From: Occallatibacter savannae
Lineage (GTDB): Bacteria; Acidobacteriota; Terriglobia; Terriglobales; Acidobacteriaceae
DNA: 64,000 nucleotides
Direction of reading: 5' to 3'
Assembly: GCF_003131205.1 (NCBI RefSeq)
Contig: NZ_QFFY01000005.1
Coordinates: forward strand, 124,001 to 188,000
Shown here: one piece after another, positions 1 through 64,000 of the stretch
Layout of the letters: each line of letters opens with the position of its first letter
Position numbering within the stretch: the first letter of the stretch is position 1
The notes under the pieces: generated by a model
The model's database searches: none
What the model was told of the DNA's origin: nothing
The model's input: the letters and a program-made list of their open reading frames with translations, nothing else
Program-made: the position numbers and the translations under genes

Positions 1-1010
1 ATGCGCGCGGAGATGCGAATCAGGTCGAGCCCACCCAGATCTTGAATGGCGAAGACGGGCGAGGACGCGGGAATCGCCACAATTCCGCGCTCCGGAAGTT
101 CGAGCGGTTCGAAGCTCGGGCTGGTGAGACGCGCGCTTCCGGCCGCGGCAAAAAGATAAGACAGATGGGGAGAGGTTTCGTTCGTACGCTCAAGCGTGGT
201 GCTCGAACGGCTCACGTCTACAGGAATCCTCTCGACACAAAAATAGGTGCTATCCACAAGCACGGTCCTGTCCGCCAGAGCACGCGCTTCCACCTTGCCC
301 GCCTTTGTCGTGAGTCGCGTGGATTCGATCGATCTCTCAATGTGCAGTTCGCGGCCGCGCCCATAGTCGTACATGCGGTACGTGATGTCCGAGTTCTGCT
401 GCGTTTCCAGAAGAACAGATCCGGGCCAGATCGCATGAACGGTGCCCGCATCAACGAAGATGAGATCGTCCTTGTGCACGGGCAGCAGATTCAGGCTGTC
501 TTCGAGCGTCCCTGCATCGATCTTCGATTTCACTTCATCCAGCGTCACTCCGGTTTTCAGCCCCACGGCAACTCGCGCATCGGGTTCAGCGGCGAGCGCG
601 TACCAGCACTCCGTTTTTCCTCGGGGCTGACCGTATCTCTGTGCGAGCCGGTCGTCTGGGTGAACCTGCACGCTCAATTTTTCGCGAGCAAAGATGACTT
701 TGATCAGGAGGGGCGATCCAGAGGATGCGAAGTCCGGGCCTAGCAGCGCGCGCGGTTGCTCATCGAAAATGGCTCCCAGAGTCTTGCCGCGATGCGATCC
801 GGTGGCGATCTTGCATTCATCGCCCGTGAGCCAGACCTCGCCGATGGGCTCCTGCTCCGCGATGCGATCGTACCAGGGTCGAAGGTCCTTCCATCCCCAT
901 ACTCGGCCCACGAATTGAGGCTCGATGCGAAAAGGCGTGATTTCGATGAAGAGTGGATCGGAAGCAACAGACACGCGGGTAAGACCTCCGAGAACAACTG
1001 GCGTTTTCAC
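1..1010 (-). CDS. manA: Mannose-6-phosphate isomerase, class I (partial, runs off the window start)
   Basis: Own reverse-strand translation from GTG at 1010: VKTPVVLGGLTRVSVASDPLFIEITPFRIEPQFVGRVWGWKDLRPWYD...SVQVHPDDRLAQRYGQPRGKTECWYAL; QVHPDD and GKTECWY are typical of type I PMI. Not in the ORF track because it is open at the edge. Confidence 0.88.
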   Translation of the reverse strand, partial: MKTPVVLGGLTRVSVASDPLFIEITPFRIEPQFVGRVWGWKDLRPWYDRIAEQEPIGEVWLTGDECKIATGSHRGKTLGAIFDEQPRALLGPDFASSGSPLLIKVIFAREKLSVQVHPDDRLAQRYGQPRGKTECWYALAAEPDARVAVGLKTGVTLDEVKSKIDAGTLEDSLNLLPVHKDDLIFVDAGTVHAIWPGSVLLETQQNSDITYRMYDYGRGRELHIERSIESTRLTTKAGKVEARALADRTVLVDSTYFCVERIPVDVSRSSTTLERTNETSPHLSYLFAAAGSARLTSPSFEPLELPERGIVAIPASSPVFAIQDLGGLDLIRISAR

Positions 1011-1125
1011 CAGCCGATGAGCAAATGCTTGAGCGGATTCTACCGCAGAGCGCCTCGTTTTCTATCTCGGTACGGGTCGAGCTGAATTCATCGGTTTGCG
1101 CCGGAAGCAGGTATACGCTCGCAGC

Positions 1126-1710
1126 ATGATCCTCGTCCCCATGCTTGACAGCATGTTCCACCTGCAGCTTACGCTTCTAGAGAAGGTAGTGCGCCCGGTC
1201 ATCGTGTATCTCGTCCTCGTGCTGCTGCTCAGGTTGTTTGGAAAGCGCGAACTGGCGCAATTAAATCCATTCGATCTCGTGGTGCTGCTGTCGCTCTCAA
1301 ACACGGTGCAGAACGCGATCATCGGCGACGACAACTCCGTCACCGGCGGAGTTGTCGGAGCGTTCAGCCTGCTGGCAATCAACTGGCTTGTGGTGCGGAT
1401 GCTCTTCCGGTCGCCGCGGCTCAACCGCGCGCTCGAGGGCAAGGCCGCGGTCCTGATCCGGGAAGGGCACATCGACCGCAAAGCGCTCGAACGCGAGGCG
1501 CTCACACGCGAGGAACTGGTCGAAGTGGTCCACAGGCAGGGATTCGAGCACATCCACGACGTGCACCGCTGCGAACTGGAACCGAACGGCACGTTCTACA
1601 TCGAGGCGCGCGATCCATCGATCGCAGATAAGCGGCACGAGGAATTGCTGGCGAAGATCGAGAGCCTGGTGCAGCAGGTAAATGCAATGCGCGGGACAGG
1701 AGCAGCCTAA
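1126..1710 (+). CDS. DUF421 (YetF/YcaP-like) membrane protein
   Basis: N-terminal TM segments, then GKRELAQLNPFDLVVLLSLSNTVQNAIIGDDNSVTGG, typical of DUF421; ATG 1126 chosen inside ORF 1096..1710. Confidence 0.85.
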   Translation: MILVPMLDSMFHLQLTLLEKVVRPVIVYLVLVLLLRLFGKRELAQLNPFDLVVLLSLSNTVQNAIIGDDNSVTGGVVGAFSLLAINWLVVRMLFRSPRLNRALEGKAAVLIREGHIDRKALEREALTREELVEVVHRQGFEHIHDVHRCELEPNGTFYIEARDPSIADKRHEELLAKIESLVQQVNAMRGTGAA

Positions 1711-1774
1711 TCTGCCAGGCCGAATTCAGGGTTTCACTTCTGATATCACTGGTACTTCCCGGGATGAGCCCGAT

Positions 1775-2362
1775 TCAGCGCGCAGCGATGAGCGGGCGTG
1801 TAGCTTCAAGCTGCTCTTCAATGACCTGCCTGATGTTAGCCGGCGAGTAGGTGGGTGCCTTGATAAACTTGCCGTCCTCCCGCTTGTGAACTTTCAGGAT
1901 CGTCTGCCATGAGCCGCCGTGGGCATACGAGTCGCCGGGATGGACCAAATCGGAGCCGGATCCACGCTCGAGGACAGCGTCACAGACACTGCAGTGCGGC
2001 CATGCTTTGCTCATGTTGCTGCGCTGGACTTCGTCCCAGGCGCTCTGAGCCTCGATGCCGGCGGCGTTCAGCGCGCCGTAGGTGACAACAAGCTGGTCGA
2101 TGCAGCCGTCCACATACTCAACCAGGTCAGGCGCACCGTCCGCATCGAGCTCCACTGCGATTTCGTCAATCACTGAAGCACCCGCGCCAGACTTGACCGT
2201 GCACCCGCATGCCCGCACAAATTCGAGAGCCTCTTCAAAGACCAGACGTGCGCGGAGAAGACGTGTGGCGGCGTCAGGCAGTTCCGGAGACTCCTTCACT
2301 TCCTGCTCGAATTGCTTCATTAGGGTGACGATGTCGTGCTGCGGCTGGTAGGGCTTGTTCAT
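1775..2362 (-). CDS. MazG/HisE-like all-alpha NTP pyrophosphohydrolase-related protein
   Basis: MNKPYQPQHDIVTLMKQFEQEV...LLRARLVFEEALEFVRACG...DEIAVELDADGAPDLVEYVDGCIDQLVVTYGA: EE..E and D..D pattern of phosphoribosyl-ATP pyrophosphohydrolase-like proteins. Confidence 0.6.
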   Translation of the reverse strand: MNKPYQPQHDIVTLMKQFEQEVKESPELPDAATRLLRARLVFEEALEFVRACGCTVKSGAGASVIDEIAVELDADGAPDLVEYVDGCIDQLVVTYGALNAAGIEAQSAWDEVQRSNMSKAWPHCSVCDAVLERGSGSDLVHPGDSYAHGGSWQTILKVHKREDGKFIKAPTYSPANIRQVIEEQLEATRPLIAAR

Positions 2363-2503
2363 GAGGTCCTCAGGAGAACTGTAGCGGAGAAACAGCAGGG
2401 TTGGCCTGTGCAAAGAGAGGTACGAAATTGCCGTAGGTGATTGAATCAGCAGAGATCAGTAAATCTGGATTGGCCGCCAATTGCGTGATAATCTCCCCCT
2501 GAC

Positions 2504-3768
2504 ATGTCGCACAAGCTAGGGTCTTTTTTTCTGCTCACGGCAGTTGTGGCCACGAGTCTGTCGCAGTTGGCTGCAGCGCAAAAGTTTCAGCCCAAATCCA
2601 TTCAATTCAAAGGAGCAGAGGGATATTCGGATGAGGACCTCATCTCCGCAGCCGGGCTGAAAAAAGGCGTGGTCATGGATTATGCCGAGATGAACGATCG
2701 CACGAAGCAGCTGCTGGATACCGGCCTGTTTTCGACGCTAGCTTTCAAGTTCGATGGTCAAAATCTGATCTTTACCCTTACCCCCGCTACCAATCTCTAT
2801 CCCATCCATCTGGACAATTTGCCTCTGGACCAGGGTGCGGAGCTGGATGCCAAGATTCACAATCTCGTTCCGCTCTACTACGGGAAGCTCCCTTCGGAGG
2901 GTGGAATCACAGAAGCGGTCCGCGGGGCTCTTGAAAAGATTCTTGCGGAGCAGGGCTTCCAAGCAACCGTCACGGCTATTCCTGGCACGGTAGCGGGACA
3001 AGGGAGCACTGTTCACTTCTCAATTTCTGCGCCTCCCGTGTTCGTTGGGTCGATTCAACCGACAGCCAATTCCAAGCCTCTTGATCAGGGAGCATTTGAC
3101 ATCGTCTCAAAGATGACGTCCTGGGCAGTGCGAGCCAGATAATCACGTATCTCGGCAATTACTATCATGACAAAGGCTACCTAGAAGCCTTGGTGGAGGC
3201 CAAGCCACAAAAAGCAGCGCTCGCCGATGGCTCCATTCGCGTGCCATTTAGGGTTTCGGTGGAGCCGGGCAGTCAATATCGACTTGCCGCAGTACGGCTG
3301 GCGCCAGAAATCGTCGTTAGCCAAGCCGACTTCGATAAACAGGCTCATCTACATTCCGGAGATATTGCCGACGGCCAGCATGTGACAGAGAACTGGGAGT
3401 ATATAAGCCGTCAGTACCACAATCATGGATACATGAAGGCCAGCGTGCATCCCACCCCGACGTTCGATCGAGTAAAAGGGACCGTAAGCTACGACGTGAT
3501 GGCAGATCCGGGTCCGATTTACGCGATAGGCGCACTTTCGATTGAGAACGTGAGTGACGACCTCCGGGCTCAAATGATGGCAGCTTGAAAAATGCCGGCA
3601 GGCGCAACCTTTAATGAAGGGGCAATCCGGAGCTTCTTCGCGATCGATGGGACAGTCAATCCGAAGCTTAATCGAATATTTGCAGCAACCAGCTGTAGCT
3701 ACACGCTGCATTTGAACGACGAGAAACGAACGGTTGACGTGACTTTACGCCTGGATCGAAAGAAGTAG
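2504..3768 (+). pseudogene. POTRA-repeat (Omp85/BamA N-terminal-like) secreted protein, disrupted by a frameshift and a nonsense codon
   Basis: ORF 2504..3142 (signal peptide, POTRA-like) shifts near 3108 into the frame of ORF 3190..3588 (FDIVSK/DDVLGSASQIITYLGNYYHDKGYLEALVEAKP). In-frame TGA at 3586 is followed by KMPAGATFNEGAIRSFFAIDG...TLRLDRKK* ending at 3768. Confidence 0.7.
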
Positions 3769-3839
3769 ATTTCTAGTAATTGGAGGGAAGAGGCATCCTT
3801 TTCCCTGTGGACGAGGCCAGGAGATCCAGAAAGCTCGCA

Positions 3840-5390
3840 CTACTCCCACTCAATGGTTCCGGGCGGCTTTGAGGTGATGTCGTAAACCACACGATTGATC
3901 CCGCGAACTTCGTTTACGATCCGGCTTGAGATTCTTTTCAAAACCTCATGCGGCAGGAAGGTCCAGTCCGCAGTCATGCCGTCTTCAGAGTGCACGGCGC
4001 GGATCGCGCAGGTGTAGGCGTACGTACGCTGATCGCCCATGACGCCGACGCTCATCACCGGAAGCAGAACGGCAAAGCTCTGCCAGATGCGGTTGTAGAG
4101 ACCCGCGGCCTTGATTTCGCTGACGACGATATCGTCGGCCTCCTGAAGCAGCGCGACGCGATCTGCCGTCACCTCACCGAGGATGCGCACGGCGAGTCCT
4201 GGGCCAGGGAACGGCTGGCGGCCGAGAATGTCTTCGGGCATGCCCATGTCGCGGCCGATACGGCGCACTTCGTCTTTAAAGAGGTCGCGGAGAGGCTCGA
4301 TGAGCTTGAGCTTCATGGTCTCCGGCAGACCGCCCACGTTGTGGTGGCTCTTGATGGTCTGGCTGGGGCCTTTGACGGAGGATGACTCGATGACGTCGGG
4401 ATAGAGCGTGCCCTGGACGAGCCAGTCGACACCTCCGGTTTCTGCGGCGATGCGGTGGGCCTCGTCGTCGAAGACGGCGATGAACTCTGCGCCGATGCGT
4501 TTGCGCTTGGTTTCGGGATCGGTGACTCCGGCGAGCTGCTTGAGAAAGCGATCGCTGGCGTCGACGGCGACGAGGTTCAGGCCGAGTTTGTCGCGCAGAT
4601 TCTTCTGGACGTTTTCAAATTCGTTTTTGCGCAGGACGCCGTTGTTGACGAAGACGCAGGTGAGCTGGTTGCCGATGGCTTTGTGGACGAGGACGGCGGC
4701 GACGGAGGAGTCGACACCACCGGATAGCCCGCAGATGACGTGACCGGAGCCGACCTTTTCGCGGATGGAGGCGACGGTGGACTCGATGAAGTGGGCAGGC
4801 GTCCAGTCGCCGCGCGCGCCACAGATATTGAAGACGAAGTTCTTGATGAGCTGCGGACCGAGGGGCGTGTGGTGAACTTCCGGGTGGAATTGCACGGCCC
4901 AGATCCGGCGCTCTTCATTGGCGATGGCTGCCAGCGCGTTCGAAGTAACCGCCGCGCGCTTGAACCCTGCAGGCAGTTCCAGGGCTTCATCGCCATGGCT
5001 CATCCAAACCTGGATCGCTTCCGGCAACCCCTGGAAGAGCTTGATGGATGTGTCTTCGAGGGCGACTTCGGCATGGCCGTACTCGCGTTTGGGGGCGGTC
5101 CTGACCTTCCCGCCGAGGTGGTGAACGATGAAGTGGAGTCCGTAGCAGATGCCGAGAGTTGGCAGGTTGAGCTGCAGAAGGGCCGGGTCGGCCTTCGGCG
5201 CGTCGGCGTCATAAACCGAAGACGGGCCGCCCGACAGGATGATCCCAAGGGGCTTGTAAGACTGGACTTCAGAGACCGGTACCGTGCAGGGAAGCACGAC
5301 CGAGAAGACGTTGAGTTCGCGGATGCGGCGCGCGATCAGCTGCGTGTACTGCGATCCGAAGTCGAGGATAACGATGGTTTGGGTGTCCAC
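3840..5390 (-). CDS. guaA: GMP synthase (glutamine-hydrolysing)
   Basis: Full-length 516 aa; [42 protein letters not shown]-terminal [18 protein letters not shown]. Confidence 0.98.
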
Positions 5391-5488
5391 CTTTCAGTGT
5401 GGCAGGGGGCGCGACGGGCTGTAAAGAAAGTTCCTGGACTCAAAGATTCCCGATTTCTGCCGATATACGCACTGAAGGACCCTGCACA

Positions 5489-6724
5489 ATGGAAAACTCG
5501 CTGATAGACGATCCGCGGCCGGTGCGCTTTGCGACCAGACAGCCCATTCTCGCTGCTGACGAGACCGTAATCGGATATAAGCTTTTGTTTCGCACTGACG
5601 TCATGATTCATTTCTCTTCTCAGCGGGAACCGGATGCGGCTCGGCGGACGATCGATATGTCGACGCTTCTCGGTCTGGACGTCCTCTGCGATCACCGTCT
5701 CGCCTTCATCGGATGTGGCCGCGAAACCCTGCTGGAGCAGGGACTCGCATTCCTCCCTGCCAATCGGGTAGTCGCTGAAATCGAGCGTGGTATCGAGGTA
5801 GACGATGCGGTGCTTGAGGCCTGCTGCGCACTTAAGAATGCCGGCTATCGGATTGCCCTCGACGATTTCACCGCCGACGACCGGAGGCAGTCCATCGTGC
5901 ATCTCGCGGATTATTTGAAGGTCGATTTGAAAGCTCAGGGATGGAGGGACATTCCGGAGTTGGTAGGACCCGACAACTGGAAGAACGCGGTCCTTCTTGC
6001 GGCAAACGTAGATTCGCGTGAAGACTTCGATCTGGCCCGCAAAGAGGGCTTTCAGCTGTTTCAAGGCTACTTCTTCCGCAAGCCGGAATCACTCCGGACG
6101 CGAACAGCGCCTACGAATCGATTTGTTTACCTCCGCTTGCTGCAGGCCGTGATGCAGCAGGAGCTCGATTGGGATCGCGTCGAAGAACTGATCAAAAGCG
6201 ACCCGACTCTCTACTACCGGCTGCTTCGATTCCTGAATTCTCCACTTTTCGGCATCCGCGGCGAAGTGCGCACCGTCCGGCAGGCATTCACGCTCATGGG
6301 CGAAGACGAATTGCGCCGCTGGTGCAAGCTGGCAGGAATGTTCGAAATGTCGAAGGGGAGGCCGGGAGAGCTCCTGCTCTCAGCCCTGGTCCGAGCCAGA
6401 TTCGCCGAATTGCTCGGCCCGCGCATCCAGAACAGCGGCGCGGACCTGTTCTTGCTCGGGGTACTGTCGATGATGGATGCAATCCTCGAGATTCCCATGA
6501 GCGCAGTCATTGAGGGACTGCCCCTCGATCAGCGCGCGCGACAACTGCTGCTGGAGCACGATGGAGATCTGGCGCCCATGTTCGAACTCATCTCTGCCGT
6601 AGAGGCAGGAATGTGGGAGCTCGTGGTCCGCTGGTGCCGCGAAGTTGGGATGGCAGAGGATTTCGCCGCCTCTTGCTACGGAGAGGCCATGCAGTGGGCC
6701 CAGTCCCTCGCGGCCCTCAGCTAG
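5489..6724 (+). CDS. YuxH-type EAL-like/HDOD signalling protein
   Basis: MENSLIDDPRPVRFATRQPILAADETVIGYKLLFR...IALDDFTADD followed by an HDOD-like region (RLLRFLNSPLFGIRGEVRTVRQAFTLMGEDELRRW). Confidence 0.85.
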   Translation: MENSLIDDPRPVRFATRQPILAADETVIGYKLLFRTDVMIHFSSQREPDAARRTIDMSTLLGLDVLCDHRLAFIGCGRETLLEQGLAFLPANRVVAEIERGIEVDDAVLEACCALKNAGYRIALDDFTADDRRQSIVHLADYLKVDLKAQGWRDIPELVGPDNWKNAVLLAANVDSREDFDLARKEGFQLFQGYFFRKPESLRTRTAPTNRFVYLRLLQAVMQQELDWDRVEELIKSDPTLYYRLLRFLNSPLFGIRGEVRTVRQAFTLMGEDELRRWCKLAGMFEMSKGRPGELLLSALVRARFAELLGPRIQNSGADLFLLGVLSMMDAILEIPMSAVIEGLPLDQRARQLLLEHDGDLAPMFELISAVEAGMWELVVRWCREVGMAEDFAASCYGEAMQWAQSLAALS

Positions 6725-6909
6725 ACGTACTGATTCAACGAATCTTCACAGATCCGTAACAGCGGCAGTGCTGTCCTTTCATCGGCTCTTAAAACGCAAT
6801 TCATATAAACGATGCGGACGAAGGAAAATTCCGCGATCCAAATCGCCGGAATCACATCCTGTCCCCGGCACTGTCTCGAAATCCTTCCACCCTGAAGAGG
6901 TCTATCCAG

Positions 6910-8073
6910 ATGAAAATGAAGCAAGCCGCTCTAGCGCTTCTCCCCTTTGCGCTGTCCAGCACCTTTCTCGCCGCTGAGAAACCCGAGCATGACCGCGCTG
7001 TACCGCGGATCGATCATGCGTTCGTGATTTTGATGGAGAACCATGCCTATAGCCAGATTCTCGGAAACACCAACGCTCCTTTCATCAACAGCTATGGCAA
7101 GTCTGCAAACCTCGCGACCAACTACTACGCCGTCGGCCATCCGAGCTTGACCAATTACCTGGAGATCGTGGGCGGTTCGAACTTCGGCATCATTAACGAT
7201 GATTCGCCCGATTGGCACAACACCTCGTGCACGCCGAACATCGTGAGCGGCATCCCGGCCGACGAAACGGCAACCACCAATACGTGCCCCATCAAGGGAG
7301 CTGGCTGGGACGCGGCGACGCCCGCCGTTGACACAACCAACGAAGGCACCCCGCAGGAGCCGGTCTATAACTTCCCGCTGTCGCCTGCGTTCACGCGCGG
7401 CATCAGCATTGCGGATCAGCTGGTGGAAGCCGGCAAGAGCTGGAAGTCATACCAGGAGAACCTGCCGCCCTACGGTGCAGACGGCGTGAACAACAGCGAC
7501 GGACTCGTTTCCGACGTCACCGAGAAAGAGCCGGGTATGCCCAAGCTCTACGCGGTCAAGCACGATCCGTTTGCCTACTTTGCCAGCGTTCAGTCTGGAG
7601 AGGATCGCAAGCTGAGCCTGAAGCAGATCGTTGGCTTTGATCGGCTCTGGGCGGACCTTGAGAGGGGCGACGTACCGGATCTGGCGTTCATTGCTCCGAA
7701 TCAGTGCCACGATCAACACGGACGTGGAACGAGTGAAGTGGGCACCGGATGCTCTGTCGACCAGAACGCGATCGCGCAAGGCGATGCGGGTTTGCACACC
7801 ATCATTGACGGCATCAAGAATTCGAGGGCCTGGAAGCACGGCAACAACGTAATCGTAGTGGTGTGGGACGAGAACGACTACAGCAGCCTGCCCAATCAGG
7901 TTGTCACGATCGTCGACACGAACTATGCCCCCACGGGAATCCAGAGCAACGTTCGCTATAACCACTTCTCCCTGCTGAAGACGCTGGAAGCGGGCTTCGG
8001 GCTGCCGTATCTGAACCACGCTGCAGATCAGGATGTGAAGCTGATGGGCGACCTGTTCACCGGACAGAAGTAA
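6910..8073 (+). CDS. Secreted phosphoesterase / acid phosphatase family protein
   Basis: Signal peptide; IDHAFVILMENHAYSQILGNTNAPFINSYGKSANLATNYYAVGHPSLTNYLEIVGGSNFGI; IVVVWDENDY. Confidence 0.85.
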   Translation: MKMKQAALALLPFALSSTFLAAEKPEHDRAVPRIDHAFVILMENHAYSQILGNTNAPFINSYGKSANLATNYYAVGHPSLTNYLEIVGGSNFGIINDDSPDWHNTSCTPNIVSGIPADETATTNTCPIKGAGWDAATPAVDTTNEGTPQEPVYNFPLSPAFTRGISIADQLVEAGKSWKSYQENLPPYGADGVNNSDGLVSDVTEKEPGMPKLYAVKHDPFAYFASVQSGEDRKLSLKQIVGFDRLWADLERGDVPDLAFIAPNQCHDQHGRGTSEVGTGCSVDQNAIAQGDAGLHTIIDGIKNSRAWKHGNNVIVVVWDENDYSSLPNQVVTIVDTNYAPTGIQSNVRYNHFSLLKTLEAGFGLPYLNHAADQDVKLMGDLFTGQK

Positions 8074-8087
8074 AGCTGCAAACGTAG

Positions 8088-8122
8088 AAAGCGCCGGTCA
8101 GCGGAAAGCTGGCCGGCGCTTT
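8088..8122 (+). terminator. Hairpin terminator candidate
   Basis: AAAGCGCCGG-(15 nt)-CCGGCGCTTT immediately after the 6910..8073 gene. Confidence 0.6.
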
Positions 8123-8187
8123 GGCTTTACAGGCTGTGCGCCGTTCGTCGCGCTCTTTACGATGGCGTCGCTTATCGGCGACTTGAC

Positions 8188-9507
8188 TTATCTAATCTCG
8201 GCGCCGTTCTGCTTGTAGACCACGCCGGCCTTCATCACGAACTTCACGTCCTGCAAAGTCCGCACGTCGTCTATCGGGTTCTTATCGACAGCGATGATAT
8301 CCGCCCACTTGCCGGGTTCGAGCGTTCCCGTCTTTGCCGTCAGGCCGAGGAGGTCGGCGGCGTTGATCGTCGCCGTTTGCAGCGCCGCAAGCGGCGTCAT
8401 TCCGAGTTGATTCACGTAGACGTCAACCTCATGTGCGTTCAGGCCATGCGGATAGACAGCAGCATCGGTTCCGAGAGCAATCTTCACGCCGGACTGCATT
8501 GCATGCTTGATGTTCTGCTTGGCGACCGAGCTTACGTCGACCATTTTCTTGTGATAGAACGCAGGGAGCTGGCCCTTCTCGATCTGCCAGTCCTCGAGGT
8601 AGAGGGTAGGCACCAGATAGGTCCCGTGCTTCTTCATCATGGCGATCGCGGCATCATCAATGTAGCTGCCATGCTCGATGGAATCGACTCCTGCCTCACT
8701 TGCCCACAGAATGCCCTGCGCTCCATGTGCGTGCGCCGCGACTTTGCGGCCCAGGCGATGAGCGTCCGCCACAATGGCCTGCATTTCTTCCAACGTGTAT
8801 TGCGAAGCCTGAGGGTCGTCGCCTTTCGAGAGGACTCCGCCTGTAGCGCAGATCTTGATTACGTCTGCTCCGTACTTGATGTTCTCGCGAACTTTGTGTT
8901 GCACCTGTGCGATGCCGTCTGCCACGCCATCCCCGACAGAGTGGTATTGCGCGGGCAACAGGTTGTCATCGCAGTGGCCCCCGGTGATGCCCATGGCGGG
9001 TCCGCTAACCAGCATGTGCGGACCAGCCACCTGGCCGGCATTCACCGCGTCGCGAAGATCGACATCCGTAAAACCGCCGGCTCCCACGTTTCGGACCGTG
9101 GTGAAACCCGACATTAGCGTCTTGCGGGCGTTGACGACTCCATTGATCGCTTCTTTCGCGCTAGTCGAAGTGACTTCGCGGAAGGGATCGAAGTCGGGGT
9201 TCATGGTCAGGTGGGTGTGCACGTCCATCAAGCCGGGGAGAACCGTCGCGCCGCCGAGGTCAATCACCTCGTCGCCGGGCTGCTGCGACACGGAAGCGGT
9301 AGCGCCGATGGACTGGATGGACTCGCCCACGACAACGATGGTCTGAGCGTCAGAGAGCTTGCCGGTTTTGACATCGAGCAGGTGCCCGGCGCGAATGAGG
9401 GTTCGCTTCCCCGATTTGGCGTCCTGCTGAGCAGGTGAGGAGGTCGAGGCGGCAAATGCGTACAATACAACGCACGAACAAAGAGTGAGCTTCAACTTCA
9501 AGAGCAT
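8188..9507 (-). CDS. Secreted amidohydrolase family protein (imidazolonepropionase/prolidase-like)
   Basis: Signal peptide; VLPGLMDVHTHLTMNPDFDP, GADVIKICATGGVLS, VAAHAHGAQG, ALGTDAAVYPHG. Confidence 0.92.
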   Translation of the reverse strand: MLLKLKLTLCSCVVLYAFAASTSSPAQQDAKSGKRTLIRAGHLLDVKTGKLSDAQTIVVVGESIQSIGATASVSQQPGDEVIDLGGATVLPGLMDVHTHLTMNPDFDPFREVTSTSAKEAINGVVNARKTLMSGFTTVRNVGAGGFTDVDLRDAVNAGQVAGPHMLVSGPAMGITGGHCDDNLLPAQYHSVGDGVADGIAQVQHKVRENIKYGADVIKICATGGVLSKGDDPQASQYTLEEMQAIVADAHRLGRKVAAHAHGAQGILWASEAGVDSIEHGSYIDDAAIAMMKKHGTYLVPTLYLEDWQIEKGQLPAFYHKKMVDVSSVAKQNIKHAMQSGVKIALGTDAAVYPHGLNAHEVDVYVNQLGMTPLAALQTATINAADLLGLTAKTGTLEPGKWADIIAVDKNPIDDVRTLQDVKFVMKAGVVYKQNGAEIR

Positions 9508-9727
9508 GGATTTTCTTTCTCCGTCTGAGGCTGTTGACGGAGTTTAGCAAAGCGCCGCTCTTGTGCGTCCAGCCAAATCTCAGTCTCTTGCGTAGCCCTA
9601 TAATGCGGAATGCGGTGGCGTAGTCGTCTCAAAGGCCTCTAAGCCGCCATGCATGGCCTACTTCTGGCGATCGCACGTTGATGCCACGAGGCGTAGCCAA
9701 TTTCCGTCTCATCCCAAGGAGAACGCA

Positions 9728-11800
9728 ATGCACGTATCCCGGGTTGTCGTCCCTGTCCTGCTCGCCGCAGGAATCACTTTTGGTCAGTGCCAATCGAAAG
9801 AAGATGCAAAGCCGGCGCCTCCAGTGGCGCCGAAGAGTTTTGATGAATCGGCAATCGATAAGAGCGCCGATCCCTGTACCGATTTCTATCAGTACGCTTG
9901 CGGGAATTGGGTGAAGAACAATCCCATTCCGAATGATCAAGTACGGTGGGGAACATTCTCGATTCTTGCCGAGCGCAATCGCTACCTGCTTTGGGAGGAG
10001 CTCGATGCCGCAGCGAAGGATCCGAAGACCCCGCTGCAGAAGAAGTATGGCGATTACTACTCCGCGTGTATGAACACGGATCTCATCGACAAAAAAGGTA
10101 CCGAGCCGATCAAGCCTGCGTTGGATGAGATAGCCGGCCTTCAGGACACGAAGCGCCTGGCATCCCTGGTAGGCGAACTCGCACAGAAGGGCGATCCGGC
10201 GCCGTTGTTCCGATTCGGCGTTCAGCAGGATGAGAAAGACTCAAGCCGCCAGATTGCGAGCCTCTTCCAGGCAGGGCTCTCCCTGCCCGATCGCGATTTC
10301 TACCTGGTGGACAACAAGCGCTACACCACCATCCGGCAGCAATATCACGAGCACCTGACCAAGATGTTCACGCTCGCTGGTGACACCCCGGAGCAGGCGG
10401 CCAAGGAAGCCGAAGCGGTCATGACGATCGAAACGGCGCTCGCCAAGGTTTCGACACCGCGCGTTGAACTGCGCGATCCAGCCAAGCGGTACCACATCTA
10501 TACAGTGGCCGACCTCCGGAAGCTGACACCGGATTTTGACTACTCGGTCTTCTTCAAAGACGTAAACGTAAGGCCCTTCGATACGCTGAACGTCGGAACG
10601 CCGGACTTCTTCAGAGGCCTGAACGAACTGATCGCTTCACAGCCGGTGGACGCCTGGAAGTCGTACATGCGGTGGCATGTGATCCACGGTTCCGCGGGCG
10701 ATCTGCCGAAAGCGTTCCGGGACGAGGATTTCGCATTCTTCGACAAAACGCTGAGCGGCCAGGCAGAACCCACTCCTCGCTGGAAGGAGTGCACCGCCGA
10801 TACCGACCGCGCTTTGGGAGAAGCCGTGGGCCAGGACTGGGTGAAAGCTCACTTCCCGCCGAAGTCGAAGGCCAGCATGGATCAGCTTGTCGCCGCGCTG
10901 GACAAAGCGCTCGGCGACGACATCAAGACGCTGCCCTGGATGAGCGACGAAACCAAAAAGGCTGCCGAAGCGAAGCTCGCACTCTACCGGAACAAGATCG
11001 GCTATCCGGAAAAGTGGCGGGACTATTCTTCTCTGAGCGTCAACCGGGACGACGCCCTGGGGAACGGGCATCGCAGCGCGGTTTTCCAGCGGAACTACAA
11101 CCTGAACAAGCTGGGCAAGCCGGTCGACGAAAAAGAGTGGGGCATGACTCCCCCGACCGTCAATGCGTATTACAGCCCGTCAAACAACGACATCAACTTC
11201 CCGGCCGGCATCCTGCAGCCGCCGTTCTTCGATCCAGATATCGACCCGGCGGTAAATTTCGGTGGCATCGGCGTCGTCATCGGCCATGAAATGACGCACG
11301 GCTTCGACGACCAGGGATCGAAATACGACGGCAAGGGCAATCTGCGCGAATGGCAGACCGCCGATGACCGGAAGAAGTTCGAAGAGCGCACCGACTGCGA
11401 AGTCAAGGAGTATGGCGGCTTTGAGACGGCGCCCGCACATGACGGAATTCCGGCGCAAAACCTCAACGGCAAGCTCACCCTGGGCGAAAACACGGCGGAT
11501 AACGGCGGCCTGCGTATCGCTTACATGGCCCTGCTGGATACGCTGGCCAGCGAGCATAAGACGATGGACGAAAAGATCGGCGGCTACACCGAGGCGCAGC
11601 GTTTCTTCATCGGCTTCGCGCAGGTGTGGTGTTCGAACCAGACTGAGCAGTCCGCGCGGCAACTGGCGCTGATCGATCCGCACTCTCCGGGCAAGTGGCG
11701 CACCAACGGAAGCGTGCAGAACTTCGACGAGTTCAGCAAGGCCTTCGGCTGCCATAAAGGCCAGCCCATGTATCCGGAGAATTCCTGCCGGGTCTGGTAA
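9728..11800 (+). CDS. M13 family metallopeptidase (neprilysin-like)
   Basis: DPCTDFYQYACGNWVKNNPIP; zinc motif VIGHEMTHGFDDQGSKYDGKGN; GENTADNGGL; C-terminal YPENSCRVW. Confidence 0.97.
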   Translation: MHVSRVVVPVLLAAGITFGQCQSKEDAKPAPPVAPKSFDESAIDKSADPCTDFYQYACGNWVKNNPIPNDQVRWGTFSILAERNRYLLWEELDAAAKDPKTPLQKKYGDYYSACMNTDLIDKKGTEPIKPALDEIAGLQDTKRLASLVGELAQKGDPAPLFRFGVQQDEKDSSRQIASLFQAGLSLPDRDFYLVDNKRYTTIRQQYHEHLTKMFTLAGDTPEQAAKEAEAVMTIETALAKVSTPRVELRDPAKRYHIYTVADLRKLTPDFDYSVFFKDVNVRPFDTLNVGTPDFFRGLNELIASQPVDAWKSYMRWHVIHGSAGDLPKAFRDEDFAFFDKTLSGQAEPTPRWKECTADTDRALGEAVGQDWVKAHFPPKSKASMDQLVAALDKALGDDIKTLPWMSDETKKAAEAKLALYRNKIGYPEKWRDYSSLSVNRDDALGNGHRSAVFQRNYNLNKLGKPVDEKEWGMTPPTVNAYYSPSNNDINFPAGILQPPFFDPDIDPAVNFGGIGVVIGHEMTHGFDDQGSKYDGKGNLREWQTADDRKKFEERTDCEVKEYGGFETAPAHDGIPAQNLNGKLTLGENTADNGGLRIAYMALLDTLASEHKTMDEKIGGYTEAQRFFIGFAQVWCSNQTEQSARQLALIDPHSPGKWRTNGSVQNFDEFSKAFGCHKGQPMYPENSCRVW

Positions 11801-11812
11801 CGAATTGAGACA

Positions 11813-11855
11813 AGCCCGGAGCCGCGACAACTCCAATCGGCGGCTCCGGGCTTTT
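11813..11855 (+). terminator. Rho-independent terminator candidate
   Basis: AGCCCGGAGCCG-(16 nt)-CGGCTCCGGGCTTTT downstream of the M13 peptidase. Confidence 0.75.
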
Positions 11856-12155
11856 CATTTTCCGCTTGAGGCGCCCGACCTCGCCGCCGCTCAGTTTCGG
11901 AAGTGACCTTCGGGTAAGTTCCCCGTCCAATTGCCATCGGCAATGGAAGTGAAATCAGGGGTGACACGCCCCTCTCCGGAGGAGGAATTCAGGCTCGATT
12001 TTCGACCTGAAAGATCTTGTTTCGGAGAAGGTTACCGCGAAATTATGCACAACATGCCCTAGCCTTTTACAATGCATCAGGGACCCATCCCAACCCAGCT
12101 CTGCTGCGGAACAGCACACTTGGCGGCGCACGCCGGACCAGGATGAAGGAATCGC

Positions 12156-13475
12156 ATGAAGTTCAGGAAATTCGGCAAGGCACTTCTGATGACCGCCCTC
12201 TCTGCAGGCGCAGTCTTCGGAGTTACGTCTTGCGTGCAAAGCTATTCGGTCGGCTTCCTCTATGTGGTCGGCACCCAGACGGCATCGACGAGCGGCGCCG
12301 GGGTGATCAGCGGATACAAGATCGATCACAATACCGGCAATCTGAAGCCGATCGCCGGCCTGCCGGTCAGTTCCGGCGGATCCAATCCGGGGCGCTCCGT
12401 CCTGCTCTCCGGAGGGCGTTTCCTTTATGTGCTCAACCAGGGTAGTGCCGCAAACGGCGCCCCCTGCAGCGCGACAAATGTCTGCTCGAACGCTAACATC
12501 GTTCAGTTTGCCATCGGCGGAAACGGCGTCCTCTCCAGCCAGCAGACCTTCTACACCCAGGGACACAACCCCTTCCGCATCCTTGCGGACGCATCCGGAA
12601 CGCACCTCTTCGTGCTTGACCATGACGCTCCAGACAACGTCGGCTGCCAGCTTGTCTTCGGAAGCGGAGCATCCGGTTGCGGCGACGTGACCGTTTTCCA
12701 GATCGACTCGTCGACCGGGCGCCTGAGCTACGTGCTCAACTCGCAGGTGACCGCGGCAAGCGGCTCGCCCCTGACCTACTTCCCGGTTCCAGGTAACCCC
12801 ATCGACTTCGCGTTCTCCTCAAATACCGTTCTCACCCTGAGCGGAACCCCGGCCACCGGCGACTCCGTCTTCCCCTACGCGTACAACGGAGCCAGCGGGC
12901 AGCTCTCGGTCAACCAGAACAGCTCCCAGCCTCTCGGCATGCATAACGCGACGGCCCTGCAAGTGGCCAGCAGCGTGGTGTACGTGCTCGACAACGGCGT
13001 GAACACGAACGGCACCCACGGTCAGATCTTCGCCTACTCCTCGGGTTCGAACGGCGCACTGCAGGCCGAGGCGGACGGCTACTACCCTGACGATCCGACG
13101 ATGAGCAATCCGAATCTTGTGCTCGCGGCCAATAACGGCAAGTGGCTCTATGTTCTGAACCAGGGCGACAACACCAACACGAACAACGCGCAGAGTGGAA
13201 TCGCGGCTTTCATCATTAACCAGCCGTACAAACTCGTTCCGATTCCAAATGGCGGTCAGACGGCAGGCACAGGCGCCGGACCGCAGTGCATCCTTGAGGA
13301 TCCATCGAACCAGTTCATCTACACGGCGAACTTCAATGATTCGACGGTGACCGGACTCTCGATCGACGAGAACCAGGGCAATCTGAGAGCTCTCAGCACT
13401 GCGACTCACGCCAAGGGCAGCTATCCATTGCCGGGACCGGCCACGTGGTGCATCGCCACCGGACGCACGAGTTAG
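12156..13475 (+). CDS. Beta-propeller (YVTN/lactonase-like) lipoprotein, paralogue 1
   Basis: MKFRKFGKALLMTALSAGAVFGVTSC lipobox; repeated FLYVLNQ/FIYTANF propeller blades. Confidence 0.85.
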   Translation: MKFRKFGKALLMTALSAGAVFGVTSCVQSYSVGFLYVVGTQTASTSGAGVISGYKIDHNTGNLKPIAGLPVSSGGSNPGRSVLLSGGRFLYVLNQGSAANGAPCSATNVCSNANIVQFAIGGNGVLSSQQTFYTQGHNPFRILADASGTHLFVLDHDAPDNVGCQLVFGSGASGCGDVTVFQIDSSTGRLSYVLNSQVTAASGSPLTYFPVPGNPIDFAFSSNTVLTLSGTPATGDSVFPYAYNGASGQLSVNQNSSQPLGMHNATALQVASSVVYVLDNGVNTNGTHGQIFAYSSGSNGALQAEADGYYPDDPTMSNPNLVLAANNGKWLYVLNQGDNTNTNNAQSGIAAFIINQPYKLVPIPNGGQTAGTGAGPQCILEDPSNQFIYTANFNDSTVTGLSIDENQGNLRALSTATHAKGSYPLPGPATWCIATGRTS

Positions 13476-13482
13476 TGACTGT

Positions 13483-13507
13483 TGGCCGCCCGCTGCATGG
13501 GCGGCCA
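13483..13507 (+). terminator. Hairpin terminator candidate
   Basis: TGGCCGCCC-GCTGCAT-GGGCGGCCA after paralogue 1. Confidence 0.55.
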
Positions 13508-13617
13508 GCGCAATTTACCTGTGAATCGATTCCGATTCGCCGCTGAATTTCAATGCAGGCAGCTCGATTCAGGCCGGTTCTGAAGGTGTGGATGTCGGCT
13601 CAATACGAAAGATGCGC

Positions 13618-14850
13618 ATGAAGTTGAACAAACCGATCCAGTTGCTGGCGATCTCCGCGGCAAGCATCGCGGCAGCCGCGTTCCTGTCTGCCTGCGCCAC
13701 CCTCACCGTGGATTTCGTCTACGTGACCTGCGCGAAGGCTGCCGGCCCGAACAACTACGGCGAGGTGAACGTCTACGAGATCAACTCGCAGTCGGGCCGC
13801 ATGCGCCAGATTCCGACTTCGCCCTTCTTCTCCGGCGGACGTAACCCGGTAGCCGAAGCCGTCGCGCCGGACCAGGGCTCCCTATACGTGGTGAACCGCG
13901 ACGACAACACCATCGTTCAATTCCAGATCGGTTCCGACGGAAAGCTTTATCCCCAAAACACCGTAAATACGCCGGGCATCTTCCCCGTGGCCGTATCGGC
14001 CGCCAAAGGATTTTTGTTTGTCGCGGACACCTACGCGCCTCTGCCGACTTGCTCCCCGGCATCCCCGTGCTCGGGCTCCGTCGCGGTCTTTCCAATACTC
14101 ACCGCAGCGCAGGCGGGAGCGTTGAAGCCGGCGCAACCCGCGAACACGCTTGGGCCGGCGGTCGTGAACACATCCATCAGCGCAAGCTACTGGCCCCTTA
14201 CACTGCCTGGTGCGGCGGCTGCGGACACATTCGTACCAGCGGCCATTAACGTTGCCGCATCCGGATCCTATCTTTACGTGGCCGGATATGACGCGAACAC
14301 TAACGCCGGATATGTTTTCGGTTTCGCACCTGGATCCGACGGAGCGCTTTCAGCTCTTCCCGGCTTTCCAGTCCAGGTCGGCGCGCATCCCTCGGGAATC
14401 ACCAGCGACAGTTCGGGCAGCTATCTGTATGTCACCGACTCGGCGCAGAACGCAGCCTATGGCTTCCGGATATCAAGCGGCGCCCTGACACCGCTCAGCG
14501 GCAGCCCGTACGTCACGGGTGCGCAGCCCGCAGCAATCGTGCTGGATGCATCGGCAAAGTACGCGATCGTCGCAAACACGCAGGACTCGAACGTGACAGT
14601 GTACTCGGTCAACTCCGGAAGCTTGAGCAAGCTCGGCACCTACACCACCGGCACGCAGCCCGTCGCGATTGGAATCGACCCCTCGCTCAACCAGTACGTC
14701 TACACCGCCAACTTCCTGGGCAATACCGTATCCGGCTTCCAGCTGAACTTGAGCGACGGTTCGCTATTGAACTCGCAGTTTTCGCCGTCGGCCTCCAATC
14801 CCAACCCAACGGCGGTTGCGGCGATTACGCATAACGGCAACAAGAAGTAG
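13618..14850 (+). CDS. Beta-propeller (YVTN/lactonase-like) lipoprotein, paralogue 2
   Basis: MKLNKPIQLLAISAASIAAAAFLSAC lipobox; SLYVVNRDDNTIVQFQIGSDG, YVYTANFLGNTVSGFQLN. Confidence 0.85.
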   Translation: MKLNKPIQLLAISAASIAAAAFLSACATLTVDFVYVTCAKAAGPNNYGEVNVYEINSQSGRMRQIPTSPFFSGGRNPVAEAVAPDQGSLYVVNRDDNTIVQFQIGSDGKLYPQNTVNTPGIFPVAVSAAKGFLFVADTYAPLPTCSPASPCSGSVAVFPILTAAQAGALKPAQPANTLGPAVVNTSISASYWPLTLPGAAAADTFVPAAINVAASGSYLYVAGYDANTNAGYVFGFAPGSDGALSALPGFPVQVGAHPSGITSDSSGSYLYVTDSAQNAAYGFRISSGALTPLSGSPYVTGAQPAAIVLDASAKYAIVANTQDSNVTVYSVNSGSLSKLGTYTTGTQPVAIGIDPSLNQYVYTANFLGNTVSGFQLNLSDGSLLNSQFSPSASNPNPTAVAAITHNGNKK

Positions 14851-14948
14851 CTCGGTAGCAGCATCCTTTCAGGGTTTTAGAATGACTGAAAGGCATTCAA
14901 ACAGGATTCTTCGGGCCGATTGTTGACGGCCTGTGATGAAGGAAGCGC

Positions 14949-16178
14949 ATGAAGTTCAAGAAATTGAGACAGCTCGCGGTTGTCTCCGGAATCGGCCTCG
15001 GCGTGGCTACGCTCTTCTCTGGTTGTCAGCTTGTGACGATCGACTATCTGTTCGTGGCTACGTCAGCGAGCACAGTCTCGGGAAGCAGCACGACCTGCCC
15101 CGGCGGCGAGATTGAGACGTACGCGATCGATTCGCAATCAGGCGCGATCCGCAATGGCGCTCCTGCAGTCTGCTCCGGTGGAACGACGCCGACGGTGCTC
15201 GCGATCTCTCCGGGCTACCAGAACCTCTACGTCGCCAACCAGGTCGACAAGAACATCGTTCACTTTTCGCTCGCGACGACCGGAGTTCTGACCAAGAAAG
15301 ATACGGCGACACTCAACGATCCCGTGACTGCCATGACCGTCAGCCCCGACGGCAACAGCCTCTATGTGCTTTCAGGAACCTCTACGGCAACGCTCTCCGT
15401 ATTCGGCCTGTCATCCGGAGCTCTCAGCAGCGCACCGCAGTCGCAAACCAGTCTGACGATTCCCGGAAACGCAGGAGATCTCGTTGTCCCGACTGCGATA
15501 GCCGTTCTGCCAAGCGGCAAGGCTGTCTATGCAACCGCCTACGACAAGTCGTCCTACAATCCAGGTGGATCGATCACCAGTTCCGCAAACCCTGGCTGGC
15601 TTTACGGATTCGTAGTGGGTTCAGGCGGCGCGCTGACGCCAACACCCGGAAGCCCCTATACAGCCGGCGTCAAGCCGACCGGAGTCGCTGCCGATCCCTT
15701 GAACAGCTACCTGTATGTCACCGACTTTGCGTCGAATCAGCTGATCGGTTACGGAGTGTACAGCGGTTTCTCCGTCAACTTCCTGCTTAACGGTCCCTAC
15801 AGAAGCGGAGGCCAGCCGACAGCAGTTGCCGTCGATCCACGCGGGCGCTTCCTCTATATCTCGAACTCACTCGACTCCAGCGTTGGCGCGTACGTCATCG
15901 ATCTTCAGACAGGCACTCCCTCCTCCGCGGTCAACACTACCGGATCGCAGACCAACAGTACAGATACGCAACCTGTTGCGATCGCCGTGGACCCTGCGCT
16001 GGGCCGGTTCGTTTACACGGCGAACTACCTGGGCAATTCGATCTCCGGCTTCCGCCTCGATCCCACTGCCGGTACGCTGAAGCAAACGCAGGCCACACCC
16101 TATCCGACAGGCGTTCACCCCTCGGCAGTCGCACTTGCACCGCACGGCAACCACTCCACGCAGGTGGTAACACCGTAA
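14949..16178 (+). CDS. Beta-propeller (YVTN/lactonase-like) lipoprotein, paralogue 3
   Basis: MKFKKLRQLAVVSGIGLGVATLFSGC lipobox; NLYVANQVDKNIVHFSLATTG, FVYTANYLGNSISGFRLD. Confidence 0.85.
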   Translation: MKFKKLRQLAVVSGIGLGVATLFSGCQLVTIDYLFVATSASTVSGSSTTCPGGEIETYAIDSQSGAIRNGAPAVCSGGTTPTVLAISPGYQNLYVANQVDKNIVHFSLATTGVLTKKDTATLNDPVTAMTVSPDGNSLYVLSGTSTATLSVFGLSSGALSSAPQSQTSLTIPGNAGDLVVPTAIAVLPSGKAVYATAYDKSSYNPGGSITSSANPGWLYGFVVGSGGALTPTPGSPYTAGVKPTGVAADPLNSYLYVTDFASNQLIGYGVYSGFSVNFLLNGPYRSGGQPTAVAVDPRGRFLYISNSLDSSVGAYVIDLQTGTPSSAVNTTGSQTNSTDTQPVAIAVDPALGRFVYTANYLGNSISGFRLDPTAGTLKQTQATPYPTGVHPSAVALAPHGNHSTQVVTP

Positions 16179-16196
16179 CTCGATCCATCAGCAAGA

Positions 16197-16226
16197 CGAA
16201 GCCCAGCCAGCCGGCTGGGCTTTCGT
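16197..16226. terminator. Bidirectional terminator between convergent genes
   Basis: CGAAGCCCAGCC-AG-CCGGCTGGGCTTTCG between the converging 14949..16178 and 16242..17405 genes. Confidence 0.65.
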
Positions 16227-16241
16227 GTTTCCAGGCGAATC

Positions 16242-17405
16242 CTACCGCCAGACGTGCAACCAGTTGCGCAGAATGCGCTGAGCGGGCTTCTCCACAAAGT
16301 GCAGCGCCATCAGCGCGAGACCAACAAGGAGCACGTAGCTTATCCACGGATCGAAGCGCGCCAGCCCGAAGTGGTCGAGCACATGCGAGTCATGGATCAT
16401 ATTCCACAGATTGAAGTGCAGCAGGTACAGGCAATAGCTTGCCTCTCCGACAAAGACCAGAGGCGCGAGGCCGAACAGCTTCGATAGCGGATTGATGCCG
16501 GCAAGTCCCAGAACAATGCAACCAAACAGTGGCATGAAGAAGCCGTCGTGGAGCAGAGGATAGGGAAGGTGTGAGGCCTGCGTGAGAACAAAGAACGTTG
16601 CCGCGAATCCGAACAGGCCCATCACGAGACGGCGCTTGCCCATCCGCGGAACTACTTCATCGAACTCGGCAAGCAGCACTCCGAAGACAAAACTTGCCAG
16701 ATGCGGCAGCGGAGTGTACTTCAGCGCCTGCAGCCACTTGCCATAGCTGAAGCGGTCCACATGCGCCAGCCCGTCGGGGTTGTAAATCACATAAAGCGTT
16801 CCCGGCACAAGACCGATCAGCCACACGAGCCCCATCTTCGCGACATGTCGGCCGATCCGTTCCGGCTTTTTCCATCGCGCCATCCACGGGAAAAGCACAT
16901 AGTAGAAAGACTCCGCGGACATCGTCCATGCCGGCGTGTTCAGGAACGTCGCAATCTCCGGTATCCACCCCTGCAACAAAAGTGGCGAAAGCACGATACC
17001 CGCCCAGAACATCCCGTGCGTGTGTGCTTCCCACTCAATCGGAATCAGCTTGAAAGCGAGGATCAGGCTGAGGAGATAAACCGGATACAGGCGCGTGAAA
17101 CGGGCCTCGTAGAAGCGCATTGTCTCGAGCTTGCCCGCGCGCGCCCGTGCGTTGTAGTTGTAACCAAGAACGAAGCCGGAAAGAAGGATGAAGAAACTCA
17201 CCGAAGCGTAGCCCGCATTCACCACCGGAGCCAGCGGACCAAACCAGTCAGGATTGGAAAAGTGGAAGAGAACGATGTTCACTGCGGCGAAGCTGCGCAG
17301 GCCGGTGAGAGCATCGAGCCGCGCTGGCTTCTGCATTTCCACTGGCTCGTTAGACGTTGTTTTGCCTTCGCGCGACGCTGCGGCCGGTCGAATTGAAAGC
17401 TTCAT
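16242..17405 (-). CDS. Acyltransferase 3 family (OafA/YrhL-like) membrane protein
   Basis: LDALTGLRSFAAVNIVLFHFSN, SVSFFILLSGFVLGYNY, ARFTRLYPVYLLSL; internal ATG at 17405 preferred over 17564. Confidence 0.9.
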   Translation of the reverse strand: MKLSIRPAAASREGKTTSNEPVEMQKPARLDALTGLRSFAAVNIVLFHFSNPDWFGPLAPVVNAGYASVSFFILLSGFVLGYNYNARARAGKLETMRFYEARFTRLYPVYLLSLILAFKLIPIEWEAHTHGMFWAGIVLSPLLLQGWIPEIATFLNTPAWTMSAESFYYVLFPWMARWKKPERIGRHVAKMGLVWLIGLVPGTLYVIYNPDGLAHVDRFSYGKWLQALKYTPLPHLASFVFGVLLAEFDEVVPRMGKRRLVMGLFGFAATFFVLTQASHLPYPLLHDGFFMPLFGCIVLGLAGINPLSKLFGLAPLVFVGEASYCLYLLHFNLWNMIHDSHVLDHFGLARFDPWISYVLLVGLALMALHFVEKPAQRILRNWLHVWR

Positions 17406-17458
17406 AACCAATCCGCCCCAGCCCAAGCAGCTTTGAATGTGCTGTGTTTTGGAGAGCC

Positions 17459-18163
17459 CTAAGCTGTTACCAGCGAACCGACCTTCTCGCCCTGCACGAC
17501 GCGGCGAATGTTGCCGGGATGGTTCATGTTGAAGATGATCATCGGAAGGTTGTTGTCTTTGCACAGACTGACCGCGGTCAGATCCATCACCTTGAGACCT
17601 TGCCTCAGGATCTCCATGTACGTGATCTCGTCGTACTTCACCGCATCCTTCACCAGGACGGGATCGGCGCTGTAGACGCCTTCAACCTTGGTTCCCTTGA
17701 GGAGAACGTCCGCCTTGATCTCCATCGCGCGAAGGCTGGCGGCGGTGTCGGTCGAGAAGAACGGATTTCCGATCCCTGCAGCGAAGATGACGACGCGGCC
17801 TTTTTCCAGATGTCGGACTGCCCGGCGGCGGAGATAGGGCTCGGCCACCTGGTTCATAAAGACGGCGCTCATCACCCGGCACTGCACGTCCCGCTGCTCC
17901 AGCGAATCCTGAAGAGCAATGGCATTGATCACCGTGGAGAGCATGCCCATGTTATCGGCGGCCACACGGTCCATTTCCCTGGCCTGTTCGGCCACCCCGC
18001 GGAAGAAATTGCCTCCTCCTACGACGATCCCGATCTCCACGCCAAGGCTATGAACATCAGCGATTTCGTCGGTAATGGCAGCGACTTTGGCAGCGTCGAG
18101 GCCGAACTTATTCTGCCCTGCCAGCGCTTCTCCTGAAAGCTTGAGAACAATACGCTTGTACAT
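17459..18163 (-). CDS. pyrH: UMP kinase
   Basis: [23 protein letters not shown]...[10 protein letters not shown]...[25 protein letters not shown]...VEGVYSADP. Confidence 0.97.
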
Positions 18164-18343
18164 TCCATTTCGAGTATCGCATACGCCTGACACACCCTAA
18201 ATCCGCTGCTGAGCACGAGTCCGGTCCGAGGCCGAGCGTCCCCGCGGGAATGGACATGTTGACGGTATTTGGTGGGGTAGGAGGGAGTTTGGTCGGCGCG
18301 CGGTATGGCTGACGGGCAGACATGCTGTGATACCTTGCGGCTG

Positions 18344-19003
18344 ATGCGTACTCTGCGCAAGCGGAAGCTGTTTGGGGCGTTGCTGCTGGTGGGGTTTGCG
18401 GTGGCGCTGGTGACGACCTCGGGGCTGGTACTGCTGCATGATGAGATTCTGAACGCCTCGTTTGAACGGCGCGATGTGGCGGTCGAGAGCTGGGCTCACG
18501 GCTTTACGAATCCGATGCTGACCGAGGCGATGGAAGGGCTGAGCTGGATCGGTTCGCCGATTGCGCTGGTCCCGATTATCACGGTGGCCGTAGCGCTGAT
18601 GTGGCGGCTCGGGCGCAGGGACAATGCAACCGTGGTGGCGGCGGCGGCGCTGGGAGGGGTTGCGCTGGATGAGGTGATGAAATGGCACTTCAAGCGGCTG
18701 AGACCGGACGTGCCGTGGGCCTTTGTGCATGAGCACAGCTTTTCGTTTCCGAGCGGGCACTCGGTGCTGGCGATCGTGATGTATGGCGTGATTGTGTATA
18801 AGACACAGGATAAGTTGCGCAGCCTGTGGGCCAGGGCGGCGCTGGTGGCTGGGGCGGCGTTGATGGTGGCGGGGATCGGATTCAGCCGCGTTTATCTGGG
18901 GGCGCACTTTCCGAGCGATGTGGCGGGAGGGTATTTTGTGGGGGCGGTGTGGCTGGCGGCGGTGATCGGGTCGGATCAGTGGATTCGAGCGCAAAGGAGA
19001 TGA
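18344..19003 (+). CDS. PAP2-family phosphatase
   Basis: KRLRPDVPWAF...SFPSGHSVLA...SRVYLGAHFPSDVAGG PAP2 motifs; multiple TM segments. Confidence 0.92.
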   Translation: MRTLRKRKLFGALLLVGFAVALVTTSGLVLLHDEILNASFERRDVAVESWAHGFTNPMLTEAMEGLSWIGSPIALVPIITVAVALMWRLGRRDNATVVAAAALGGVALDEVMKWHFKRLRPDVPWAFVHEHSFSFPSGHSVLAIVMYGVIVYKTQDKLRSLWARAALVAGAALMVAGIGFSRVYLGAHFPSDVAGGYFVGAVWLAAVIGSDQWIRAQRR

Positions 19004-19007
19004 CTCT

Positions 19008-19162
19008 CACTCATCGCTGCGCGATGAGTGGGCACAGTTCCATGTTCGGAGTGTGGAGGATCCCATATCTCCAACACCAGGAGACAGGCACCCGACTTCT
19101 TGGAACAATGTAGAGTTCGCCTACATCGGCGAACAAGGCTGTCATACATGGGCCACAGCCTT
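19008..19162. repeat. Intergenic multi-hairpin element (REP-like candidate)
   Basis: CACTCATCGC-TGC-GCGATGAGTG (19008-19030), imperfect hairpin 19051-19077, GGCACCCGAC (19088-19097), GTTCGCC-TACATC-GGCGAAC (19115-19134), AAGGCTGT-(12 nt)-ACAGCCTT (19135-19162). Confidence 0.6.
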
Positions 19163-19242
19163 CTTCTCGGCTTAGGGAGTCCTCTGTTCCCGCCCTTGCG
19201 ACAAAGGCAAAGACGCTGCAAGCAGATGTTCTATGTGAAAAC

Positions 19243-19270
19243 GAGGCCCAGGGGTTCGCCTGGGCCCTTC
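19243..19270 (-). terminator. Terminator candidate
   Basis: GGCCCAGG-GGTTCG-CCTGGGCC between the convergent 18344..19003 and 19309..19881 genes. Confidence 0.55.
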
Positions 19271-19308
19271 ATCTGTCCTCCGTCAGGTTGATTGAGCGGG
19301 CGTTAGTG

Positions 19309-19881
19309 CTACTGAGCGCCGGATGCTCCGAGCGGATTTGTCACTCCCCACAGCTGGCCGGTGATTTGCCCGGTTGCCGCGAGGTAGACAGGATTTCCAA
19401 GTGCGTCGGTGAGCACGGGCACAACTTTCTCGGTGAGTGTGAGTGTGCCGGATGCATTCGCGAGTCTGCCGGTTCCACCCGTGACCTGGAACTGAAGCAC
19501 GCAATGCGCGCTATTCACGGAGAAGTCGATGCAATCGTCTCCTTGAGTCATTTGAACGTACAGCAGGCTGCCATCGCCGAAGCGGAATATGCCTCCGCCA
19601 GCCGGTTCCGAGAAGTGGAGTTGATTTATTCCCGAGCAACTTGCGGACGGTGATGGATTGTTGGAGATGGCGCGCACTTCGCCCAAGTTGAAGGAGCCGA
19701 GCGTACTGATTCCGGTGAAGTGGTCTTCATCGTTGCTTGCGTTGGGCTGGAGAAGATCGTTGGCGGTGTTTTCAGAGGTTCCGGAGAATGTCATCTTCAC
19801 AGCCGTCTGCGCTGACAGATTTACAGCGCCGAGAAGAAGGACAACTACGGATGCGGCAATGCCTTTGAGCAGGGTTTTCAT
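19309..19881 (-). CDS. Secreted hypothetical protein
   Basis: MKTLLKGIAASVVVLLLGAVNLSAQTAVKMTFSGTSENT...; signal peptide; VTGGTGRLANASGTLTL reminiscent of allene-oxide-cyclase-like/secreted Acidobacteria proteins. Confidence 0.7.
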   Translation of the reverse strand: MKTLLKGIAASVVVLLLGAVNLSAQTAVKMTFSGTSENTANDLLQPNASNDEDHFTGISTLGSFNLGEVRAISNNPSPSASCSGINQLHFSEPAGGGIFRFGDGSLLYVQMTQGDDCIDFSVNSAHCVLQFQVTGGTGRLANASGTLTLTEKVVPVLTDALGNPVYLAATGQITGQLWGVTNPLGASGAQ

Positions 19882-19959
19882 AAGCTCTCCTTGAGTTTGA
19901 TCTGTGCGGTTGTTTAGCAGGGAAGCAGGTGCCCCGACTTGCATCGGATGAATCGTTTA

Positions 19960-20229
19960 CTAGCCGGTTTCCGGGCTGCGAATGCGCCCGATCATGGATT
20001 TGAGACAGAGGAGCGGCGCACCTTCCGGGGTGAAGGAACGGTGCAGTTGTTCGGACTGGATCCAGGCTTCTACTTCGGCGGGAAGCAGATTGGAGACGAG
20101 GCCGAGGCCCTGCAATGGGATCATCTGGACCTGCGCGCCGCACCTGACGCACCAGGCCTTGAGCGACTGTCCAGCGTGAAGAACCAGAAGGGTGTCGGTT
20201 TCGATTGTGATGTTCGTTTGCTTTGCCAC
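19960..20229 (-). CDS. Small conserved-looking hypothetical protein
   Basis: GTG start, VAKQTNITIETDTLLVLHAGQSLKAWCVRCGAQVQMIPLQGLGLVSNLLPAEVEAWIQSEQLHRSFTPEGAPLLCLKSMI; CxxC motif. Confidence 0.6.
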   Translation of the reverse strand: MAKQTNITIETDTLLVLHAGQSLKAWCVRCGAQVQMIPLQGLGLVSNLLPAEVEAWIQSEQLHRSFTPEGAPLLCLKSMIGRIRSPETG

Positions 20230-20483
20230 TGAGTTCTCTTTCGCGCTGGCGCAACCGGTGAGGCATGCCCGCCAACGAAACTGGACGCAGCTTGTCCGAA
20301 ATGCCCGGAAAACGTCCTTGCAAAGCAGATGAAAAGTTCTGATAAGTTCTCGCAGTACGCCATATCCCACAAAACAAAGCAATTGGGAGTAGGGTAGAAC
20401 GGGGATTAGAGGGTCACGACGATAGACTCTTCGTGCTAGAATCCCTTCGCTGCCCCGACTCATGGCCCAAAAAGGACGACTGA

Positions 20484-22766
20484 ATGGCCGCAGACATAGA
20501 GCAGGGAACGAGACAGCTATACGAGTTCGGTCCCTTCCGCGTCGACACGGAGAAGGAGCTTCTGCTTCGCGGGCACGAGTCTGTTCCGCTCACGCCCAAA
20601 ACGTTCCAGATTCTGCTGGTGCTCGTACGCCGCAAGAAGGAGCTTGTCACCAAGGATGAGTTGATGAAGGCAGTGTGGCCAGACACCTTCGTCGAAGAGG
20701 CCAACCTTAGCCGTAATATCTTTCTCCTGCGAAAAGCCCTTGGAGAGACTCCGCAGGATCACCAATACATCCTCACAGTGCCGGGCCGAGGGTACAGGTT
20801 CGCCGAGGATGTTCGCCTGGTGCCGGAACACGACGTAAAGATCGTCTCCGCGAGCCACACCAAGATCCGCATGGAGGTAAAGGAGAGCTCGCGTTGGCCA
20901 TGGGTTGTGGTGACGGTTGTTCTGGTTCTGGTAGGGACGGCAGCAGGGCTTCGCTTCTTCGGACATCGCGAGCCGAAGCTCGGACAGAAGGATACGGTTG
21001 TGCTCGCCGATTTTGTGAATTCAACCGGTGACCCGGTCTTCGACGGGACGCTGAGACAAGGGCTGGCGGTGCAACTGGAGCAGTCGCCGTTTTTGAAGAT
21101 CATGGACGACGCCGACGTGCAGCGATCTCTTCGGCTAATGAATGTTGCATCCGGAACCCACGTCACGAATGCGATGGCGCACGACATCTGCGTACGCGAG
21201 GGAGCATCGGCAACCATCGACGGCGCGATCGCGAGCCTCGGGAAGATCTATGTGATCACCCTGCAGTCCACAACATGCCAGAAGGGTGAAACACTGGCTC
21301 GCGAGCAGGTGGAGGCGCCGGACAAAGAGCACGTGCTGAGCGCCCTGGACAAGGCCGCGACCGGGCTGCGCGGCAAATTGGGCGAGTCTCTGACGACCAT
21401 ACAGCAGGTAAACCTGCCTCTCGAGCAGGCGTCCACGCCCTCACTGGAGGCCCTGCAGGCTTACAGCGACGGTATGGCTGTGATGAGCCGAGGGCAGTTT
21501 AGAGCGGCTATTCCGCTTTTCGAACGCGCGATCGCTACCGACGCGAAGTTTGCGATGGCCTACTACATGCTGGCGATTGCCTGGGAGCAAGCAGGAGACG
21601 TGCAGAAGTGCGCCGAGAATGCCGCCCGCGCCTTCAGCCTGGTGGAGCGTGTATCCAGCGCCGAGCGGACAGAATTGACTGCATACCACTATCGAATCAC
21701 GGGAGAGCTTGATAAGGAGATCGATGCCTATCAGCAGGCGCTAAGAGAGAATCACCCGCGCCCGTGGAGTTTTCATAACCAGTTGGCGGTTATTTACAAC
21801 GATATGGGCAGGTTCGAAGAAGGGTTGCACGAGGGGCAGGAGGCGCTTCGGCTGCGGCCCGATGTGGAACCCCCGTATCGGCGGGTGCTCGATGCATACA
21901 TGTGCCTGGAGCTTTTGAAGGAAGCCGACGAGACAGTCAAGCAGGTTCGGGCACACGGAATCGACGGGATGAGGATTCACCAACGTTTCCTGGAACTGGC
22001 GTATTTGGAGAACGACAAGGAGGGCCTGAATCGCGAGATCGAGTGGTTTAGGGGCAGGCCGGATGAATATCTCAGCTCCGGATTGCAAGCGGCAATGCTC
22101 AATGTGCAGGGACAACTGAGGGAGGCTCACGCTTTATACAAGAGGGCTGCGGACCAGGCGCGAAAAGAGGGCTTTCCTTACATTGCGGATGGTTTCGAAG
22201 AGGCAGACGCGCGCGCGGCTGCCCTGGCGGGTGATTGCCGGCCGGCGCGGAAGTTAGGGCGTCCGGCGTTGGCTCTAGCTCTGTGCGGCGACGGCGCTCG
22301 AGCACAGAAACTCGCGGCGGAGTTCTCGAAACAGGAATCGAACAACACCATCTGGAATGCGGTTCAGCTGCCGGAGATTAGCGCCATAACTGCAATGGAG
22401 CGAGGCGATCCTGCAACCGCCGTTGAGATGATGATGTCGGCCACTCCCTATGAGAGAGCCTACCCGGATGCAATCTACATTCGGGGACTGGCGCTGCTGA
22501 AATTGCACAAGGTTACGGAAGCCGCAAAGGAATTTCAGAAGGTCGTCGATCACAAAGGTGCGAGTTGGGGAGCCACATGGGACCTCCCGAACTGGGGACA
22601 ATATTACGTTCTTTCCTATCTGGGGATGGCGCGGGCCTATGCGAGCGTCGGCGATCGAGCCAAAGCCAGAGACGCATACGATGACTTCTTCGCACTATGG
22701 ATAAACTCCGATCGTAATATCCCGGTTCTGGCGAAGGCCAGAGAAGAATATGCGCGCCTGAACTAG
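20484..22766 (+). CDS. Membrane-anchored winged-helix (OmpR/CadC-type) transcriptional regulator with TPR domain
   Basis: N-terminal YEFGPFRVDTEKELLLRGHESVPLTPKTFQILLVLVRRKKELVTKDELMKAVWPDTFVEEANLSRNIFLLRKAL; TM WPWVVVTVVLVLVGTAAGL; C-terminal TPRs. Confidence 0.92.
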   Translation: MAADIEQGTRQLYEFGPFRVDTEKELLLRGHESVPLTPKTFQILLVLVRRKKELVTKDELMKAVWPDTFVEEANLSRNIFLLRKALGETPQDHQYILTVPGRGYRFAEDVRLVPEHDVKIVSASHTKIRMEVKESSRWPWVVVTVVLVLVGTAAGLRFFGHREPKLGQKDTVVLADFVNSTGDPVFDGTLRQGLAVQLEQSPFLKIMDDADVQRSLRLMNVASGTHVTNAMAHDICVREGASATIDGAIASLGKIYVITLQSTTCQKGETLAREQVEAPDKEHVLSALDKAATGLRGKLGESLTTIQQVNLPLEQASTPSLEALQAYSDGMAVMSRGQFRAAIPLFERAIATDAKFAMAYYMLAIAWEQAGDVQKCAENAARAFSLVERVSSAERTELTAYHYRITGELDKEIDAYQQALRENHPRPWSFHNQLAVIYNDMGRFEEGLHEGQEALRLRPDVEPPYRRVLDAYMCLELLKEADETVKQVRAHGIDGMRIHQRFLELAYLENDKEGLNREIEWFRGRPDEYLSSGLQAAMLNVQGQLREAHALYKRAADQARKEGFPYIADGFEEADARAAALAGDCRPARKLGRPALALALCGDGARAQKLAAEFSKQESNNTIWNAVQLPEISAITAMERGDPATAVEMMMSATPYERAYPDAIYIRGLALLKLHKVTEAAKEFQKVVDHKGASWGATWDLPNWGQYYVLSYLGMARAYASVGDRAKARDAYDDFFALWINSDRNIPVLAKAREEYARLN

Positions 22767-22976
22767 TTGGATGGGACGCAGGTAGCACTACTGGGCAACC
22801 CCTTTTGGGGGTGGATTCGGTGGTTCCTGTGGAGGGATTTGGGCGTAGATCGTAGTTGGCAACGGGGATAATGAAGGCTGCTCTGGGATTGTCAGCGCCT
22901 GGCTGCCTGATCGCATCGGTTCCTGTTGATCGCGCGTCGAATGCGGGGCGGTCCGGGGCGCGGAGGCATCCCTTCG

Positions 22977-25595
22977 ATGAAGCCGATTCCGATCAGTTTG
23001 TCGCCGACACGCAGCCGGGCGCTGAACGTGTTTCTGGGCGCAGTGCTGACGCTGTCGTCGATTCTTTTGTTCCTTGCGCTGGCGACCTATCACCCTTCTG
23101 ATCCCTCGATGAACACGGCTACGGGGCCGGAGCCGGGAAATGCGGTTCACAACTGGATCGGGCTGCTGGGATCGTATCTGAGCGACGTGCTGCTGCAGGC
23201 ATTCGGGCTGACGGTGTTTCTGTTCCCGGTGTGGATGGGCGTGCTGGGATGGAACTGGATCCGGTCGCGCGACGCGGGGACGGCGATTCTGCGCTGGATG
23301 GGCGTGGCTCTGGCGGTGATCTTTACGCCGGCGCTGTTCGGGCTGCTGCCCTGGCACTGGCGGTGGATGCACGCGGTTCCGGTCGAAGGCGTAATGGGGC
23401 GTGTGATTTCGGGGCTGCTGGTGGCGTACCTCAATATTCAGGGGGCGTGGCTGGTAGCGCTGGTACTGGCCGGGGTGGGGATCTACTTCGGGTCGGATAT
23501 CAGCCTGAAAACGATCAAGACACAGATTGAAGATCGCTGGCTGAACATGGTGGCCTGGCACGACCGCTATCGCAACTGGAAAGAGGATCGTGCGGAGCGG
23601 AAGCGCGAACTCGAAGAGCGGTGCATGGAGACACAGCCGGGGCCGGCGCAGCGGCTGTTCTCCGGGGCGATTGGGGATGCGCAGGAGGCGATGCCTGAGG
23701 ATGTCGCTCCGCCACAGACACTGACGAGTAAACTGGCGGCGCTGTTTGCAAAGAAGCGGGCAGCGGCGGTGGATGAGCGCGATCCGGTGGAGGAGATTCC
23801 GGCGTTCCAGCGTACGGGGAAGGCGGCCGAGGAGCCGATTGCGCCGCGGAGGTCGAGTATCTGGGAGCCTGCGGGACCGGCGGTCAGCGGGAAAGCGGCG
23901 GAGGCTGCGGGTGGGCGGAGCGTGATTGAGATGAGGCCGCAGGCCGTTCCGGCGCAAGCCGCGGTTCCGGCTGCTGTGGCTCCGGTTGCCCCGGTTGCGC
24001 CTGCTCCGGCAGCAGCGGCCGCTTCGAGTCATCCGATCGCGGCAAGTGGAGGGAATGGAAGCATCGCCATCCACGAGCGGGCGGATGTGGATGAGAAGCA
24101 GGTGACGGTTGCGCCGAAGCATGTAAGCGGGTACAAGCTGCCGCCGAGCACGCTGCTGAACTCGGGCGATGGGCCGCATGTGGTCCGCGAGGATGAGCTG
24201 CGCGATGAGGCCAAGGTGCTGGTGGAGAAGTGCGCCGAGTTCGATGTGATGGGGCAGGTGGTGCAGATCAATCCAGGGCCGATGGTGACGACGTACGAGT
24301 TCAAGCCTGAGGCGGGCGTGAAGTACTCGCGCGTGACGGGGCTGGCTGAGGATCTGTGCCTGGCGATGCGGGCCGAGAGCATCCTCATCGAGCGCATGGC
24401 GGGCAAGAGCACGGTGGGCATCCAAGTGCCGAACCATGAGCGCGAGACGATTCATCTGCGGGACGTGCTGGAGTCGGAGACGTTTGCGAAGGCGAAGTCG
24501 CGGCTGACGCTGGCCATGGGCAAGGACATCAACGGGCGGATTGTGACGGCGGATCTGGCGTCGATGCCGCACGTGCTGATTGCAGGCTCGACGGGATCGG
24601 GCAAGTCGGTGGCGATCAACGCGATGATCATGAGCCTGCTGTACCGGACGACTCCGGCGCAGGTGAGGCTAATTCTGGTGGACCCGAAGCGGGTGGAACT
24701 AGGCATGTACGAGGGGATCCCGCACCTGTTCACGCCGATCATTACGGAGCCGAAGCTGGCAGCAAATGCGCTGAGAAATGCTGTCCGTGAGATGGAGCGG
24801 CGGCTGAAGCTGCTGGCGAGCCGCAGCGTGCGAAACATCGACCAGTACAACAAGCTCTTTGAGAGCGCGATGCCTTCGCTGTTTGACGATGGGACCGAAG
24901 AGCAGCCGCTGCCCTACATCGTGATCATCATCGATGAGCTGGCGGACTTGATGATGCTGGACCGGGCCAACGTGGAAGAGTCGATTACGCGGCTGGCGCA
25001 GATGGCGCGAGCGGTCGGCATCCACCTGGTGCTGGCGACGCAGAGGCCATCGGTGGACGTCATCACGGGTCTGATCAAGGCGAACGTGCCGACGCGGATC
25101 AGCTTCAGGCTGGCCACGAAAGTGGACTCGCGGACGATTCTAGATACGAACGGGGCGGAGGCGCTGCTGGGACGGGGCGACATGCTCTTCCTGCCGCCGG
25201 GGACGAGCCGGTTACTTCGGTTGCATGCGCCGTATGTCAGCGAGAAGGAAACGGCCGCAGTGGTGGCATTCTGGAAGGAACAAGGGCAGGCCGAGTACGT
25301 TGAGGGCTTCCTGGAGTCGCCGAAGGAAGAGCGCCAGAACAGTCTGGAGAGCAGCAGCGACAACGAGGACGACAATGATCCGATGTTCGACGACGCTGTC
25401 CGGCTGGTGTTTGAGTTTGGAAAGGCGTCGACTTCTTTGCTGCAGAGAAGGCTGCGGATCGGCTATGGCCGGGCGGCGCACCTGATCGATCTGATGGAGC
25501 GGGATGGTCTGGTTGGTCCTGCGGATGGATCGAGGCCGCGGGAGTTGTTGAAGGCACCGGGTTGGTTGCACGAGATTTCGGTGGCTGAGGAGTAA
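22977..25595 (+). CDS. ftsK: DNA translocase FtsK/SpoIIIE family
   Basis: N-terminal TM segments, Pro/Ala-rich linker, MPHVLIAGSTGSGKSVAINAMIMSLLYR, C-terminal gamma-type winged helix. Confidence 0.96.
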   Translation: MKPIPISLSPTRSRALNVFLGAVLTLSSILLFLALATYHPSDPSMNTATGPEPGNAVHNWIGLLGSYLSDVLLQAFGLTVFLFPVWMGVLGWNWIRSRDAGTAILRWMGVALAVIFTPALFGLLPWHWRWMHAVPVEGVMGRVISGLLVAYLNIQGAWLVALVLAGVGIYFGSDISLKTIKTQIEDRWLNMVAWHDRYRNWKEDRAERKRELEERCMETQPGPAQRLFSGAIGDAQEAMPEDVAPPQTLTSKLAALFAKKRAAAVDERDPVEEIPAFQRTGKAAEEPIAPRRSSIWEPAGPAVSGKAAEAAGGRSVIEMRPQAVPAQAAVPAAVAPVAPVAPAPAAAAASSHPIAASGGNGSIAIHERADVDEKQVTVAPKHVSGYKLPPSTLLNSGDGPHVVREDELRDEAKVLVEKCAEFDVMGQVVQINPGPMVTTYEFKPEAGVKYSRVTGLAEDLCLAMRAESILIERMAGKSTVGIQVPNHERETIHLRDVLESETFAKAKSRLTLAMGKDINGRIVTADLASMPHVLIAGSTGSGKSVAINAMIMSLLYRTTPAQVRLILVDPKRVELGMYEGIPHLFTPIITEPKLAANALRNAVREMERRLKLLASRSVRNIDQYNKLFESAMPSLFDDGTEEQPLPYIVIIIDELADLMMLDRANVEESITRLAQMARAVGIHLVLATQRPSVDVITGLIKANVPTRISFRLATKVDSRTILDTNGAEALLGRGDMLFLPPGTSRLLRLHAPYVSEKETAAVVAFWKEQGQAEYVEGFLESPKEERQNSLESSSDNEDDNDPMFDDAVRLVFEFGKASTSLLQRRLRIGYGRAAHLIDLMERDGLVGPADGSRPRELLKAPGWLHEISVAEE

Positions 25596-25596
25596 A

Positions 25597-25627
25597 CCCA
25601 CCCGTAATGAATAGGCACGGGGGTGGG
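25597..25627 (+). terminator. Hairpin after ftsK (terminator candidate)
   Basis: CCCACCCGT-(11 nt)-ACGGGGGTGGG. Confidence 0.45.
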
Positions 25628-25645
25628 CAGTTGGGCTTCCTTGAA

Positions 25646-25690
25646 TCCCACCCTAAACGCAAAAGGCGCGTTTAGGATGGGGCACCCGCG
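25646..25690. repeat. REP-like hairpin element with GGGGCACCCG tail
   Basis: TCCCACCCTAAACGCAAAAGGCGCGTTTAGGATGGGGCACCCGCG; same architecture as 62905-62940. Confidence 0.65.
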
Positions 25691-25726
25691 ATCAAAGGTG
25701 GCCCGGGATATAGCAGGCAAGAAGTT

Positions 25727-26461
25727 ATGCTCGGGATTGGCGAGAAGCACGAATTAGCTACGGTTTTTCTGATTGATGATGATCTCATCAGCCGTGAAGT
25801 AATCGCCACGGTCCTGACGCTGCACGGGCACCTGGTGCACACGGCTGAGACGGGCGACAGCGCGCTGGAGTTGCTGGGGGCAGGAGTGGTGGAGCCGGGT
25901 GTGGTGCTGATGGATGCGCAACTGCCCGGAATCAAGGGAACCGAATTGATCAGGAAGCTTCGCGAGGGCTGCGATGCGGAGATCATCCTCATCAGCGGGA
26001 GCCAGCCTGCCGATGAACTCGTTAAGGAAGCAGACGGGTTTCTGCTGAAACCTTTCGGGCCGGAGGATCTGGCGCGAGTTATCGGGGAGCACAAGCCGAA
26101 GCACCCACAGATCGTGGAGGATGCCGATCCTGTGATCAATCCTGAAACGCTGGCGCAGTTCCGCCAGCTGATGACGGAGGCAACGATTCGGGAGATTTAT
26201 GCGGCGGTGGTGAGCGACTTACATAAGAGACAAGGTGTTCTGGAAAAGGCGATTACTGAGGGTAACTCTGAGGAAGTAAGGCGGCTGGGGCATGCTATCA
26301 AGGGGGGCTGCGGCATGGCAGGGGCGATGCAGGCGGCGCGTATAGGTGCAACGCTGGAGTCGAAGAGTGACCAACTGGATAACTGTGCAACGGCGGTTGA
26401 CCAGTTATACATGGCTACGCAAAGACTGGAGCGTATGCTTGAAAAGGAATTTCCTGCGTAG
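25727..26461 (+). CDS. Response-regulator receiver domain fused to HPt domain
   Basis: TVFLIDDDLISREVIATVL...VVLMDAQLPGIKG...FLLKPF; HPt motif LGHAIKGGCGMAGA. Confidence 0.88.
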   Translation: MLGIGEKHELATVFLIDDDLISREVIATVLTLHGHLVHTAETGDSALELLGAGVVEPGVVLMDAQLPGIKGTELIRKLREGCDAEIILISGSQPADELVKEADGFLLKPFGPEDLARVIGEHKPKHPQIVEDADPVINPETLAQFRQLMTEATIREIYAAVVSDLHKRQGVLEKAITEGNSEEVRRLGHAIKGGCGMAGAMQAARIGATLESKSDQLDNCATAVDQLYMATQRLERMLEKEFPA

Positions 26462-26568
26462 GTTACGAGAGGTGTTTGGTGTTTGCGCAGGAGCGTGAGA
26501 TATATGTATGCGGGCCACTTCGGTTGCCTGCTTGTTAGTTTTGGGCCTATCGGAGGTTTAGCGCTCTC

Positions 26569-27243
26569 GTGGAACAGCCAATCCGCATCGTACTGGCCGA
26601 CGATCATCCTGTAGTTCGCATCGGCGTCCGCAACATGCTGACGGAGCGCGACGGCTTCGAAGTAGTGGGCGAAGCCGATGATGGCGATGAGGCCATCACC
26701 CAGACTCTGGAGCAGACTCCGGACATTCTTCTTCTCGACGTGCAAATGCCGCGCCTGCCGGGCCTCGAGGCCATGCGGGCGATCATGAACGGCTCGCCGA
26801 CGGTGAAGATCATCCTGCTTACCTCGACGATTACGACGCAGCAGATTATCGAGGCGCTGCACATCGGGGCGCGCGGCATCGTGCTGAAGGATGCGCTGGC
26901 GGGTGCGCTGCACACGGCGATCCGGACGGTATATGCCGGCGACTACTGGATCGGCGGCAAGCGCGTGGTGAACCTGGTTTCGGCTCTTCACGACCTGATG
27001 CGGCAGGCCCAGCCTCCGCAGCGGAAGACGTACGGGCTGACGCCGCGCGAACTGGATGTGGTGGGCTGCATCGTGGAAGGCTGCAGCAACCGCGATATCG
27101 CCAAGCAGTTCTCGCTGAGCGAGGAGACGGTGAAGCGGCACTTGTCGAATATCTTCGATAAGACAGGGGTTTCGACAAGACTGGAGCTGGCGCTGTTTGC
27201 GATTGCGCACCAGCTGGTGGCGCCGCAGGGGCAGCAGACGTAA
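26569..27243 (+). CDS. NarL/LuxR-family response regulator
   Basis: IRIVLADDHPVVRIGVRNML...LLLDVQMPRLPG; LTPRELDVVGCIVEGCSNRDIAKQFSLSEETVKRHLSNIFDKTGVSTRLELALFA. Confidence 0.95.
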   Translation: MEQPIRIVLADDHPVVRIGVRNMLTERDGFEVVGEADDGDEAITQTLEQTPDILLLDVQMPRLPGLEAMRAIMNGSPTVKIILLTSTITTQQIIEALHIGARGIVLKDALAGALHTAIRTVYAGDYWIGGKRVVNLVSALHDLMRQAQPPQRKTYGLTPRELDVVGCIVEGCSNRDIAKQFSLSEETVKRHLSNIFDKTGVSTRLELALFAIAHQLVAPQGQQT

Positions 27244-27290
27244 CGAGAGCCGGTAGCTTGTAGTCGGTAGCCAGTAGCAAAGACGTAAGC

Positions 27291-27320
27291 AAAGAGGCGC
27301 CGATAGACGGGCGCCTCTTT
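27291..27320. terminator. Bidirectional terminator
   Basis: AAAGAGGCGCC-(8 nt)-GGCGCCTCTTT between convergent genes. Confidence 0.75.
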
Positions 27321-27356
27321 ACGTTGGTGCGAGTCGCTAAATGCCAAGAGTCAGGA

Positions 27357-28025
27357 TTAGTTGCAGCGGTTGGCGGGTTCGTTGGGGTAGTTGCCCTGAA
27401 CGCAGGGAACGGCGCTGAGGTATTCGTAGATGGCGCGCAGGTCGTGTTCCGAGAGGTCTTTCAGGTTGGGCCAGGGCATGACCTGGAGCAGGTTGCCGTC
27501 GAAGGGTGCGGGAATGCAGTTTGCATTCGGCGCACCGGTGCAGGGCGGATGAAGATGGTCGGGGTCCATGCCGGTGCGGATCACCTCGACGAAATGGTCG
27601 AAGGTGTCGCCGCCGATCGGAAGGCCGCTCGCGTCGGGTGTGAGGTTGCGGGAGATGATGTGCGCTGAGTTGGGTATGAGTGCGCCGAAGTCTCTGCCGC
27701 CGCCCAGATAGGTTTTGGGGTTCACCTGTTTGGGCTGGTTCATGTAGGGATTGCCGCCCTTGGCGTACTGGGTGGGCGGGCCGGCGGAGTGGCAGCCATT
27801 GCAGTCGCCGACTACGTTGACGAAGTAGCTGCCGAGACCCACGAGGGCGGGGTTCTTGTTGGCCATATTGAGCGGAACGGGCGCAGCGGCGAGGCCGATT
27901 TCGACACGTGAGTCGCGCCCGGATTGCGCGTTGGCGACTTCCGACGGGGCTGTGGATGCTGCAATGGCAATGGCGACTGCGACGGCAGAGGCTAGAGCAA
28001 ACTTGATGCTGAGATGTTTCTTCAT
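27357..28025 (-). CDS. Secreted c-type cytochrome
   Basis: Signal peptide from ATG 28025; GDCNGCHSAGPPTQYAKGGNPYMN heme motif; DLRAIYEYLSAVPCVQGN. Confidence 0.85.
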   Translation of the reverse strand: MKKHLSIKFALASAVAVAIAIAASTAPSEVANAQSGRDSRVEIGLAAAPVPLNMANKNPALVGLGSYFVNVVGDCNGCHSAGPPTQYAKGGNPYMNQPKQVNPKTYLGGGRDFGALIPNSAHIISRNLTPDASGLPIGGDTFDHFVEVIRTGMDPDHLHPPCTGAPNANCIPAPFDGNLLQVMPWPNLKDLSEHDLRAIYEYLSAVPCVQGNYPNEPANRCN

Positions 28026-28206
28026 GAAGTGATCTCCTCCCGGTTGCGATTGGGGGATACCGGCAAGGGAGGCAGGTTCGCGCACGCTGAGCCGGGCATC
28101 TACCCTCAAGGCGCAATTGGGAGGGAGAAACTGTCATGGGATTGAAGATTTTTGCGTGCGACACAGAGGCTGAGGCCCAATTAGCCTCGCTGAGGCCGTG
28201 CCCTTG

Positions 28207-30099
28207 TTACAAGGAACTCTCGCCTTGCGGGAAGGAGAGGCGGAAGACGGTACCCTGGCCGACCCGGGAGCGTACGCGGATAGTGCCGGCGTTGCGTTCG
28301 ACAAGTTGCTTGCTGACCCAGAGCCCGAGGCCTGTGCCTACGCCCACCTTCGAAGTGAAGAAGGGCTCGAAGATCTTTTTGAGGTTTTCGCGCGCGATGC
28401 CGGAGCCGCTGTCGGCGACGGAGATGTTGATGCGCGATCGGGAGTCGTCCGTGGAGATTCTGCGCGCGCGGACTACGATGCGATCGCCGTGGCTGGAGGC
28501 GTCAAGCGCGTTGCCGACGAGATTACAAAGCACCTGCCTGATCTCACCTGAAGACCCGAGGAACTGAATGCCGGCGGGGATGTCGAGTTCGAGCCGGATG
28601 GAGCGGCTCTCGAGGCGGCGACCGAAGATGGCGAGGACTTCGTCCATGAGGGGCAGGAGCCGGACGTGTTCCTTGGGGGAGTTCTCGCGATAAAAGGCGA
28701 GGGTCTGGCGAAGGATGTGCGAGACGCGCCGGAGTTCGTTGTCGGCGGTGTGGAGGAGTTCTCGGACGTTTTCGGGGAGGTTTTCGGTGAGCGACAGCAC
28801 GTAGTGGATGTTGGTGACGGCTGTGAGCGGGTTGTTGACCTCGTGGGCGACGGTGGCTGCGAAGCGACCTGCTACGGCGAGCTTTTCGGCGCGAAGCAAA
28901 GCTTCCTGAGCGAGTTTCTTTTCGGTGATGTCGGTGTTGGTGCCGAACCAGTATTGAATCGCACCGTCTTCGCCGCGGATAGGCGTTCCCCGGACGAGGA
29001 ACCAGCGATACTCGCCGTCTCGGCCGCGGATCCGGAGTTCATTCTCGTAGTCGACGCCGTTCTGGTTGGCCTGTTCCCAGAGACGTTGGTTGGGTTCGAA
29101 GTCGTCGGGGTGGATGAATTCGCGCCAGTTAAAGCCCAACCCGTGTTCCGGGGTCTGCCCGGTATACGCGTACCAGCGACCATTCTGATAGAGCGTTGCG
29201 CCCGCGGGGTCGGTAATCCAGACCATCTGCGGGATGTTTTCGCTCAGGGCCTGGAAGCGGAGTTCGACGTCCCGGAGTTCCCTGGCGGCCTTGTTCTCGG
29301 CTGTGACATCGCGGCCGATGCCGATGTTGGTGCCATCGGGTAGGGCTACATTGAGCCACTTGGTGTCGATGATGTCGCCGGACTTGGTTCGGGTTTTGAA
29401 ATCGCGGGCTTCGCCGTCCGCTTCAGCGATCAGTGAGCGCACCTTGGCGAGTTCTTCCGGATCCGGATACAGAAGGGCCGCGGTGTCACCGTTGTTCTCT
29501 TCCGGGGACCAGCCGATCGTGCTGGTCCACGCGCGGTTGACCCACTGCACTTTGCCGGGCTCGCGCATGTAGCAGATCATCACCGGGATGTTGTTGATGA
29601 TGGTGTCGAGCATGGTGTGCTGGGCGAGTATTGCGGAGCGAGCCTCATCCAGCTTCTGATCGCGGGCTTTGTGCTCCGAGATGTCTACGTTAACGCCGAG
29701 GAGATTGATGGGCGTTCCGGCAGGGTCGTAGGAGAATTTGCCGCGCGCGTAGATCCAGCGCGTTGAGCCATCAGCATGAAGGACGCGGAACTCGTCCTCG
29801 TACTCGACTGTTTTGCTGAGGCAGAGAGCCTGAATTTTCGTTTCCACGCTGTCTATGTCAGCGGGGTGGACGTGAGATCGGAAGCCAGTGACGTATTCGG
29901 CATCCGGTTCGCCGCCGAAAATCGCGATTGGATCTCCGAAGTAGATGGTTTTGTTCTGCTGGATGTCCCAGTCCCAGGCGCACATCTTGGCGCAGGAAAG
30001 CGCCACCTTCGCGATCTGGAGCATGCGCGTGCGATCGTCATCAATCGGAAGCGGGGCTTGCGGAGGAACAAGGGAAGGGCTGATTACTGGGGTGGTCAC
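28207..30099 (-). CDS. Multi-PAS sensor histidine kinase
   Basis: PAS-like repeats (WIYARGKFSYDPAGTPINLLGVNVDISEHK), ATVAHEVNNPLTAVTNIHYVLSL H-box, GTGLGLWVSKQLVERNAGTIRVRSRVGQGTVFRLSFP. Confidence 0.95.
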   Translation of the reverse strand: MTTPVISPSLVPPQAPLPIDDDRTRMLQIAKVALSCAKMCAWDWDIQQNKTIYFGDPIAIFGGEPDAEYVTGFRSHVHPADIDSVETKIQALCLSKTVEYEDEFRVLHADGSTRWIYARGKFSYDPAGTPINLLGVNVDISEHKARDQKLDEARSAILAQHTMLDTIINNIPVMICYMREPGKVQWVNRAWTSTIGWSPEENNGDTAALLYPDPEELAKVRSLIAEADGEARDFKTRTKSGDIIDTKWLNVALPDGTNIGIGRDVTAENKAARELRDVELRFQALSENIPQMVWITDPAGATLYQNGRWYAYTGQTPEHGLGFNWREFIHPDDFEPNQRLWEQANQNGVDYENELRIRGRDGEYRWFLVRGTPIRGEDGAIQYWFGTNTDITEKKLAQEALLRAEKLAVAGRFAATVAHEVNNPLTAVTNIHYVLSLTENLPENVRELLHTADNELRRVSHILRQTLAFYRENSPKEHVRLLPLMDEVLAIFGRRLESRSIRLELDIPAGIQFLGSSGEIRQVLCNLVGNALDASSHGDRIVVRARRISTDDSRSRINISVADSGSGIARENLKKIFEPFFTSKVGVGTGLGLWVSKQLVERNAGTIRVRSRVGQGTVFRLSFPQGESSL

Positions 30100-30215
30100 T
30101 GGCTTACACTTTGTGCTTAATGCAACAGATGCGCCCTCGTGGGAGAGAGTTGCCCAGGACAGGACCCAGTTAGGTGATCGCAGCGAACTGAAGTGATCGC
30201 ATCCCTCTTCTGCGT

Positions 30216-32348
30216 CTACGGCTTGGGTGGCGTGGTCTGCTTTTTCTTACCGAAGAGGCCGCCGAGGATCTGCTGGGCAGCGCCGGCAGGAGATTGCTGC
30301 TGAGACGGCTGCTGGGTTGTTGTCTGGCCGGGAACTTTGCCGCCCAACAAGCCGCCCAGTGCGCCCGTGATGGAAGTGGGGTTGTTCATGTTGGGGATCA
30401 GGCCCTTGAGCCGCATCTGCGCCAGCTGCTGGACGTCGGGCTGGAAGTGCGGGTTGGAGAAGGTGCCGGTGATGATGGCGGGAATGACGAGCTCACCCTG
30501 GTTGTTGGCGAGGGCCGTCTTCATGAATCCGCCGATTTGCTGACCGCCCACCTGCTGGCTGACGTTCTGTGCGATGACGGCAGTGGCACGCATGTTGAGG
30601 GCTTCGGTCGCGAGGTTGGCGGTTCCGGCGAGGCCAACGTTGCCGATGTCGAGCGTGGCCTGAAGGTCCTTGGTTTCGGCGATGCCGTCACGGACGTTGA
30701 TGTTGCCGGTCATCTTGGAGATGGTGGTCATGCCGGAGGTGTTCTGCGAAGAGCCGGGTCGCAGGAAGCCGGCGATCTTGCTGAGCTCGCTGCTCATGTT
30801 GGCGCCGGAGTATTTCACGTTGTTGAAGTTTACGTTGACGGTGCCGTTGAGGGTGCGCTCGATTTCTTCAGCGGTAAGGGACTTCACGGCGCCGGAAGCA
30901 TGCATGTCCAGATTCAGTGTTCCCTGGCCGGTGACCTTGTCGAGCGATTTGACGCCGTAGGCCTTGGCCATGGCGAGAATGGCGGGGAGCTGAGCGTTGG
31001 CGGCTTTGAGCGTGGCGTCGACGGTAGCGGAGGGCGCGGTGTAGTTGCGCATGGTGAGCTGCGCGTTGGCGCTGGTCTGGCCGGAGATGATGGTGAATGG
31101 GTTCGACTGGATCTGCGACGGCGTGAGATTCAGGTTGATGGACTGGATCTGGACGGGCTGGGGCAGGTCCTTGCCGCTCGCCTGGAGGTTGGCTGCGGAA
31201 ACGGTCCCGCTGAGAGCAGGCTTGTCTGCTGATCCGACGGCGTGGATGTTGGCATTGACGGTGCCGGTGACGGTGGTGCCTGGGGTGAGGGCCATGCCCG
31301 CGGCGGCTGCGTACTTGGCGGCTTCGGCGACGGAGACGTTGTTGGCGCGAAGGTTTATGTCGATGTGGGCTGGCGTGGATTTGGTCTGCGCGGTTCCGTT
31401 GAGATCGATGGGAGTGGAGCCCAGCTTAGTGGTGAGGTTGCGTATGGTGATCGCGCCGTTTGGCATGTCGTCGGTGAGATCGTATTGGGCCGAGACGGGG
31501 AAGCCGAGTTCCATACCGCGGACTTTGGCCTTGTCGATGCTGGTCTGGCCGTTGGCGGTGACTTTCCCGCCTTCGCTATCGATTTTGGTTTCGCCGGTGA
31601 GTACGCCGTCGGTGCCGGCTGTTGCCGGCGAGTTGAGGAACTTAGTGAAGTCGCTGACGCCGACGTTCTTGAGCTGGAGGGTGCCGTGGAAGGGCGTGAG
31701 AGTCGCGTCTTGCGCGTTGATGGGGCCGCCCTTGCCCTGAAGGGTAATGGCCTGTTCGCCCGCTCCGGCCATGTGAACGGTTGCGTCGACGTTGAAGGGA
31801 GTGCTGGGCGAGAAGTCGGAGAGCTTGACGTCGATGTGGTTGTAGAGAGTGGGCGTGCTGCTCTGGGTCTGGTCGAGGAGGGAGATTTCACCGTCTTTAA
31901 TGACGAGATCGCCGAGGGAGAACTGTTGATTCGACGACTGCGAAGATGATGACTTGGATCCAGAGCCGATGGAGGCGAAGTTCCACTGGCCGGCTTTGTT
32001 TTTGATGAGATTGACGGTGGGCTGCTGGAGATTGAGGGATTGAATCTCGACGTCTTTATGCAGTAACGGCAGGAGCTTGACGGCCACGTCGAGTTCGCTG
32101 GCTTTAACGAACGGCGCGTCAGTGCTGAAGCGCGGATCGTCGGCGATGGCGAGGTTCTGCACGGTGATGCTGGGCGGGAAGAGCTTAAGATGCATGTCGC
32201 CGAGTTGAACGGGGCGGCCGAGATGCTGCTGAAGCTGGGCCTGGATCGTGCCGCGATATCGATTGACATCGAATGTGGCAACGAAGATGGCTGCTCCGGC
32301 AATGATGACAACCACGATAACGGCGATGGCGATGAGAACTTTGCGCAT
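30216..32348 (-). CDS. AsmA family protein
   Basis: TM anchor; DVNRYRGTIQAQLQQHLGRPVQLGDMHLKLFPPSITVQNLAIADDPRF; long AsmA-type repeat body. Confidence 0.92.
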   Translation of the reverse strand: MRKVLIAIAVIVVVIIAGAAIFVATFDVNRYRGTIQAQLQQHLGRPVQLGDMHLKLFPPSITVQNLAIADDPRFSTDAPFVKASELDVAVKLLPLLHKDVEIQSLNLQQPTVNLIKNKAGQWNFASIGSGSKSSSSQSSNQQFSLGDLVIKDGEISLLDQTQSSTPTLYNHIDVKLSDFSPSTPFNVDATVHMAGAGEQAITLQGKGGPINAQDATLTPFHGTLQLKNVGVSDFTKFLNSPATAGTDGVLTGETKIDSEGGKVTANGQTSIDKAKVRGMELGFPVSAQYDLTDDMPNGAITIRNLTTKLGSTPIDLNGTAQTKSTPAHIDINLRANNVSVAEAAKYAAAAGMALTPGTTVTGTVNANIHAVGSADKPALSGTVSAANLQASGKDLPQPVQIQSINLNLTPSQIQSNPFTIISGQTSANAQLTMRNYTAPSATVDATLKAANAQLPAILAMAKAYGVKSLDKVTGQGTLNLDMHASGAVKSLTAEEIERTLNGTVNVNFNNVKYSGANMSSELSKIAGFLRPGSSQNTSGMTTISKMTGNINVRDGIAETKDLQATLDIGNVGLAGTANLATEALNMRATAVIAQNVSQQVGGQQIGGFMKTALANNQGELVIPAIITGTFSNPHFQPDVQQLAQMRLKGLIPNMNNPTSITGALGGLLGGKVPGQTTTQQPSQQQSPAGAAQQILGGLFGKKKQTTPPKP

Positions 32349-32390
32349 GGCGTATGTCCTTTCCCGTCCGCGAGTTCGTTTAGATGATAG

Positions 32391-32470
32391 CTGGGGTGGG
32401 GGGTATGCCTGGAAGGACAGGGACTAGGGAATAAGGGAACAAGGGGACGAGGGGACGAGGGACAGGGATG
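32391..32470. repeat. G-rich degenerate tandem repeat
   Basis: GGGACTAGGGAATAAGGGAACAAGGGGACGAGGGGACGAGGGACAGGG. Confidence 0.7.
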
Positions 32471-32517
32471 GTGAGTAGTGAGCGTGAGCGGCTGTGGAGG
32501 CTGGATGCGGTGCGGAA

Positions 32518-33507
32518 TCATTCCTCGGCGGGGAAGCGGACGCCGAGGGCTCGGCGGGCTTGTTGAAGGAGATGGGCCATTCCGAGGGACATGGAGTGCG
32601 GGATGACGTGGCTTTCCATGTGGCCCTGGCGCAGGAGGTCGCAGAAGTGTTCGGTCTCGTAGTTGAAGCCGCCTGCAGTGTAGGACTCTTCGAGTTCGAC
32701 CATGCGGCCGTCGACGTAGTGCACCGTAGCGCGTGCGGGATTCCACCAGTTGGCGTGCAGGATGACGTAGCCGCGGGGAGCGGATAGGAGTGCATCTCCG
32801 TGGCTGAGCAAGTCGATGCCGGTGTGGAGCTGGGCCATTCCGCGCTCATGTTCGGATTGGAAGATGGCGAAAGTGTCGACTCCTGCCGTACTGACGCGAC
32901 CCATGGTTTGGAGGCGCTTGAGCGGTCCGAGCCAGTCGAGGGCGAGGAAGGCTTCGTAGGGACCGATGCCGAGAATGCCGCCGCCGCCGAGTTCGGGGAA
33001 ATGTAGGGGGTAGTCCGGCCCGATGGAGGAGTCGCAGTGTCCGGCACGGACGAAACCGACTGGGCCAATGGGGTCTGTGTCGAGGTGCTCGCGCAGCCGG
33101 CGATAAAGCGGGAAGAAGGGCGGCTTCATCGCTTCCATGAAGAGCCGGTTGTGCCGTCGGGCGGCGGCGATGACGTGCTGAACCTGTGCGACGTTCAGCG
33201 CTGCCGGCTTTTCGCAGAGGACGTGCTTGCCAGCCTGGAGCGCGGCGATGCAGAGATCCGCGTGGGTGTCGGGATGGGTTGCGACGTAGATGGCGTCGAG
33301 CTCAGACGAGAGCAGGGCAGCGAGCGTCGGGGCTACTGTTGGAACGAGAAAGCGTTCGGCATAGTTCGCGGCGCGTTCGGCGTTGCGGCCCCACACCGCC
33401 GCGATCTCCGCGTGCTGAACTGCTGTCATGCCCTGGGCAAACCGCGCGGCGGCACGGCCAGGGCCGATTACGCCGAAGCGGATGACCTTGGAAGGATGCG
33501 AAACCAT
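32518..33507 (-). CDS. Gfo/Idh/MocA family oxidoreductase
   Basis: IRFGVIGPGRAAARFAQGM...AIYVATHPDTHADLCIAALQAGKHVLCEKPAALN. Confidence 0.93.
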   Translation of the reverse strand: MVSHPSKVIRFGVIGPGRAAARFAQGMTAVQHAEIAAVWGRNAERAANYAERFLVPTVAPTLAALLSSELDAIYVATHPDTHADLCIAALQAGKHVLCEKPAALNVAQVQHVIAAARRHNRLFMEAMKPPFFPLYRRLREHLDTDPIGPVGFVRAGHCDSSIGPDYPLHFPELGGGGILGIGPYEAFLALDWLGPLKRLQTMGRVSTAGVDTFAIFQSEHERGMAQLHTGIDLLSHGDALLSAPRGYVILHANWWNPARATVHYVDGRMVELEESYTAGGFNYETEHFCDLLRQGHMESHVIPHSMSLGMAHLLQQARRALGVRFPAEE

Positions 33508-33512
33508 CCGGT

Positions 33513-34373
33513 TTACCGGAGCAGATCTTCGAGCGTGGTGCTCAGGTCAGTCTTCTCGTCGCGGTACTTGACGATGACCGGAGCGTAGAGCGAGAGGCCC
33601 CAGCTCTGCGCGTTTGGATGGCCCTTTCCAGAGCCGATGGCGCGGGAACCAGGAACGACGACTGCCTTCTCGGGGATGATGAGCGGGGATTCTGGTGTAG
33701 CGCGGAGCGTCTTGCCTTTGACGAGGTCGAAGACGGGCGTGCCACGGGTCAGGATCGTGCCGGGGGCGAGGACTGCGCCAGAGCGCACGATGGTTCCTTC
33801 ATAGACGCCGCAGTTGCCGCCCACCATGGCGTCGTCCTCGATGATGACGGGGCTGGCGTTGATGGGCTCGAGTACGCCGCCGATTTGGGCTGCCGCGCTG
33901 AGGTGCACACGCCTGCCGATCTGCGCGCAAGAGCCGACCAGGGCGTGCGAGTCGACCATTGTTCCTTCGTCTACCCATGCGCCGGCGTTAATGTACATGG
34001 GAGGCATGCAGACGACGCCTCGGGCGACGTAAGCTCCGGCTCTGATGGAGGAGCCACCGGGGACAACGCGTACGCCATCTTCTGCGGTAAACAGCCGGAC
34101 GGGGTAGGTGTGCTTGTCGACGAAGGAGAGGCCGGCCCCGGTGAGGTCGTGTAAGGCGCCGAGCCGGAAGCCCAACAGGATCCCTTTTTTCACCCAGGCG
34201 TTGACACGCCAGCCGGTGGGGGATTGAGGGTCGGGAGAGGCGGAACGCACGACGCCTTGCTCGAGAGCGTCGCGGAGTTCAAGGAAGGCCGCCATTGCAG
34301 CCGGGTCGGAGCTGGCGGCTGCTCCCGCGGCAAAGTGAGCCTCAATAGCCTGTTCAAGCTGAAGGGTTTCCAT
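33513..34373 (-). CDS. dapD: 2,3,4,5-tetrahydropyridine-2,6-dicarboxylate N-succinyltransferase
   Basis: [66 protein letters not shown] hexapeptide repeat. Confidence 0.95.
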
Positions 34374-34457
34374 GTCTGCATCGAGTTTATCGGAGGCAGT
34401 GGACTCACGAAGGTTCAAGCTGAGGAGAGTGGCAACGATTCCACGTCTAAAACAAGA

Positions 34458-34484
34458 ACGGCGCCAAGTGCTGATTGGCGCCGT
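34458..34484 (-). terminator. Rho-independent terminator (minus strand)
   Basis: ACGGCGCCAA-GTGCTGA-TTGGCGCCGT; on the minus strand followed by TCTTGTTTT. Confidence 0.7.
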
Positions 34485-34508
34485 GTGCGAGGAGAATAGG
34501 GCCCGGAA

Positions 34509-34844
34509 CTACGCAGCTGAAACCGGAGACACCTTGCCGCGGGGGCGGGGGAGTGCCGAAACCGGCTGCAGCTGAAATGAATTCTCGCCGGAGGGAATCA
34601 TTGCCATGGGCACGGTGCGATTTGCCGTTCCATGATTTTTCGATTCCAGCCAGGCGCAGAGCCTTGGGTCGTAGATTTCCGGCTGGCCCTGCCAGAAATC
34701 GGGCTTGAGTCCGCACTGAATGCGGAGATGCCCAAGCTGGAGTTCAATGTTCTTCGTACCCTTCGGGAAGTATCGGCGCACGTTGCCGGAGCCGACGTGC
34801 AACCCGGTCACTCCGTGACCTTTGCTTTGCGTTTTGACCACCAT
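34509..34844 (-). CDS. Hypothetical protein
   Basis: [69 protein letters not shown]; followed by terminator. Confidence 0.65.
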
Positions 34845-35135
34845 AGGAACCTGCTCTTCATGTCGGTTGAGAGTTGAACAAACGAGAGGAACCGAGAACA
34901 GCGAGGAAATAAGCCGAAAGGGATGCCTCAACTGCGTTGAAGGTCCGGTGAGGCAAGAGTCTGGGCTGAAAGGAGAATGCTGGGCGCGTGAAAGTCTTTT
35001 GTGAGGAGGCGGCCTGCGCCCATTGGCACATGCCCACACAGAACAAGGATGCCTGCGACGGATGAGAAGGTTGTTTCAGGTTTGAAAAATTGTGAATAAG
35101 GTTGTAGACCCCGGCGGGAGAGGGTGGGGTGGAAG

Positions 35136-36254
35136 TTACCTCTGGAGGAGAGCCTGACGCAGGCTGGTTGCCACTTCCTGCTGCTCTTCCTCGGTGATCC
35201 TGGTGAAGAAAGGCAGAGCCAGGGTGCGCGGCCCCACGGACTCTGCGACGGGCATCGGTTGACGATTGAACCGGCTCCATGCCGGCTGCTGATGAATCGG
35301 CTCAAAGTAGGTTGCGGTCGCTACTCCATCGGCCGCAAGACATTCTCTCAAGCGGGTCCTATCGACTCCGACTCCGAGGCGAATGACGTACACAAACCAG
35401 CTGATCTCGATTCCGGGCAAGGCGATGGGCGGCAGTTCAATCGCATTGATGCCTTCGAGCAGGCGATGGTAGCGTTCCGCAGCCTGGCGGCGCTTGGAGA
35501 GGATCTCGTCGATGCGCTGCAATTGCACTCTGCCCAGTGCACATGCAATGTCGGAGAGGCGGTAATTGAATCCGATGTCCCAAGTGCCGGGAAGGTCTGG
35601 AGAGTTTGCAGGGTGGGGCTGGCGTGCTCGTCCCTGATTGCGCAGTTGCTCAAGGCGCTGGGCATGGATTTGAGAGTGCGCCAGGACGGCTCCTCCCTCG
35701 CCAGTGGTGATCTGCTTGTTGGGGTAGAAGCCGAAGATCGAGAGGTCCCCGAAGGCTCCGGCGCGCTTGTCTCCGATCTTCGCTCCGATGGCCTCGCAGG
35801 CGTCCTCAATAATGACCAGGTTGTGCGCCGACGCCAGCTCGCGCAGACCGATCATGTCGGCCGGAATTCCAAACGTGTGGACGGCGATGATCGCGCGGGT
35901 GCGTGGCGTGATCACCTTTTTGACGCTTTCGGGAGTCAGGTTGAGAGTCAGCTCGTCGACATCGGCGAAAACCGGGGTGGCGCCAACCTGCGCAACTGCG
36001 TTCGCAACGGCAATAAAAGCGAAGGAGGGCACGATGACTTCATGGCCTGCGCCGATGGCGAGCGTGAGGAGGGCCATCTGCAAGCCGGCCGTTCCGCTGC
36101 TGACAGCAACGGCGTGCGGGACGGAGTGGTATTCAGCCATGGCCTTCTCAAACGCGTCAAGTTCGGGGCCCATGCAGAGCTGCGGGGTTCGGAGCACGGC
36201 TGTGACTGCGGCGATCTCAGCTTCTGTGATGTCGGGACTGGAGAGGGGAATCAT
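35136..36254 (-). CDS. DegT/DnrJ/EryC1/StrS-family aminotransferase
   Basis: MIPLSSPDITEAEIAAVTAVLRT, AVAVSSGTAGLQMALL, VIIEDACEAIGAKIGDKRAGAFGDLSIFGFYPNKQITTGEGG. Confidence 0.95.
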   Translation of the reverse strand: MIPLSSPDITEAEIAAVTAVLRTPQLCMGPELDAFEKAMAEYHSVPHAVAVSSGTAGLQMALLTLAIGAGHEVIVPSFAFIAVANAVAQVGATPVFADVDELTLNLTPESVKKVITPRTRAIIAVHTFGIPADMIGLRELASAHNLVIIEDACEAIGAKIGDKRAGAFGDLSIFGFYPNKQITTGEGGAVLAHSQIHAQRLEQLRNQGRARQPHPANSPDLPGTWDIGFNYRLSDIACALGRVQLQRIDEILSKRRQAAERYHRLLEGINAIELPPIALPGIEISWFVYVIRLGVGVDRTRLRECLAADGVATATYFEPIHQQPAWSRFNRQPMPVAESVGPRTLALPFFTRITEEEQQEVATSLRQALLQR

Positions 36255-37436
36255 CTAGCGAATGGACCTCGGTATCGGCGCGGGCGCTTTTACCAGCAAC
36301 TTGCGGAGCGGAACAGAGGCGAGCACCCTGACGATGGTTTTCGAGGCCGTGCCGCTGCCGTAAGGGTTCTGCATTCCGCGGAGCCCTGCTCGAAACGACA
36401 GGTTCATCGCTTTTTTGAGAGAGCTGAGAATCTCGCTCGTGTCGGCGCGCGAGTCGATGACGTTGCGGCCGCGCTCGCGGCCCTGCTGGCGCATGCCGAC
36501 GTTGACTACAGGGAGCGCGAATGACGCGGCTTCCATGATGCCGCTGGAGGAGTTGCCGATCATCGCATCGACCTGACCGAGGAGGCTCCAGTAGGTCACA
36601 GCATCGAGGTTGACGAAGAGATGTGCGTCAGCGCGGGATGAGACCAGCGCTCGCGTGCGATCGATGAGCGCGTGGCTGCCTGCGTCCGTGTTGGGATAGA
36701 CGAAGATCAGCTGGCCTGGTGCTTTTTCCAGTGCCGTAAAGAGGGCGTCGGCTTCAGCATTCGTGTTCTTGAGAATGGTGACTGGGTGCCAGGCGACCAG
36801 GATGCTTGGTTTGGCCAACTTCAGACGCAGCTTGGACTGCAGATCGGCGCGGCGAAGGAGCTTCGATCTCTTCAAATGATCAAGAGAGGGAGCGCCGGCG
36901 TGATGCACGCGCCATGGTTCCTCGCACATGGCGATCACGCGGCGGCGAGCGGTATTGGTCGAAGTGAAGTGGACGTGGGCCAGCTTCGTGATTGCGTTGC
37001 GGACCTGGTCGTCGATGGCGCCCTGGCTTACCTCGCCGCCTTCGATGTGCGCGATTGGGATGCGCATGGCGACGGCTACGCTTGCGGGGGCCAGCATTTC
37101 GTAGCGGTCGGCGATGAGGAGGAGGAGGTCTGGACGCCAGGCAGTCAATGCGTCGGACAAAGACTGGATGGCGATTCCGATCGTCTTTGCCATGCCGGTG
37201 TCCGTGTCCGAATTGAGGAGGCACTCAATGCCGGCTTTGATGGGGAATCCGTTGCGCTCGATCTCGGCAATGGTGTTGCCGTACTGCGGGGCAAGATGCG
37301 GTCCGAGGGCGAAGACCCCGAGGTCAATGGATGGATGCTCTTGAAGTTCGCGCAAGGGCCAGTAGAGATGGCTGAAGTCGGCGCGCGAGGTGGTGACGAC
37401 GGCGATTCTTCTGCGGCCATCGGCTTGCTTACCCAT
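36255..37436 (-). CDS. UDP-N-acetylglucosamine 2-epimerase (hydrolysing), NeuC/LegG-like
   Basis: RRIAVVTTSRADFSHLYWPLRELQ, DLLLLIADRYEMLAPASVAVAMRIPIAHIEGGEVSQGAIDDQVRNAITKLAHVHF; start ATG 37436 overlaps the upstream stop (ATGGGTAA). Confidence 0.9.
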   Translation of the reverse strand: MGKQADGRRRIAVVTTSRADFSHLYWPLRELQEHPSIDLGVFALGPHLAPQYGNTIAEIERNGFPIKAGIECLLNSDTDTGMAKTIGIAIQSLSDALTAWRPDLLLLIADRYEMLAPASVAVAMRIPIAHIEGGEVSQGAIDDQVRNAITKLAHVHFTSTNTARRRVIAMCEEPWRVHHAGAPSLDHLKRSKLLRRADLQSKLRLKLAKPSILVAWHPVTILKNTNAEADALFTALEKAPGQLIFVYPNTDAGSHALIDRTRALVSSRADAHLFVNLDAVTYWSLLGQVDAMIGNSSSGIMEAASFALPVVNVGMRQQGRERGRNVIDSRADTSEILSSLKKAMNLSFRAGLRGMQNPYGSGTASKTIVRVLASVPLRKLLVKAPAPIPRSIR

Positions 37437-38499
37437 GAAGAACCGCCGAAGTGTTTGCCAGGGCAAGCACGGCTGGGCTGGGCTCGTAAGCGGGGACCAG
37501 CTCGGTCAGTGAGTGCAGAGCCGCTTTGACGTCGCGTGTCTTCAGGCTGTCCTTAACAGATTGCAACTGGTGATGTATTGAGCGACGCGCAGTGGTTGCC
37601 GCCGCGATACGAACGATTCCGGAAGCAGGGTCGCCATTCGCGATTTCGTCATCGGCCCAAAGCTGCTCTGACATCTTTTCGCCGATGCGAAGGCCGGTGA
37701 ACTCGATAGCGATGTTGCGTTCCGGCGCGAGGGCCTTTGCCATAAAGGAGGCGAGGTCTGCGATGCGATGGGCCCTGGTGAGCAGAGGGATGATGATGGA
37801 GGCTCGGTCCGGCGACGATGCCGCAGAGACAAGCAACTCCACGGCTTCCGCAAGCGTGAGGAAATAGCGTTCTGCGGCGCTGTCTGTTACGGTGAGAGGC
37901 CGGCCGGCAGCGATCTGTTGCGCGAAGACTTCGCTGACGCTCCCGCGAGAGCCGAGCACGTTCGCAAGCCGAACCACAACTCCGTTGGAAGCGAGGACGA
38001 TCTTCTCCGCGACATGTTTTGTCGCGCCCATGACGGAGCGTGGAGCGACGGCTTTGTCGGTGGAGAGCAGCAGGATGCGAGCGCCGTGCTCGACTGCGGC
38101 ATCGGCTAGCGCCGCTGTTCCGACGACGTTGTTGGCGATCGCGGAGAGGGGCTGCTCTTCCAGCATGGGCACGTGTTTGAAGGCCGCTGTGTGAATGACC
38201 GTGGCCGGTCTGTGTCTTGCGAAGATCTCTGCGAGGAGTTCACGATCGGCGACGTTGCCGAGGTAGGAGGTGTGGCTGCCCCATGATGGAAGCGAAGGTT
38301 GAAGCTCGTAGAGGCCGGCCTCGGAGGAATCGAGGAGAATGAGTTCGACGCCAGCGTGCGCCAGCCGGGAGACAACCCCTGAGCCAATGGATCCTGCGGC
38401 ACCGGTGACCAGAACGGGTCTTTGCCTAAGCTCGGCGAGATTTTCCATGGACGCTGCCGGCAGCGGCTGACGCTGCAGGAAGGCGTACCAATCAAGCAT
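37429..38499 (-). CDS. FlaA1/CapD/PseB-like nucleotide-sugar dehydratase (soluble form)
   Basis: RPVLVTGAAGSIGSGVVSRLAHAGVELILLDSSEAGLYEL...VIHTAAFKHVPMLEEQPLSAIANNVVGT...LLLSTDKAVAPRSVMGATK. Confidence 0.9.
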   Translation of the reverse strand: MLDWYAFLQRQPLPAASMENLAELRQRPVLVTGAAGSIGSGVVSRLAHAGVELILLDSSEAGLYELQPSLPSWGSHTSYLGNVADRELLAEIFARHRPATVIHTAAFKHVPMLEEQPLSAIANNVVGTAALADAAVEHGARILLLSTDKAVAPRSVMGATKHVAEKIVLASNGVVVRLANVLGSRGSVSEVFAQQIAAGRPLTVTDSAAERYFLTLAEAVELLVSAASSPDRASIIIPLLTRAHRIADLASFMAKALAPERNIAIEFTGLRIGEKMSEQLWADDEIANGDPASGIVRIAAATTARRSIHHQLQSVKDSLKTRDVKAALHSLTELVPAYEPSPAVLALANTSAVLHG

Positions 38500-38718
38500 G
38501 CCGGACGAAGGGATCACTGAGCGAAGTATAAATTGACGGCGGATGGCGCGATTGCCGCTGGAGCGGCCGAGTTGAGCCCCATGGAAACGCCTGCTTATAG
38601 CTTTGGCGGTATGGAAGCCGCTCATTTGCTGCGGCTTCTGACGTAACCCTCAACTCGCATACACTGAGATGTTCCGCAATATGCAGTCTGTCAGTGGCCG
38701 GCTGCTCGGGAGTAAGAC

Positions 38719-41700
38719 TTGGCAAACGACTCTATGCGACGGACCCTGCAGTTCACACTTTCCATCCTGGCTGTCGCCCTTACGGCCGAGGCGCAGGCGC
38801 ACTTCAACCTCGACGCGGTGCGTTTGAATAATCGCGGTGTCGCGCTGATGGGGCAGCAGTTTACGGAGAAGGCAGAGCAGTCGTTCGCGGAGTCGTTCCA
38901 GAAAGATCCCAAGCTTGCGCAGGCCGCGATCAACGAGGGCATTGCGTTGATGACGCTGCAGAAGGTCGATGAGGCCAAGAAAGTGTTGAAGCAGGCCATT
39001 GCGCTCGATCCCAACAATCCTCAGGCCTGGTACAACCTGGGGCTTGCGCAACACGCGGACAATGAGCTTGACGATGCTCTGAAGAGCTTTCAACAGGCAG
39101 TGAAGCTCGATCCGCATGATGTGGATTCCTACTACTTTGAAGGGGTGTGCTATCGAGAGCTGAAACAGTTCGACAAGGCGATTGAAGCGCTGAAGAAAGC
39201 CTTATCAATCCAGCCACTGCATGCTTCTTCGGAGTTCGCGCTGGCGCGAGCGTTGCAGGCGACTGGAGACAAGGAAGGGGCCAAGGAGCACTTCAAGCTC
39301 TTTCAGCACATGACGAGCACGAAGATCTCGGCGGCGATCGGGCTGGCGTATGGAGAGCAGGGGCACTACTCGACCGTGACTCCAGTAGAGGAGCCGCAGG
39401 AAAAGCAACGAGCGATGATTCCGGTGAAGCTGGCGGCGGAGACCATGGGCCCGAGAGGAACGACCGCCGCGACGGGCGGAGCCTGCATGCTGGATGTGAC
39501 CGGCTCGGGGCAGATGGACTTAGTGCTGACGCAAGCGGGCCCGAAGGCGATACGCGTTTTGCATCGGACGAAAGGGGGAGCATTCGAAGATGTCGAAACG
39601 ACGGCTGCGGGGCTTGGGCTCTCGGGGCGCGCGGTGGCATGCGCGGTGGGCGACTATGACTCAGACAATCTGAATGATCTCGCGGTTGCGACGGATGAGG
39701 GAGTGCACCTTTTTCGCAACCTCGGAAAAGGGAAGTTTGAGGATGTGACCGCGGAGGCGGGCCTCGGACAACGGAACCACTCAACGGGGATCACCTTCAT
39801 CGACTTCGACCACGATGGCGATCTCGATCTGTTCATCACGGGATCGGCTCTGAAAGACGGCGACGAGTCGAACGTGCTGTGGCGCAACAACGGCAACAAG
39901 ACATTCACTGAATGGACGGAACCTGCAGGTCTGGGTGGCGCGGGAAAGACAGCATCATCGATACTCACGGACTTCAACAACGACCGGGCGGTGGACATTG
40001 CTGTGACGGGTGAAGGGCCCGCGCCCGTGCTCTTCGTGAATCCGCGCGAGGGGAAGTATCCGCAGCAGCCGCTGTATAACGAGAAACTCTCCGCTACGGA
40101 GGGCATCGCGGTTCTCGATTTTGACAAAGACGGGTGGATGGATATCGCGGTTACCCATGCCGGCGCGCCAGGTGTAACGCTGTGGCGCAACGTCGCGGAT
40201 CCTCAGAATGGGGGGCGTAGATTTGAGCGCGTCGCGCTGCCGCTGGCGGGTGCAACAGGCGGGTGGGGCCTGACGGCAGTTGATATCGATAACGACGGGT
40301 GGATCGACCTTGCCGCGATCGTGCAGACGGGCGCGGGGCCGCGCGCGAAGGTCTTCCGCAACAGAGGGGATGGCTCGTTTGAGGATGTTAGCCGTGCGCT
40401 GGGGCTGGACAGCCTGGTGTTGAAAGCTCCGCGCGGATTGATCGCGGCGGATGTGGATGGCGATGGCGCTTCGGATTTGATGGTGACGCAGGTGGACGCT
40501 GCTCCGATTCTTCTGCGCAATCAGGGAGCGAACAAGAACCACTTTGTGCGGCTTGACCTGGGCGGATATGCAGACAACAAGACTGCGCTCGGGTCCAAAG
40601 TGGAGATCTTTGCCAACGGGCAGTGGCAGAAGTGGGAACTGGCCGGCGCATCGGGGCTGGCGACGCAGGCCCCGCCTCAGATTCTTGCGGGCCTGGGCAC
40701 AGCGGACCACATTGACCTGCTGCGCATTCTGTGGCCCACGGGCATCCTCCAGGATGAAATCGATCTGCCGCACACATCCGTGATCGCGATGAAGGAGGCG
40801 GATCGCCGCGGAAGCTCGTGTCCGGTTCTGTTTGCATGGGATGGCCACAAGTACAAGCTGGTGACGGATGTTATCGGGGCGGCGGTGGTAGGGCACTGGT
40901 TCACGCCGACGCGCCGCAATATTCCAAATTCGGGTGAGTGGATCAAGGTGGACGGCGATCGGGTTGCGCCGGTTGACGGAAAGCTTAGCATGCGTTTCAT
41001 TGAGCCGATGGAAGAGGTGAACTACATCGACGAGCTGCGGCTTGTTGCGGTGGATCATCCGGCGGATGTGGAGGTGAACCCGGACGAGAGGTTCCTCGAT
41101 GACCCGCCGTTTGCTTCGGGCCGGGTGGTGGCATCTCGCTCGGCAAGGCTGCCGGCTGCAGCATGGGATGGGATCGGGAATGAAGTCACGCAGATTCTGA
41201 GCCGCCGCGATCACAGGTTTGCGAGCGGATTCACGGCTACTCCGTACGACGGATTTGCGAACACGCACTCTCTGACGCTAGATCTCGGTGAGGTAGACAC
41301 TCAGGCGCCGCTCAGGCTGCTGATGACCGGGTATGTGAATTACTTCAGCGCAAGCTCGCTGTACGGGGCATGGCAGGCGGGCATCAAGCCTATCTCGCCC
41401 TACGTTGAAGCGCAGCGAGCGGACGGGTCGTGGCAGAGAGTTCCCGGTGAGGCGGGATTCCCGGCCGGCCTGCAGCGCACGATCGTGGTTGATTTGACGG
41501 ATAAGCTGGCGGCTGGAACGCGGAAGATCCGGCTGGTTTCGAATCTGGAGATCTTCTGGGATCAGGTTCTGATCGATAACAATCCTGAGGGTGAAACGCG
41601 CGCGACGGATGTGCCTTTGGCGCTGGCGACGGAGCGCTTCCGTGGTTATCCGACGCAGATCGACGGGAAGAGCCCGGGCGATCTCGATTACGATTACGAT

Positions 41701-42183
41701 CGCGTGAGCCTCACCGGGCCATTCCAGCATCAACGCGGCAACTACACGCGGCTCGGGGACGTGACCGCACTGGTGAAGGGGATTGACGATCGCTACGCCA
41801 TCTTCGGCAGCGGGGAAGAGATTGCCGTCGAGTTTGATTCGTCGAAGCTGCCATCGTTGAAGCCGGACTGGAAGCGCGATTACTTCTTCTATGCAAACGG
41901 GTATGTGAAGGATATGGACTGGTGGGACGCCATGCCATTTACGGTGTCGCAGCTACCGTTCCACGAGATGAGTAAGTATCCGTATCCCGCGACGGAGAAG
42001 TTTCCGGACGGCGCATCCGCGATCGACTACCAGCTGGACTACAACGACCGGTTTGACTCGGGAGAGCCGGTGCGCTCGTACCGGTTCGATTACAAGCTGA
42101 TGCCGTCGACTCCAGCGGACGACACGAATTGCGGGCCTGCGAGTCCGGCGTGTCCGTCTGCCTCGGCGCGAACGAAACCATGA
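38719..42183 (+). CDS. Secreted TPR + FG-GAP/VCBS (CRTAC1-like, ASPIC/UnbV) multidomain protein
   Basis: Signal peptide, TPRs (AWYNLGLAQHADNELDDALKSFQQAVKLDP), repeated DFDHDGDLDLFITG / DIDNDGWIDLAAIV / DVDGDGASDLMVT motifs, ASPIC-like segment, long C-terminal extension. Confidence 0.88.
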   Translation: MANDSMRRTLQFTLSILAVALTAEAQAHFNLDAVRLNNRGVALMGQQFTEKAEQSFAESFQKDPKLAQAAINEGIALMTLQKVDEAKKVLKQAIALDPNNPQAWYNLGLAQHADNELDDALKSFQQAVKLDPHDVDSYYFEGVCYRELKQFDKAIEALKKALSIQPLHASSEFALARALQATGDKEGAKEHFKLFQHMTSTKISAAIGLAYGEQGHYSTVTPVEEPQEKQRAMIPVKLAAETMGPRGTTAATGGACMLDVTGSGQMDLVLTQAGPKAIRVLHRTKGGAFEDVETTAAGLGLSGRAVACAVGDYDSDNLNDLAVATDEGVHLFRNLGKGKFEDVTAEAGLGQRNHSTGITFIDFDHDGDLDLFITGSALKDGDESNVLWRNNGNKTFTEWTEPAGLGGAGKTASSILTDFNNDRAVDIAVTGEGPAPVLFVNPREGKYPQQPLYNEKLSATEGIAVLDFDKDGWMDIAVTHAGAPGVTLWRNVADPQNGGRRFERVALPLAGATGGWGLTAVDIDNDGWIDLAAIVQTGAGPRAKVFRNRGDGSFEDVSRALGLDSLVLKAPRGLIAADVDGDGASDLMVTQVDAAPILLRNQGANKNHFVRLDLGGYADNKTALGSKVEIFANGQWQKWELAGASGLATQAPPQILAGLGTADHIDLLRILWPTGILQDEIDLPHTSVIAMKEADRRGSSCPVLFAWDGHKYKLVTDVIGAAVVGHWFTPTRRNIPNSGEWIKVDGDRVAPVDGKLSMRFIEPMEEVNYIDELRLVAVDHPADVEVNPDERFLDDPPFASGRVVASRSARLPAAAWDGIGNEVTQILSRRDHRFASGFTATPYDGFANTHSLTLDLGEVDTQAPLRLLMTGYVNYFSASSLYGAWQAGIKPISPYVEAQRADGSWQRVPGEAGFPAGLQRTIVVDLTDKLAAGTRKIRLVSNLEIFWDQVLIDNNPEGETRATDVPLALATERFRGYPTQIDGKSPGDLDYDYDRVSLTGPFQHQRGNYTRLGDVTALVKGIDDRYAIFGSGEEIAVEFDSSKLPSLKPDWKRDYFFYANGYVKDMDWWDAMPFTVSQLPFHEMSKYPYPATEKFPDGASAIDYQLDYNDRFDSGEPVRSYRFDYKLMPSTPADDTNCGPASPACPSASARTKP

Positions 42184-43616
42184 CCGATCTGGTTCTGCAA
42201 CCTGCAACTGCTCAGTTGCGGATGCTCGCGGCTGGCGAGGTCTCGATTGCGGAGCTCTCCGAAGCCCATATCCGGCGGATTGAGCGGCTGAATCCGGCGC
42301 TCAATGCTTTTGCGGATTTCGACCCTGAACGCGTGCGCGAGCAGGCTCGCAGGCTCGAGGAGCAGCCGAAGGCGACACGCGGGCCACTGCACGGAATCCC
42401 TGTCACGGTGAAGTCTTCGATTGCGACAGCGGGGTACAAATGCGAGATCGGGAGCCACAATCACGAGGGTGAGATTCCGCGGGAGGACGCGGTCGTTGTG
42501 GCGCGGCTGCGCGCAGCGGGAGCGTTGATTCTGGGCACCACGAATTGCCCGGAGTTTCTGATGGCGTATGAGACGGCCAATGATCTACATGGGCGGACAA
42601 AGAATCCTTGGGATCTAGAGCGAACGCCGGGCGGGTCGAGCGGCGGAGAGTCGGCGGCGATTGCGGTGGGGATGTCGGCCGCGGGATTGGGCTCTGACAG
42701 CGGCGGATCGGTTCGCGTGCCGGCGCACTTCACGGGCATTTGTTCGCTGAAGCCGACGCCGGGACGGTTCCCGGGGCGGGGTCACCTGCCGCCTTGCGTA
42801 GGGCCCTTTTCGACATTGGGTGCGATTGGGCCGATGGCACGGACCATGGAAGATGTTCAACTGATGTTCGAGGCGCTCGGAGGGCAGGACGATGCCGATC
42901 CATCGAGCCCTCCGGTGCAAAGGCGCGGGCCGACGCTAGATGATCTTCGTACTCAATGCGTCGGATTTTTCGAAGATGACGGCATGATGCCGGTGACGCA
43001 GGAAACGCGTGCGGCGGTGACCGCAGCGGCGGATGCGCTGCGAAAGGCTGGATTCCGAGTGGAGCGGTTCCGACCGAGTACGCTTGAGCAGTTGCGAAAG
43101 CTTTGGTGGACGTTTTTTGTTCAGTGCGGAGCCATGTTCTACGAGCCGGAGGTACGCGGCAGGCGGGAGCGGTTGAGCCCGATCTTCCGGGAGTTTCTTG
43201 ACATCGCAGATGAGTCTGGTCCGCTTACGGCTGGAGAACTGCTCAATGCATGGGCCGAAATGGATCTGATTCGAGCGAAGACGCTGGAAGAGATGCGCAA
43301 CTATCCGGTTGTGCTTTGTCCAGTGGCGAGTGTTCCGGCCTGGAAGCATGGCGAGCGCGAATGGATGATCGGTGGGCAGCGCGTTCGTTATCTCGATTCT
43401 GTTCGCTACACCCAGTGGTTTAATGTGCTGGGTGCGCCGGCGGCGGTGGTTCCAGTAGGGCGCTGGGGCGAGGGGTTGCCCATCGGAGTCCAGATCGCCG
43501 CGCGACCCTTTGAAGATGAAGTAGCTGTGGGGGTCGCGGCAGTTCTTGATCGGGAATTCGGCTTTTCCGCTCCGCCGCTAGCGCGCGGGCAGGAATTCCG
43601 GCGCGATATCGGGTGA
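42180..43616 (+). CDS. Amidase signature family enzyme
   Basis: GPLHGIPVTVKSSIATAG; ERTPGGSSGGESAAIAVGMSAAGLGSDSGGSVRVPAHFTG; ATGA overlap with the upstream gene. Confidence 0.95.
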   Translation: MTDLVLQPATAQLRMLAAGEVSIAELSEAHIRRIERLNPALNAFADFDPERVREQARRLEEQPKATRGPLHGIPVTVKSSIATAGYKCEIGSHNHEGEIPREDAVVVARLRAAGALILGTTNCPEFLMAYETANDLHGRTKNPWDLERTPGGSSGGESAAIAVGMSAAGLGSDSGGSVRVPAHFTGICSLKPTPGRFPGRGHLPPCVGPFSTLGAIGPMARTMEDVQLMFEALGGQDDADPSSPPVQRRGPTLDDLRTQCVGFFEDDGMMPVTQETRAAVTAAADALRKAGFRVERFRPSTLEQLRKLWWTFFVQCGAMFYEPEVRGRRERLSPIFREFLDIADESGPLTAGELLNAWAEMDLIRAKTLEEMRNYPVVLCPVASVPAWKHGEREWMIGGQRVRYLDSVRYTQWFNVLGAPAAVVPVGRWGEGLPIGVQIAARPFEDEVAVGVAAVLDREFGFSAPPLARGQEFRRDIG

Positions 43617-43848
43617 TTTCATCAAAAGCAGGCGAATTCGCTGTCACAAACGTTCGGACGTCTGTTTCGATCAGGTCAACTGAACGAGGCTCCAGACTAC
43701 GATCCCGTCATGTTTATCCATCACAGACAGGTGATAAGAGAGGGGTCTAGAACCAGAGTGTGAGGTGCGGCAAGTTGTTGATTCTGCTCCTCAACCTTTG
43801 GATGGAGGCAGGCCAGCGCTGCCGGCGCTACTCTGAGCCTTCCCCGGA

Positions 43849-44730
43849 ATGGAGCGCATACGGGTGCGCGCAAGTTGGCAGGAACGTTTTGCCGAGGCCA
43901 GTGATGTTCTGAAGAGTTCACAACGCCAGCAGACAGTTGTGCGGGTGTTGGATCTTGAGATCGGTGGCAGCGACTTCATCACCATGGCCGGTCCCTGCTC
44001 GGTAGAAACCGAGCAGCAGATTCTCTCCATCGCTGCCCACGTGCGCAAGCAGGGCGCCCGGGTTCTCCGCGGCGGGGCGTTTAAACCGCGCAGTTCTCCC
44101 TATGCGTTTCAAGGACTCGGCCTTGCGGGCCTGAAACTGCTCGCGAAAGCGCGTTCTGAGACAGGTCTTGCCATCGTCACGGAAGTGATGAGCGAGGATG
44201 ATGTTCCGCTTGTCGCCGAATATGCAGACATTTTGCAGATCGGCTCGCGCAGCATGGAGAACTACACACTGATCGAGGCGGCGGCGAGATCAGGTAAGCC
44301 GATCCTGCTGAAGCGCGGCATGATGGCCACGGTTGAAGACCTAATGCGATCTGCGCAACTGGCGATCGGCGCCGGGAATCCGAACGTAATTCTGTGCGAG
44401 CGCGGGATCCGCACCTTCGATAATGCTCTGCGCAACACCTATGACCCGGCGGCTATTGCGCTGCTGAAGCAGATTTCGCATCTTCCGGTCATCGCGGATC
44501 CCAGTCATGCGTGCGGACACCGTGAACTGGTTCCCGCACTGGCCCGCATTGGAGTTGCGGCCGGAGCCGACGGCATGATCGTTGAAGTGCATCCGCAACC
44601 GGAAAAGGCGTGGAGCGATGGGGAGCAGTCGCTCAGCTTTGACGAGTTCGACGGGATGATGGCAATGCTCGAGCCCTACATCGCTCTTCGCGGAGCAGCG
44701 AACCGCACACTTGTGGGGAGAGTTGGATGA
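43849..44730 (+). CDS. aroF: 3-deoxy-7-phosphoheptulonate (DAHP) synthase, type I-beta
   Basis: [69 protein letters not shown]. Confidence 0.94.
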
Positions 44731-46139
44731 AGCTCGGGTTCAAAGTGCATTATGCTGTCGGCTGCCTTGGCATTCTGAGCTTTTCGTGTGGGTTCGCGCC
44801 TCCTCCGTCACAATCGATTGGCGCAGACGTGATTGTCACGGCGGCTCCCATTTACGAGGAACTCGCTGCTGTGCACGGCGGCGAACGATTCCCGCACGGC
44901 GCGAGGCTACTGCTCATCCACAACGGCACGGCGACGCCGCTGCTGCCCGGATTTGCAGGCAGCGCTGATGCGAGCGTTTCGTTTGATGGCTCGGCCGTGT
45001 TGTTCTCCGGCAGGAAAGATGCGGGAGATGCGTGGCAGATCTACGAGCTTACTCTGTCTGATCGCAAGGTACGGCGCATCAGCGAGTCGACGAGCGATGC
45101 CATTCGCCCGCTGTATTTGCCGGGCTGGCGGCTCGTATATGCGCAGAAGAGCGGCGCTCATTTTCAGATGATCTCGGCGCGTCTCGCTGACACCGAGGCG
45201 ATACAGGAGATTGAAGGCAAGGGAGTGCCGACGGCTTTTCCGATCTCCTTTGCGGCGGTGAGTGCCATTCCTTCGGATGTTATGGCCGACGGACGCATTC
45301 TTTTCGAGTCGGGGTTCCCGCTGGGGGAAGGAGGAACTCCCGAGCTATACCTTGCGTACTCCGATGGGTCGGGCGTTGAGTCTTACCGGTGTGATCACCC
45401 CACGAAGGAATTGGACGCTCGTTATGGCGGCCATCAACTTACCTCGGGTGATGTGGTTTTCACACACGGCGCGCGTCTCGCGCGATTCAGCTCACCGATG
45501 GCTCAGGAAGAAGGTATCCCCGCTCCGCCAGCTGACTATGCGGGACGTATCGCCGAAGCCGGATCAGGTGACTGGCTCTTCAGCGTGCGAAAATCTGTGA
45601 CCGACAGCTTTGCGCTGAAACTCTGGAGGCCCGGCTCGCCGGGCTTGCGATCCTTCTTCGCGCAGACCGGGTCGAATCTGATTGATCCGGTCCTCGTGGC
45701 TGCACGCAACAGACCGCGCCGACATCCCTCTGCTTTGCACGACTGGGATTACGCCAATCTTCTGGCGCTCGACACTCGAATTTCTCGCGACGGTCCGCTT
45801 ACTGCGGCTCCGGCGAGCGTGCGGCTCGAGACACGAGACGATTCCGGACGCGCCGTTACGATGGGCACTGCTCCGGTCGAGGCGGATGGATCCTTCTTCG
45901 TCAAGGCTCCGGCGGATCGACCGATTCGGTTCGCGCTTCTTGACGCGAGAGGAGAAATTATCCGCCAGGAGCACGGCTGGTTCTGGAGTCGCCGCGGCGA
46001 GCAGAGGTATTGCGTAGGTTGTCACGCTGGCCCTGAGCATGCGCCGGAGAATCGCGTGCCGGCTGTTCTGACGCGAACGACAATGCCGGTGGATCTTACG
46101 GGCACGGCTTCGCAGCAGCCGCAAAGGGGAGGGAACTAG
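44727..46139 (+). CDS. Propeller protein with C-terminal heme motif, hydrazine-synthase-alpha (HzsA)-related
   Basis: Lipobox-like N-terminus; TolB-like blades (SVSFDGSAVLFSGRKDAGDAWQIYEL); C-terminal GWFWSRRGEQRYCVGCHAGPEHAPENRVP; ATGA overlap with aroF. Confidence 0.65.
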   Translation: MKLGFKVHYAVGCLGILSFSCGFAPPPSQSIGADVIVTAAPIYEELAAVHGGERFPHGARLLLIHNGTATPLLPGFAGSADASVSFDGSAVLFSGRKDAGDAWQIYELTLSDRKVRRISESTSDAIRPLYLPGWRLVYAQKSGAHFQMISARLADTEAIQEIEGKGVPTAFPISFAAVSAIPSDVMADGRILFESGFPLGEGGTPELYLAYSDGSGVESYRCDHPTKELDARYGGHQLTSGDVVFTHGARLARFSSPMAQEEGIPAPPADYAGRIAEAGSGDWLFSVRKSVTDSFALKLWRPGSPGLRSFFAQTGSNLIDPVLVAARNRPRRHPSALHDWDYANLLALDTRISRDGPLTAAPASVRLETRDDSGRAVTMGTAPVEADGSFFVKAPADRPIRFALLDARGEIIRQEHGWFWSRRGEQRYCVGCHAGPEHAPENRVPAVLTRTTMPVDLTGTASQQPQRGGN

Positions 46140-46140
46140 G

Positions 46141-47811
46141 ATGCTTTGGCGCACGGTGTTGGTCTGCTTCCTCTTCTCGGTGATGAGTGCAGCACAGAGC
46201 CCGCCCACTGCTGGAAATGTGGCGGGCGGTCCGGAGACGGCGACCGGCAAAGCCTTCATCCGGTTTGAAGACGCGAGCGAAAAGGCGGGGATCAATTTCA
46301 CGCACAGCTTTGGTTCGGCGAAGCTTGGGTCTTTGCTCGAGGGAACTGGTGCGGGCTGTGTTTGGTTTGACTACGACAATGATGGTCTGCCGGATCTCTA
46401 CATCGCAAATGGCCGGCCGCTCGAAGATTCGATGCATCCGTATCCGCTGAAGCAGAAGCCTATTCCGGCTCCGCACAATCACCTGTACCACAACGACGGA
46501 ACCGGACACTTCACGGATGTGACGGACAAGGCCGGCCTTAATCCGGATGTGTACTCGATCGCAGTTGCCGCCGCTGACTACGATAACGACGGTTCGGTCG
46601 ATCTGCTGGTGACGGCGTACGGCAAGGCGATTCTGTATCACAACGATGGGAACGGCCACTTCACGGATGTGAGTGCCAAGGCTGGGATCGAGTTGGAAGG
46701 TTGGGCCATCAGTTCCACATGGTTTGACTATGACAGAGACGGTTGCCTCGATCTGTTCGTGGGGCGCTACGTCAAATTTGACCCGAAATACCGCGCCTAC
46801 TATGCGGCTGATAACTATCCGGGTCCGCTCGACTACGAAGGCGAAACCAACAAGCTCTACCACAACAATTGCAATGGGACGTTCACGGATGTGAGCGAAA
46901 AGTCGGGGATCAGCAACTTTATCGGCCGCACAATGGGCGTGACTGCCGCCGACTTAGATGGCGATGGATGGGACGACATCTATGTCGCGAACGACCGCAC
47001 GGAAAACTTCCTGTTCCACAACAAGCACGATGGGACGTTTGAGGAGATCGGGAACGATTCGGGAACTGCGTACGGACAGAACGGAGAGTCTACTTCATCG
47101 ATGGGACCGGTGTTCGCCGATATTGAGGGGCGGGGTGTGCTGGACCTGTGGGTTTCCGACGGCCACTATAACCGGATGCTTCGCAACACCGGCAAGCTGG
47201 CGTTCGAAGACATCGGGGCGAGCAACGGAGTGTCGCAAGCCAACGCGCAATACGTGAGTTGGGGAACCAGCCTTTACGACTTCGACAATGATGGCGCGCT
47301 CGATCTGCTGATCTTTCACGGCGGGCTGATCCATCTGATACCGCAGGAGCATACGGTCTTTAAAGGGCTAGGCAACGCGAAGTTCGCCGATGTTTCTGAA
47401 GCCGCGGGGAGTGTGATCAACGAGCGCACCGTGGCGCGCGGAGCATGCTTTGCGGATTACGACAACGACGGCAAGGTTGATGCGTTTCTCGTGAACCTAG
47501 GCGCGAAAGGCAAGCTGGTGCGCAACGTCTCAACGAATACCGGGCATTGGGTGGCCATCAAACTCGTCGGCACAAAAAGCAATCGCGAGGGCATTGGGGC
47601 TAAGGTTGAGGTTTTTGCAGGGCCGAAGCATGAACTGCAGGAGCGCGTGGCAGGGTCGGGCTACCTATCTCAGAACGAGGCGCGGCTGCACTTCGGGCTC
47701 GGAGAGGCGGCAACGATTGACAGGATCGTGGTCAAATGGCCGAGCGGCCGCGAGCAGACTCTGGAGAAGCAGCAAGCTGATCGAGTACTGACGATCGAGG
47801 AGCCGAAGTGA
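46141..47811 (+). CDS. CRTAC1 family protein (FG-GAP/VCBS repeats + ASPIC/UnbV)
   Basis: VWFDYDNDGLPDLYIANGRP, AAADYDNDGSVDLLVTAYGK, GIGAKVEVFAGPKHELQERVAGSGYLSQNEARLHFGLGEAATIDRIVVKWPSGREQ. Confidence 0.95.
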   Translation: MLWRTVLVCFLFSVMSAAQSPPTAGNVAGGPETATGKAFIRFEDASEKAGINFTHSFGSAKLGSLLEGTGAGCVWFDYDNDGLPDLYIANGRPLEDSMHPYPLKQKPIPAPHNHLYHNDGTGHFTDVTDKAGLNPDVYSIAVAAADYDNDGSVDLLVTAYGKAILYHNDGNGHFTDVSAKAGIELEGWAISSTWFDYDRDGCLDLFVGRYVKFDPKYRAYYAADNYPGPLDYEGETNKLYHNNCNGTFTDVSEKSGISNFIGRTMGVTAADLDGDGWDDIYVANDRTENFLFHNKHDGTFEEIGNDSGTAYGQNGESTSSMGPVFADIEGRGVLDLWVSDGHYNRMLRNTGKLAFEDIGASNGVSQANAQYVSWGTSLYDFDNDGALDLLIFHGGLIHLIPQEHTVFKGLGNAKFADVSEAAGSVINERTVARGACFADYDNDGKVDAFLVNLGAKGKLVRNVSTNTGHWVAIKLVGTKSNREGIGAKVEVFAGPKHELQERVAGSGYLSQNEARLHFGLGEAATIDRIVVKWPSGREQTLEKQQADRVLTIEEPK

Positions 47812-49715
47812 GTTTGCTTCGCTCAGGCTCCGCCCGTGCTGCCGCCGTGACTGCGGTGGTGCTGGTATGTAGCTGGGCGATTGCCGTATGGAAGGATAGC
47901 GGCACTGTTGTGAGCGCCGCGACCTCGAGAGCGCAGACAGGCGAAGTGCTCGAGTATGCGTCTCCCGTGGAAATGCTTTTCTCTCTTAGCGGACGACAGC
48001 TGTACGTGCTGTGCCAAGGAACCGGCGAGGTTCGCGTCCTGGACGCCACAACATATGCGGAGAGGAAACGGATCCAAGTGGGTCGTTCGCCGCGCGGACT
48101 CTCTCTTTCGGCCAATGGCGAGCTGCTCTACGTTGCAAACTCCTGGGATGACACGATCTCCGTAATCGACACGAAGAACCTGTCTGTGAGTGCAACCTGG
48201 CCGGTTTCCGCGGAGCCATCGAGTGTGGTCGCCGACCGTACAGGAAGATACATCTACGTAGCGAACCGGATTTCGAACGATGTTGCCGTGCTTGACGCCC
48301 GAACTGGAATGGAAGAGAAGCGGCTGGCTGCAGGACGAGGAGCAAGCTACATCACGGCCTCGCCGGACGCGAGCAAGCTGTACGTCACGCACGTCTATCC
48401 CAATCTCACGCCGCTCCGCACCGCACCCGAGTCTGAAATAACGGTGATCGATGTACGGCGCGCTGTGGTTGCGGAGCGAATCGCTCTTCCCTACATTGCG
48501 CACGGCTTTCATGTCACGTTTTCTGCTGATGGAAATCTTGGCGCAGCAGCAGGGCTGCACCCGAAGAACCTTCCGCCGCTGGCACATCTGGAACATGGCG
48601 GTGCCTTTGCCGACAGCATCACCGTGTTCGGGTCTGATGTGGGCCAGCCTGTCGAGCTGCCCCTGGACGAACTGGAGCGCTATTCGGTTCGCCCGTTTGG
48701 TGTCGCGATCACGCCGGATAAGTCGCGCCTCTTTGTCACATGCGGCGGCTCGGAAGAGGTCACGGTCATCGATGTGCCGCGGATGCTCCGTTACGTTCAC
48801 GCGCATCCTGGGTCGCACGCCACGGATCTTTCGGCCAGCGCTAACTATGTTGTCGCCCGAGTGAAGGTCGGACATGATCCACGGGGCGCTCTGCTCGCGC
48901 GCGGCGGTACGAAGCTGCTGGTCGCCAACCGGCTCGACGATACGATGAGCGTGATCGATACGCGCACGAACAGAGTCACGTCGACTGTCCCTCTTGCAGG
49001 GCCGAGAGAGAATTCCGTTCTCCGCAATGGCGAGCAGACGTTCTATACGGCGCGCTACTCGTTTCAGGGGCAGATCGGGTGCGCAAACTGCCATATCGAT
49101 TCCACCTTCGATGGGCTGCAGTGGGATCTCGAGCCTGACGGGTTCGGACGCGACATCGTCGACAACCGGCCGATCGAGGCGGTGAAGGATACCGAGCCGT
49201 ACAAGTGGAACGGTGGCAATCCGAACCTGCCCACGGAGTGCGGGCCGCGTACGGAGAAGTTCTTCTGGCGCGCGGAGAACTATGACGATCTGACGTTGAC
49301 CGATCTCGTGGTCTACGTACGAAGCCTTCCGCCACGTCCGAACCGATCGAGGCCGGCTAACGGCGAGTTTTCTGCGGCTCAGGAGCGCGGGAGAGCCCTG
49401 TTCAATCGCACGACAGACAAATTTCACAACCCGATCGCCGAGGGAAATCGCTGCGGTTATTGTCACAGCGGGGCTAAGGGTACAAATCAGAAATCCTTCG
49501 ATGTTGGGACGAAAAGGGCCAGCGATAACACTGGTCTTCTCGATACGCCGCAACTTATCAACATCGCCATCACTGGCCCGTATCTTCACGATGGATCGGC
49601 GCAGACGCTGGAACAGATCTGGACCGTTTTCAATCCTGAGGACAAGCATGGCCGTACAAACGACCTGACTAAAGACGAACTTAACGACCTGATCGAATAC
49701 CTGAGGACGCGATGA
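47808..49715 (+). CDS. YVTN beta-propeller fused to di-heme cytochrome c peroxidase-like domain
   Basis: LLYVANSWDDTISVIDTKNL blades; two CXXCH motifs (IGCANCHIDST, NRCGYCHSGAKG); LLDTPQLINIAITGPYLHDGSAQTLEQIWTVF; GTGA overlap with the upstream gene. Confidence 0.92.
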   Translation: MSLLRSGSARAAAVTAVVLVCSWAIAVWKDSGTVVSAATSRAQTGEVLEYASPVEMLFSLSGRQLYVLCQGTGEVRVLDATTYAERKRIQVGRSPRGLSLSANGELLYVANSWDDTISVIDTKNLSVSATWPVSAEPSSVVADRTGRYIYVANRISNDVAVLDARTGMEEKRLAAGRGASYITASPDASKLYVTHVYPNLTPLRTAPESEITVIDVRRAVVAERIALPYIAHGFHVTFSADGNLGAAAGLHPKNLPPLAHLEHGGAFADSITVFGSDVGQPVELPLDELERYSVRPFGVAITPDKSRLFVTCGGSEEVTVIDVPRMLRYVHAHPGSHATDLSASANYVVARVKVGHDPRGALLARGGTKLLVANRLDDTMSVIDTRTNRVTSTVPLAGPRENSVLRNGEQTFYTARYSFQGQIGCANCHIDSTFDGLQWDLEPDGFGRDIVDNRPIEAVKDTEPYKWNGGNPNLPTECGPRTEKFFWRAENYDDLTLTDLVVYVRSLPPRPNRSRPANGEFSAAQERGRALFNRTTDKFHNPIAEGNRCGYCHSGAKGTNQKSFDVGTKRASDNTGLLDTPQLINIAITGPYLHDGSAQTLEQIWTVFNPEDKHGRTNDLTKDELNDLIEYLRTR

Positions 49716-50848
49716 AAGCTTTCGTTAAAGTCGCAACGTTCCTATTGCTGCTGGCGCCCACAGCCATCGCTGTTCAGGCGCAGGCGCATATTGGAGCTCC
49801 GCGGATCAAAAAGGCTGCGGCATCGGATCTCAAGCCGCAGGTTCAGGCAATGCCGCGGTTCCGGTTTGAGAACTTCACGACAGCGAATGGGCTGCCGGAC
49901 GATCACGTGTTCAATGTGCTGGTGGATGGGGATCGCATCTGGGCTGCGACTGAGAACGGCCTCGGGCTCTATGAAAACGGGAAGTGGAAGACGTACACCA
50001 CGAAGGATGGGCTCGCGCATCGCGCTGTTTTGTCGCTGGCGCTCGACAAGCGGACAGGCGACGTGTGGGCCGGCACCATGGGGGGGCTGAGCCGCATCTC
50101 GGGCGGCCGCATTGACAGTTTCAACCAACTGAATTCTGGCCTCAGCAACGATGTTGTGTACGGCGTGTCGGTAGAGGGCGAGCACGTGTGGGTGGCAACG
50201 GCTGCCGGCGCTTGTATGTTCGATCTCCGCACCCATGCATGGTCGCTCTTCAACGAGCGCAATACGCCGATGGCGGAGATCTGGGTATACGGAGTTTCTG
50301 CGACTCCGAGCAAGGTGTATTTCGCCGTGTGGGGCAGCGGACTGCTGGAGTACGACCAGCAGAAGAAGACGTGGGACAAGTACGACGATCCGGATGGCGA
50401 AACGGAGATGGTCCTCTTTAGAGATCAGGGCCTCATACACGAGATCACGACGTCGGTGAGCTATCTGGAAAAGGACAAGATTGTATGGGTGGCCACCTAC
50501 TTTGGCGACAGCCGTTACGACGGCCGCAACTGGCACAACTTCCTGACGAAGGACAGCGGACTGCCTTCGAACTTCACCAACGTGGTGAAGGGAGTGGACG
50601 CGAATCACGCATGGTTCGGGACCGACAAGGGGCTTGCGTACTACGACGGCGTGAACTGGGTCGTTTACCGGCCGTCTCTCACTAGCGGCAAGCCAGAGAT
50701 GACGGTCCGAGACAGAGACGCGCAGGTTACGCCGGTAGAGGTGAGCACCGCGCCCGCACACAACTACATTCTGGGAATTGATTTCCAGGGGAGCGACATA
50801 TGGGTCGCTACCGCCAAGGGTTTAAGCCACGGGATACGTCAACCATAA
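49712..50848 (+). CDS. Two-component-regulator-type propeller protein without kinase domain
   Basis: TTANGLPDDHVFNVLVDGDRIWAATENGLGLYENGKWKTYTTKDGLAHRAVLSLALDKRTGDVWAGTMGGLSRIS; ATGA overlap with the upstream gene. Confidence 0.88.
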   Translation: MKAFVKVATFLLLLAPTAIAVQAQAHIGAPRIKKAAASDLKPQVQAMPRFRFENFTTANGLPDDHVFNVLVDGDRIWAATENGLGLYENGKWKTYTTKDGLAHRAVLSLALDKRTGDVWAGTMGGLSRISGGRIDSFNQLNSGLSNDVVYGVSVEGEHVWVATAAGACMFDLRTHAWSLFNERNTPMAEIWVYGVSATPSKVYFAVWGSGLLEYDQQKKTWDKYDDPDGETEMVLFRDQGLIHEITTSVSYLEKDKIVWVATYFGDSRYDGRNWHNFLTKDSGLPSNFTNVVKGVDANHAWFGTDKGLAYYDGVNWVVYRPSLTSGKPEMTVRDRDAQVTPVEVSTAPAHNYILGIDFQGSDIWVATAKGLSHGIRQP

Positions 50849-50862
50849 GGAGCTATAACGCC

Positions 50863-51354
50863 ATGATCGATCTTGCAGAAGTTCTGGAAACCATCGCCAA
50901 GGCGCCAGTCAAGAAGCGCGCCATGACCAACCACGGAGTACTGAACGAGGCGTACGCATACGCGAAGCCGAGCTCGTTTTCGCGCGGCATGCGCATCGAC
51001 CTGAACGGCCTCACCATTCTTCTGATTTCAGGGACCGCTTCGATTGATGAGCATGGGCAAAGCGTGCACATCGGCGACTTCCGCGCGCAGCTTCGCCGAA
51101 CGTACGACAACATTACGGGCCTGTTGGCAAGCGAAGGCTGCACCTGGCATGACATCGTGCGGACGACCTGCTATCTGCGCGATATCGATCGCGACTACGA
51201 AGCTTTCAACGAAGAGCGCACAAAGTTCTTTGCCGAGCAGGGCCTTGATCCTCTGCCAGCCTCGACAGGGATTCAAGCCCATCTTTGCCGTCCCGAACTC
51301 CTGATCGAGATTGAAGCGATCGCGATGTTCCGAACGGAGAAGACAGCGAAGTAG
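50863..51354 (+). CDS. RidA/YjgF/chorismatase-superfamily protein
   Basis: LLISGTASIDEHGQSVHIGDFRAQLRRTYDNITGLLASEGCTWHDIVRTTCYLRDIDRDYEAFNEERTKFFAEQGLDPLPASTGIQAHLCRPELLIEIEAIAMF. Confidence 0.85.
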   Translation: MIDLAEVLETIAKAPVKKRAMTNHGVLNEAYAYAKPSSFSRGMRIDLNGLTILLISGTASIDEHGQSVHIGDFRAQLRRTYDNITGLLASEGCTWHDIVRTTCYLRDIDRDYEAFNEERTKFFAEQGLDPLPASTGIQAHLCRPELLIEIEAIAMFRTEKTAK

Positions 51355-51369
51355 CGAAGGAGCAGCGCC

Positions 51370-53310
51370 ATGCGCAGACAGTTGTTGATCGGCTTAGTCG
51401 CTGCCGCGATGAGCACCGCATCTGCTCAGCAGACGAGGACTTGCGAGTGCGGGAAGAATCCACCGGATCCCCCGCGAGACCGTGTGGTGAAGCCTTACGC
51501 GGGCGAACCGACGGATCTGAGCCCCTATGAGAAGTTTGCGCAGCCCTACGACCTGAACTACGTGAAGCGCAATATCTATGTCGGTGCGGGACGAGATATC
51601 CCGGAGCCGAAAGATTTGACGGAGGTCCGCATCGGATTCTTTGCACCGGCGGAGCATAGCCCTGAGAAGCTCTTCGGAGTGCGCATGCTGCACGGGGTGG
51701 AGCTGGCACTGGAAGAGGTGAACGCGCGCGGCGGTTATGGCGGCAAGCCGTTCAAGTTGATGATCCACAATGACTACGACAACTGGCAGGCGATGACGGT
51801 CTCCGGCGCCGATCGTCCGACGGATGCTGCGATCTGGGGGTCTGCGTCCGACGAGACAGTAAAGATGGTGTACGACGACCAGGACTGGGCGATTTTCGGA
51901 TCGATCAGCTCGGAGTCAACGCACATCGCTTTGCGCGTTGCGCTGAAAGCGGAGATTCCGATCGTGAACTCTGCGTCCACAGATCCGACGATTCCCGAGA
52001 CGTATATTCCCTGGTACTTCACGGTTCTGCAGGATGATCGGGTGCAGGGGCTGACGCTAGCGCGGCATATCTATACAGAGCTTGGATTTAAGCGGGTGGC
52101 TCTGCTGCGCGTGAACAGCCGGTACGGACGCTTCGGTGTGATCAAGTTTCGCGATGCTTCGCGGCGCCTTGGGCACCCGGTGGTGATCGAGCAGAAGTTC
52201 CTGCCCGGAGATAGTGATTTCACGCGTTCTTTGAAAATCATTCAATCTTCGCGCGCCGATGCGATTGTGCTGTGGGCCGACGAGATTCCGGCTGCCAACA
52301 TCCTGAAGCAGATGAAGGCGCTGGGCATGAAGCAACGCGTATTCGGTGCGTACCGTGCGCTCGGTCCGGAGCTTCTGGCAGAAGCGGGCCCGGCGGCAGA
52401 AGGGTTTGAAGCTGTGTTTCCGTACGACCCGACGCGAAAAGATGCAAAGTGGCTCGAGTTTAACCAGCGGTTTGAATCTCGATTCCAGGAGAAGCCGGAG
52501 CAGTTCGCGTCGCTCGCGTATGACGCGATGAACGCGCTGCTCGAATCAATTTGCAGGGCAGGGCTGAATCGCGCGCGCATTCACGACGCGCTTGCGGACG
52601 TTGAGGAGTACGACGGCGTTACCGGGCATATGGTCTTCGATCCAAACCAGAAGAATGTGGAACACATGTTTCTGGGAACGGTTCATGATGGAGCGATCAC
52701 GTACAAGCCTGCCACGATGGAGAAGGTTCACCCTGTTGATGAGAGCCGCCCGTCGGAAGCCGGGCAGCAAAGGCCGGATCAAATGCCTTATGCTCGCGTC
52801 GGAGAAGACGGGGTGGAATACAACGGTCCGCGCCGGCTTGGAACGGGATTGGCGGGTGTGAAGATCATCGTGTTCGGCAAGCAGGCGAGAGCGGTTGTGG
52901 AATCGGAGGAGATGCGCAAGGCACTTCCGGCGGGAAACCGCTGCCAGTTGTTGCCGGTTGCGAGCAATCAGAACTGGGGCGCAGCTTCGACGGAGTTGGT
53001 CCGCGACCTCTATGACGAGCATGCGCTGGCGATCGTTGCGCTGGATCGCGATGCCGCTCATCTCGCCGAGCAACTCGCGTTGAAGGCACTCGTTCCAGTG
53101 ATCGCGATCAGCGATGACAAGAGACTCACGTCGACCAATGTTCCCTGGATTTTCCGCCTGCCGGGATCGGCAACTCCGGTAGAGGCAGTGCGACTGATCA
53201 GGTCCGCTTCGGGCGAGGGTGTGCTCAGCGCAGATCGGCTTCGCGAGGTGCTTGCTTCGGGCCGTGAAATCGAGGGGGTTGCGTTCGTCACAACCGGTGA
53301 GCCGAAGTGA
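51370..53310 (+). CDS. ABC-type branched-chain amino acid-like periplasmic binding protein with partial internal repeat
   Basis: VRIGFFAPAEHSPEKLFGVRMLHGVELALEEVNARGGYGGKPFKLMIHNDYDNW...IVNSASTDPTIPETYIPWYFTVLQDDRVQG...ADAIVLWADEIPAANILKQMKALGMKQRVFG. Confidence 0.88.
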   Translation: MRRQLLIGLVAAAMSTASAQQTRTCECGKNPPDPPRDRVVKPYAGEPTDLSPYEKFAQPYDLNYVKRNIYVGAGRDIPEPKDLTEVRIGFFAPAEHSPEKLFGVRMLHGVELALEEVNARGGYGGKPFKLMIHNDYDNWQAMTVSGADRPTDAAIWGSASDETVKMVYDDQDWAIFGSISSESTHIALRVALKAEIPIVNSASTDPTIPETYIPWYFTVLQDDRVQGLTLARHIYTELGFKRVALLRVNSRYGRFGVIKFRDASRRLGHPVVIEQKFLPGDSDFTRSLKIIQSSRADAIVLWADEIPAANILKQMKALGMKQRVFGAYRALGPELLAEAGPAAEGFEAVFPYDPTRKDAKWLEFNQRFESRFQEKPEQFASLAYDAMNALLESICRAGLNRARIHDALADVEEYDGVTGHMVFDPNQKNVEHMFLGTVHDGAITYKPATMEKVHPVDESRPSEAGQQRPDQMPYARVGEDGVEYNGPRRLGTGLAGVKIIVFGKQARAVVESEEMRKALPAGNRCQLLPVASNQNWGAASTELVRDLYDEHALAIVALDRDAAHLAEQLALKALVPVIAISDDKRLTSTNVPWIFRLPGSATPVEAVRLIRSASGEGVLSADRLREVLASGREIEGVAFVTTGEPK

Positions 53311-53381
53311 GAAGAGTAGAGGCGATATAGATTGAGGGGTACTGCGACGCATCGGTCGCCCCTCAGGATGTCCTAAAAGGG

Positions 53382-53409
53382 AAGGGGCGATCCGTGTGGA
53401 TCGCCCCTT
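53382..53409. terminator. Bidirectional terminator
   Basis: AAGGGGCGATCC-GTGT-GGATCGCCCCTT between convergent genes. Confidence 0.8.
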
Positions 53410-53432
53410 CGTGTTCTGCCCGTGGCTTGTGT

Positions 53433-55208
53433 TTACGGGAGGTAGTAGCGGAGCGAGGTGAAGAACATGTTGTCTGTTCCGTTTGCACGGCCGCCGGGGT
53501 TGGCGGTGCCGCCCTGTCCGGACCAGAGATCGCGCTCAAACCATGCGTACTGCAGGCCGTAGCGCAGACGTCCCTTGGGGCCGTTGTACATGTTGTACCA
53601 GTAGCCTGCGGTGAACTCCTGGACGTCTTTGTTATTGCCGCCGCAGTTGGCCGGGTTGCTGGGGCTGGTAGATCCACCGGCCTTCACTTCGACACGGCAG
53701 CCGCTCATGTTGGTGGTGTAGGTTCCGTAGCCGACTTCGGAGTTGCCAACAATCGCGTAGTCACGACCGATGTAGTCGCCGCCGTAGTTTGCGTAGATGG
53801 AGAGGCGCGGATTCGGGTTGACCTCGAGAGTGCTGAGAGCCGAGAAGCCGTGCAGCGGGCGGATGGTCGCATCGGGACGGAGCGTGATGTCCGCGATGGT
53901 GGACGAGCCGTAGCGACCTACGCCCTCGCCATAGAGACCCTTGAGCCCGACCGAAAGCTTCTTCTTAGCCATTGGAACGCGGAAGCCGCCGCCAACGCCG
54001 CCGCCCCACTTGGTGTCGTTGTAGGGTGAGCCGGTGGTCGGGTAGATACGGTCACGGAAGCTCCGGCCGATGCCGAAGAGTTCCCAGTGTCCCCAGCCGG
54101 GTTCAGCTGCGATCTTGGCGACGAAGTCTGGCGTGGCGTTGAAGGAGTAGTTCGCGTTCAGGTTGTACAGACCTCCGCCCGTTCCGGGCGAACCGATCAG
54201 CAAATTCGTGGGCAGTCCGGAGCCTGAGGGGAAGAGGGCTTCAGCATTCTCAACCGAGATGCCGGCAAAGAACTTCTTGCCGAAATCCTTGCTCGCGCGG
54301 AAGCTGTACTGCCGTCCCCAGACGAAGCCGGCTGTGTATTGCGCATCGATGGTCTGCGGCAGGATCTCGGTTCCGCGCGTGAGGCCCGCGGTGGTTTCGG
54401 TGGCGAGTGACCATCCCTGACCGCCGGAGAAGTCCCATCCGTTGGTGAATTTCGCATCGGCCCAGAGTTGCCGCTGGCGCATGGTGTAGCTGTTGGACTG
54501 ATTGTTGTTGGAGGTTACGCCGGCGCTGAGCCAGTCCAACTCGTAGTAGCCGGTCAGCGTGACCTTCTCGAGTTTGCCGACAGCCTTGAGGGCGAGACGC
54601 GACTGACGGCCGGAGCCGTAAAACTCGCTTAGGTTGTGCGCGTCGGCGGAGTTCAACGGTACGGACGTGAAGGGCGTGTTGATGTCGCCGCCAACCGCAC
54701 CCTGACGCCACACTGTTTCCGCAGCCAGGAAGCTGCCGGCTGGCGAGATGGTGATGCCCTTGTAGTGGAGCGCATCTGGATTGTTGAGGCTCTTCTTGAT
54801 GGCAGAGGTTTCGTCGGAGATGTTGTTCACGATCGAGACGTCTGTTGCCTTGATGTCATTCACCGTGCTCTGAAGGGTAGAGACGGCTGACGCATTGTCG
54901 GTGACTGCCTGCTGCTGCGCGGTGGCGTCGGCCTGGGCCTTTTGCGCGGCGGTCTGTGCGTCAGCGGCGGTCTGCTGCGCCTGCTTCAGTTGCGCGTCCT
55001 TGGCCGCCAGATCGGACTTGAGGCCGTCGATCTGGGTTTGCATCTCCTGGCGAAGAGCATTGATCTGGTCTTCGACAGTCGGCTTGGGCGGCTTCTTAGC
55101 TGCTGCATGTTTCTTCGCAGCCGCGGGGGGATCACCGGCGTAAGCTTGAGTGCCAACGAGACTGGCTGCCAGAACTGCCGCGGCAACCACTTTCATTTGG
55201 TATTTCAT
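53433..55208 (-). CDS. Outer-membrane porin-like beta-barrel with N-terminal coiled coil
   Basis: Signal peptide MKYQMKVVAAAVLAASLVGTQAYA; coiled coil INALRQEMQTQIDGLKSDLAAKDAQLKQAQQTAADAQTAAQKAQADATAQQQ; barrel-like body ending in FFTSLRYYLP. Confidence 0.82.
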   Translation of the reverse strand: MKYQMKVVAAAVLAASLVGTQAYAGDPPAAAKKHAAAKKPPKPTVEDQINALRQEMQTQIDGLKSDLAAKDAQLKQAQQTAADAQTAAQKAQADATAQQQAVTDNASAVSTLQSTVNDIKATDVSIVNNISDETSAIKKSLNNPDALHYKGITISPAGSFLAAETVWRQGAVGGDINTPFTSVPLNSADAHNLSEFYGSGRQSRLALKAVGKLEKVTLTGYYELDWLSAGVTSNNNQSNSYTMRQRQLWADAKFTNGWDFSGGQGWSLATETTAGLTRGTEILPQTIDAQYTAGFVWGRQYSFRASKDFGKKFFAGISVENAEALFPSGSGLPTNLLIGSPGTGGGLYNLNANYSFNATPDFVAKIAAEPGWGHWELFGIGRSFRDRIYPTTGSPYNDTKWGGGVGGGFRVPMAKKKLSVGLKGLYGEGVGRYGSSTIADITLRPDATIRPLHGFSALSTLEVNPNPRLSIYANYGGDYIGRDYAIVGNSEVGYGTYTTNMSGCRVEVKAGGSTSPSNPANCGGNNKDVQEFTAGYWYNMYNGPKGRLRYGLQYAWFERDLWSGQGGTANPGGRANGTDNMFFTSLRYYLP

Positions 55209-55579
55209 TGGGCGTCGTTTCCTCTCGAATACTGGTTGATACGTGCAGGCGCATTTGCATCCATCGCGCCTTTGAACTGGGTTCAAACAACATGAAGATG
55301 AAGCAGTAATCCGGGTACGAACTGCTAGCGACGAGTCAGGCTCTCTGAGAAGAGCAAGACAACACAGGTGTGGTCTGTTCCTCGTGCTTCTGAGTTCACC
55401 CTCGCAGATATTGATGAATATTTGACGAATTCACGTACTTTTAACAGCACTGGAGAGGCAGCAGCGGCGCATGTTAAAGCGGTGTAAATTTACATGCGCG
55501 TCATTTTCGGCGCGGCAGAGAAAGGACTTCTTCTGCCGTGCCGCCGTGTCGAGGAGCTGTTCAGTTACTGTGAGGGAAG

Positions 55580-58462
55580 TCAGTGAGCTTGTGTTCCGCT
55601 CGTGCCGGCGCTCAGCAAGTTCGCGAAAATGCGGTAGGCTCCGGGGACTAGTTCAGGGAGCTGACGATAGAGGGCGTAAGCGACGTAAATATAGGTGCCT
55701 TTCCCCTGGCGCGTGACAAGGAGCCCGCCACGCTGCGGGTCCTGACCGGGGTCGGCGGTTTCGGTGAGGGCTGTGTAGCCGGGGTCCCATGAGTCAAGGA
55801 AGCCGTGTCCGCGTTCTTCTACCCAGTCGCTGAAGTCAGCGGATGTGATCGTGTTGGGCGTCGTCAGGATCGGGTTTGAGGGATCGAGCAGCTTCACAGG
55901 AGAATCTTCGTCGACGACGCGCTCGGGCATGCGGCCGTTCATGGAGAGAGGCAGCGGGGCGGGGAAGTCGCCGCTCTGATACTGGACAATGACCGTGCCG
56001 CCATTGCGAACGAATTCGTCGAGACGCGGCTGAGCTGTGGTGAGTTCAGGGCGGACAGAGTAGGCGCGTATGCCCACGACGATCACGTTGTAATTGCTGA
56101 GATCTCCGGAGATGAGGTCGGCTTTTGAGAGAATCTGAGGCGTGAGGCCCATGCCTACCATGGCCTCTGGGACGAGATCGCCCGGGCCCATCACGTATCC
56201 AACGCGAAGACCAGGCGCGAGCTTCACGTCGACCTTTCTGGTTTTGAGCTGTGCCGGCGAGTACTGGTTGTAGGGGCGAAGGCCAGGGTATCCGATGCTG
56301 CGCCAGCCGGATTCGTAGGAGCGTCCTGCAGATCGAGCGACTGCCTTGATGGCGTACGCGCCCGTCTGCGCGGCCGCGGGCGTGACGGAGAAGACGATGG
56401 GGTCGGAGTCGCCGGCAGCTTTGCGGTGGAAGTCGGCAGTCGCGGGTTCGGAGCGCCATCCTTGCGGGAGATTCAAAGAGACAGTGCCATCCGCAGCGCC
56501 TTGTGTGTGGATGGAGACACGTACGGGGAGTGTTCTTCCGTCGAGAGGGAGAATTCGTTCTGAAGGATCGACGCTCACACCGATAGCGGGAGTTACGACG
56601 AGCGGCTCGTAGAAGCTGCCCTGCCCGGCGATGTGCTGAAGGGCCTGGACGACTTTGCCGATGCGGATGGGAAGACCGTCGAAAGAAAACTCCGCCCAGG
56701 CATCCAGCGGGTACGGTGCGAAGGAGCGGCCGCGCCACTGCGGATTGGAGACGTCGTAGTAGGGCTGCTCGATGTCGGGGCGGGTGAAATAGGGCTTGGT
56801 CGGTTCCGCGTTGTCGGCAACGTGGACGGTAAAGACGGGGTCGGAGGTTGGAGCTGCAGGATTGACGGACCCTCCGGTGATGCTGCTCTTCCAGGTGTCC
56901 CCGGTGCGGCTTTCAAGCCAGACCTTGTCGAGCTTTGTTTGTGTTGTGGCCTGATAGGCGTGAACTTCGATGTAAAGGTCCTGCCCCGGAGAGACGCTGG
57001 TGGCGCTCTCATCGGCGGAGGCACCCCTGAAGACCGAAGCGCCCTGCGCGCTCGGCTTGTTGTTGCGGAAGGCGATCATGTCGAGGCCGAGCGCATCGGC
57101 TAGGGCGGATTGGAACTCGTTGATCTTGGTGTCGAGTTCGAAGAGGAGGCCGGCCTTGCTGTGCGCCTCGAGAGCGCTTCCATTCACCTTCTCCCGAAGG
57201 GCCAGTGTCTGGCGGTAGATCGGGGCGAGTTGTTGGGCGGTCTTAGGTCCGGAGTTGCACGGGCAGCCGGATGCGAGCTGGTGAACGTCGTTTTCGATGG
57301 ACTTGAGGCTGCTCGTGAGCCACTGCGGCGGCTCTTTCAGGGAGCTGGCGATTCCGGAGATCGAAGTGTCGATGTGAACTCGGGAGTTTGCGTAAAGGCT
57401 GCTGTTTGTCGCGGTCTGTGATGTGTTCGCGGTTTGCGCGCCTGAAGCGACTGCCCAGAGATGGTAGTTGCCTGTTGCGGGACTGCTAAGCAGGGGGGCG
57501 GCTCCGCCATATTGAGATTTCTGCTCACCCCAGCCTTCGTGGGCTATCTGGCCGTACGTGCGCCCAAGGGTAAAGTCGAATGAGCCGACGGGAAGCTGTG
57601 CATCGCTTGAGGGGGAGGTGGAAGAGGACTCGCCAGTGATGTAGTTGCGGAATTTCGCGGGCGACCACTTGCCCGTTGCGTAGTCGAACATGCCTTTGCT
57701 GGTTACGGGCGCGAAGGGGGTGCGGGAGTAGACGGCGAGCGGCTGCCAGGGTTGCAGACCGAGTCCGCCCTCGGAGACGGGCTTGAGCTGATCGGGGAAG
57801 ACGTTGGGGTCTGGCGCGGCTTTGAAGACTTCCTGCGCGATCTCGCCGGAGACCTGATGCTGGCCGTGACCATCGGTGATGCCGCCGACGAAGGTAGAGA
57901 CGATGACCTGTGGGCGCTCGCGGCGCACGGCGAGGACTGCGTCGTAGAGGACGCGATCGTGGCCCCACTTCTGAAATGCTTCTTCCTGTGTTTTGGAAAA
58001 GCCGAAGTCGACTTCGGTTCCCCAGAGCTGTTTGGCGCCGTAGAACTCGTCGGCTCGGAGGAGCTCATTCGTACGGATGATGCCGAGTGCGTCGTAGGTA
58101 TCGGCGGACATGGCGTTCTGTCCGCCTTCGCCGCGGGTGAGGGTGAAGGAGGTGACGCGCACTCCGAGGCCGCGCGAGAGATACGTGAGCAGAGATCCGT
58201 CTTCATCGTCGGGATGAGCGACGATGAACATCATGCTTGCGGTAGTTCCGAGCCGCTTGAGAGTTTGCTCGAGCTTTGCTTCGCCGCGGTCTTCGGGCAG
58301 GGGGAGCGCGACGAGCTGCGGCTCTGAAGAGGGCAGTTGCGGAGCGGGGGCGGGTTGCTGCGCTGGAAGGGGCGGCAACAGGCTAGCGAACAGAGCGGCC
58401 AGAATCGATGCTGCAGCTGCGTATTTGGCCGAGGCGCGAGAGACTCCCGGGGCGAAGAACAT
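55580..58462 (-). CDS. PIG-L family deacetylase, large secreted form
   Basis: SMMFIVAHPDDEDGSLLTYLSRGLGVRVTSFTLTRGEGGQNAMSADTYDALGIIRTNELL; GGITDGHGQHQVSG; approx. 650 aa C-terminal extension. Confidence 0.9.
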   Translation of the reverse strand: MFFAPGVSRASAKYAAAASILAALFASLLPPLPAQQPAPAPQLPSSEPQLVALPLPEDRGEAKLEQTLKRLGTTASMMFIVAHPDDEDGSLLTYLSRGLGVRVTSFTLTRGEGGQNAMSADTYDALGIIRTNELLRADEFYGAKQLWGTEVDFGFSKTQEEAFQKWGHDRVLYDAVLAVRRERPQVIVSTFVGGITDGHGQHQVSGEIAQEVFKAAPDPNVFPDQLKPVSEGGLGLQPWQPLAVYSRTPFAPVTSKGMFDYATGKWSPAKFRNYITGESSSTSPSSDAQLPVGSFDFTLGRTYGQIAHEGWGEQKSQYGGAAPLLSSPATGNYHLWAVASGAQTANTSQTATNSSLYANSRVHIDTSISGIASSLKEPPQWLTSSLKSIENDVHQLASGCPCNSGPKTAQQLAPIYRQTLALREKVNGSALEAHSKAGLLFELDTKINEFQSALADALGLDMIAFRNNKPSAQGASVFRGASADESATSVSPGQDLYIEVHAYQATTQTKLDKVWLESRTGDTWKSSITGGSVNPAAPTSDPVFTVHVADNAEPTKPYFTRPDIEQPYYDVSNPQWRGRSFAPYPLDAWAEFSFDGLPIRIGKVVQALQHIAGQGSFYEPLVVTPAIGVSVDPSERILPLDGRTLPVRVSIHTQGAADGTVSLNLPQGWRSEPATADFHRKAAGDSDPIVFSVTPAAAQTGAYAIKAVARSAGRSYESGWRSIGYPGLRPYNQYSPAQLKTRKVDVKLAPGLRVGYVMGPGDLVPEAMVGMGLTPQILSKADLISGDLSNYNVIVVGIRAYSVRPELTTAQPRLDEFVRNGGTVIVQYQSGDFPAPLPLSMNGRMPERVVDEDSPVKLLDPSNPILTTPNTITSADFSDWVEERGHGFLDSWDPGYTALTETADPGQDPQRGGLLVTRQGKGTYIYVAYALYRQLPELVPGAYRIFANLLSAGTSGTQAH

Positions 58463-58501
58463 GGTTGTGGTCAGTGTACAATCCGTGCAGCACCGCGGTT
58501 C

Positions 58502-59941
58502 ATGAACCCACCTGTGTCGACCTCCAGCGAATCAGCCCAGAAGCAATCCGGAAATCTAGAACGGCGGATCGGGCTGCGATCGGCAGTGCTCTTTAACATG
58601 CTGGAGATGATCGGCGTGGGGCCGTTCATCACGCTGCCTCTCATCATTGCGGCTGCCGGATACAGGCTCTCGGTGTGGGCGTGGATTCTGGGCGCAGTGA
58701 TTGCGGTGGCCGATGGGCTGGTGTGGGCCGAACTGGGCGCGGCATTTCCGCGAGCGGGCGGATCGTATGCGTTTCTGCGGGAGATCTACGGGCCGGACCG
58801 TGCGGGAAGCTGGCTGAGCTTCCTTTATGTATGGCAACTAAGTTTCTCGGCGCCGTTGTCGATTGCGTCAGGGTGCATTGGGCTGTCGAGCTTTCTGGGG
58901 TGGTTCTGGCCGGGGATTAATGGTGCGCCGATTGCGGGGCTACCTGGATTGCATTATGCGAACTTTGCGGCCGCGACTGCGTGCCTGCTGGTGACTGCGC
59001 TTCTGTATCGCAGGCTGAGTGTGGTGACGGGAACGGCGTGGGTGCTGTTTGTGGGCGTGATGGCTGCGATGACGGGCGTGATCGTTTCAGGATTTGCGCA
59101 TGCAGCGGCTAGCGGCGGATGGCACATGCCGCCTTCACCAGCAATGGCGGCGGGGGCTGCTGTAGGTGGTCTGGCGCAGGCGACGCTGATTGCTACGTAC
59201 GACTACTGGGGCTACTACAACATCACCTTTCTGGGCAGCGAGGTGCGGCAGCCGGAGAAGACGATTCCGCGGGCGATTCTGCTTTCGGTGTTGTTCGTGG
59301 CGACTCTGTACGTAGTGATGAATCTGTCGGCGCTACCTTCGATGCATGATGCAGCGGTGCATGTGAAGGAAAGCGCAATCCTACGGTTGCAGTTAGTGGC
59401 GGAGATAGCGCGGTCGGCTTTTGGGCAGTGGGCAGGGTATACGGTGGCGGCGCTGGTGATGTGGACGGCATTCGCTTCCGTGTTTTCGCTGTTGCTGGGC
59501 TACTCGCGCGTGCCGTTTGCGGCGGCGCAGAGCGGGAACTATTTTCGGTTCCTAGCCGCGGTTCATCCCAAGCATGGGATTCCGCACCGATCGCTGGTGG
59601 CGCTGGGACTCGTGGCGTCGGTGTTCTGCTTCTTCAGCCTGCAGCAGGTGATTACGATGCTGGTGATCACGCGCATTCTGCTCCAGTTCTTTCTGCAGCA
59701 TGTGGGCGTGATGATCTTGCGCGTGAAGCGACCGGAGATGGAAAGGCCATTTCGGATTCCGCTGTATCCGTTGCCTCCGCTGCTGGCGATGGCGGGATTT
59801 GTGTTTGTTCTTGTGAACCGGAGCGAAGCCCTGACGGGACTGGCGGTTGCGGCGGGGATCGCGGTGAGCGGAACGCTGATCTACTTTGTGCGGGCGCGCC
59901 GGATAGGGCAGTGGCCGTTTAAAGCAGGGTTTCGGGAGTAG
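58502..59941 (+). CDS. APC-family amino acid permease
   Basis: RRIGLRSAVLFNMLEMIGVGPFITLPLIIAAAG, PRAGGSYAFLREIYGPDRAGSWLSFLYVWQ; about 12 hydrophobic segments. Confidence 0.9.
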   Translation: MNPPVSTSSESAQKQSGNLERRIGLRSAVLFNMLEMIGVGPFITLPLIIAAAGYRLSVWAWILGAVIAVADGLVWAELGAAFPRAGGSYAFLREIYGPDRAGSWLSFLYVWQLSFSAPLSIASGCIGLSSFLGWFWPGINGAPIAGLPGLHYANFAAATACLLVTALLYRRLSVVTGTAWVLFVGVMAAMTGVIVSGFAHAAASGGWHMPPSPAMAAGAAVGGLAQATLIATYDYWGYYNITFLGSEVRQPEKTIPRAILLSVLFVATLYVVMNLSALPSMHDAAVHVKESAILRLQLVAEIARSAFGQWAGYTVAALVMWTAFASVFSLLLGYSRVPFAAAQSGNYFRFLAAVHPKHGIPHRSLVALGLVASVFCFFSLQQVITMLVITRILLQFFLQHVGVMILRVKRPEMERPFRIPLYPLPPLLAMAGFVFVLVNRSEALTGLAVAAGIAVSGTLIYFVRARRIGQWPFKAGFRE

Positions 59942-59978
59942 GAGACGAAGGGACAGAGAGACAGAGGGATGCGGTGAG

Positions 59979-61259
59979 CTAATCCTTGGAAGGACGGCGA
60001 GCGATTTCAAGGTTGAGGTTCTTGATGTACGGGCTGGGGATTGGGGCGGGTAGGTGTTGATGGAAGGCGACGGCTCGCTCCGGGTTCGGGAGGTGCTGGG
60101 GGGTGCGGTCGGCGCCGTACTTGAGGCGGCCTTTCAGGCTCATCAGGGGACGTTCGATGCATAGGTAGGTCAGATACGAGAGCACGAAGGTCGTGCAGAG
60201 GGCCATGCCCGCAGATGCCAGAGCCGCGAGCGGTCGACTCATGTAGACGGCCAGTTCACTTTTCACCTTGATGAAAAAGAAGTCTACGTATGTCAGGTGG
60301 AAGACATAGAGGCTGTAACTCAGTGCGCCGACCATGCAGATCCACTTTTGACTGCACATCCTGTTCAGCAGACTGCCCTCTTCGAGGACGGCCACCACGA
60401 CGGCTAGCGCAGTGAAGTTGGCCAATGTAATCCAGGTTTCCTTGCCGGCATAGGTCGACATTGCCCAGCTCTCGCCCTTGATGAAGCCGAGTGAGGCGGT
60501 CAAGATGGCGCCGCCGATGACAACCCACTTCGCGAGGGGAGTGCACTTCTGCATCCAATTTGTGCCGCTCACCAGGTTCAGCAGCACTCCGAGGAGCACT
60601 GCATCGACGCGATTGAACGTGACAAAGCTCATATCGCCGACGGAAATCGGGAGAAGCGGGGACGCAAGCCGCAAGACGCAGCAGGTTGCGATCAATCCAC
60701 TGCAAATCCAGATGAGCTTGGTTCTGTCACGGAAGCGCCAGACAATCAGCGGCCAGAGAAGGTAGAACTGCTCCTCGACGGCGAGCGACCAGAAATGGGT
60801 CATTCCGACGGAACCGTTCATCCGCGCTTCGTAGCCGGGAAACAGATTCTGTACGTAGAGATAGTGGAGCCAGAAGTAGCCATCGACTTGCATGCGATGG
60901 ATGACGAAGAACAAGAGGATTGCAGTCAGGGTGAGGTAATAGACGGGGAAGACACGCAGAATCCTTCGAAAATAGAAAACCTTGAAGAAGCCTTCGCGAT
61001 TGCGTGTGTGATACAGGATGCCGCCGATCAGATATCCCGACAACACGAAGAAGGCCGGGACGGCGAAGACGCTTATGGATCGGATTGCTGTGCAGAACCT
61101 GAAGAGGAAGGTGTCGGGGCGCAGCTCTTTGACCGGCGACAGATAGTGTCCGCAGAACACCAGAAGAAAACCGTATCCGCGAATGCCTTCGAGGCACGGG
61201 AGATATCTTCTTTTGGGATCGATCGTCTGGTCCTGGCGCATAGATGTGTTGAAACCCAT
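59979..61259 (-). CDS. Acyltransferase 3 family membrane protein
   Basis: LPCLEGIRGYGFLLVFCGHY, SISVFAVPAFFVLSGYLIGGIL, HFWSLAVEEQFYLLWPLIV. Confidence 0.9.
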   Translation of the reverse strand: MGFNTSMRQDQTIDPKRRYLPCLEGIRGYGFLLVFCGHYLSPVKELRPDTFLFRFCTAIRSISVFAVPAFFVLSGYLIGGILYHTRNREGFFKVFYFRRILRVFPVYYLTLTAILLFFVIHRMQVDGYFWLHYLYVQNLFPGYEARMNGSVGMTHFWSLAVEEQFYLLWPLIVWRFRDRTKLIWICSGLIATCCVLRLASPLLPISVGDMSFVTFNRVDAVLLGVLLNLVSGTNWMQKCTPLAKWVVIGGAILTASLGFIKGESWAMSTYAGKETWITLANFTALAVVVAVLEEGSLLNRMCSQKWICMVGALSYSLYVFHLTYVDFFFIKVKSELAVYMSRPLAALASAGMALCTTFVLSYLTYLCIERPLMSLKGRLKYGADRTPQHLPNPERAVAFHQHLPAPIPSPYIKNLNLEIARRPSKD

Positions 61260-61537
61260 TCCGTCCGCGGTGCAGCACAGCGCCGTCAAGCAGCGTCGGA
61301 TAGGCGTTCCCTCGACTCCTGAACATGAACAGCCAATGGAATCGCGATCGTTTACACGAAAAACCGCAGATGATCGCCGTGGATCAACGTCATTGCTCAC
61401 TTTAGCTTCAACGCGGGCGCGATGAACTAGCCAAGTGGTCGTATTGGGTCACACGAAGGTGTTACGGGATATCCATTAGCAGGCGAGCCGGATTTGATTC
61501 AAATGGGCAGCACGTCTCAGTTGATTGCTGGTGAGGA

Positions 61538-62650
61538 TCAGTCTGATGCGGCCGGTTGAGCGATCGAGGATTGGCGGTAGGAAGTCGAAGATTGATCTCT
61601 CGAGTTCTGGTGCATGCGCCGCCAGATGATGCGGAGGATGGCGGCGACGGGAACGGAGACGAGCGCGCCGACGACGCCGGCGATTTCGCCTCCGGCGAGT
61701 ACGGCGAAGATTTGCAGGAGCGGATTGATCTCGAGGGACTTGCCCATGATCCGCGGGGCGTTGACATAGTCCTGGAGAAGTCGCCAGATTGCGATGAAGG
61801 CGAGGAGAAGCAGCATATGGGAGTAGCCGGCGAGTGCCGGGATGAGCAGGGCACAGAGAGCGGCTATCGCTGGACCGACGACGGGGATGAATTCGAGGAA
61901 GCCGGCGAGTGGGCCGAGGATCAGGGCGTATGGGACGCGCAGGACGGAGAGCACGAGGCTGTAGGCGACGAGGGTGAGCAGGGCGAGAATCATCTGCGAG
62001 CGGATGTAAGAGCCGAGCATGACGTTGACGTCGGCAGTGAGGCCATTGATGAGGATGCGGTCTTCCGGGTCGGAGGCGATGCCGCCGATGTTGGCTGCAA
62101 TCTTTTCGCCGTCCTTGAGAAAAAAGATTGCAAGGATGGGGATGAGGAGGAGCCACCAGATGTGGGTGGCAGGTTTGGCGAGGGAGCGGCCGATGTCGGC
62201 GCCGATAGTCGAGAGCGCGTCGCTGTGGTTCTGGAGAATCGACTGGATTGCGTTGACGCGGTCTGCAGGCCAGTGGTGTTTCTGCGCGAAGGCCTGGAGG
62301 AGTTCTCCCGATGATGCGCGATTGAGAAGTTCGGGGAGTTTGACGGCGAGGTCGCGTGTCTGTTCAGAGAGCGTGGGGGCGAGGAGGAAGATGAGGCCCG
62401 TAATTACTCCGGCGAGCAGGAGATAGACGGCGCCGATCGCGGCGATGCGGCTGCGAAGCGGCTTTTCCAGGCGGTTGACCAGGGGAGCGAGGAAGTACGC
62501 GAAGAGGATGGCGAAGAGGAAGAGAGTGAATGTTTCGCGAGCGGCACGGACGAGGTAGAGGATGAGGATGATGATTGCCGAGGTATAGAGGACGCGGGCG
62601 GTGGTCCAGTGCCAGAGGCGGAGAGGGAAAGGGGGGCGAGCATCCTGCAT
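61538..62650 (-). CDS. AI-2E (PerM/TqsA) family transporter
   Basis: MQDARPPFPLRLWHW...LFAYFLAPLVNRLEKPL...ALILGPLAGFLEFIPVVGPAIAALCALLIPALAGY; start 62650 chosen because the upstream ORF extension overlaps repeat elements. Confidence 0.88.
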   Translation of the reverse strand: MQDARPPFPLRLWHWTTARVLYTSAIIILILYLVRAARETFTLFLFAILFAYFLAPLVNRLEKPLRSRIAAIGAVYLLLAGVITGLIFLLAPTLSEQTRDLAVKLPELLNRASSGELLQAFAQKHHWPADRVNAIQSILQNHSDALSTIGADIGRSLAKPATHIWWLLLIPILAIFFLKDGEKIAANIGGIASDPEDRILINGLTADVNVMLGSYIRSQMILALLTLVAYSLVLSVLRVPYALILGPLAGFLEFIPVVGPAIAALCALLIPALAGYSHMLLLLAFIAIWRLLQDYVNAPRIMGKSLEINPLLQIFAVLAGGEIAGVVGALVSVPVAAILRIIWRRMHQNSRDQSSTSYRQSSIAQPAASD

Positions 62651-62866
62651 GATGGGTTCGCGTCGCCGCGCGATTAACTGAGCATCTGGTTTGGGACTGG
62701 GCGGCACCGGTTCTCCTTGCAGGACATGATGGACTGCTGCGGGTCGGGATCGTCTTGGGTTGGAGGGTTGTGACGGGCTGGGGGTTGTGCGGGAGAGACA
62801 GTCGGTTGAACCGCAGGTCTCCACGGGGCGGAGCTGTCTTGTATCCAGGTCTCGAAAAGCAGGGGA

Positions 62867-62940
62867 CCCTTCGACAAGGCTCAGCCAGGCTCTGGGACAC
62901 TCGTTCCCACGTCTCAAAAGCGAGACGTGGGGCACCCGGC
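62867..62940. repeat. Composite REP-like element (CCCTTCGACAAGGCTCAG motif + hairpin with GTGGGGCACCCGG tail)
   Basis: CCCTTCGACAAGGCTCAG at 62867-62884; TCCCACGTCTCAAAAGCGAGACGTGGGGCACCCGGC at 62905-62940. Confidence 0.65.
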
Positions 62941-63088
62941 TTCGGCTTCGGGCGCTTAGTAGTGAGGGATTCAGCTTCCCGATTGCTTTAGTTTGTTCCC
63001 AGGTATTCCATCCTTCCACCAGTTTGCCGTCCACAATGCGAGCGATATTGATGCCCGGCAGCGATTTCCTCTCACGTTGCCGAGATTG

Positions 63089-64000
63089 CTAGCGGCTTGT
63101 GCCGGTGGTCGACGGGAGCTTTTCGACGGTGAGGAGACCGTGCACGCGGAGCCAGGTTTCGAGGAGGATGGGCCATTGGTCGAGGGCCTGATCGCCTTTG
63201 CCCAGGCCTACGCCGTGGGGGCCGCTTTCGAAGACGTGGGCTTCGGCCTGGACTCCGGCTTTGAGTTCGGCCTCGTAGAAGCGGAGGCCCTGTTCGATGG
63301 GGACGGTCTGGTCGTTCTCGGTGTGGAACCAGAAGGTGGGTGGGGTCTTGGCGGTGACGAAGAGATCCGGCGAGTAGGCTTTGCGGAGGTCTTCGCAGCG
63401 GTCCATCACGTTAAAGAGCTTGCAGTAGCTGAGGTGGGAGGTGTCGGACGAGATGGCGCCGATCCAGGGATAGCCGAGGATGAGGAAGTCCGGGCGGGAT
63501 GAGACGCGCTCGATGGGGTCGGTTGAGTCCGGAGAGCCATCGACGGGTTGGGTGGCTGCGAGGGCGGCGAGGTGTCCGCCGGCGGAGAAGCCGATAAGGG
63601 CGATGCGGTTGGGATCGACGTGATAGTCGAGTGCGCGGGCACGGACGGTCTGGATGGCGCGGCGAGCGTCGAGTAGGGGGACGGGGAGGATGTAGCCATC
63701 GGAACTGAGTCGATAGCGGAGGACGAAGGCGCGGAATCCGCGGGCGTTGAACCAATTGGCTATTTGGCGGCCCTCGAGGTTGGTGGCGAGATGGGCGTAG
63801 GCCCCGCCGGGGAAGATGACGACGGCCGAGCCGTTTTCGTGTCCGGGCTGGGGATCAAAGATGGTGAGGGTGGGGACGTCTTCGCAGGCGGTGCCTTTCG
63901 ACTGCCGGGCGGCCCCGGTCCAGAGGCGGATGGTCTGCACGCCGAGGAAGGGGTTGTTTTCGCCGGGAGTTGCGCAGGGGGCGTTCTGCTTCTGGGCCTG
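63089..64000 (-). CDS. Alpha/beta hydrolase (acetylxylan-esterase/BD-FAE-like), partial at window end
   Basis: PGENNPFLGVQTIRLWTGAARQSKGTACEDVPTLTIFDPQPGHENGSAVVIFPGGAYAHLATNLEG...IALIGFSAGGHLAALAA; frame stays open through 64000 (upstream AQKQNAPCATPGENN). Confidence 0.87.
   Translation of the reverse strand, partial: QAQKQNAPCATPGENNPFLGVQTIRLWTGAARQSKGTACEDVPTLTIFDPQPGHENGSAVVIFPGGAYAHLATNLEGRQIANWFNARGFRAFVLRYRLSSDGYILPVPLLDARRAIQTVRARALDYHVDPNRIALIGFSAGGHLAALAATQPVDGSPDSTDPIERVSSRPDFLILGYPWIGAISSDTSHLSYCKLFNVMDRCEDLRKAYSPDLFVTAKTPPTFWFHTENDQTVPIEQGLRFYEAELKAGVQAEAHVFESGPHGVGLGKGDQALDQWPILLETWLRVHGLLTVEKLPSTTGTSR

Follow-up and report, generated by a model that had tools for sequence, protein, structure and literature searches.

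The window, a stretch of 64,000 nucleotides from the 6.28-Mb genome of the acidobacterium Occallatibacter savannae, contains an operon whose genes are tightly packed, with 4-base overlaps or 1-15-base gaps, and follow one another in the order given here (HZS, hydrazine synthase), with the protein of interest, RIDX, encoded last but one.

43849..44730, + strand: DAHP synthase (AroA/PRK08673 type), 293 aa (390.8 bits, cut-off 335)
44727..46139, + strand: HZS alpha-like monoheme protein, predicted to be exported (PF18582 1.7e-15; one CxxCH)
46141..47811, + strand: FG-GAP / ASPIC-UnbV (CRTAC1-like) protein, predicted to be exported (domain search)
47808..49715, + strand: HZS beta-gamma-like fusion with two CxxCH, predicted to be exported (NF052342 1.6e-47, 162 of 1250 bits)
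49712..50848, + strand: regulator-propeller-repeat protein, predicted to be exported (PF07494 1.5e-9)
50863..51354, + strand: RIDX, single-domain YjgF/RidA-fold protein, putatively chorismatase-like, 163 aa (PF01042 E 2.4e-18)
51370..53310, + strand: type I periplasmic ligand-binding protein, LivK-like (PF13458 1.4e-45)

The DAHP synthase looks cytoplasmic, as does RIDX, in which no signal peptide is apparent and which is thus probably a cytoplasmic protein; the other five products carry hydrophobic signal-like N-termini and look exported. The heme proteins of alpha-like and beta-gamma-like type, with the CRTAC1-like protein between them (44727-49715), score far below the hydrazine synthase cut-offs.

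The open frame of RIDX is preceded by AAGGAG before its ATG, a good ribosome-binding site, and the PF01042 match together with matches to RidA folds places the protein in the YjgF/YER057c/UK114 superfamily. The preliminary description had proposed a RidA-fold protein with Ser at the usual Arg position, and this is borne out: the C-terminal text reads as quoted there, and Ser134 stands in the column of RidA Arg105. Most of the relatives sampled have an ortholog (58-94% identity), so the PASTGI-type motif is conserved rather than a product of chance, and in more distant relatives the identity of RIDX is the highest among the operon genes. A single genome scan for relatives returned 80 loci, the named records among them being acidobacterial, and the relatives found on plasmids were only Rid proteins with less than 60% identity.

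Against the curated model of FkbO/Hyg5 chorismatases (TIGR04444), RIDX scores 33.9 of 325 bits over model positions 188-310 only, which lies below the cut-off, and all 38 RIDX orthologs match this model weakly; PF21168 (FkbO_Hyg5-like_N) finds no match in RIDX, which is a single domain and not a fused chain of ~310-350 aa. The RidA models score slightly higher, with 48.5 of 106.25 bits (TIGR00004) and 53.5 of 169.1 bits (RutC), and both values are again below the cut-offs. As such, RIDX should be filed neither as a chorismatase nor as a RidA member, and the subfamily assignment on which the earlier proposal was to be judged decides for neither family; the protein is best described as putatively chorismatase-like in mechanism. 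The monomer model (pLDDT 81.5) has a YjgF fold nearest to RidA, with TM-scores of about 0.5-0.7, and Foldseek returns RidA structures first, with FkbO/Hyg5 absent from the top 50. The predicted monomer confirms the fold only and does not separate the hypotheses. These matches bear on a first alternative, namely that RIDX is an imine/enamine deaminase of divergent RidA type, with the substrate carboxylate bound by R143, R41 or R119 instead of Arg105: the fold is the same, the chorismatase model scores slightly lower than those of RutC and RidA, and the top sequence and fold matches in the PDB are RidA proteins.

Further insights come from the residues themselves, which were compared in an alignment of 24 RIDX rows, 9 C domains of fused multi-domain relatives, 25 RidA-type proteins and 21 C domains of chorismatases, Hyg5 and FkbO among them. 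The motifs of interest are the following.

50977..50988, + strand: FSRG motif F39-G42 including R41, a chorismatase C-domain signature (residue alignment)
51028..51042, + strand: SGTAS S56-S60, with G57 = Hyg5 G240 and T58 in place of RidA Gln (alignment; CH-II residue, PMC7170507)
51196..51219, + strand: YxxFxxxR Y112-R119, a chorismatase central-domain signature (profile/alignment)
51256..51273, + strand: PASTGI P132-I137, with S134 = RidA Arg105 column and G136 = Hyg5 G173 / Nat-hyg5 G164 (alignment; PMC7170507)
51286..51315, + strand: CRPELLIEIE C142-E151, with C142 = Hyg5 C327 and E149 = putative catalytic Glu (Hyg5 E334, FkbO E338) (alignment; PMC7170507, PMC4960622)

In raw counts, taken without phylogenetic correction, R41 is present in 24/24 RIDX rows, 9/9 fused relatives and 21/21 chorismatase C domains, and the 25 RidA-type proteins mostly have Gln there (Q13/P3/H2/gap). 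T58 occurs in all 54 rows of the first three groups (24/24, 9/9 and 21/21) against 1/25 RidA, which mostly carry Gln, and R143 is equally invariant (24/24, 9/9, 21/21) against 2/25 RidA, where Pro prevails. C142 is found in 24/24 RIDX rows, 9/9 fused relatives and 20 of the 21 chorismatase C domains, the exception being FkbO with Ala, and in 0/25 RidA, which mostly have Leu. The YxxFxxxR signature appears in 1/22 RidA. E149, present in 24/24 RIDX rows and aligned with the catalytic Glu of Hyg5 (E334), would be necessary for an enzyme of the chorismatase type and is not diagnostic of it, because RidA proteins have the same Glu.

The 3-hydroxybenzoate (3-HBA) type of chorismatase, CH-II, is defined by Gly-164, Gly-231 and Cys-318 in Nat-hyg5 numbering (PMC7170507), which map onto G173, G240 and C327 of Hyg5. 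By alignment, RIDX carries these residues as G136 (21/24 rows), G57 (24/24) and C142 (24/24). The pocket of the RidA-type protein TdcF consists of Tyr17, Gly31, Asn56, Asn88, Arg105, Pro114 and Glu120 (PMC1884159); RIDX still has G57, N83, N116 and E149 for the Gly, the two Asn and the Glu, a retention that also suits a deaminase, and changes Arg105 to Ser, Tyr17 to Phe and Pro114 to Arg, the last two as in chorismatases. Imine hydrolysis requires Arg105 (PMC4433059), yet Ser134 replaces it in all 24 RIDX rows, and the residues that have changed are those common to chorismatases. Moreover, the conserved neighbor is a DAHP synthase, and neither a PLP enzyme nor an amine oxidase was noted. We consider a deaminase quite unlikely on these grounds.

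The preliminary description had derived its chorismatase idea from PASTGI, and here its reasoning holds only in part. Ordinary Rid paralogs in these bacteria (L236, L246, L230, L002) likewise have Ser, Ala or Gly at the Arg105 column, and about 10% of RidA proteins have Ser at this position (PMC4433059), so PAST by itself is no pointer to chorismatases; it was rejected as sole evidence, and the Arg105-to-Ser substitution is the weakest part of the chorismatase case. With the curated cut-offs also unreached, the idea draws instead on R41, T58, C142, R143 and E149, on a match to the chorismatase central domain, on the exchange with fused relatives and on the link to DAHP synthase.

The fused relatives are proteins of about 370-440 aa, three of four tested matching PF21168 at 9e-6 to 2e-3. 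The long forms contain three YjgF-like stretches, with matches of the first domain to RidA (3.3e-13) and to the central domain (5e-15); in seven of them (L263, L264, L265, L266, L268, L269, L253), the first stretch is degenerate and the motifs lie in the central and last ones. Because these proteins score far below the TIGR04444 cut-off (47.8 bits), their own chorismatase activity is likewise only presumed. TIGR04444-type chorismatases, none above the curated cut-off, were seen in 19/297 sampled acidobacterial genomes (L054-L072), nearly all with the 3-hydroxybenzoate-type Cys.

RIDX resembles two domains of the fused relatives. It shares 40% identity with their C-terminal domain (132 columns, 2.8e-45), profile comparison giving 1.5e-46 for this domain and 5.6e-35 for RidA, and its residues 42-140 share 36% identity with their central domain (2.7e-27), in an alignment that includes VRTxxYLRDIxRDYxxxNxxRxxFF...PASTGI. 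Residues 97-139 match the central domain of chorismatases (YxxFxxxR...PASTGI), which supports the view that a single RIDX chain may hold both half-sites, as an unfused homotrimer would need. Chorismatases reportedly are monomeric and show pseudo-threefold symmetry, their active site lying where the central domain adjoins the C-terminal one, as described in the FkbO structure paper (Juneja et al., J Mol Biol 2014). In RidA trimers, the ligand site is inter-subunit, with the SG segment of one subunit next to the neighbor's Arg segment (PMC4960622), and in the TdcF-type trimer Glu120 contacts residue 107 of the neighbor (PMC1884159). A RIDX homotrimer would therefore join a C-domain-like and a central-domain-like side three times. 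The interface pair Lys136-Glu182 of the AtRidA trimer (PMC4960622) is kept in RIDX as R100 and E151, the latter lying within CRPELLIEIE, and the protein may form a homotrimer with inter-subunit sites. The earlier doubt that a protein of about 163 aa is only half the size of known chorismatases is correct as to size, the protein being a single domain, and need be no obstacle if the chain holds both half-sites.

Could RIDX simply be a broken-off C-terminal piece of a fused gene? One tree places RIDX as a single group (92/90) between RidA and chorismatase-type C domains. In a second tree, the central domains of the fused relatives make up one group (100/100) and their C domains another (99/98), and two divergent RIDX rows stand apart from the remainder; in both trees, RIDX falls inside neither the RidA nor the fused C-domain group. 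The separate grouping of the two fused domains, the position of RIDX outside the C-domain group (99/98) and its central-domain motif led to the rejection of this explanation.

The fused relatives furthermore stand in for RIDX in four genomic contexts. Within the hydrazine-synthase-like operon, a fused relative takes the place of RIDX in L251 and L253, the latter also with a DAHP synthase, and fused relatives lie beside a DAHP synthase in L253 and L265. Beside TPR-PD40 genes, RIDX is found in L155, L159, L209 and L213 and fused relatives in L266 and L269; beside PSD1-DUF1501 genes, RIDX is found in L145, L154, L158 and L205 and a fused relative in L268. The four RIDX loci of this last context have no nearby DAHP synthase and lie directly before a PSD1/PSCyt2 cytochrome gene, with DUF1501 in three. 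One further genome (L053) has both the RIDX operon and a second cluster (3471-5003, 8827-9930) of TlpA-like, alpha-like, beta-gamma-like and fused chorismatase-like genes, in which the fused relative follows the second alpha-like / beta-gamma-like pair.

Nearly every carrier within the genus has the operon, which is also present in other orders and classes. Among 396 surveyed genomes of the phylum, 19 have the beta-gamma-like gene, and all 19 carry RIDX or a fused relative. At E<=1e-22, such a protein is found in 18 of these 19 carriers against 32/396 overall (hypergeometric P 1.4e-21, phylogeny ignored); the nineteenth (G129) has a fused relative inside the operon itself. Counted by family, the figures are 9/9 against 14 of at least 81 (P about 8e-9, with phylogeny within and between families ignored). 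The link of RIDX to the exported hydrazine-synthase-like proteins is strong as an association. A plasmid search for the beta-gamma-like protein gave no match.

The DAHP synthase that the preliminary description saw in the same run is indeed the first gene of the operon (43849-44730). In 66 of 109 distinct RIDX loci, such a gene is co-directional with RIDX, and it is never opposed; the loci without it are mostly contig-end cuts or second copies, and in about a dozen with ample flanks it is absent nearby. Its position varies from the upstream operon end in one lineage to downstream of RIDX in others, and outside the hydrazine-synthase-like operon it follows RIDX by 6-104 bp in L043, L168, L204, L209, L213 and L216. 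As the genome encodes three other DAHP synthases, besides a KDO8P synthase, and the link is kept while gene order differs, a chance linkage to a housekeeping enzyme is unlikely. The operon enzyme (293 aa) is without the N-terminal region of its longer paralogs, which would fit a dedicated, unregulated supply; so shortened, it may escape feedback control. In a distant genome (L168), a LigB-type ring-opening dioxygenase (7631-8443, - strand; PF02900 2.3e-32) ends a run of RIDX and DAHP synthase genes, with an Rrf2 regulator upstream. This dioxygenase was set aside as evidence, being a single occurrence.

The residue identities, the conservation of the operon and the exchange with multi-domain relatives are compatible with a model in which RIDX is a conserved, unfused single-domain enzyme of the chorismatase type, to which we assign a probability of roughly 0.6 as the best reading, and which probably converts chorismate to 3-hydroxybenzoate and pyruvate. 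RIDX would form a cytoplasmic, RidA-like homotrimer with each active site between two subunits, one contributing F39, R41, G57, T58, C142, R143 and E149 as the C-domain side and the other contributing Y112, N116, R119 and P132-G136 as the central-domain side. The Glu of chorismatases protonates the methylene of chorismate (PMC7170507), and E149 would likewise protonate its enolpyruvyl methylene, releasing pyruvate, while the Hyg5-type residues G136, G57 and C142 would favor 3-hydroxybenzoate. The operon DAHP synthase would supply the chorismate, and the aromatic product may be used by the operon's exported proteins, namely those of hydrazine-synthase-like, CRTAC1 and ligand-binding type.

The same cleavage of an enol ether might instead act on another substrate (isochorismate, aminodeoxychorismate or EPSP) or yield another product (4-hydroxybenzoate or a dihydroxycyclohexadiene). 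The catalytic Glu and the pocket are kept, but RIDX has TGIQ where Hyg5/FkbO have TGIG; a homotrimer may bind differently, and several products are known within the chorismatase family (PMC7170507, PMC4685789). All three published Hyg5-type residues are nevertheless present, and we regard this variant as unlikely. Many YjgF proteins, furthermore, have no known activity, and the operon partners are mostly exported, which would suit a protein without catalytic activity that binds or regulates, sensing an aromatic or keto acid on the operon's behalf; as the putative catalytic residues rank with the best-conserved positions in the operon's most conserved gene, such a sensor appears very improbable.

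The chorismatase-type reading raises a doubtful extension: RIDX may be a living unfused form of chorismatase, a homotrimer that cleaves chorismate at three equivalent sites, and the exported HZS-like complexes may depend on its product as a small-molecule substrate, ligand or redox mediator. If a 163-aa protein has both half-sites, it would represent the unfused state suggested by the internal symmetry of chorismatases and would show a route by which a RidA-like pocket came to cleave chorismate; it would also be a small catalyst for 3-hydroxybenzoate that lends itself to testing. A dedicated chorismate branch would, additionally, offer a metabolic clue to what non-anammox hydrazine-synthase-like clusters may handle. 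If this extension is true, the same operons exchange one enzyme between its fused and its unfused version, and an aromatic acid takes part in the chemistry of the non-anammox hydrazine-synthase relatives.

To our knowledge, the characterized chorismatases are all large fused proteins, and searches of the open literature found no single-domain chorismatase. With the Hyg5-type enzyme (CH-II, 3-hydroxybenzoate synthase, PDB 5AG3), RIDX shares FxR, SGTAS, CRx[DE]LLxE, the catalytic Glu, the three type-defining residues and the central-domain YxxFxxxR...PA[AS]TGI; Hyg5, however, is fused, with about 340 aa and the second Gly of TGIG, whereas RIDX has one domain in 163 aa, Q138 and a score below the TIGR04444 cut-off. 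The FkbO-type enzyme (CH-I, PDB 4BPS) has the same C-domain fold and a catalytic Glu338, but is fused and carries Ala244 and Ala331 in place of G57 and C142. The imine deaminases RidA, TdcF and RutC are like RIDX in their single YjgF domain, probable trimer and pocket Gly, Asn and Glu, whereas RIDX is without Arg105 and differs by Tyr17 to Phe, Gln to Arg41, Gln to Thr58 and Leu-Pro to Cys142-Arg143. Finally, the hydrazine-synthase-like clusters outside anammox bacteria, described in December 2025 (PMC12758564), contain the same alpha-like, CRTAC1, beta-gamma-like and ligand-binding genes as the present operon, and the order of the alpha-like, CRTAC1 and beta-gamma-like genes at 44727-49715 agrees with the one reported there; RidA and DAHP synthase are both absent from the paper's main text, and what is new here is the steady presence of RIDX and DAHP synthase in or beside the cluster.
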